A stretch of DNA of 26,475 nt from a virus. This document shows positions 1-26,475 of this stretch, piece by piece (positions within the stretch are counted from its first letter, which is position 1; each line of letters begins with the position of its first letter). The position numbers and the translations under genes are program-made. The notes under the pieces are model-generated. The model saw nothing but the letters and a program-made list of their open reading frames with translations, was not told the origin of the DNA and did not search any database. The DNA lies in IMG/VR virus record IMGVR_UViG_3300043435_000090, positions 1 through 26,475 of that record; one strand, 5' to 3'.

Positions 1-10
1 AATTAAACTA

Positions 11-184
11 ATGAAAATAACATATACATCTTACGGAACAACAACAACAATAGAAATGGAAAATGATGGAATTGATATTGATGAATTAGGGCAAGTGCTT
101 TATAATATTTGTTTAACACAAGGTTGGCATCCAGAATTATTAAAATCAATATTTAAAAAGAATGTAACTAATGGCGAAAGTTAA
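11..184 (+). CDS. small hypothetical phage protein (57 aa)
   Basis: The ATG at 11 opens a 57-residue frame ending in TAA at 184, rich in Thr near the N-terminus (a TTTT run) and acidic in the middle. It overlaps the next start at 171 by 14 bases, which is the tight spacing seen throughout this early cluster. I recognise no family. The window edge lies only 10 bases upstream, so its promoter is not seen here. If the sequence is circular, the promoter would be the one near 26289. Existence as a gene is fairly likely from the overlap and codon use; function is unknown. Confidence 0.55.
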   Translation: MKITYTSYGTTTTIEMENDGIDIDELGQVLYNICLTQGWHPELLKSIFKKNVTNGES

Positions 185-434
185 AGAAGAAAAGTTTGTG
201 CCTAAACCTGATGAAGTAAATGCAATGAGTTTATGTTGGAAAAATGATTTAGCTTATGTTATTAAACCAGCAAAAACTGCAAATAGGTATAATGTTATAA
301 AGTATCAAATAAGCAATTACAATGAAATATTTTACTATAAAGAAAACAATGTAAATGCAGAATTTACAGAATATGAAGGATTAAAAAAAACAATGGAATT
401 ATATAAGTTTCACGCTAAAAGATTTAAACAATGA
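171..434 (+). CDS. hypothetical phage early protein (87 aa)
   Basis: This 87-residue soluble, Lys/Glu-rich protein starts with ATG at 171 inside the preceding gene and ends at 434, overlapping the next gene's ATG (431) in an ATGA arrangement that implies translational coupling. The N-terminal third is highly charged and the centre alternates Tyr and Asn, with many Lys. There is no membrane segment, signal peptide or motif I can name. It sits next to a DUF3310 gene in an early cluster of small genes, so an accessory or host-modulating role is possible, but that is inference from location only. Confidence 0.7.
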   Translation: MAKVKEEKFVPKPDEVNAMSLCWKNDLAYVIKPAKTANRYNVIKYQISNYNEIFYYKENNVNAEFTEYEGLKKTMELYKFHAKRFKQ

Positions 435-652
435 CACCAATACACTACGACAATAAAAAGAACTACGATGTTATAGACTTTATTAAAGACTATGATTTAA
501 ACTTTAATGAAGGAAATGTAATTAAATATGTAGCAAGAGCAAAACACAAAGGAACGCATATAAAAGACTTGGAAAAAGCAATAGATTATTTAGAAAGAGA
601 ATTACAACATTTAAGAAAAGAACAAGAACAATGGATAGAGAAACAAAAATAG
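431..652 (+). CDS. DUF3310 family protein
   Basis: This is a 73-residue protein of the DUF3310 family, common in phages of Gram-positive bacteria and Bacteroidetes. It shows the family pattern: HYDN near the N-terminus (residues 5-8), a DVIDFIKDY segment, then GNVIKYVARAKHKG (about 28-41) and DLEKAIDYLERE (about 46-57). The family's role is not firmly established; some members are annotated as nucleotide-kinase-like without biochemical proof. It overlaps the previous gene by 4 bases and the next ORF by about 20 bases. The family call is confident; the function is unknown. Confidence 0.85.
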   Translation: MTPIHYDNKKNYDVIDFIKDYDLNFNEGNVIKYVARAKHKGTHIKDLEKAIDYLERELQHLRKEQEQWIEKQK

Positions 653-798
653 AATTTGAAACTTTACAATTAGAATTTATATTAACAAATCTATTAAAGA
701 AAAGGGAAGTATTATATTTAAAAGGTTTAAATGATGAAAAGATAAATGATAAGATAAGAGCAATACAACACAAATTGCGATTTGCAAATCAGGGATAG
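631..798 (+). CDS. small hypothetical protein, last gene of the first early unit (55 aa)
   Basis: The ATG at 631 lies within the end of the DUF3310 gene and opens a 55-residue, mostly helical, charged frame ending in TAG at 798. The stop codon forms part of the left arm of a rho-independent terminator, so this is the last gene of its transcription unit. Its composition (alternating Leu/Ile with Lys/Glu) suggests a short coiled coil. No family is recognised. Support comes from the overlap upstream and the terminator placed directly at its end. Confidence 0.6.
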   Translation: MDRETKIEFETLQLEFILTNLLKKREVLYLKGLNDEKINDKIRAIQHKLRFANQG

Positions 799-820
799 TT
801 TAACAGCTATCCTTTTTTAT
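793..820 (+). terminator. rho-independent terminator closing the first early unit
   Basis: GGATAG (793-798) pairs perfectly with CTATCC (807-812) around an 8-base loop and is followed by six T residues (813-818). The left arm includes the stop codon of the preceding gene. It separates this unit from the promoter at 868. Confidence 0.8.
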
Positions 821-828
821 TTTAAAAC

Positions 829-875
829 TTTAACATTTCATTAACACTTTTATATTAATAACTTGTTTATATTTG
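829..875 (+). promoter_or_regulatory. early promoter: GTTAAA-type element (inverted) plus TAnnTTTG -7 box
   Basis: TATATTTG at 868-875 fits the Bacteroidetes -7 consensus TAnnTTTG, 27 bases before the ATG at 903. Upstream, TTTAACATTTCATTAAC (829-845) is the reverse complement, with one mismatch, of the GTTAAAGAAATGTTAAA element found at two other promoters (6677 and 26246). It follows a terminator and precedes the long early operon. The promoter call rests on the known consensus; the upstream element as a protein site is inference. Confidence 0.65.
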
Positions 876-902
876 CTAAACAATTTAAAACAAATAAAAA
901 TT

Positions 903-1031
903 ATGAAAGCAAAATTACTACAAGAATTAAAAGATTTAGAGTTAAGTTTTAAATCTGGAAAAAGTGGAATGACAACAAATGAATATTGTTCTTACTACTA
1001 TCAATTATCACAAAAAATTAAAAACAATTAA
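903..1031 (+). CDS. small hypothetical early protein (42 aa)
   Basis: This 42-residue frame is the first gene after the early promoter. It starts MKAKLLQELKDLEL, an amphipathic helix, and continues with a Ser/Gly/Lys stretch and a Tyr-rich end (YYYQLSQKI). Its stop at 1031 is followed 11 bases later by the next ATG. The same spacing and leader style (AAAAACAAACATTATGAAAAC) occurs before the last gene of the window at 26320. Family and function are not recognised. Confidence 0.55.
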   Translation: MKAKLLQELKDLELSFKSGKSGMTTNEYCSYYYQLSQKIKNN

Positions 1032-1042
1032 AAACAAACATT

Positions 1043-1132
1043 ATGAAAACATTATTAAAAGAATTTGCATTAGCATTATTATTATGGGTTGTATTTTTCA
1101 CAGGTTCATTAATCCTTTTAAACGTAATTTAG
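1043..1132 (+). CDS. single-pass membrane microprotein (29 aa)
   Basis: This 29-residue frame is nearly all one hydrophobic helix: LALLLWVVFFTGSLILLNV (about 10-28) after a short charged start MKTLLKEF. Such very small membrane proteins are common in phage early regions, where some interfere with host envelope functions, but nothing here shows which role applies. It is followed at once by another membrane microprotein at 1134, with its TAG stop a single base from that ATG. Moderate confidence that it is translated. Confidence 0.5.
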   Translation: MKTLLKEFALALLLWVVFFTGSLILLNVI

Positions 1133-1133
1133 T

Positions 1134-1250
1134 ATGACACCACAAGAAAAAAAAGAATTAGATTATGTTTTAAAAACAGCAACAAAAGTTTTAATAGGAA
1201 CAATTATTTTAGCAGTAGTATTATTAACAATAACAATTATAAAATTATGA
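1134..1250 (+). CDS. single-pass membrane microprotein (38 aa)
   Basis: The 38-residue frame has a charged N-terminus (MTPQEKKELD) and one strongly hydrophobic segment, about residues 20-37 (LIGTIILAVVLLTITIIK), predicting an N-in or N-out single-pass inner-membrane protein. Its TGA overlaps the ATG of the next gene at 1247 (ATGA), supporting real translation and coupling. Together with the 29-residue protein just upstream it forms a pair of tiny membrane proteins in the early operon. Function unknown. Confidence 0.55.
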   Translation: MTPQEKKELDYVLKTATKVLIGTIILAVVLLTITIIKL

Positions 1251-1450
1251 AAACACAAATTATTACAAAATTAGATATACTTTTAGGTTTACAAAGTGAT
1301 GATAATATATATCAAAAAACTTTAATCAATTCAATTAAGCAAGATTTAATTGTAGAATGGAATGCATCAGATGATTATGCACAACAAATTAGAGAAGTAT
1401 TAGATATGGATAACACTTATGATTTATTAAACAACATTAAAATAAGATAA
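1247..1450 (+). CDS. hypothetical early protein (67 aa)
   Basis: This 67-residue acidic, Asp/Asn/Ile-rich protein is coupled by ATGA to the membrane microprotein before it and ends one base before the RecE-like nuclease gene. It has no transmembrane segment or Cys cluster. I recognise no family. The position immediately before a recombination nuclease is suggestive only of a role in DNA metabolism or its control. Confidence 0.65.
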   Translation: MKTQIITKLDILLGLQSDDNIYQKTLINSIKQDLIVEWNASDDYAQQIREVLDMDNTYDLLNNIKIR

Positions 1451-1451
1451 G

Positions 1452-2216
1452 ATGATAACAACTTTTGATAACAAACAATGGAACCGTCAAGAATTACTTG
1501 ACAATATGTATGATGATAGTTTCTACTATGGATATTTAGGCAAAAATGCATTAAGCAGTTCATCAGCAAAGATGCTTATATCTTCACCTAAAACATATAA
1601 ATATGTTACACAATATGGTTCTGATGAAAGCCAAGCATTACGTGATGGTAAATTATTTCATACAATGATATTAGAACCACATAAGTTAAATGATTTAGTA
1701 ATTGTAGATGTAGCAACTAAAGCTGGAAAAGAATATAAATTAGCAAAAGAACAAGGTTTAGAAGTATACACAAGAAAAGAATATAATGATGCTGAAAGAT
1801 TAACTGATGCTTTATCAAAAAACAATGAAGTAATGTCTTTAATGAGTAAATCACAAACAGAAATACCAGCTATTGAAATGATTGATGGCATTCCATTTAG
1901 AGCAAAAGCAGATATCTTAAAGCCAAATATGATTATAGATTTAAAAACTACAACAGGTGTTAAAGACTTTAGATATAGTGCTGATAAATATAGCTACGAT
2001 TTACAAGCATATTTATATAAAAAGATGTTTGGTGTTGATGACTTTCTTTTTGTTGCAATAGACAAAGGAAGTTTAGATATAGCAATATTTGAATGTAGTG
2101 ATGAATTTTACGCTAAAGGTGAAGCAAAGTTAGAACAAGCAATATCTAATTATAAATATTTCTTTGGTGAAGAAGATATGGATTTAAATCAATATGTATT
2201 AAGAGGAATATTATAA
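1452..2216 (+). CDS. RecE-like PD-(D/E)XK exonuclease
   Basis: This 254-residue protein resembles the phage exonuclease VIII/RecE nuclease domain, which resects double-stranded DNA 5' to 3' to feed single-strand annealing recombination. Visible motifs are RDGKLFHTMILEP (about 64-76, with the family's conserved His70), KAD (152-154) followed by DLKTT (163-167), giving the D...DxK metal site, and QAYLY (185-189), the QxxxY motif. An N-terminal SSSSAKMLISSP stretch matches the start of such domains. The length suits a stand-alone nuclease. No single-strand annealing protein of the RecT/Erf/Redbeta type follows; the next gene, 3 bases on, is an ABC-ATPase/GNAT fusion. Nuclease family is confident; the recombination partner is open. 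Confidence 0.85.
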   Translation: MITTFDNKQWNRQELLDNMYDDSFYYGYLGKNALSSSSAKMLISSPKTYKYVTQYGSDESQALRDGKLFHTMILEPHKLNDLVIVDVATKAGKEYKLAKEQGLEVYTRKEYNDAERLTDALSKNNEVMSLMSKSQTEIPAIEMIDGIPFRAKADILKPNMIIDLKTTTGVKDFRYSADKYSYDLQAYLYKKMFGVDDFLFVAIDKGSLDIAIFECSDEFYAKGEAKLEQAISNYKYFFGEEDMDLNQYVLRGIL

Positions 2217-2219
2217 GCT

Positions 2220-3356
2220 ATGAAAATAAATTTAACACATAAAATAAACAATGATAAGTATACAGAATATATTTATGAAGCATTTGATATACAAAACAAA
2301 GAACAATCAAATGTAATTGTTGAAGCTAATTTAGAACATTTACCTAAAGAATGGAACATAGGTGTTGTTTATGGTGGTTCTGGTACAGGTAAAACTACTA
2401 TATTAAAAAACTACTTTAAAAAAGAAATGGACAAATCATATTTTGATAATTCTAAATCTTTAATCAGTAACTTTGATTGGTTAGAACCTAAAGATGCTAC
2501 ATTTTTATTATCAGCTATGGGTTTAAGTTCTGTACCAACTTGGTTAAGACCATTTAATACTTTGTCAAATGGTGAACAATACAGAGCAAATTTAGCTTAT
2601 ATTGTAGGAAGTGCATCAGAAAATGAAGTTATATTAATTGATGAATATACATCAGTAGTTGATAGAGATGTTGCTAAAGCTATGTCTAATGCTTTACAAA
2701 AGTATATTAGAAGAACTAATAAAAGAATTGTTTTAGCATCTTGCCATTTTGATATTATGGAATGGTTGCAACCTGATTGGATATATTCACCATCTAAAGG
2801 GCGTCTTGAAATAGCGCCATCACTTCGGCAACCAAAAATTGAACTTCAGATTGTTCGATGTAGATATGAAACTTGGAACTTATTCAAACAACATCATTAT
2901 TTAACTGAAGATTTAAATAAAGCTGCTAATAATTATTTAGTTTTATGGAATGAACAACCAATTTGTTTTATAGGTGTATTACCTTTTCCTGGTGTTGGTG
3001 ATGAAAAAACAAGAAGAATTAGTAGAATAGTAGTATTGCCAGATTTTCAAGGTTTAGGATTAGGTAAAAGCATTTTAAATTATATATCTTCATTATATGC
3101 AAAAGAAGAAAGTACAATGTATATTAGAACAATGTCACCAGCTTTAGGATTAGCTTTAGCAAAAGATAAAAATTGGATTGCAACTTCTTCAAATTTAAAA
3201 ATACCTGGACAGGATTCAAGTGGTAGAAAAATGATTGAAAGACCAAGTTATAGTTATAAATATATTGGTGAAATATCAAATGATGATAGTTCAATAATTA
3301 AATTTAAAAGTGAAGTTTATAAAGATGTAGCACAAAATCAAATATCAATGTTTTAA
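2220..3356 (+). CDS. ABC-type ATPase fused to a GNAT-type acyltransferase domain (COG2401-like)
   Basis: This 378-residue protein has two domains. Residues 1-195 are a compact soluble ABC ATPase: Walker A GGSGTGKTT (52-60), signature LSNGEQ (115-120), Walker B VILIDEY (137-143) with Glu142, and a switch His176. There is no membrane segment. Residues 205-350 are a GNAT domain: HHYLTEDLN (225-233), a central strand ending IGVLPF, then RISRIVVLPDFQGLGLGKSI (266-285), whose QGLGLG is the acyl-CoA pyrophosphate loop. COG2401 is known for this fusion in archaea, bacteria and phages, without a settled biochemical role. The HHYL region recalls Mom-type DNA-modifying GNATs, which is inference. It is 3 bases after the RecE-like gene and shares TAATG with the next. 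Confidence 0.85.
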   Translation: MKINLTHKINNDKYTEYIYEAFDIQNKEQSNVIVEANLEHLPKEWNIGVVYGGSGTGKTTILKNYFKKEMDKSYFDNSKSLISNFDWLEPKDATFLLSAMGLSSVPTWLRPFNTLSNGEQYRANLAYIVGSASENEVILIDEYTSVVDRDVAKAMSNALQKYIRRTNKRIVLASCHFDIMEWLQPDWIYSPSKGRLEIAPSLRQPKIELQIVRCRYETWNLFKQHHYLTEDLNKAANNYLVLWNEQPICFIGVLPFPGVGDEKTRRISRIVVLPDFQGLGLGKSILNYISSLYAKEESTMYIRTMSPALGLALAKDKNWIATSSNLKIPGQDSSGRKMIERPSYSYKYIGEISNDDSSIIKFKSEVYKDVAQNQISMF

Positions 3357-3583
3357 TGAATGATATAGCAACAGAACATTATAATATTACATTATATGAA
3401 ATAGAGCAAGGAATGACTATTGAACAAATAAGGTTTATATTAAAAGAATATGAAGCAGCAGAATTATATGAAGAATGTCAGGGAATACATTTAGCATTAG
3501 AAATAGTATTATTTAACATACTAACAGAATTAATAAAACAAAGTAAAAAACAAAAAATAAAAATTAGATGGAAACGCAAATAA
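3356..3583 (+). CDS. hypothetical early protein (75 aa)
   Basis: The start overlaps the stop of the ATPase/GNAT gene (TAATG) and the end overlaps the next gene by 16 bases, so the three are translationally linked. The first 60 residues are acidic and helical; the last 15 are strongly basic (KQSKKQKIKIRWKRK), a tail that could contact nucleic acid or membrane. No family recognised. The acidic body plus basic tail and the neighbours suggest an accessory to DNA metabolism, but this is only inference. Confidence 0.65.
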   Translation: MNDIATEHYNITLYEIEQGMTIEQIRFILKEYEAAELYEECQGIHLALEIVLFNILTELIKQSKKQKIKIRWKRK

Positions 3584-4104
3584 CATTACAATTAAAAAAA
3601 GCAATACAAGAAATAACAGGTGTAGATATAAATGAAGTTACACGTAAAAGAGAAACAATAGAAGCACGTGCAATCTACTATAAAGTATTAAAGCAAATAG
3701 ATAAAAAGAAGTCATTAAAATCTATTGGTGCATCAGTAGGAAAAGACCACGCAACAGTATTACATTCATTAAAGAACTATGATATGTTTGAGCAGTTTAA
3801 TCCAACACTAAAACTATTCAGAAAACAAATAATGCAAAAATTAAATTATAAACCAATAGAATACTTTGGTAATATATCTAATGAACAAGAAATAGAAAGA
3901 TTAAATGTTTATATATTTAATATGGAACAAGAAATAGAAAGTTTAAAAGAAACAATTACTAACCTACAAAAACCAAGAAACAATTACAACATAGTAAACA
4001 ACATACAACAATTACTAATAGAAACAGAAGGTAAAGAACAACAAGAATTAATTATAGAAAGATTACAAGCAGTTTATAGAATGAATAAAAACATTAAACT
4101 TTAA
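3568..4104 (+). CDS. protein with DnaA domain IV-like DNA-binding region and C-terminal coiled coil
   Basis: Residues 10-70 of this 178-residue protein match the C-terminal DNA-binding domain of DnaA: a TRKRETIEARAIYYKVLK helix pair (about 25-42), then SIGASVGKDHATVLHSLKN (about 52-70), which corresponds to the DnaA signature GRDHxTVLHA used to read DnaA boxes. The AAA+ domain is absent. The remainder (about 75-178) is Asn/Gln/Glu-rich and coiled-coil-like. Stand-alone DnaA-C proteins occur in phages and may bind the phage origin or compete with host DnaA; which applies here is not visible. The start at 3568 overlaps the previous gene. Domain call is confident. Confidence 0.8.
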   Translation: METQITLQLKKAIQEITGVDINEVTRKRETIEARAIYYKVLKQIDKKKSLKSIGASVGKDHATVLHSLKNYDMFEQFNPTLKLFRKQIMQKLNYKPIEYFGNISNEQEIERLNVYIFNMEQEIESLKETITNLQKPRNNYNIVNNIQQLLIETEGKEQQELIIERLQAVYRMNKNIKL

Positions 4105-4108
4105 TAAG

Positions 4109-4216
4109 ATGAGAATAGAAACAAACTACACAGACAAATTTAGTTTAGGAATTGTAATTGGTAAAAATGAAATATCAATAGCATTAGTATTAGTAATAAT
4201 AGATATAAAATTTTAA
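4109..4216 (+). CDS. possible small hydrophobic protein (35 aa)
   Basis: An ATG 4 bases after the DnaA-like gene opens a 35-residue frame ending 3 bases before the next gene. The C-terminal half (EISIALVLVIIDIKF) is hydrophobic and could be a short membrane helix. It fills an otherwise empty 115-base gap in a densely packed operon, which is the main argument for it. No family recognised and translation is uncertain. Confidence 0.4.
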   Translation: MRIETNYTDKFSLGIVIGKNEISIALVLVIIDIKF

Positions 4217-4219
4217 TTT

Positions 4220-4450
4220 ATGGCAGATATAGCAAAATGTAATGACGCATTATGTCCATCAAAAAAATACTGTTACAGGTTTACAGCACCAGCATCAGAA
4301 GTATGGCAATCTTATGGAATGTTTAATAGAGAAGATGACGCAGATAATTGTGATATGTTTTGGCCAAATGGTAAATGTAAACATTGCAATTTAGAAAATG
4401 ATAATCATAAAATTAGTTGTCCAATAATGAAAATACAAGTGAACTTATGA
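4220..4450 (+). CDS. Cys-rich small phage protein
   Basis: This 76-residue protein has nine cysteines spaced in an order typical of a zinc- or metal-binding small phage family: C7, CPSKKYC (12-18), CDMFWPNGKCKHC (44-56) and a final C67. The CYRFTAPASEVWQSY region is a pattern I associate with small Bacteroidetes phage proteins of unknown role. It overlaps the next gene by ATGA. Metal binding is inferred from the Cys pairs; no activity can be assigned. Confidence 0.75.
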   Translation: MADIAKCNDALCPSKKYCYRFTAPASEVWQSYGMFNREDDADNCDMFWPNGKCKHCNLENDNHKISCPIMKIQVNL

Positions 4451-4647
4451 CAACATTAGAAAAAGCAAATGAATTGTACAGTAAGTATGATGATTTATTA
4501 AATAAAGATTTTATCAATCCTATTGTATTTGATAATCAATTAAAACAATGTGCTTTAATAGCAGTTGATGAAATATTAAATACAGATATATTTTCAACAA
4601 CAGAAGATTTTTATAAGAAAGTAAAAAAAGAAATAGAAAACTTATGA
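4447..4647 (+). CDS. hypothetical early protein (66 aa)
   Basis: I place the start at the ATG at 4447, which overlaps the previous TGA (ATGA), rather than the in-frame TTG at 4417 that lies well inside the Cys-rich gene. The product is a 66-residue acidic helical protein (TTLEKANELYSKYDDLL, then a Glu/Lys-rich end). It is coupled by another ATGA to the following ORF. No family or function recognised. Confidence 0.65.
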   Translation: MTTLEKANELYSKYDDLLNKDFINPIVFDNQLKQCALIAVDEILNTDIFSTTEDFYKKVKKEIENL

Positions 4648-4787
4648 CACCACAATATAGAGCAAAAATACTTTACAATAAGTATAGCAAAGAATATAAT
4701 AGATTTGTTGTAGCTGGTTATATTAAACAAGGTTTAGATGAATGGAAACAAATAGCTATTGAATTAGCAAAGTTATATAAACAATAA
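4644..4787 (+). CDS. hypothetical early protein (47 aa)
   Basis: A 47-residue basic, Tyr-rich frame coupled by ATGA to the gene before it and the last member of the early operon before the terminase leader. It reads MTPQYRAKILYNKYSKEY at the start and ends in a short helix. No family recognised; the coupling and coding-like composition support it as a gene. Confidence 0.55.
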   Translation: MTPQYRAKILYNKYSKEYNRFVVAGYIKQGLDEWKQIAIELAKLYKQ

Positions 4788-4789
4788 AT

Positions 4790-4830
4790 AAAAACTATTA
4801 TTTTTAAATCAATAATGATTTTAATTGATT
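4790..4830 (+). promoter_or_regulatory. late-type leader element before terminase, with an 8-codon leader ORF
   Basis: TTATTTTTAAAT (4798-4809) matches the core of the T-arm/A-arm leader found before four structural genes (6993, 14375, 16145, 18385). An ATG at 4815, at the distance where those genes start, opens an 8-residue frame (MILIDYGR) that stops at 4841, 11 bases into the terminase small-subunit gene. The element is shorter than the other copies. Late-promoter function is inference. Confidence 0.4.
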
Positions 4831-5088
4831 ATGGAAGATAAAAGAAAATACAACGGGGGAAATTTAAATGCTGGTCGTAAACCAAAAGCAGAAGAAGTAG
4901 CATTGATTGAGAAATTAACACCATTAGAACCTTTAGCATTTGCAGCATTAGAAAAAGGATTAGCAAATGGTGATTTTAAATTCACACAACTATTTTATAA
5001 TTACTATGCTGGTAAACCAAGAGAAACAAAAGATATAACTTTAACAAATGAACAACCTATCTTTAATATTGATTTAGATGATGTTTAA
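4831..5088 (+). CDS. terS: terminase small subunit (probable)
   Basis: This 85-residue protein sits 11 bases before the large terminase gene. It begins with a basic NGGNLNAGRKPK segment, followed by two to three helices (EEVALIEKLTPLEPLAFAAL, then FKFTQLFYNYYAGKPRE). The GRKP start and the YYAGKP element are typical of small terminase or packaging DNA-recognition proteins of Bacteroidetes phages. It would bind the packaging site and load the large subunit. I use the ATG at 4831; an in-frame TTG at 4825 adds two residues. It is short for a TerS, so the call rests on context as well as sequence. Confidence 0.65.
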   Translation: MEDKRKYNGGNLNAGRKPKAEEVALIEKLTPLEPLAFAALEKGLANGDFKFTQLFYNYYAGKPRETKDITLTNEQPIFNIDLDDV

Positions 5089-5099
5089 GCAATAGTTTT

Positions 5100-6266
5100 A
5101 TGGAATTTATACTTACTACTGCAATCAAAAAGTTATTGCGTTTAAAGAAACGTATTAAGGTTATTAGAGGTGGAACATCAGCTGGTAAAACATTTGGTAT
5201 TCTACCTTTACTAATTGATAAAGCAATTAAAGAACCTAATTTAGAAATAAGTGTAGTATCTGAAAGCATACCACATTTGCGTAGAGGTGCATTAAAAGAC
5301 TTTTTAAAGATTATAATGGCACTTGGTAGGTATAATGATGCACAGTTTAATAAAAGTACTTTAAAATACACATTTGCAAATGGAAGTTATATTGAATTCT
5401 TTAGTGTAGACCAACCAGATAAATTAAGAGGTGCAAGAAGAACAATCTTATATGTTAATGAGTGCAACAATATAGATTTTGAAAGTTACTATCAATTAGC
5501 AATTAGAACATCAGGTGATATATGGTTGGACTATAATCCTACTTCAGCATTTTGGGTTGATAAAGAAATACTAACGCAATCAGATGTAGACTTTATTACA
5601 TTGACTTATTTAGATAATGAAGCATTATCAGAAACAATAGTTCAAGAAATAGAAGCAGCAAAAGTAAAAGCATTAACTTCTACATATTGGTCAAACTGGT
5701 GGCAAGTTTATGGTTTAGGTCAAACAGGTTCTTTAGAAGGTGTATGTATTCCAGATTGGCAAGAAATAGATTTACCACAAGATGCAAGAATATTATGTTA
5801 TGGAATGGACTTTGGTTATAGTAATGACCCAACAAGTTTAGTAACTATGTACAAATATAATGATGCTTATATATTTGATGAAGTGATTTATAAGAAGGGA
5901 TTATTGAATAGTGAAATATCAAATTTATTAAAAGCAAATAATGTAAACGAAATTGTTTACGCTGATAGTGCTGAACCAAAATCAATAGCTGAATTAAATA
6001 GTTATGGTCACAATGTGTTACCAGTTACAAAAGGAAAAGATAGTATCTTATTTGGTCTTAATTTAATTAATCAAAACAAAGTTTATGTTACAAGTAGAAG
6101 CAAGAACTTAATTAACGAATTGAGAAACTACATTTGGCAAACAGATAAGACTGGAATTAAAATGAATAGACCAATAGATGCTTATAATCACGCAATAGAT
6201 GCTATGCGTTATGCAATGACAAGTCAATTAGAAAATCCACACAAAGGAAACTATTTTATATACTAA
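5100..6266 (+). CDS. terL: terminase large subunit (packaging ATPase/nuclease)
   Basis: This 388-residue protein powers DNA packaging into proheads and cuts the concatemer. The ATPase domain shows Walker A RGGTSAGKTF (23-32), an adenine-side motif around SVVSESIPHLRRG, and Walker B LYVNECN (117-123) with catalytic Glu121. The coupling motif DYNPTS lies at 144-149. The RNase H-like nuclease domain carries three acidic residues: Asp237 in MDFGYSNDP, Asp289 in YADSAEP, and Asp367 in HAIDAMRYA. The length is on the short side but complete for the PBSX/Terminase_3-like group. It shares TAATG with the small gene after it. Confidence 0.95.
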   Translation: MEFILTTAIKKLLRLKKRIKVIRGGTSAGKTFGILPLLIDKAIKEPNLEISVVSESIPHLRRGALKDFLKIIMALGRYNDAQFNKSTLKYTFANGSYIEFFSVDQPDKLRGARRTILYVNECNNIDFESYYQLAIRTSGDIWLDYNPTSAFWVDKEILTQSDVDFITLTYLDNEALSETIVQEIEAAKVKALTSTYWSNWWQVYGLGQTGSLEGVCIPDWQEIDLPQDARILCYGMDFGYSNDPTSLVTMYKYNDAYIFDEVIYKKGLLNSEISNLLKANNVNEIVYADSAEPKSIAELNSYGHNVLPVTKGKDSILFGLNLINQNKVYVTSRSKNLINELRNYIWQTDKTGIKMNRPIDAYNHAIDAMRYAMTSQLENPHKGNYFIY

Positions 6267-6415
6267 TGAGTTACGGACAAATAATAGCAGCAATACAATG
6301 TTACATTCATCACGTTAAAGGTGTTGAAGTACAAATTAACTTACCAAGAAACGTAGGTGAAATTAAAAAAATGCAACAAATGTATAATATAGCAAGTGCT
6401 TACCTTTCATTGTAG
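6266..6415 (+). CDS. small hypothetical protein (49 aa)
   Basis: The ATG overlaps the terminase stop (TAATG), giving a 49-residue frame with a helical start (SYGQIIAAIQCYIHHVKG) and a second helix containing two Met-Gln pairs. It has no recognisable family. Being coupled to terminase suggests late expression. A small DNA-packaging or head accessory role is only a guess from position. Confidence 0.55.
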   Translation: MSYGQIIAAIQCYIHHVKGVEVQINLPRNVGEIKKMQQMYNIASAYLSL

Positions 6416-6456
6416 GATAACTATTAAAATCAACGTTTATCTTTACACAAAAAGTA

Positions 6457-6681
6457 ATGAAAGAAGAAGAAGATATATTTGAACATATGGAATTTGAAGC
6501 AGCAGATACAAGATATGAAATAATATCTATGTGCAATAATGCTTTAAATGCAGTTGAAGGATTTGATACGTATATGATTGATGAAAAAGACACGTATAAG
6601 ATTAAAGAAATAAAAAGAAAGTGTTTAGCTTTAATTGATTTGCATATTGGAATGATGTATGATGAAAATTTTGATAGTTAA
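6457..6681 (+). CDS. hypothetical acidic protein (74 aa)
   Basis: A 74-residue acidic helical protein (MKEEEDIFEHMEFEAADTRY), Met-rich at both ends. It follows a 41-base gap and its stop overlaps the GTTAAA-type element of the promoter at 6677. TATCTTTA, close to a -7 box, lies about 6437, but its last base is off-consensus. No family or function recognised. Confidence 0.6.
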   Translation: MKEEEDIFEHMEFEAADTRYEIISMCNNALNAVEGFDTYMIDEKDTYKIKEIKRKCLALIDLHIGMMYDENFDS

Positions 6682-6727
6682 AGAAATGTTAAAATGCATT
6701 TTATTTAAAACAAAAGAATTAGATTTG
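6677..6727 (+). promoter_or_regulatory. promoter: GTTAAAGAAATGTTAAA element plus TAGATTTG -7 box
   Basis: TAGATTTG at 6720-6727 fits TAnnTTTG. GTTAAAGAAATGTTAAA (6677-6693) lies 26 bases upstream of it. Both parts and the 26-base gap are identical in the promoter at 26246-26296. It would drive the small gene at 6745, which ends in a terminator, so this may be a single-gene unit inside the late region. Confidence 0.65.
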
Positions 6728-6744
6728 TATCAAATAACAAACAA

Positions 6745-6915
6745 ATGAAAACATATATGACAAAGTATTTAATAACTTACTGGACACAACGTAATGATGA
6801 AAGCACAGATGTAGAAATTATTATAGAAGCATTTAATGAATTAGATGCTATGAAACAATTTTTAGATAAAAGATTAACATATAGAAAAATAGAAAGCATA
6901 CAAGAATTAGTTTAG
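6745..6915 (+). CDS. hypothetical protein in its own promoter-terminator unit (56 aa)
   Basis: A 56-residue frame from ATG 6745 to TAG 6915, bounded by a TAnnTTTG promoter and a rho-independent terminator. It starts MKTYMTKYLITYWTQRNDES and has an alternating beta-like start and a helical end (NELDAMKQFLDKRLTY). An alternative start is Met5. A small gene with its own early-type promoter between terminase and the tail operon behaves like an accessory (moron) gene. No family recognised. Confidence 0.6.
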   Translation: MKTYMTKYLITYWTQRNDESTDVEIIIEAFNELDAMKQFLDKRLTYRKIESIQELV

Positions 6916-6939
6916 GTTAGGTTTATAATTAGGGGAAGG

Positions 6940-6970
6940 AAAGGCAATCAGAAATGGTTGTCTTTTTTTT
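6940..6970 (+). terminator. rho-independent terminator before the tail operon
   Basis: AAAGGCAATC (6940-6949) pairs with GGTTGTCTTT (6956-6965) through ten pairs, including two G-T wobbles, around a 6-base loop, with the T tract running on to 6970. It ends the 6745 gene's unit and separates it from the late leader at 6978. Confidence 0.8.
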
Positions 6971-6977
6971 GTTTAAT

Positions 6978-7014
6978 ACAATTTAGACTTTATTTTATTT
7001 TTAAATAAAAAACA
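6978..7014 (+). promoter_or_regulatory. late-type leader/promoter element before the tail operon
   Basis: TTTTATTTTTAAATAAAA (6993-7010) is an inverted repeat of two 8-base arms around TT, 4 bases before the ATG at 7015. The stretch 6978-7010 matches 18370-18402 at nearly every position (ACAATTTnnACTTnATTTTATT and onward). It lies between a terminator and the first gene of a structural operon, so a phage late promoter or a translation leader is inferred; no TAnnTTTG box is present. Confidence 0.5.
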
Positions 7015-7692
7015 ATGAAGTTACAGATTACAATACCAACAAGTTTAGATGAAATAACATTAGAACAGTATCAAAAGTTTTTATCCATTGCAAAAGATAA
7101 TCCTGATGGTGAGTTTCTTCAACACAAAATGGTAGAAATATTTTGTGGTATAGATTTAAAGAATGCTGCTAAAATAAGTTTTAAAGATGTTAATGAAATA
7201 ACAACTAACTTATCAAATCTATTCAATCAAAAGTATGATTTGAAAAGAACATTTAAATTAGGTAATACTGAATTTGGATTTATAACTAACCTTGATGAAA
7301 TAACATTAGGTGAATATACTGATTTAGATAAATACATAAGTGATTGGGATATGATGCACAATGCAATGGCAGTATTATATAGACCAATAACAAAGAAGTT
7401 AAAAGATAAATATCAAATAGAAGAATACAATGGAAGTTATACTTATTGTGATGCTATGAAGTATATGCCACTTGATGTTGCATTAGGTGCTGTTGTTTTT
7501 TTTTACACTTTAGGAAACGAATTACTGAAGTCTACGATACACTATTTGGAGAACAACAAGGAGTTTCAGAATATAGTAAACAATCACAATTTGGAAGTAA
7601 ATGGGGTTGGTATTCATCATTCTATGCTCTTGCTCAAGGAGATGTTAGAAGATTTGAAGATGTTTCCAGAATTAGGTTATCAGTTGCATTAA
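7015..7692 (+). CDS. tail assembly chaperone-like protein, unshifted product
   Basis: The zero-frame product is 225 residues, first gene of the tail operon and preceded by the late-type leader. The N-terminal part is acidic with paired NLDEITLGEY and SLDEITLEQY repeats (about 8-18 and 92-101). Residue 160 onward (GAVVFFYTLGNELL) reaches a nine-T run at 7496-7504, where a -1 shift would switch to a different C-terminus ending at 7754. Both C-termini look protein-like. Position and a frameshift are hallmarks of siphovirus G/GT-type tail chaperones, which help load the tape measure. The assignment is from architecture rather than a named domain. Confidence 0.7.
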   Translation: MKLQITIPTSLDEITLEQYQKFLSIAKDNPDGEFLQHKMVEIFCGIDLKNAAKISFKDVNEITTNLSNLFNQKYDLKRTFKLGNTEFGFITNLDEITLGEYTDLDKYISDWDMMHNAMAVLYRPITKKLKDKYQIEEYNGSYTYCDAMKYMPLDVALGAVVFFYTLGNELLKSTIHYLENNKEFQNIVNNHNLEVNGVGIHHSMLLLKEMLEDLKMFPELGYQLH

Positions 7693-7754
7693 CATTTTTA
7701 ACATTTGAAAAAGAAAAGAACCAAATAGAAACAGAATTAATAAGAAGTAAATAA
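7015..7754 (+). CDS. tail assembly chaperone-like protein, -1 frameshift product (joined 7015-7503 and 7503-7754)
   Basis: A -1 shift on the slippery run T TTT TTT (7497-7503, inside nine Ts) adds 83 residues in the overlapping frame, giving about 246 residues. The shifted part contains FGSKWGWYSSFYALAQGD and FEDVSRIRLSVALTFLTFEK, a pattern I associate with tail proteins of Bacteroidetes phages. It has no ATG of its own after the TGA at 7473 and stops in TAA (7752-7754), directly overlapping the ATG of the next gene, whereas the zero frame stops 60 bases earlier. Zero-frame and shifted-frame coding overlap for about 190 bases. Transcriptional slippage or a sequencing error in the T run are the alternatives. 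Confidence 0.65.
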
Positions 7755-8221
7755 TGAAAGGATTTTATCAAATAACAACAGCAATAAAAGACCAACTATA
7801 TAAAGATGTATTTGTTAATACAGTTTCTTCAGGTGATATATTTGAAATTGATTTAAACAAACAAACTATATTTCCTTTGTCGCATATTATTGTAAACAAT
7901 GCAACATACAATGGTAACACTTGGTTGTTTAATATATCAGTTCTATGTATGGATGTTGTAGACTTTAGTAAGACTGAACAAACAGACCAATTTTTAACAA
8001 ATGATAATGAGCAAGATGTGTTACATACACAACTAATGGTTATTAATAGATTGTTAGAAGTATTAAGAAGGGGAAGTTTATTTGATGATTTATATCAATT
8101 AACAGGTACACCAAATTGCGAACCATTTGTAGATAGGTTTGAAAATAAAATAGCTGGTTGGACAGTTACATTTGATGTGATGGTTGCTAATGAAATGACA
8201 AGTTGTGAAAATGAGTGCTAA
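7754..8221 (+). CDS. tail terminator/completion-like protein
   Basis: This 155-residue protein resembles a family in Bacteroidetes phages related to tail terminators: an N-terminal helix (QITTAIKDQLYKD), the conserved VNTVSSGDIFEIDLNKQTIF segment, a strand-rich core (HIIVNNATYNGNTWLFNISV), MDVVDF, then a helix ending VLRRGSLFDDLYQL and the end FENKIAGWTVTFDVMVANEM. It probably caps the tail tube and joins it to the head. The start overlaps the stop of the frameshift product and the end overlaps the next gene. The role is by resemblance and position; the family is more certain than the exact function. Confidence 0.65.
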   Translation: MKGFYQITTAIKDQLYKDVFVNTVSSGDIFEIDLNKQTIFPLSHIIVNNATYNGNTWLFNISVLCMDVVDFSKTEQTDQFLTNDNEQDVLHTQLMVINRLLEVLRRGSLFDDLYQLTGTPNCEPFVDRFENKIAGWTVTFDVMVANEMTSCENEC

Positions 8222-8771
8222 TAATTTAACATCTACTAAAGAAGTTTTAGAAAGATATAAGAAATATGTTATTCAACAAGCAAGAAGTAATTTATCTAAA
8301 AGCAATAAGAACGTTTCTAAACAACTTTATAATCAAATCAAAGGTGAAATAATATTTGAAAATAATTATTTCTTATTAGGGTTTAGTATGCCAGATTATG
8401 GCTTTTATCAAGATGAAGGAGTTAAAGGTGCAGACCCAACACAAGTATCAAAGAATGCAAAGATAAAAGGGCAACAAGCACCAAATAGTAGATTTAAATT
8501 TAAAAGAAGAATACCTTCAGCACCATTTGAACAATGGGCAAAGTTTAGAAACATAAGATTGCGTGATGCAAAAGGAAAGTTTGCAAAAGGCAATTATAAA
8601 TCAATAGGTTATATTATAGCTAAAAATGTATGGGCAAGGGGAATTAAACCTTCTTTATTTTTTACTAAACCATTTGAAGCTGGTTATAAGAAATACATAG
8701 ATACAGATTTAATAAAAGCATTTGGTGACGATATAGAAACATTAATAGATTACACAATAACAAATAAATAA
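8211..8771 (+). CDS. HK97 gp10-like neck/tail completion protein
   Basis: This is a 186-residue basic protein. I use the ATG at 8211; an upstream GTG (8205) would add two residues. The core carries YGFYQDEGVKGADP (about 62-75), typical of HK97 gp10-like/minor tail proteins of this phage group, a basic KGKFAKGNYKSIGYIIAKNVWARG stretch, and FFTKPFEAGYKKY. Such proteins act at the head-tail joint or tail completion. It overlaps the tail terminator gene by 11 bases and is one base from the next gene. Confidence 0.6.
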   Translation: MSANNLTSTKEVLERYKKYVIQQARSNLSKSNKNVSKQLYNQIKGEIIFENNYFLLGFSMPDYGFYQDEGVKGADPTQVSKNAKIKGQQAPNSRFKFKRRIPSAPFEQWAKFRNIRLRDAKGKFAKGNYKSIGYIIAKNVWARGIKPSLFFTKPFEAGYKKYIDTDLIKAFGDDIETLIDYTITNK

Positions 8772-8772
8772 A

Positions 8773-9894
8773 ATGGAAGTAATATTTGTAAGAAGCCCAT
8801 ATTTTATACAGGTAGATGAAGCAAGTCAAGTTGAAAGTAAAATTGAATTATTTATATGGCATAAAGGTGAAACTGAACCAGCTACACCTACATATACTTT
8901 AAGCAAAAAAGCAGCATCAGCTACACAAACTAAAAACATTTACAATATATCTAATTACGTTAAAGAGTTTATTGATATAACAAATCCAATATACATAACT
9001 TCACCATTTGAAGAAGAAAATTATAATTGGTGTTATGTTAAAGTAAAAAGATATTATTCAACTACTGCTAATAATCCTTCACCAACTTTATTAGACACTA
9101 CAACCTATGTATCTACAAATGGATACACAGGTTATTTAGATGGGTATAACGCTTTAATAGATAGCGAATTTATACCTATGAATTTATTACAACAAAATAA
9201 AGCATATAAATATTACAATAGTGGTTTAAATGATTATCCTTATTTAACTTTTTTTATTGATAGTATTGATGTTGATGATACTTATTCAGTAATTTATTCA
9301 ACTTTAGGTGCTTTTCCAGAAGTCATATCTGATATTTTACTTGTGGTAGGTTCAATAGATGAGCAATGGTTATATTCAATACCAATAAGACCAGACGATG
9401 TTGACTTTGTTGATGGTTGTAAAGTTGAAATAGTAAAAAATGAAACAGTTATAGCAACATATATTTTTATTCCTGAATGTGAAACAAAATATAATCCTAT
9501 GAGAGTAAACTATATAAACAAATTAGGTGCTTGGGATTTCATTACATTCTTTAAAGCAAGAACTGAAAATTGGGAAGTTAAAAATAAAGAATATCAATTA
9601 TTGCCAGATGATGTAAATTATAATCCAATAAGAGGTGAAAGCAAAGCATTTAATTATGAAGCTAAACAATCTATAAAAGTAAATACAGGTTGGTTAGATG
9701 AAAGTTATAATGAATTGATAAAAGATTTAATGGTTTCAGAAACTATAATATTATATGACTATGAAACGGAAACACAAAAGCCAGTTAAATTAAAAACAAT
9801 GACAACTGATTTAAAGACTTCTTTGCAAGATAAGATGATTAACTACCAAATAGAGTTTGAGTACAATTACAATCAAATTAATAATGTAATATAA
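8773..9894 (+). CDS. tail/baseplate structural protein (373 aa)
   Basis: This 373-residue beta-rich protein starts with EVIFVRSPYFIQVDEA, a beginning shared by structural proteins of flavobacterial phages, followed by strands rich in Tyr, Thr and Val with few charged helices. The end (LQDKMINYQIEFEYNYNQIN) is also strand-like. It shares TAATG with the 782-residue protein after it and lies between tail completion genes and the tape measure, so it is most likely a distal tail or baseplate component. I cannot name a domain. Confidence 0.6.
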   Translation: MEVIFVRSPYFIQVDEASQVESKIELFIWHKGETEPATPTYTLSKKAASATQTKNIYNISNYVKEFIDITNPIYITSPFEEENYNWCYVKVKRYYSTTANNPSPTLLDTTTYVSTNGYTGYLDGYNALIDSEFIPMNLLQQNKAYKYYNSGLNDYPYLTFFIDSIDVDDTYSVIYSTLGAFPEVISDILLVVGSIDEQWLYSIPIRPDDVDFVDGCKVEIVKNETVIATYIFIPECETKYNPMRVNYINKLGAWDFITFFKARTENWEVKNKEYQLLPDDVNYNPIRGESKAFNYEAKQSIKVNTGWLDESYNELIKDLMVSETIILYDYETETQKPVKLKTMTTDLKTSLQDKMINYQIEFEYNYNQINNVI

Positions 9895-12242
9895 TGGAGT
9901 TATATATTTACGTTGATGATGTTGCACATAGAGTTGAAATGTTTCAAGATGAAAAGGTTTCAGTAACTTCTACAATACAAAATTATTCAGATATTGGTAA
10001 ACTATTTACAGACTATTCACAATCATTTACAATACCAGCATCGCCAACAAATAATGCTATATTTTCACATTGGTATGACAATGCAGTTGATGATGGATAT
10101 GATGCAAGGATAAGATATAGTGCATTTATTGAAATAGAAACAATACCATTTAAAGAAGGTAATGTACAACTTGAAAAAGCAAATAAAAAGAATGGTTATA
10201 TTGAAAGTTATACACTTACATTTTATGGAAACTTAACACAATTAAAAGATAAGTTTGGTGAAGATAAATTAAATAGTTTAGATTTTAGTTCTTTAAATCA
10301 TACTTATGATTTTGGTTCAGTTATAGCAAGAATAAATCTAACTAATAATCCAAGTACAGGTTTACCATATACAGTTAGGTATCCATTAATAGGTAATACA
10401 AGAAAGTTTGATTATAAGACTGCAAGTGTTTTTGATGTAACTACAAATACAGGTGCTATTAATTGGGATGATTTATTTCCAGCAGTACCTATAACAACTA
10501 TATTAGATTTTATAGAAACAAAATATGGTTTAACATTTACAGGTAATTTTTTAAACTACAATCAATTTAGCAAGTTGCAAATGCTATTAAAAAATAGTGA
10601 ATTGCCAAGAGCATACAATGCTGGTATATTTTATGACCAATTTAGAATTGCTGAAACTGCTACTTTTCCGGAATACAATACAACAACAGATACAATAACA
10701 ACCGATTGGAATAGTATTTATTTTCAAACAGGTTCACCTCCATTTCCTACTTATGGTGGAAATAGAAGAATAATAATTAAATTCGACACTATATTAGCTT
10801 CACCATATTTAACAACAAATTATAAAGTTGAACTATTACAAGATGGTGTAGTAACACAAACATTTGATAATTTAATAGGAAATCAAACTTTAACATTATT
10901 AGATGTAAGACAATCAGATGACCCAGCAAGTCACGAATATAAAATTAGAATTTCAGCATTAGGTGCTTTTGCTTTTAAAGGTAGATTTGATTATGTTAGA
11001 AGAAATGTTTATGGTGATAGGACAACAGTATCTTTAAATTACGCTTCAAGTGGTTCACCTACTGGTCAATCATTTTCAGCAATACAAAATGTTGTTAATT
11101 ATGTACCAGATATTAAAGTTGCAGATTTCTTTATGGGATTAGTTAAAATGTTTAATTTAATTATTACACCAATTAATGTATCTACATTTTTATTAGAACC
11201 ATTAGAATTATATTATCAAGCTGGTCAAATAAAAGATTTAACACCATTTATTTACGCTGAAGAATTAGATATTGAAAAGCCAAAATTATTTAAGTCAATA
11301 GAATTTAAATATGAACAATCAGAAAACATTTTAAACAATGCCTTTAATGGTTTATTCAATAGACAATATGGTGATTTAACTTTTGATAGTGCTTCAATTT
11401 CTGAAAGTAGTAAGTATGAAATTAAATTACCATTTGAGAATGTAATGTATGAAAGAGCAACAGGATATAATTTTCAAACTGCTACATTATTAAACAAAGA
11501 TTTACAAAGTTATACACCTAAACCAATATTGATGTATAACAATGGTTTAACTGATGTTTCTGCTTTTCCTATTAAAATTTATAATGGAACTGGTTATACA
11601 AACGTAAATAATTACATAAGGTTTAATAATGAAATAAATACAGGTGCAACTGATTTAAGTTATTTATATTCTTTAAATTTTGGTAATGAAGTATCATCTT
11701 GGTATTTAGTAAATGCACCACAAGGATTATACAAAAGGCACTACGAACAATATATTGCAAATCTTTATAATCAAAAAACAAGGGTTTTAAAAGCAAAGGC
11801 AAAATTAGAACCACAAAATTTAACTAACTTAAAATTAAATGATAGGATAGTAATAAGAGACAATAGATATATTATAAATTCTTTTACTACTGATTTAACA
11901 ACTGGTGAAGCAAACTTTGAATTAATTAATGATTATAGGGTATTAGGTTTTAATAGTGTTGGTTATAGGTATTCAAATATTGAATTATTAAATGTAGATA
12001 AAGAAGCACAAGAAGTTCAAATAGATATTTATTTAGGAATGTTTAAAGAGTTTACAATAAATTCTTTATCAGGTTTTATATCAACAATAAAAACTGGAAC
12101 ATATTATAATGATGAAAGTATGATTGTTACAATAGCTGCCAATGGAACTGCTGCTGAAAGAACTGAAAATGTAAGTATAACTTTTACAGATTTTGACAAT
12201 AATGATTTAACAATAGAAATTCCAATAACACAAGACGCATAA
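9894..12242 (+). CDS. large tail/baseplate protein with C-terminal BACON-like domain
   Basis: This 782-residue protein begins ELYIYVDDVAHRVEMFQDEK and continues as a beta-rich tail-hub-like protein with segments such as FTDYSQSFTIPASPTNNAIF (about 39-58), a pattern of phage baseplate or tail-tip proteins of this group. The last 60 residues (about 722-782) form an Ig-like module with MIVTIAANGTAAERTENVSI and a terminal IEIPITQDA; the R-T-x-x-V-T-I pattern and closing ITQ match BACON domains of Bacteroidetes. BACON domains are thought to bind glycans or mucin, so an adhesive role is inferred. It would sit at the tail tip. Confidence 0.65.
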   Translation: MELYIYVDDVAHRVEMFQDEKVSVTSTIQNYSDIGKLFTDYSQSFTIPASPTNNAIFSHWYDNAVDDGYDARIRYSAFIEIETIPFKEGNVQLEKANKKNGYIESYTLTFYGNLTQLKDKFGEDKLNSLDFSSLNHTYDFGSVIARINLTNNPSTGLPYTVRYPLIGNTRKFDYKTASVFDVTTNTGAINWDDLFPAVPITTILDFIETKYGLTFTGNFLNYNQFSKLQMLLKNSELPRAYNAGIFYDQFRIAETATFPEYNTTTDTITTDWNSIYFQTGSPPFPTYGGNRRIIIKFDTILASPYLTTNYKVELLQDGVVTQTFDNLIGNQTLTLLDVRQSDDPASHEYKIRISALGAFAFKGRFDYVRRNVYGDRTTVSLNYASSGSPTGQSFSAIQNVVNYVPDIKVADFFMGLVKMFNLIITPINVSTFLLEPLELYYQAGQIKDLTPFIYAEELDIEKPKLFKSIEFKYEQSENILNNAFNGLFNRQYGDLTFDSASISESSKYEIKLPFENVMYERATGYNFQTATLLNKDLQSYTPKPILMYNNGLTDVSAFPIKIYNGTGYTNVNNYIRFNNEINTGATDLSYLYSLNFGNEVSSWYLVNAPQGLYKRHYEQYIANLYNQKTRVLKAKAKLEPQNLTNLKLNDRIVIRDNRYIINSFTTDLTTGEANFELINDYRVLGFNSVGYRYSNIELLNVDKEAQEVQIDIYLGMFKEFTINSLSGFISTIKTGTYYNDESMIVTIAANGTAAERTENVSITFTDFDNNDLTIEIPITQDA

Positions 12243-12403
12243 TGATAAAGTTAATACTTGAAATGTTACAATTAGATGAACATTACGGACAATCAGAAAC
12301 AATAGAAATAGCAAAAGGTAAATATGAATTACCAGCAACATTTTCAGGTACATTAAAGCAATTTAAACGACAAATAAAAGAAAGAAAAAATGGCAGAAAT
12401 TAA
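12242..12403 (+). CDS. small hypothetical tail-operon protein (53 aa)
   Basis: The ATG overlaps the previous TAA (TAATG) and the frame ends at 12403, overlapping the tape-measure start at 12390 by 14 bases. The 53-residue product has a helical start (MIKLILEMLQLDEHYG) and a basic end (LKQFKRQIKERKNGRN). Overlaps on both sides argue for real translation. Its place just before the tape measure is where small chaperone-related genes are found, but sequence gives no function. Confidence 0.6.
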   Translation: MIKLILEMLQLDEHYGQSETIEIAKGKYELPATFSGTLKQFKRQIKERKNGRN

Positions 12404-14303
12404 AACTGTAAATTTAGAAGTTAATTCTAATTTAGCACAAACTGAACAAGCAGTTACTTCATTAAGAAGTGAATTAAGAAAAGCACAAGCAGAGGTTGCT
12501 GCTATGAGTGATAAGTTTGGTGCAGCATCTAAAGAAGCTATTGAGGCAGCTAAAAGAGCAGCTGATTTAAAAGACAGAATAGGTGATGCAAAAGATTTAA
12601 CTGATGCATTTAATCCTGATGCAAAGTTTAAAGCATTAGCGGGTGCTGCAAATATTGCTGCTGGTGCATTAGCTGGTTTTGAAGGTGCAATGGGTTTAGT
12701 TGGTGTACAATCTGAAGATGCACAACAAGCTATTTTAAAAGTTCAATCAGCATTAGCAGTATCACAAGGATTAGATGTATTACAACAAATTCCAGATACA
12801 TTTAGAAATATTAAAGCAGTTGCAGTTAATGCTTTTGGGGCAATTAAAGGTGCTATTGGTGCAACAGGAATAGGTTTATTAGTTGTTGCTTTAGGTGCTT
12901 TATATGCTAATTGGGATGCATTAAAAAAATTAGTTGGTGATAGTATTCCAGCATTAAAGGAAGGCACTAAACAATTTGATAAATTAAAAGAAGTATTTTT
13001 TGGTGTAGGTAATGCAATAGTTCAATATTTATTAACACCATTTAAATCAGTTTTAAAAATATTACAATTAGATTTTAAAGGTGCTATAAATGAAATTAAA
13101 AAAGGTTATGATGTAATTGGTAATTATGAAAAAGGTGCTGCAAAAGAAAGACAAGACCAAAATGATGCTTATGCAAAAGCAAGATTAGAAAAACAAATTA
13201 AGAATAAAGAAAATGAAATTGCAATAGCTAAAGCATCAGGTAAAGATACTTATAATTTAGAAAAAGATAATTTACATAGAAAGCTACTTTTAAATAAAGG
13301 CAATCAAGAAGAACTTGATAAATTGCGTCAAGAAGAAAGATTATTAGATGCAACACATAAAAAATCATTAGAAGATAAACAAAAAGCACATAATGATGAA
13401 TTAAAAAAGAAACGTGAAGAAGCATTAGCAGAAGAAAAAAGAAAAAGAGAAGAAACACAAAAGCAACGTGATGAAGCAACATCAGCAGGATTTAGAAAAG
13501 CAGAAGAAGATTATGATAATATTTTAAAAAGAGAAGAAGAAGCAAGAGAAAAAAATAGACAAGGTGGATTAACTGAAATTGAACAAGTAAATGAAAAATA
13601 TAATAAGTTAATACAAGCAGCTAAAGATGCTGGTGTTTCTACAATAGAATTAGAAATTGAACAAGCTAATGCTATAAATGATATTAAATTATCAGCACAA
13701 CAAAAACAATATGATAGTCTTAAAGAAGCAGCAGAAAAAGAAGCAGCACTTGATTTAGCAATTAGAGAAGCAAAAAGAAATGCTTTAGATACTGGTTTAA
13801 ATATTTTATTACAATTTGCTGGTAAAAACAAAACTATTGCATTGGGTATTTTAGCTATTCAAAAAGGATTAGCTATTGCAGATATAGTTGTAGGTGCTTC
13901 AAAATCAATAGCGGCAGCACAAGCAGCATTAGCAGCAACACCAGCAGTAATTGGTGTAGTACCAAATCCAATGTATGCAGTTCAAGCTGCTGCAACTGTT
14001 AAAGGTATTGCATTAACAAAAATAACTGCTGCAACTTCTATTGCATCAATATTAGCTGCATCAATAGGTCAAGCAAAATCTATTACAGGTGGAGATGGTG
14101 GTGGTGGTTCTGCACCAAATGGTGGTGGTGGTGGTGCTGCCCCACAATTTAACGTAGTAGGAAATAGTGGTGTTAATCAATTAGCAGAAACATTAGGTGG
14201 TAATTCACAACAAGCACCAATACAAGCCTATGTAGTTTCACAAAACGTTACAACTGCTCAAAGTTTAAATAGAAACATAATTAATAATGCAAGTTTAGGT
14301 TAA
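12390..14303 (+). CDS. tape measure protein
   Basis: This 637-residue protein has the layout of a tape measure, which sets tail length and is expelled during DNA entry. It has an N-terminal coiled coil (10-75), a hydrophobic segment (about 150-172, ending LLVVALGALYANW), a second (205-226), a long charged coiled coil (250-460, many KREE/EEK repeats), a long Ala/Ile-rich hydrophobic region (about 484-562), and a Gly-rich linker (567-582) before a polar C-terminal tail. The length would predict a short tail, near 100 nm if the usual relation holds. It is the last gene of the tail operon. Confidence 0.85.
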   Translation: MAEIKTVNLEVNSNLAQTEQAVTSLRSELRKAQAEVAAMSDKFGAASKEAIEAAKRAADLKDRIGDAKDLTDAFNPDAKFKALAGAANIAAGALAGFEGAMGLVGVQSEDAQQAILKVQSALAVSQGLDVLQQIPDTFRNIKAVAVNAFGAIKGAIGATGIGLLVVALGALYANWDALKKLVGDSIPALKEGTKQFDKLKEVFFGVGNAIVQYLLTPFKSVLKILQLDFKGAINEIKKGYDVIGNYEKGAAKERQDQNDAYAKARLEKQIKNKENEIAIAKASGKDTYNLEKDNLHRKLLLNKGNQEELDKLRQEERLLDATHKKSLEDKQKAHNDELKKKREEALAEEKRKREETQKQRDEATSAGFRKAEEDYDNILKREEEAREKNRQGGLTEIEQVNEKYNKLIQAAKDAGVSTIELEIEQANAINDIKLSAQQKQYDSLKEAAEKEAALDLAIREAKRNALDTGLNILLQFAGKNKTIALGILAIQKGLAIADIVVGASKSIAAAQAALAATPAVIGVVPNPMYAVQAAATVKGIALTKITAATSIASILAASIGQAKSITGGDGGGGSAPNGGGGGAAPQFNVVGNSGVNQLAETLGGNSQQAPIQAYVVSQNVTTAQSLNRNIINNASLG

Positions 14304-14313
14304 TGTTAGTTAA

Positions 14314-14352
14314 AAGTATCATTAAGTCAAAAAAACATAGTTAATGATACTT
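14314..14352 (+). terminator. 12-bp perfect inverted repeat after the tape measure gene (possible terminator or processing hairpin)
   Basis: AAGTATCATTAA (14314-14325) and TTAATGATACTT (14341-14352) are perfect complements around a 15-base loop. The right arm is not followed by a clear T tract (ATTTAAAAC follows), and the stem is A+T-rich, so a standard rho-independent terminator is uncertain. It lies exactly between the tail operon and the prohead operon. Confidence 0.5.
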
Positions 14353-14359
14353 ATTTAAA

Positions 14360-14397
14360 ACAAAATATAAATAATTTAATTTTTAAAAAAAAGTACA
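14360..14397 (+). promoter_or_regulatory. late-type leader/promoter element before the prohead protease gene
   Basis: TTTAATTTTTAAAAAAAAG (14375-14393) lies 4 bases before the ATG at 14398. The larger stretch ACAAAATATAAATAATTTAA (14360-14379) closely matches ACAAATATAAATAGTATTAA (16131-16150) before the scaffold-like gene, and its core aligns with the copies at 6993 and 18385. Late promoter or translation-leader function is inferred. Confidence 0.45.
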
Positions 14398-14988
14398 ATG
14401 AAGAAATTAGAAACTATTTATTTAGATATAGATGAAGAAAATATTCAAGATGGGATTGATGCTATTAGTTTAGTTAAATTTCCAGCCATTGAAGAAAATT
14501 GGGTTGCATTAAACGAACACAAAATAGAATTAAAAACAATAGATGAGGATAAACGTATTGTAATTGGTTTGGCTTTAATACCTGAAAAGGATATTTATAG
14601 ACGTAATGGAGATTATGAATATAACATTAGGTTTTCAAAAGAAACAGTTCGTAAAGCATCTGAATTATATTTAAAGAAACTAAAAATTCACAATTCAACA
14701 TTAGAACACGAAAAGAAAACTGATGGTGTTTATACAATAGAAAGTTGGATAGTTGAAGATGTTAAACGTGATAAGTCTGCTATTTACAATTTAAATGCAA
14801 CAGAAGGTGCTTGGGTTGTAGTTCAAAGAATAGACAATGATGAAGTTTGGAATGATGTTAAAGAAGGTAAATATCAAGGATATAGCATAGAAGGATATTT
14901 TTCTGAAAAAGCAGAATTAAATCTACAAGAAAGTAAAGAGCAAGAATTGATTGAAAAAATAAAACAAATACTAATAAATAACAAATAA
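14398..14988 (+). CDS. prohead protease, XkdF-like serine protease
   Basis: This 196-residue protein matches the XkdF-like putative phage serine protease group that cleaves scaffold and capsid N-termini during head maturation. Visible features are VIGLALIPEKDIYRR (55-69), a conserved NSTLEHEKK with likely catalytic His104, ESWIVED with acidic residues (115-121), and KYQGYSIEG (158-166) with likely nucleophile Ser163. The C-terminal 20 residues are a Lys/Glu coil. Gene order (protease, then coiled-coil, scaffold-like and capsid genes) supports the role. Catalytic residues are assigned by family analogy. Confidence 0.85.
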   Translation: MKKLETIYLDIDEENIQDGIDAISLVKFPAIEENWVALNEHKIELKTIDEDKRIVIGLALIPEKDIYRRNGDYEYNIRFSKETVRKASELYLKKLKIHNSTLEHEKKTDGVYTIESWIVEDVKRDKSAIYNLNATEGAWVVVQRIDNDEVWNDVKEGKYQGYSIEGYFSEKAELNLQESKEQELIEKIKQILINNK

Positions 14989-14993
14989 ATAAA

Positions 14994-15386
14994 ATGAGTA
15001 CATTAAACAATGTTTTTAAAAAATTAGAGCATACAGATAAAGTTGCTAAAGTAAATTTAGAAAGTCAAAAAGTAGAATTGGCATTAACTGATGATATTAA
15101 AAAATTAATGTTTGAAGCTGTTAATTTTAAAAATCAATATGATGGTGCTGCTATGGCTGCTGTTAATAATTTAAAAGAAGCAAAAAGATTAGCAGGTAAT
15201 TGGAGGGATAATTTGTCTCAAGCTAATAGTCTTATAATAAATTTAACACAAAAAGCAAATGAATTAGGGGTAGATATACCAAAAGAAGTTTTGAATTATA
15301 AAGAAGTTGTTGCAAAAGGTGGAAAAGATGCTGATAATTTTGTAAAAATAATTAATAAAATACAAATGGAAGTTCCATTAAATTAA
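14994..15386 (+). CDS. coiled-coil head-module protein (130 aa)
   Basis: This 130-residue helical protein starts 5 bases after the protease gene and ends the operon at a terminator. It begins STLNNVFKKLEHTDKVAK and contains heptad-like helices (KLMFEAVNFKNQYDGAAMAA, then AKRLAGNWRDNLSQANSL). Similar proteins starting MSTLNxVFxKL occur beside prohead proteases in Bacteroidetes phages, to my recollection. A scaffolding or head-assembly role is plausible from position; no catalytic motif is visible. Confidence 0.6.
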   Translation: MSTLNNVFKKLEHTDKVAKVNLESQKVELALTDDIKKLMFEAVNFKNQYDGAAMAAVNNLKEAKRLAGNWRDNLSQANSLIINLTQKANELGVDIPKEVLNYKEVVAKGGKDADNFVKIINKIQMEVPLN

Positions 15387-15393
15387 AAAAAAT

Positions 15394-15420
15394 AAAGGGA
15401 GTTTTTATGCTCCCTTTTTA
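15394..15420 (+). terminator. bidirectional rho-independent terminator
   Basis: AAAGGGAG (15394-15401) and CTCCCTTT (15410-15417) form a perfect 8-bp stem with an 8-base loop. T residues follow on the + strand, and on the - strand the hairpin is followed by the complement of the A run at 15385-15392, giving a T tract there too. It can end both the protease operon (+) and the opposite small operon (-). Confidence 0.85.
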
Positions 15421-15493
15421 AATACTATTGGATTCGAACCAAATGTTAGGTATCAAATTGCTTAACCATTGCATTCCTATCTGCCAAGTATTT
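15420..15493 (-). tRNA. tRNA-like sequence, possibly degenerate; anticodon not resolved
   Basis: Read on the - strand, this 74-base stretch has a 7-bp acceptor stem (AAATACT at the 5' end, AGTATTT at the 3' end), T8, a 3-bp D-stem (GCA/TGC) with GATAGGAA loop containing the GG pair, and a T-arm with the standard TTCGAAT loop (GGTTCGAATCC, one mismatched outer pair). The middle is about 27 bases and I cannot fold a 5-bp anticodon stem with a 7-base loop, so no anticodon can be read. It follows the last - strand gene directly and precedes the terminator. It may be a decayed tRNA, an attachment-site relic or a tRNA mimic. Confidence 0.4.
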
Positions 15494-15675
15494 TATTTAA
15501 AATATTTTAATGTATTCATAAATAACAAATCTTTTTTTAAATAAATATTTTCTTTTTTTAATTCATCTATTTCTTTTTCAAGATTATCTATTTTTATTTG
15601 TTTTATTTTATTTAATTCTATAGAAGAATTTAATTCATTTAACATTATTCTAAAACTTTCAAAACTTTCTTTCAT
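15493..15675 (-). CDS. small coiled-coil protein on the opposite strand (60 aa)
   Basis: This 60-residue, Lys/Glu-rich helical protein has a clear heptad stretch (IDNLEKEIDELKKENIYLKK, about 29-48). Its ATG overlaps the stop of the upstream - strand gene (ATGA at 15672-15675), the same coupling used by + strand genes, which is why I accept it as real rather than a shadow. The two genes share a promoter at 15860 and end at the bidirectional terminator. No family recognised; a coiled-coil dimer or a partner of the membrane-anchored neighbour is inferred. Confidence 0.6.
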   Translation of the reverse strand: MKESFESFRIMLNELNSSIELNKIKQIKIDNLEKEIDELKKENIYLKKDLLFMNTLKYFK

Positions 15676-15842
15676 AATTTAAAATGATTAACTGTATAAT
15701 CTAATAATGCTTCATCAGAAATTTTATACCTTTCTTTTAAAGTGTTTATTAATTTATTATTTTTTTTAATGTTATAATATTTTTTAATATAAAAACCTAA
15801 CCAAAAACACAAATATAAATCTATTAAAATAAGTATTATCAT
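15672..15842 (-). CDS. small membrane-anchored protein on the opposite strand (56 aa)
   Basis: The - strand ATG at 15842 opens a 56-residue frame with one N-terminal hydrophobic segment (IILILIDLYLCFWLGFYI, residues 2-19) and a basic helical remainder ending NHFKL. The stop overlaps the next - strand gene's ATG. A TATATTTG box lies 17 bases upstream of the start. It is the only place in the window where genes run against the rest, between the protease and capsid operons. An accessory (moron) function such as superinfection exclusion is possible but not shown. Confidence 0.6.
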   Translation of the reverse strand: MIILILIDLYLCFWLGFYIKKYYNIKKNNKLINTLKERYKISDEALLDYTVNHFKL

Positions 15843-15859
15843 ATTTTTTAAAATAATAA

Positions 15860-15920
15860 CAAATATACAATTAAATTATTTATAATAATATATAAAAGTA
15901 CAATTTAACAAATGTTTAAC
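15860..15920 (-). promoter_or_regulatory. promoter for the opposite-strand operon: GTTAAA-N5-GTTAAA plus TATATTTG
   Basis: On the - strand, TATATTTG (15860-15867) fits TAnnTTTG and lies 17 bases before the ATG at 15842. Upstream on that strand is GTTAAACATTTGTTAAA (15904-15920), two GTTAAA hexamers 11 bases apart as at 6677 and 26246, but 36 rather than 26 bases from the -7 box. The element spans the start codon of the + strand gene at 15912. Confidence 0.5.
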
Positions 15921-16118
15921 ATATTTAAAATGGGAAAAAACAAATACACAAGTCCAAAAGATGCTAAAAGAGGTTGTTTATGTGATGATAGCACATATTC
16001 AGCAGAATGTTGCAAAGGTGAATTAATCAATCAAGGTATTGGTTCAACAGTTGCACAAGGTAGTTCAACAGTAACAGTTGTAGATGGCGTAAGAACAACA
16101 GTTAGAAGTAACGGATAA
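15912..16118 (+). CDS. small Cys-containing phage protein (68 aa)
   Basis: This 68-residue protein contains KYTSPKDAKRGCLCDDSTYS and AECCKGELINQGIGST (four Cys), followed by a Val/Thr-rich strand-like tail. I recall similar short proteins with the YTSPKDARRGCLCxDxTYS core in flavobacterial phages, next to capsid genes. The start at 15912 is the first ATG; Met7 (15930) is an alternative. The Cys may bind metal. Function unknown, perhaps a virion accessory protein. Confidence 0.65.
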   Translation: MFNIFKMGKNKYTSPKDAKRGCLCDDSTYSAECCKGELINQGIGSTVAQGSSTVTVVDGVRTTVRSNG

Positions 16119-16130
16119 AACAAATTTATA

Positions 16131-16170
16131 ACAAATATAAATAGTATTAATTTTTAATAAAAAAGTAAGT
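16131..16170 (+). promoter_or_regulatory. late-type leader/promoter element before the scaffold-capsid operon
   Basis: ATTAATTTTTAATAAAAAAG (16147-16166) lies just before the ATG at 16171 and aligns with the leader core at 6993, 14375 and 18385. Its upstream part (16131-16150) closely matches 14360-14379. Late promoter function is inferred from recurrence before structural operons. Confidence 0.45.
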
Positions 16171-16725
16171 ATGAACGTAATTAATGAAATCAAAACACTT
16201 TTGGGTATGGAAGTAAAACTTACCCAAATGAAGTTACAAGATGGTGTTACTGTTTTAGAAGCAGAAGCATTCGAGCCTGAAATGGCAGTCTTTATTGTTA
16301 ATGAAGATGAAAGAGTACCAATGCCGGTAGGTGAATATATGCTTGAAGATGGCAATATGTTGAAAGTAGAAGTTGAAGGCGTTATTGCTTCAATTGAAAT
16401 GCCGGAAGAAGAAGCACCTGAAGTAGAAGAAGTAGAAACACCGGAAGCAGAACAAGAAATGACTGCTGAAGTAGCATCACCAAAAAGAGTAGTTGAAAGT
16501 GTTACTAAAGAAATGTTCTTTGCTGAAATTGAAAAACTAAGAACTGAAATTGCTGAATTAAAACTTGCAAAAGTTGAAACAGTAGAGCCGGTAGAATTGT
16601 CAAGTGATAACATCGAAGTTTTAACACACAATCCGGAAGCAAAAAACGAAGTTAAATTGAATTTATATTCTAAGAAAAGACAAGCTACAACCTTTGATGT
16701 AGTTTTGAGTAAATTAAACAACTAA
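16171..16725 (+). CDS. capsid scaffold-like acidic protein
   Basis: This 184-residue, very acidic protein lies 22 bases before the major capsid gene. It has a beta-rich N-terminal part (about 1-70, including VLEAEAFEPEMAVFIVNED and VPMPVGEYMLEDGN), a Glu/Pro/Val spacer (75-100), a coiled coil (FFAEIEKLRTEIAELKLAK, about 116-134) and a basic end (YSKKRQATTFDVVLSKLNN). The coil plus basic tail is the usual plan for a capsid-binding scaffold, and position fits. It uses CCG proline codons several times, unlike its neighbours. The call is by architecture and context. Confidence 0.65.
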   Translation: MNVINEIKTLLGMEVKLTQMKLQDGVTVLEAEAFEPEMAVFIVNEDERVPMPVGEYMLEDGNMLKVEVEGVIASIEMPEEEAPEVEEVETPEAEQEMTAEVASPKRVVESVTKEMFFAEIEKLRTEIAELKLAKVETVEPVELSSDNIEVLTHNPEAKNEVKLNLYSKKRQATTFDVVLSKLNN

Positions 16726-16747
16726 TAATAAATAAAAAAAGAGAAAG

Positions 16748-17710
16748 ATGGCAACAGTTACATCAATTACAACAACCTATGCGGGTGAATTTGCAGGAAA
16801 ATATATTTCTGCAGCCTTATTAAGTGCTTCAACTATCGAAAACGGTGGTATTGAAGTAAAACCAAATGTTAAATATAAAGAAGTAATCAAGAAAATTGCT
16901 ACTGATGCTATCGTTAAAGATGCAACTTGTGATTTCGATGCTACTTCTACAGTAACATTAACAGAAAAGATTTTACAACCGGAAGAATTCCAAGTAAATT
17001 TGCAACTTTGTAAAAAAGATTTCCGTTCAGATTGGGAAGCCGTACAAATGGGATATTCTGCATTTGACAATTTACCACCATCATTTGCTGATTTCTTATT
17101 AGCTCACGTTGCTGCTAAAGTTGCACAAAAAACAGAACAAAATATTTGGGCAGGTGTTACTGCTAATGCGGGTGAATTTAACGGATTTACAAGATTGTTA
17201 ACTTTAGATGCTGGTTTACCAACTGCTCAAGAAATTGCTGCTGATGGAACTAAAATTACTGCTGCTTCAACAGTTATCGGTGAACTTGGTAAAATAGTTG
17301 ATGCTATTCCAGCTGCTTTATACGGAAAAGAAGATTTGTATTTATACATCAGTCAAGCAACAGCACGTGCATACGTAAGAGCTTTAGGCGGTTATGGTGC
17401 TTCTGGTTTAGGTGCTAATGGTACTAACACAATGGGAACACAATGGTGGAATAATGGCTCACTTTCATTTGATGGAATTCCAATATTTGTTGCTCAAGGT
17501 TTAGCTCCAACAGTTGCTATTGCTGCTCAAAAATCTAACTTATTTTTTGGAACTGGTTTATTAGCAGATAACCAAGAAGTGAAAGTTATTGATATGGCTG
17601 ATATTGATGGTTCGCAAAATGTTAGAGTTGTAATGAGATTTACTGCTGGTGTACAATACGGAATAGTAGAAGATATTACTACTTATGGTATTACTAACGC
17701 TGCTAACTAA
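16748..17710 (+). CDS. major capsid protein (probable HK97 fold)
   Basis: This 320-residue protein lies between the scaffold-like gene and a strong terminator. It has the composition of a major capsid protein: Ala/Gly/Thr-rich with few Lys, an extended N-terminus, a long helix region (SFADFLLAHVAAKVAQKTEQ, about 111-130), an ALYGKEDLYLYIS strand (about 193-205), a Gly-rich loop (GGYGASGLGANGTN, about 214-227) and the closing VRVVMRFTAGVQYGIVEDI. Protease and scaffold genes upstream imply N-terminal processing. HK97 fold is assumed from the group, not seen directly. Confidence 0.85.
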   Translation: MATVTSITTTYAGEFAGKYISAALLSASTIENGGIEVKPNVKYKEVIKKIATDAIVKDATCDFDATSTVTLTEKILQPEEFQVNLQLCKKDFRSDWEAVQMGYSAFDNLPPSFADFLLAHVAAKVAQKTEQNIWAGVTANAGEFNGFTRLLTLDAGLPTAQEIAADGTKITAASTVIGELGKIVDAIPAALYGKEDLYLYISQATARAYVRALGGYGASGLGANGTNTMGTQWWNNGSLSFDGIPIFVAQGLAPTVAIAAQKSNLFFGTGLLADNQEVKVIDMADIDGSQNVRVVMRFTAGVQYGIVEDITTYGITNAAN

Positions 17711-17731
17711 TAATTAATTATTAATCAAATT

Positions 17732-17763
17732 AAGGGTGGTGCAATAAACACCACCTTTTTTTT
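17732..17763 (+). terminator. rho-independent terminator after the major capsid gene
   Basis: GGTGGTG (17735-17741) pairs with CACCACC (17749-17755) around a 7-base loop, extended by A-T pairs and a wobble outside, and is followed by nine T residues. It ends the scaffold-capsid unit, or trims readthrough into the tail tube gene. Confidence 0.85.
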
Positions 17764-17783
17764 AACTTTAAAAATATATAAAT

Positions 17784-18311
17784 ATGGCTTGTGATATTAG
17801 TTTGGGAAGAATTGAACCTTGCAAAGATAGTTCAGGAGGTTTAAAAGCAGTTTACTTTGTAAATTGGGGTGATGCTACTGGGTACACTTATGATGTAACA
17901 AATACAGATGTTATTGATGCAGTAGCTGGAACACCAACAGCATACAAATATGATTTAAAAGGTACTTCATCTTTTACACAAACAATTACATCTTCAAGAG
18001 AAAATGGTACTACATTTTTTCAACAAGAATTGGCATTGACTTTGAAAAAATTGTCAATAGTAGACCACAAACAAATCAAACTTTTGGCTTATGGTAGACC
18101 ACAAGTAATTGTAGAAGATAACAATGGTAATTTCTTTTATTGTGGATTAGAACACGGAATGGATGTAACAGGTGGAACTATTGTAACTGGTGCAGCAATG
18201 GGTGATTTGAGTGGTTACACTTTAACACTTACAGGAATGGAACAAGTACCAGCAAATTTTATTGGTGACACTTTAGCTGGTGCTGGATTTACAGTAGTAG
18301 TAGGTTCTTAA
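17784..18311 (+). CDS. major tail tube protein
   Basis: This 175-residue protein starts ACDISLGRIEPCKDSSGGLK and contains KYDLKGTSSFTQTITSSREN (about 54-73), QQELALTLKKLS, LLAYGRPQVIVEDNNGN and the Gly-rich GAAMGDLSGYTLTLTGMEQ end. This pattern is shared by major tail proteins of Bacteroidetes siphoviruses, to my recollection. It has its own terminators on both sides, consistent with high, separate expression. Together with the tape measure it shows a long non-contractile tail. It lies far from the tail operon, in the head region, which is an unusual gene order. Confidence 0.75.
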   Translation: MACDISLGRIEPCKDSSGGLKAVYFVNWGDATGYTYDVTNTDVIDAVAGTPTAYKYDLKGTSSFTQTITSSRENGTTFFQQELALTLKKLSIVDHKQIKLLAYGRPQVIVEDNNGNFFYCGLEHGMDVTGGTIVTGAAMGDLSGYTLTLTGMEQVPANFIGDTLAGAGFTVVVGS

Positions 18312-18335
18312 TAATTGTTTTTTTGTTTTTTAATT

Positions 18336-18361
18336 AAGGGGTGTTTAGGCACTCCTTTTTT
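18336..18361 (+). terminator. rho-independent terminator after the tail tube gene
   Basis: AGGGGTG (18337-18343) pairs with CACTCCT (18350-18356) with one G-T wobble around a 6-base loop, followed by T residues to 18361. It isolates the tail tube gene from the portal operon. Confidence 0.8.
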
Positions 18362-18369
18362 ATTTTAAA

Positions 18370-18407
18370 ACAATTTCAACTTAATTTTATTTTTAAATAA
18401 AAAGATA
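18370..18407 (+). promoter_or_regulatory. late-type leader/promoter element before the portal operon
   Basis: TTTTATTTTTAAATAAAA (18385-18402) is identical to the element at 6993-7010, and the match extends upstream to ACAATTT (18370-18376) with few differences. It ends 5 bases before the ATG at 18408 and follows a terminator. This is the best-conserved pair among five related leaders. Confidence 0.5.
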
Positions 18408-18737
18408 ATGATAATTTTAAGAGAACAAGAAGAAGTACAATCTTTGAAATTCATTCCAAGACAATATAAAGCTACATCAATAGTTTTGGTAAATGAAATG
18501 ACAAATGAAAGTACTACTATATCATCTGATTTTTACATAGATGGTTATTATCTATACACAACAGCTACATTTGATTTAAAAGAAGGTAATTTTTATACTT
18601 TATCTATTTTAAATAATACTGATGTAGTTTATAAAGACAAAATATTTTGCACAAATCAAGTTATTGCTAATTTTTCAATTAACGATGGTCAATATGTAGC
18701 AAATCAAACAACTAATGATTATATAGTTTATGAGTAA
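18408..18737 (+). CDS. hypothetical structural protein (109 aa)
   Basis: This 109-residue beta-rich protein is the first gene of the portal operon and overlaps the portal start by 8 bases. It alternates strands (TSIVLVNEMTNESTTIS, then GYYLYTTATFDLKEGNFYTL), suggestive of an Ig-like or tail-associated fold. Similar short proteins precede portal genes in flavobacterial phages in my recollection. No motif indicates function; a virion or head-tail accessory role is likely from context. Confidence 0.6.
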   Translation: MIILREQEEVQSLKFIPRQYKATSIVLVNEMTNESTTISSDFYIDGYYLYTTATFDLKEGNFYTLSILNNTDVVYKDKIFCTNQVIANFSINDGQYVANQTTNDYIVYE

Positions 18738-20541
18738 TAATTCAAATATTTCTATTGTAAATTTAAGTGCTTATACATCACCTAAAATACAGGAAAATAA
18801 AAAGCAAGGTTACATTGAATATGGTGATGATAATAACTACTTTCAGTTTTTAATTGATAGGTTTTTATATTCAACTACAAATGGTGCTATTATTACAGGT
18901 ATATCAAATATGATATATGGTAAAGGTTTAGATGCTTTAGATGCGTCAAAAAAGCCAAATGAATATGCACAAATGAAAACTTTATTTAAACCTGATATGT
19001 TGCGTAAAGTATGTTTAGAACGTAAACTAATGGGTATGGCTTCTATGCAAATAGTAAAGCAAAAGAATAAAATAGTTAAAGTTGAACATTTTCCTATACA
19101 TACATTAAGAGCAGAAAAATGCAATGATAAAGGCGAAATAGAAGCGTACTTTTATTGTGCAGATTGGAGTAAGGTTAAACCTTCTGAAGTATTAAAAAGA
19201 ATACCAGCTTGGGGTTTTGGTAATGGTAATGAAATAGAAATAATGGTTATTAAACCTTATTTGCCAATATTCCACTATTACACACCTGTTGATTATAATG
19301 GTGCATTAGATTATGCAATGCTCGAAGAAGAAATATCAGTTTATCAAATAAACGATGTAAAAAATGGATTTAGTGGAACTAAAGTTATCAATTTTAACAA
19401 TGGTATTCCAACTGAAGAAATGCGTGACCAAATAAAAGCTGATGTTAAAAATAAACTAACTGGTTCACGAGGTGATAAAGTAATTGTAGCTTTTAATGCA
19501 AACGCTGAAAGCAAAACAACAGTTGAAGATATACCATTAAATGATGCACCACAACATTACGAATATTTAAGTAATGAATGCTTTAATAAGTTAATTGTTG
19601 GACATAGAGTTACTTCACCTATGTTATTAGGAATTAGAAATGGTGATGGTGGTTTAGGTAACAATGCAGATGAAATAAAGACTGCTACGCTATTATTTGA
19701 TAACATAGTAATTAAACCTTATCAACTTGAAATAATAGAAGCATTAGATGAAATATTATATTACAATGATATTAGTTTAAAATTATACTTTAAAACTATT
19801 CAACCATTAGAATTTACTGAATTAGATAACGCACAAACAGATGAACAAGTAAAAGAAGAAACTGGTTTAAGTTCTCACACTTGTTTAAGTTCAGATATTG
19901 CAGATGCTTTAATTTCTAAAGGTGAAACTTTAGGTAATGAATGGACTTTAGTTGATGAAATAGAAGTTGATTATGATAAAGAAGATGAATATGATGCTGA
20001 AATTAACTTTATAAACGAAAAGAATAAAAAAAGCAAAAGTGCATTATATAAAATATGGCAATTTGTTTCAACAGGTACTGCAAGACCAAACGCTAAAAGT
20101 CCAGAACAAGATGAAACTATTGATGGTGTACAATTCATAACAAGGTATGTTTATAGTGGTAATGCTACTGGACAAAGAGAATTTTGCAATAAAATGATTA
20201 ATGCTGATAAAGTATATCGTAAAGAAGATATTATTGCAATGGAAAGTCAAGCAGTAAATGCTGGTTTTGGAAAAGGTGGTTCTGATAATTATTCTATATG
20301 GTTGTACAAGGGTGGTGCAAGATGTGAACATAAATGGCTGCGTAGAACTTATGCAAACTTTGAAGGTATTAAAATAGACCCTACAAGTCCAAAAGCAAAA
20401 GACAAAGTTATTAGTGCTGCTACTGCTGAAAGATATGGTTATAGAATAAGAAATGAAAAAGAAGTTGCTATGAAACCAGCAGATATGCCAACAAAAGGTT
20501 TTACACAAGAGTATTGGGATAAAATGGGATTTACAAATTAA
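18730..20541 (+). CDS. portal protein with an additional C-terminal Cys/His domain
   Basis: This 603-residue protein is the portal: residues 25-365 carry YIEYGDDNNYFQFLIDRFL, NGAIITGISNMIYGKGL, the wing region, and VGHRVTSPMLLGIRNGDGGL (290-309), a portal stem/crown pattern. Residues about 465-546 form a separate domain: GVQFITRYVYSGN, QREFCNKMINADKVYRKEDI, YSIWLYKGGARCEHKW. Its Cys486, Cys532 and His534 with YRKEDI resemble minor-head or phage-morphogenesis domains that are often a separate gene; here it is fused. The portal forms the dodecamer through which DNA enters. The fusion's role is inferred. Confidence 0.85.
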   Translation: MSNNSNISIVNLSAYTSPKIQENKKQGYIEYGDDNNYFQFLIDRFLYSTTNGAIITGISNMIYGKGLDALDASKKPNEYAQMKTLFKPDMLRKVCLERKLMGMASMQIVKQKNKIVKVEHFPIHTLRAEKCNDKGEIEAYFYCADWSKVKPSEVLKRIPAWGFGNGNEIEIMVIKPYLPIFHYYTPVDYNGALDYAMLEEEISVYQINDVKNGFSGTKVINFNNGIPTEEMRDQIKADVKNKLTGSRGDKVIVAFNANAESKTTVEDIPLNDAPQHYEYLSNECFNKLIVGHRVTSPMLLGIRNGDGGLGNNADEIKTATLLFDNIVIKPYQLEIIEALDEILYYNDISLKLYFKTIQPLEFTELDNAQTDEQVKEETGLSSHTCLSSDIADALISKGETLGNEWTLVDEIEVDYDKEDEYDAEINFINEKNKKSKSALYKIWQFVSTGTARPNAKSPEQDETIDGVQFITRYVYSGNATGQREFCNKMINADKVYRKEDIIAMESQAVNAGFGKGGSDNYSIWLYKGGARCEHKWLRRTYANFEGIKIDPTSPKAKDKVISAATAERYGYRIRNEKEVAMKPADMPTKGFTQEYWDKMGFTN

Positions 20542-20545
20542 GGAT

Positions 20546-21043
20546 ATGCAAGCACTATTTGTTACAAGAGATGATATAGTTAGATTTACAGCATTAAATG
20601 GCAACATTGATGTAGATAAATTTGTTCAATATATTAAGATAGCACAAGACACACATATACAAACATATTTAGGAACACAACTATTTAATAGACTAAATGA
20701 TGACATTGTAAATGATGACTTAATAGAACCATATACAACACTTTTAAGCAAGTATATTAAACCTATGGTAATACATTGGTCAATGGTAGAGGCACTTCCC
20801 TTCTTGGCGATTACAATAGCTGGAAAAGGCATTTACAAACATACATCAGAAAACGCTACAAATGTAGAAAAGAATGAAATTGATTTCTTGGTAGAAAAAG
20901 CAAGGGATATAGCACAACATTACACAAATAGATTTATAGATTATATGAGTTTTAATCAAGCAGACTTTCCTGAATATAATGCTAATTCAAATGGTGATAT
21001 GTATCCTGATAAATCAGCTTTTTTCACTGGCTGGGTTTTGTAG
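20546..21043 (+). CDS. head-tail connector-like protein (DUF6712-like)
   Basis: This 165-residue mainly helical protein follows the portal by 4 bases, with an AAGGAT sequence just before the ATG, one of few Shine-Dalgarno-like sites here. It contains DKFVQYIKIAQDTHIQTYLG (about 24-43) and a C-terminal DMYPDKSAFFTGWVL. The pattern matches connector proteins of Bacteroidetes phages (DUF6712-like), which bridge portal and tail. The family label is from memory; position directly behind the portal supports it. Confidence 0.7.
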   Translation: MQALFVTRDDIVRFTALNGNIDVDKFVQYIKIAQDTHIQTYLGTQLFNRLNDDIVNDDLIEPYTTLLSKYIKPMVIHWSMVEALPFLAITIAGKGIYKHTSENATNVEKNEIDFLVEKARDIAQHYTNRFIDYMSFNQADFPEYNANSNGDMYPDKSAFFTGWVL

Positions 21044-21046
21044 TTT

Positions 21047-21652
21047 ATGGCAATAGTATATAGACATAGAAGATTAGATACTAATAAAATATTTTATATT
21101 GGTATTGGTAAAGAAGAAAAAAGAGCATATAGAAAAGATGGTAGAAATAATTATTGGAATAACATAACTAATAAAACAAATTATAATGTTGAAATAATTG
21201 CAAAAGATATAGATTGGAATACTGCTTGTGAATTAGAAATATTTTTAATTAGTGAATATGGAATAAAAAATTTATCAAATATAACTTTAGGAGGTGAAGG
21301 AAATTTAGGCAACTTACATTCTTTAGAAACAAGAAAATTAATAAGTGAAAATAATAAGGGTAAAATAAGTTGGAATACTGGATTAAAAGAAAGTAAAGAA
21401 GTTACAGAAAAAAGAAGAATAAAGTTAGTTGATTATTATAAAAAAAACATATCACATTTTAAAAACAAAGAATTTTCAATAGAGCATAAAAATAAATTAT
21501 CAATATCTAATTCAAAAAAATGCATTGATAAAATAACAAATATTGAATATTATGGTTTAAAAGAAGGATGTAAAATTTTAAATATAGATTATAATAACCA
21601 AAAATATTTGTTAAGAAAAAATAGTGACAAATCAAGATTTAAATGGTTATGA
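21047..21652 (+). CDS. GIY-YIG homing endonuclease with NUMOD-type repeats
   Basis: This 201-residue protein is a free-standing homing endonuclease. The N-terminal GIY-YIG nuclease shows VYRHRRLDTNKIFYIGIG (4-21, catalytic Tyr residues), Arg27, and a catalytic-type Glu near ACELEIFLISEYG (60-72). A NUMOD3-type region follows (SLETRKLISENNKGKISWNTG, with a related repeat about 144-160), and a C-terminal DNA-binding segment (YGLKEGCKILNIDYNNQKYL). It lies between the connector and fibre genes, 3 bases after one and overlapping the next by ATGA. Such genes spread by cutting cognate phage DNA. Confidence 0.85.
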   Translation: MAIVYRHRRLDTNKIFYIGIGKEEKRAYRKDGRNNYWNNITNKTNYNVEIIAKDIDWNTACELEIFLISEYGIKNLSNITLGGEGNLGNLHSLETRKLISENNKGKISWNTGLKESKEVTEKRRIKLVDYYKKNISHFKNKEFSIEHKNKLSISNSKKCIDKITNIEYYGLKEGCKILNIDYNNQKYLLRKNSDKSRFKWL

Positions 21653-21756
21653 TAAATAAATATAAACCAAAACAAGCTAACATTAAGAAGTTAGAAATAT
21701 TTTTAAAAAAAATAGAAAACAAAACTAAAGATGGGATTAAATTTTCAAAGCATTAA
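21649..21756 (+). CDS. small basic protein after the homing endonuclease (35 aa)
   Basis: The ATG overlaps the endonuclease stop (ATGA) and the 35-residue Lys-rich frame (NKYKPKQANIKKLEIFLKKI) ends inside the following gene. It may be the short gene that originally followed the connector before the endonuclease arrived, or belong to the endonuclease insert. No family recognised. Confidence 0.4.
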   Translation: MINKYKPKQANIKKLEIFLKKIENKTKDGIKFSKH

Positions 21757-22066
21757 AGGAGACACATTTGAAGAAGTAACTTTTGAGTTACTATTAAACG
21801 ATGAACCATATAGTTTAGAAGATGCTATTATTAGAATGCAGTTAAGAAAAGAATATGGTGGTATTCCATTTTTATCTTTAACTTCAGTTGCAAATGCTGG
21901 TATAACAATAACTGATGATGTAAATGGTTTATTTAAGATTAATGAACAAATAATAGATATTTGTGCTTTTAACTATTTATATGATATTGAAATTGAATTT
22001 GGTGATGGTACTGTTAAGACTTACATAAGTGGTAATTTTGTAATTAAAAATGATGTAACAAGATAA
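21731..22066 (+). CDS. small beta-rich tail/fibre-associated protein (111 aa)
   Basis: This 111-residue protein reads GLNFQSIKGDTFEEVTFELL, then LEDAIIRMQLRKEYGG and GTVKTYISGNFVIKNDVTR. This is the pattern of small beta-sandwich proteins at the N-terminal side of phage baseplate/fibre proteins (BppU N-terminal-like, by resemblance). It shares TAATG with the fibre gene that follows, so it probably docks or precedes the fibre. The name is tentative. Confidence 0.6.
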   Translation: MGLNFQSIKGDTFEEVTFELLLNDEPYSLEDAIIRMQLRKEYGGIPFLSLTSVANAGITITDDVNGLFKINEQIIDICAFNYLYDIEIEFGDGTVKTYISGNFVIKNDVTR

Positions 22067-22887
22067 TGAGTGATATTATAGATATAAACGTAGGTGAAAC
22101 CATTGAAGAAGTTACTATTAATGTTACTGATAATTTAATTACAGTTAATATAAATAAAGTAACAGGTGGTGGTGGTTCATCTTTATCATTTTATTTAAAT
22201 GGAAGTATATCACAAGGCACAATAGGCGGTGTTGCATTTAGAGAAATGGACAGAACACCAATATTAGGTGCTGGTACTGATTTTACAATAAATGCAGATG
22301 GATACATTCAATCATTTATTACAGATGCAAATGTTCCTAATCAATTAGAAATACCAGCGGGAAATTGGAATTTTGAAACTTATTTTAGTGCTTCGAGTGT
22401 TGGTGGTTCACCATCTTTTTATGTTGAATTATATAAGTGGAATGGAACAACATTATCTTTAATAGCAAGTAATTCAGCATCTCCAAGATTAATTACAGAC
22501 GGCACAAATATAGAGGCTTATTTTAGTGCTTTAGCAGTTCCACAAACAACATTATTAGCAACTGATAGATTAGCAATTAGAATTTATGTTACTCATAGCG
22601 GTAGAACTATTACACTTCACACAGAAAATAGTCATCTTTGCCAAGTTATAACAACATTTTCAACTGGTTTAACTGCATTAAACGGACTGACTGCACAAGT
22701 ACAAAATTTAGCAGTAGGAACAAGTGGAACTGATTTTGCAATTAGTTCAGCAACTGATACACATACATTTAATTTGCCTACTGCAAGTGCTACAAATAGA
22801 GGAGCATTAAGTTCAACAGATTGGAGTGCATTTAATAATAAGCCAGACGAATTACAAGTAGTTCTATTAAGTCAAGTATATTCATAA
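22066..22887 (+). CDS. tail fibre protein
   Basis: This 273-residue, Thr/Ser/Asn-rich, Cys-poor beta protein has an N-terminal strand region (INVGETIEEVTINVTDN), a Gly-rich hinge (TGGGGSS, about 33-39), a central beta domain and a C-terminal TASATNRGALSSTDWSAFNN (about 244-263). The RGALSSTDWSAFNNK ending is a pattern of fibre proteins from Bacteroidetes phages, usually just before a chaperone-like or knob segment. It probably projects from the tail tip to contact the host. Confidence 0.7.
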   Translation: MSDIIDINVGETIEEVTINVTDNLITVNINKVTGGGGSSLSFYLNGSISQGTIGGVAFREMDRTPILGAGTDFTINADGYIQSFITDANVPNQLEIPAGNWNFETYFSASSVGGSPSFYVELYKWNGTTLSLIASNSASPRLITDGTNIEAYFSALAVPQTTLLATDRLAIRIYVTHSGRTITLHTENSHLCQVITTFSTGLTALNGLTAQVQNLAVGTSGTDFAISSATDTHTFNLPTASATNRGALSSTDWSAFNNKPDELQVVLLSQVYS

Positions 22888-22904
22888 CATTAAAATAAAA
22901 AATT

Positions 22905-23264
22905 ATGCCAATAAGTAAACAAATATTAAGCGGTTCAACGGGTGGAATGCCTATTAAAGTAGTAGCAACTGCAACAACTGGAACAACTATTCACGCAACT
23001 GGTACAAGTGCATCTGTAATAGATGAAGTTTGGCTTTATGCAACTAATACTTCAAATAGTGCTGTAATATTAACAATAGAGTATGGTTCAACAACTGCAC
23101 CGGACCAAAATATAATACTTTCAATTCCGCCTAAAAGTGGTTTAACTATATGTGTTGCGGGTACAATTTTAGTAGGTACTGGTTCAGCAGCAAGAACAAT
23201 AACTGCTTTTGCAAGTTCTGCCAATGTTGTTAATATTATAGGTTATGTAAATAGAATTTCGTAA
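22905..23264 (+). CDS. small virion/fibre-associated protein (119 aa)
   Basis: This 119-residue, Thr/Ala/Ile-rich beta protein lies 17 bases after the fibre gene and overlaps the next start by TAATG. It reads PISKQILSGSTGGMPIKVVA and ends NVVNIIGYVNRIS. Proteins of this form occur between fibre genes in flavobacterial phages, to my recollection. Low charge and strand-rich composition fit a virion component. Exact role unknown. Confidence 0.6.
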   Translation: MPISKQILSGSTGGMPIKVVATATTGTTIHATGTSASVIDEVWLYATNTSNSAVILTIEYGSTTAPDQNIILSIPPKSGLTICVAGTILVGTGSAARTITAFASSANVVNIIGYVNRIS

Positions 23265-24094
23265 TGGGTAGGTTTGATTTTAAAACACGAATTGGGCAAA
23301 TTTCTGCAATTATACAAAGTGGTGACCAAGATGCACAAGCATTTTTTAATAGAGTAACGGCAGCGGGTGGTGCTTTAACAAGTACAGAGCAATCGGCAAT
23401 TACTCAACTTGTAATAGATATGAAAACTACTGGTATTTGGGATAGAATGAAAGCCATTTATCCAATGGTTGGGGCAAGTGCAGCAGCTTGTTCTCAAAAC
23501 TTAAAGAGTAGTTCATTTACGGGTTCATTTAGTAGCGGTTGGACTTATACAAGTAATGGTGTTAACGGTAATGGAACATCATCATTTTTCAATACAGATT
23601 TAAATCAATCCGCTAATTTATTAGCTTCAAACAATCACATCAGTATTTATTCAAGAACAAACTTTAATGGAACTATAACACCATTTAATCCACAAGCGGA
23701 TTGTGGGGTAACAAATAATACAAGTTTCTCATTCACTCAAATTTTAACAAGATATAATGGTAATGGTGTTTTAGAAAATGGCTCACAAATACCAAGTGTA
23801 GCAGTTGCAGATTCTTTGGGTTTTTATGTTGGAACATCAACTTCAGCAACAAGTGCAAAATTATATAAAAATGGTTCTTCAATAGCTACAAGTACTACAA
23901 CACAAACAAGAGCATTATTCAATAATAATATTTATATTGGTGCAACAAATATTTCAACTACAAATTTACCTTCGGGTTCTTCAAGTAGACAATATGCTTT
24001 TGCTTCAATAGGTGATGGATTAAGCGATACACAAGCATCTAACTTTTACACGGCAGTACAAGCATTTCAAACAATTTTATCAAGAAATATTTAG
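23264..24094 (+). CDS. putative receptor-binding tail protein
   Basis: This 276-residue protein starts GRFDFKTRIGQISAIIQSGD, followed by a helical neck (to about 65) with WDRMKAIYPMVG, and then a long Ser/Thr/Asn-rich beta domain (about 85-265) with the pattern of a phage lectin-like tip: SGWTYTSNGVNGNGTSSFF, YSRTNFNGT, YKNGSSIATST. I associate this neck and beta pattern with receptor-binding proteins of Bacteroidetes phages. It is in the fibre cluster and last large virion gene before lysis. Confidence 0.6.
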   Translation: MGRFDFKTRIGQISAIIQSGDQDAQAFFNRVTAAGGALTSTEQSAITQLVIDMKTTGIWDRMKAIYPMVGASAAACSQNLKSSSFTGSFSSGWTYTSNGVNGNGTSSFFNTDLNQSANLLASNNHISIYSRTNFNGTITPFNPQADCGVTNNTSFSFTQILTRYNGNGVLENGSQIPSVAVADSLGFYVGTSTSATSAKLYKNGSSIATSTTTQTRALFNNNIYIGATNISTTNLPSGSSSRQYAFASIGDGLSDTQASNFYTAVQAFQTILSRNI

Positions 24095-24099
24095 GAATT

Positions 24100-24321
24100 A
24101 TGATAGGATATATTTTAACAACAGAACAAAAAGAAGAAATACAAGGAGTGTTTTATGCACCTTACGAGTTTTTTAATTGTGTGCAAGACATAAACGATAT
24201 TTGGTTTTTATTTTTATCAGACCAAGACAAAGAGACAATTATCAATACACAATGGGAATACTTGTTGGATTTACCACAAGGAGAATACATACCTAAACCA
24301 ATAATAATACCAAATGAGTAA
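24100..24321 (+). CDS. small hypothetical protein before the lysis genes (73 aa)
   Basis: This 73-residue acidic, aromatic-rich protein (ILTTEQKEEIQGVFYAPYEF, then DINDIWFLFLSDQDKE) starts 5 bases after the receptor-binding gene and overlaps the first membrane gene of the lysis cassette. It resembles small fibre-assembly or tail-associated proteins by location. No domain can be named. Confidence 0.55.
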   Translation: MIGYILTTEQKEEIQGVFYAPYEFFNCVQDINDIWFLFLSDQDKETIINTQWEYLLDLPQGEYIPKPIIIPNE

Positions 24322-24496
24322 AGAAACTTTAGATAAGCTATTAAACAAATGGATAAGCAGAAAGCTATTAGTTTTTTTCGTGGCTTGTGTAGGTTTGTTT
24401 TTTAGTAATATAACATCAAGCGATTGGGTAATTGTTGCGACTGCTTATATAGGCATTCAAGGTTTTACAGATATAGTTGCTAAAATAAAAACATAA
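24314..24496 (+). CDS. holin-like membrane protein (60 aa)
   Basis: This 60-residue protein has two likely membrane segments (about 18-33, LLVFFVACVGLFFSN, and 38-53, WVIVATAYIGIQGFTD) after a basic N-terminal helix. Its place directly before another small membrane protein and the lysozyme is the usual place of a holin, which would let lysozyme reach the wall. The function is inferred from size, topology and context. Confidence 0.6.
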   Translation: MSKETLDKLLNKWISRKLLVFFVACVGLFFSNITSSDWVIVATAYIGIQGFTDIVAKIKT

Positions 24497-24501
24497 TAAT
24501 A

Positions 24502-24672
24502 ATGAATAACGCACACGACATTAAACTTTTACTTGTAAATGGTTTTTTAATTAGTTTCAGTTTCTCAAATGTAGAATTAGGATTGAAGATTTTTTCTTTA
24601 GTATTAGCTATTGGATATACTGCAAGAAGATGGTGGTTAATGGAAAAAAATAAAAAAGATGATATTAGATAA
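24502..24672 (+). CDS. second small membrane protein of the lysis cassette (56 aa)
   Basis: The ATG at 24502 opens a 56-residue frame with two hydrophobic stretches (KLLLVNGFLISFSFS, about 8-22, and LGLKIFSLVLAIGYT, 26-40) and a charged end (RRWWLMEKNKKDDIR). It overlaps the lysozyme start by 14 bases. With the preceding gene it forms a pair of small membrane proteins; they could be two holin subunits or a holin and antiholin. Confidence 0.6.
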   Translation: MNNAHDIKLLLVNGFLISFSFSNVELGLKIFSLVLAIGYTARRWWLMEKNKKDDIR

Positions 24673-25105
24673 TAAAGGTTTTCTTTTTATAACTAAACAC
24701 GAAGGATTGAGGTTAAAACCATATTTATGCCCAGCTAAAATACCAACTATTGGTTATGGAAATACATACTATTCAGATGGTAAAAGAGTAACTTTATTAG
24801 ACAAAGATATTACTAAACAACAAGCATTTGATATGTTTAAAGAAATAGCTAATAGATTTGCAAAAAGAGTAGATGAATTAGTAATAACTGAATTAACACA
24901 AAATCAATTTAATGCATTAGTTTCATTTGCTTACAATGTTGGTACAGGTAATTTTGCTTCAAGTACATTATTAAAAAAGATAAATAAAAATCCAAATGAT
25001 TTAACATTAAAAGCAGAATTTTTAAGATGGAATAAAGCTGGTGGTAAAGTTATTAATGGTTTAACAAATAGAAGAAATGAAGAAGCTGATTTATATTTTA
25101 GTTAG
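24659..25105 (+). CDS. endolysin, GH24 lysozyme with an E-C-T catalytic triad
   Basis: This 148-residue protein is a T4-type muramidase that would cut the glycan strands of peptidoglycan. The active site HEGLRLKPYLCPAKIPTIGY (14-33) gives Glu15, Cys24 in place of the usual Asp20 and Thr30 (spacing 9 and 6 as in T4 E11-D20-T26); E-C-T triads are known among phage GH24 enzymes. The substrate domain shows LTQNQFNALVSFAYNVGTG (79 to 103 region) and RWNKAGG...GLTNRRNEEADLY. No signal peptide or anchor is seen, so it depends on the holin. It overlaps the spanin-like gene by 29 bases. Confidence 0.9.
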   Translation: MILDNKGFLFITKHEGLRLKPYLCPAKIPTIGYGNTYYSDGKRVTLLDKDITKQQAFDMFKEIANRFAKRVDELVITELTQNQFNALVSFAYNVGTGNFASSTLLKKINKNPNDLTLKAEFLRWNKAGGKVINGLTNRRNEEADLYFS

Positions 25106-25583
25106 TTTATTATTTATATCTTGTGGAAGTAGAAAAGTTACACAAACAAAAACTTTAGAAAAGAAAGATAGTATTTCAGTTATAAGTGTAAAAACTAATA
25201 TTGAAACAAAAGAAAATACTGAAATAAACAACAATAGTAAAATAGATAAAACAGAAGATGAATTTATAATTGAACCAATAGACAACACAAAAGAAATAGT
25301 TGTAAATGGTAAAACTTATAAAAACGTTAAAATAATACACAAAAAAACAAAAGACAATAGTTTACATACAAATCAAAAGAAAGTTGTTAAAAACGCTTTA
25401 AAACAACAAATAAAGCATATTAAGCAAGTTGTTTCTACTTCAAAAGTATTTAAAGAAAAGAAAATAGATAAAAAAGAAAGTTTAGTTATATATTTTTATT
25501 ATATATTATTAATTATATTATTATATATTATTTATAAATATAGATTTAAAATTATTAATTATATTATTAAATTATATATTTAA
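25077..25583 (+). CDS. probable unimolecular spanin (lipoprotein with C-terminal membrane segment)
   Basis: This 168-residue protein has a lipoprotein signal (KKLIYILVSLLFISCGS, Cys16 lipidated; FISC is a Bacteroidetes-type lipobox), a Lys/Thr/Glu-rich periplasmic stretch (20-135), and a C-terminal hydrophobic segment (LVIYFYYILLIILLYIIY, about 136-153) followed by another short hydrophobic tail. An outer-membrane lipid anchor plus inner-membrane helix in one chain is the layout of a u-spanin (phage T1 gp11), which fuses the membranes in the last lysis step. The overlap with the lysozyme gene fits. Alternative: simple phage lipoprotein. Confidence 0.6.
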   Translation: MKKLIYILVSLLFISCGSRKVTQTKTLEKKDSISVISVKTNIETKENTEINNNSKIDKTEDEFIIEPIDNTKEIVVNGKTYKNVKIIHKKTKDNSLHTNQKKVVKNALKQQIKHIKQVVSTSKVFKEKKIDKKESLVIYFYYILLIILLYIIYKYRFKIINYIIKLYI

Positions 25584-25589
25584 ATATTC

Positions 25590-25670
25590 TTGAATTAAAT
25601 AAGTATATATTATATTATATATATTATCTTTGAATTAAATAAATTATATATTATATTATATATATTATTA
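25590..25670 (+). repeat. tandem duplication of about 40 bp, extremely A+T-rich
   Basis: Two copies start TTGAATTAAATAA at 25590 and 25630 and continue with the same TATATATTATATTATATATA tract, differing by one inserted base. Each copy is preceded by a box: TATTCTTG before the first and TATCTTTG (25625-25632, TAnnTTTG) before the second. The stretch 25584-25782 has no gene. Confidence 0.75.
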
Positions 25671-25748
25671 AGAAATTAAAAATAAAGAAAATAAACGTTT
25701 TTAAGACACAATTTTTAGTCAAGTTATATAAGTATACTTAAAATCATT

Positions 25749-25756
25749 TATCTTTG
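25749..25756 (+). promoter_or_regulatory. TAnnTTTG promoter box before the NinG-like gene
   Basis: TATCTTTG at 25749-25756 lies 27 bases before the ATG at 25783, the same distance as the 868-875 box from its gene. An AAGTATACTT palindrome lies at 25730-25739, just upstream. A separate box at 25625-25632 lies in the repeat. No GTTAAA element precedes it. Confidence 0.55.
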
Positions 25757-25782
25757 TTTAAATCATATTTAAAATACGTTAT

Positions 25783-26181
25783 ATGGCTAAAGTAGCAAAG
25801 AAACCTTTAAGAAAAAATCTAATAAAAGAATTAGATACTATTTTCAGTCAGTATATTCGTTTAAGATATGCAAAGAATGAAATTGCAGAATGTGTAACTT
25901 GTGGTAAAAAAGACCATTGGAAAAAGATGCAAAACGGGCATTTTATGAGTAGAGCAAATTACTCAACAAGATGGGATGAAGATAACTGCCAAGTACAATG
26001 TATGGGTTGCAACGTTTTCAAGTCAGGTGAGCAGTATAAATATAGTTTATATCTTGGTAATAAGTTAGCTGAAGAATTATATATTAAGTCAAAACAAATA
26101 GTTAAATTTGCTGATGTAGAATTAATTGATATGATTGATTACTATAAACAACAGGTAAATATTCTGCATAAATTTACATAA
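25783..26181 (+). CDS. NinG/Rap-like recombination endonuclease
   Basis: This 132-residue protein matches the lambda NinG (Rap) family of junction-cutting nucleases: a basic N-terminal region (KKPLRKNLIKEL), zinc-binding C37-x2-C40 (ECVTCG), NGHFMSR with His53 (51-57), RWDEDN (63-68), QCMGCN (72-77) with Cys73/Cys76, and GEQYKYSLYL. NinG cuts branched recombination intermediates. Beside the RecE-like gene, it completes a recombination set in this genome. It has its own promoter and terminator. Length and motif order are complete. Confidence 0.85.
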   Translation: MAKVAKKPLRKNLIKELDTIFSQYIRLRYAKNEIAECVTCGKKDHWKKMQNGHFMSRANYSTRWDEDNCQVQCMGCNVFKSGEQYKYSLYLGNKLAEELYIKSKQIVKFADVELIDMIDYYKQQVNILHKFT

Positions 26182-26206
26182 TGTTTTTTAAATTGTTTTT
26201 GTCAAG

Positions 26207-26237
26207 AAGGAGTGGTTTTATAGCCACTCTTTTTTTT
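26207..26237 (+). terminator. rho-independent terminator after the NinG-like gene
   Basis: GAGTGG (26210-26215) pairs with CCACTC (26224-26229), extended outside by a wobble and two A-T pairs, with an 8-base loop, followed by eight T residues (26230-26237). Confidence 0.85.
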
Positions 26238-26245
26238 GTCTAAAA

Positions 26246-26296
26246 GTTAAAGAAATGTTAAAGTTTATTTTTGTATTAATTTAATAGTTAGATTTG
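26246..26296 (+). promoter_or_regulatory. early promoter: GTTAAAGAAATGTTAAA element plus TAGATTTG -7 box
   Basis: GTTAAAGAAATGTTAAA (26246-26262) and TAGATTTG (26289-26296) are identical, including the 26-base gap, to the promoter at 6677-6727. It drives the partial gene at 26320, 23 bases downstream, after a terminator. Confidence 0.7.
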
Positions 26297-26319
26297 TACC
26301 ATAATTAAAAACAAACATT

Positions 26320-26475
26320 ATGAAAACAGCAATGCAAGAATTATTTAGTCAATTAGAAATTGAACATCCAAATTTATTTAACACAAACACTTTAGAAGGC
26401 AGAAAGTTTATAAATGATTATTATAAATTTTTTGAATTAGAAAAGCAACAGTTAATAGATGCACACGGAAATAAA
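26320..26475 (+). CDS. partial small early protein, truncated by the window end
   Basis: The ATG at 26320 opens 52 codons (MKTAMQELFSQLEIEHPN at the start, EKQQLIDAHGNK at the end) that run off the window edge. It starts an early-type operon behind a TAnnTTTG promoter. Joined to base 1, the frame reads AAT then TAA, giving a 53-residue protein followed four bases after the stop by the ATG at 11. Helical; no family recognised beyond resemblance to small early phage proteins. Confidence 0.6.
   Translation, partial: MKTAMQELFSQLEIEHPNLFNTNTLEGRKFINDYYKFFELEKQQLIDAHGNK

Follow-up and report, generated by a model that had tools for sequence, protein, structure and literature searches.

The window analysed here is a whole virus record of 26,475 bases, possibly a fragment, with a GC content of 27.5%. 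It contains a lysis cassette in which the lysozyme gene is directly followed by an ORF that, judging by its sequence and surroundings, very probably encodes the unimolecular spanin (u-spanin) of a flavobacterial phage. The features of the cassette and of the candidate spanin are as follows.

24314-24496, plus strand: possible holin or antiholin, 60 residues with one hydrophobic segment (PHROG 4237 holin, E 0.044, a weak match)
24502-24672, plus strand: possible holin-class ORF, 56 residues including a hydrophobic stretch, located between the holin-like and lysozyme ORFs
24659-25105, plus strand: endolysin, a GH24 phage lysozyme (Pfam PF00959 Phage_lysozyme, E 1e-41)
25077-25105, plus strand: 29 nt shared by the lysozyme and spanin genes, an overlap of the same length in close loci
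25077-25583, plus strand: candidate u-spanin, 168 residues with an ATG start (PHROG 5885 match, E 1.3e-8)
25077-25124, plus strand: predicted lipoprotein signal peptide with the lipobox LFISC and the lipid-carrying Cys16 (relaxed lipobox pattern in relatives)
25122-25139, plus strand: C-G-S-R-K-V motif starting at the lipid cysteine, with basic residues at +4 and +5 (motif counts in relatives)
25272-25328, plus strand: most conserved periplasmic core, residues 66-84, EPIDNTKEIVVNGKTYKNV (invariant columns)
25482-25538, plus strand: predicted C-terminal transmembrane helix, residues 136-154 (Kyte-Doolittle, AlphaFold2 and replacement test)

The spanin ORF is AT-rich, with a GC content of 17.6%. 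The initial annotation had based its u-spanin proposal on a FISC lipobox ending at Cys16, a C-terminal hydrophobic helix and an overlap with the lysozyme gene, and all three are borne out. The N-terminus reads MKKLIYILVSLLFISC and then GSRKV, so that the cysteine of LFISC is residue 16, and a relaxed form of the lipobox is found in 90 of the 91 sequences collected; the exception, L106, starts inside the gene and is cut by the contig end. The best 17-residue Kyte-Doolittle mean, 2.81, begins at residue 136, and AlphaFold2, in a model of low overall confidence, places a helix at residues 136-154. The overlap with ORF 24659-25105 amounts to 29 nt. Cys16 is the sole cysteine of the protein, leaving none in the periplasmic part. 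Basic residues lie on both sides of the C-terminal helix, so charge does not settle its orientation. Two hydrophobic segments in a protein from a lysis cassette could also describe a holin-class or antiholin protein residing in the inner membrane only. This is extremely unlikely, given that in all sequences but L106 a lipobox cysteine closes the first segment, that 119 residues, 44 of them charged, separate the two segments, and that holin-like ORFs already precede the lysozyme.

The lysozyme has no hydrophobic N-terminal segment. Its Glu15, Cys24 and Thr30 are spaced like the E-D-T triad of the T4 type, giving an E-C-T triad as in P1 Lyz. Upstream, the 60-residue ORF, whose hydrophobic segment includes a lipobox-like FVAC, may be a holin, a short spanin partner being the alternative; sequence similar to it occurs in 27 of 84 relatives' loci. 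The 56-residue ORF has no family match, and sequence similar to it occurs in 22 of 85 loci. No clear i-spanin or Rz-Rz1-type pair was found in the cassette between 23800 and 26475, where lipoboxes were sought on both strands in ORFs of at least 30 residues and helices in plus-strand ORFs of at least 40 residues from 23900; the holin-like ORF 24314-24496 alone was also flagged. Over the rest of the window, the lipobox test was applied to ORFs of at least 60 residues. Between the spanin and a NinG-like gene, positions 25584-25780 are very AT-rich with TATATTATATTA-like repeats, identified by eye and possibly regulatory. Elsewhere in the window, 2220-3356 encodes a single chain of 378 residues with weak ATPase/ABC-like matches at its N-terminus and a GNAT acetyltransferase match at its C-terminus, and the 201-residue ORF at 21047-21652 has a NUMOD3 motif and is likely a homing endonuclease.

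How readily the two anchors could arise by chance was gauged from shuffled sequence. A lipobox combined with a C-terminal helix of 17-residue mean at least 1.6 is found in one of the 54 window ORFs of at least 60 residues, the spanin, and among the 155 ORFs of phage T1 in gp11 alone. In 120 dinucleotide shuffles one of 2037 ORFs of at least 60 residues had the same combination, as did one of 108 ORFs of at least 100 residues in a further 120. When the residues of the mature part were shuffled, 1355 of 20000 shuffles still had a hydrophobic end. Because such ends arise easily in so AT-rich a gene, the helix alone is weak evidence, and its retention in relatives is stronger evidence than its occurrence in the window gene. 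A chance ORF is ruled out by the shuffle tests together with the constant overlap: 29 nt are shared with the upstream frame in the window and in 38 of the 38 closest loci (39 of 39 in all).

Scanning viral contigs three times and genome contigs once found relatives on at least 90 further contigs, 89 of them viral and one a Bacteroidetes MAG. From one of the viral scans the best 80 of 92 matches were taken, and the family is therefore larger than the collected set, which with the window holds 91 sequences, 86 of them different, fragments included. The core motif is present in 81 of the 82 unique relatives longer than 90 residues. Homologues without the C-terminal helix would, according to the initial annotation, have refuted its proposal, and the proposal survived the search for them. 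A C-terminal 17-residue mean of at least 1.3 is found in 71 of 76 complete sequences, that is, those with a stop codon, and the other five (L061, L063, L138, L144 and L145) have a shorter W-rich stretch with means of 0.98-1.02, below this cut-off. The constant core of the helix spans approximately residues 139-153. Among 36 close sequences, all 22 replacements in the hydrophobic columns of the helix are hydrophobic, where an AT-biased mutation model predicts 74% (0.74 to the 22nd power is 0.0013); ahead of the helix, the hydrophobic columns of the mature part have 14 of 21, where 64% is predicted. Column 138, a Lys in 18 of the 36, was left out of this test. Naive dN/dS values for the 33 different close sequences are 0.20-0.62 outside the helix and 1.24 within it; the latter value counts against the spanin reading and is relieved solely by the kept hydrophobicity.

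This variability of the helix sequence, and the ease with which an AT-rich code yields hydrophobic ends, would also fit an o-spanin-like outer-membrane lipoprotein with an incidental C-terminal stretch, working with an unrecognised i-spanin encoded elsewhere; the scan for short partners covered 23800-26475 only. We consider this very unlikely. The hydrophobic end recurs across the complete relatives, even the five exceptions retaining means near 1, it is present in the homologues of phages 11b, FCL-2 and phi12:1, and its replacements stay hydrophobic throughout, while the cassette contains no clear i-spanin.

The genes surrounding the relatives tie the u-spanin candidate to wall degradation. 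In 64 of the 87 relatives' loci whose upstream sequence exceeds 450 nt, a GH24 lysozyme gene ends at most 300 nt from the spanin start, with a 29-nt overlap in 45 of these and a 26-nt overlap in 13; in L058 and L067 the GH24 lysozyme is 1.6-2.5 kb distant. At 13 further loci the spanin adjoins another wall-enzyme gene or a DUF5675 gene, bringing the total to 77 of 87. A Peptidase_M15_4 gene replaces GH24 in L069 (2539-3507) and L085 (2458-3426), ending 3 nt before the spanin. The spanins of these two loci are 82% and 81% identical to that of the window, a natural endolysin swap in which the spanin was kept. The possibility that the spanin is conserved merely through its overlap with the lysozyme gene is ruled out by the same two loci, where it stands beside a non-overlapping gene. 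An M15_3 peptidase lies 184 nt upstream in L061 and L138, with a 63-residue ORF in between, a weak GH19 match (under the curated cut-off) lies 285 nt upstream in L139, and a GH108 endolysin gene overlaps the 3' end of the spanin in L066. A DUF5675 gene directly precedes the spanin in L053, L060, L064, L132, L137, L141 and L142; it occupies the place of the endolysin and has a weak Tlde1-domain match under the cut-off. DUF5675 may be an unrecognised phage endolysin family. In the isolated phages, a GH19 gene precedes the spanin of 11b and an amidase gene that of phi12:1, and an M15 peptidase is encoded three genes upstream of the homologue in FCL-2. Retention of the spanin while the endolysin family is exchanged is the behaviour expected of an endolysin partner.

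No wall enzyme was recognised near the spanin in the remaining eight of the 87 loci (L057, L062, L065, L121, L128, L129, L130 and L134). A Pfam scan of 50 proteins, namely 44 plus-strand neighbours from seven of these loci (all but L130, a near-copy of L129), five proteins from L066 and the upstream gene of L057, found no wall enzyme among the 44 neighbours. GH24 is absent from all eight records, which may be fragments, and GH108 from seven. The 25 PHROGs families listed, out of 68, for the same 50 proteins include two endolysin families with one member each; one hit is probably the GH108 gene of L066, and the other lies in an unplaced member. The neighbours in these loci include several DNA methylases, and the gene preceding L057 is endonuclease VII-like. 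In these phages either the lysis genes do not lie together or the protein serves another purpose. Many small lipoproteins of phages belong to the superinfection-exclusion or envelope type, and the eight loci would suit a moron of this kind that sits downstream of the endolysin merely by position. Such a role is highly improbable for the family, which keeps its place beside the wall enzyme while the enzyme family changes and carries a second hydrophobic anchor at the C-terminus. Furthermore, with at most nine candidates scored in each of 395 Bacteroidota genomes, the Bacteroidetes MAG alone contains a true relative, which indicates that this is not a common prophage gene. A match in genome G272 proved on inspection to be an unrelated lipoprotein.

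In 85 unique relatives, position +2 after the lipid cysteine is G, A or S, +4 is R in 83 and +5 is K in 82, and the charge over +2 to +6 is positive in all 85. A comparison set was drawn from 1.2 Mb of two Bacteroidota genomes and comprises 46 lipoproteins that passed a strict prediction rule, one or more of them falsely. Here +4 and +5 are both basic in one protein and at least one of them is basic in 16, and the charge over +2 to +6 is positive in 19. At -3, F occurs more often than any other residue (15 of the 46), so its presence in FISC is no objection to the lipobox. The signal for surface export of Bacteroidetes lipoproteins is acidic near the cysteine, in the forms K-(D/E)2, SDDDD and SDDFE (PMC5080379). 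By its sequence, the basic G/A-S-R-K motif is opposite in charge to this signal. Since a spanin must face the periplasm, a basic start is expected, and it may act as a periplasmic retention signal.

Homologues also occur in isolated phages. By tblastn, the gene product has a match in Flavobacterium phage 11b (E 3e-4) and a weak one in the FCL-2 group (E 0.07). The PHROG 5885 profile, which 26 of 27 aligned members match, detects the gene in the records of the window (2.8e-10), 11b (8.3e-11) and FCL-2 (2.4e-72) and has no match in the T1 record. A search with L060, a diverged relative, picks out Cellulophaga phages phi12:1, phi17:1 and phi18:1 (E 1e-5 to 1e-6), and our profile A2 matches 11b (2.6e-28), phi12:1 (3e-14), phi18:1 (6e-14), FCL-2 (1.8e-6) and RAP44 (1.1e-4). 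In RAP44, gp03 combines a lipobox (FSCRTRKK) with a C-terminal helix and lies between holin and endolysin; by eye the core motif is absent from it. L061, a distant member, has a match to PHROG 9385, 'Rz-like spanin' (E 3.9e-4). Profile A2 has no match in T1, phi10:1, phi19:1 or phi18:3, and in phi13:2 it matches the signal peptide only (12.8 bits, E 0.004). Phages phi10:1, phi19:1 and phi18:3 are listed with u-spanins (PMC6139136), so the family does not take in every Bacteroidetes u-spanin. The Bacteroidetes host first proposed is upheld by the isolated Flavobacterium and Cellulophaga phages and by the MAG, and the u-spanin plan holds in the gene, in its relatives and in homologues from phages catalogued as having u-spanins, RAP44 being the weaker case.

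Relatives of the gene are already in print as u-spanins in separate pieces, and the gene is not new in kind; its novelty is lower than the initial annotation had supposed. B40-8 is a Bacteroides phage. The survey of Kongari et al. in 2018 places it under two-component spanins and gives Bacteroides phage B124-14 as spanin-less (PMC6139136), contrary to a statement elsewhere that Bacteroidetes phages use u-spanins exclusively (PMC12596118). The same survey treats 11b, FCL-2 and RAP44 as singleton u-spanins (Table 5) and phi12:1, phi17:1 and phi18:1 as one u-spanin family, grouping at 40% identity over 40% of the length (PMC6139136). From their plan and position, the SpaninDB entries for 11b, FCL-2, phi12:1 and RAP44 would be the genes named here. 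Of two Cellulophaga phages, one has an annotated unimolecular spanin and the other a potential one (PMC8776804), and the spanins of Porphyromonas and crAss-like phages receive general mentions in two further papers (PMC10367356, PMC10136315). The description of Bacteroidetes spanins as poorly known therefore needs dividing: they have been catalogued in silico (PMC6139136, PMC8776804, PMC12596118), and it stands as regards experiment, the literature searched having yielded none on a Bacteroidetes u-spanin and no lysis experiment on any member of this family. What the present analysis adds is that three u-spanin groups filed separately are joined, on profile similarity, as homologous. Further additions are the basic motif behind the lipid cysteine, the exchange of endolysin families beside a retained spanin, and a weak hint of a hairpin in the periplasmic part.

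For the periplasmic part, AlphaFold2 gave scattered strands with 27 sequences (pLDDT 61) and, with 39 (pLDDT 68), strands at 20-67 and 84-131 joined by the conserved core and followed by the helix; the pTM values of the two models were 0.26 and 0.27. A tentative and rather doubtful model can be drawn in which this part forms a long two-stranded beta-hairpin with matched arms and the EPxD...VNGKxYKN core as its turn. Zippering from the turn would join lipid and helix and drive fusion, and the basic CGSRK, the charge reverse of the acidic surface-export signal, would keep the lipid end periplasmic. The lengths of the two arms, from lipid cysteine to core and from core to helix, are 31/32 in FCL-2, 41/44 in phi12:1 and 47/55 in 11b, an outlier; among other clusters they are 47/48-49 in six, 49/48 in one and 51/52-57 in three, the median arm of 57 in the window's group depending on Lys138 (range 52-57). 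In 13 clusters (72 sequences) defined by a crude identity cut-off, with L066 dropped as its motif is missing and with statistics that ignore phylogeny, the two lengths correlate at r 0.92 (permutation 0.0005). The value is 0.73 (0.0025) without FCL-2 and 0.60 (0.04) without FCL-2 and phi12:1, where Spearman's coefficient is 0.51 (p 0.11). A coevolution test on 71 sequences, leaving out FCL-2 and L066 and with an effective number of about 20, gave group-wise mutual information below average along i+j = 148-152 (z -2.6 to -0.9), and the register drawn is unsupported by it; register 161 scored highest (z 2.3). By charge complementarity, i+j = 150 and 151 ranked third and fourth among registers 120-185. 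A search of solved structures with A2 found no real match (best E 0.12). A BFVD fold search with the low-confidence model put phage lipoproteins on top, including the phi17:1 'Lipoprotein' (E 8.6e-3); TM-scores were below 0.5 in the best 50, and these matches were rejected as fold evidence.

Observed directly in these sequences are two predicted anchors, their conservation, the position in a lysis cassette and the homology to genes of isolated phages. T1 gp11 and the published model suggest how such a protein would work, and the lipidation, the topology in the cell, the fusion step and the timing set out here are taken from them by analogy. As the last gene of the cassette, the spanin would presumably be made late, exported and lipid-modified at Cys16, its lipid lodging in the inner leaflet of the outer membrane. 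The C-terminal helix would stay in the inner membrane, so that a single chain spans the periplasm through the cell wall. After the holin has let the lysozyme out and the wall has been cut, the chains, now free, would collapse and pull the two membranes together, and the outer membrane would be fused or breached, releasing the virions. The 2018 survey notes the absence of physiological or biochemical data on the mechanism of u-spanins (PMC6139136). Many diverged members that share a constant core and anchor plan offer material for this question, and the basic post-cysteine motif provides a testable point on how a phage lipoprotein keeps its periplasmic orientation when the hosts export many lipoproteins to the surface.

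A comparison with known systems begins with the homologues: PHG11b_49 of 11b, AIX11874.1 of FCL-2, gp64 of phi12:1 and gp65 of phi18:1. They share with the window spanin the lipobox, basic residues after the lipid cysteine, the P/A-x-D...V-x-G-K/Q-x-Y-x-N core, the C-terminal helix and a neighbourhood of lysis genes. Those of 11b and FCL-2 are 38-39% identical to it, the periplasmic part is shorter in FCL-2 and phi12:1, and the wall enzyme of these isolated phages is GH19, M15 or an amidase, in contrast to GH24 in the window. PHROG 5885, which carries no function in PHROGs version 4, would on this reading be labelled u-spanin. None of the 58 u-spanins surveyed has a periplasmic cysteine (PMC6139136), and the window spanin, with no cysteine after the lipid-carrying one, is like them. 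Unlike these catalogued proteins, 26 of the 90 lipobox-bearing relatives have a later cysteine (for example L057, L061, L064 and L129, at about residues 52-79), and disulphide dimers are possible in them.

The lambda Rz/Rz1 pair does the same job in the published model with two proteins and a helical periplasmic part (PMC6139136), whereas one chain would suffice here. T1 gp11, the prototype u-spanin, is alike in its N-terminal lipoprotein signal, periplasmic part, C-terminal helix and gene position directly after the lysozyme. The periplasmic part of gp11 is reported as beta (PMC6139136), and that of the window spanin is drawn as beta strands at low confidence. The two proteins have no sequence relation detectable with PHROG 5885 or A2, and the window spanin falls outside the gp11 family as narrowly defined by 40% identity over 40% of the periplasmic part (PMC6139136). 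T1-type cassettes employ a SAR endolysin (PMC6139136), in contrast to the window lysozyme with its lack of a hydrophobic segment.
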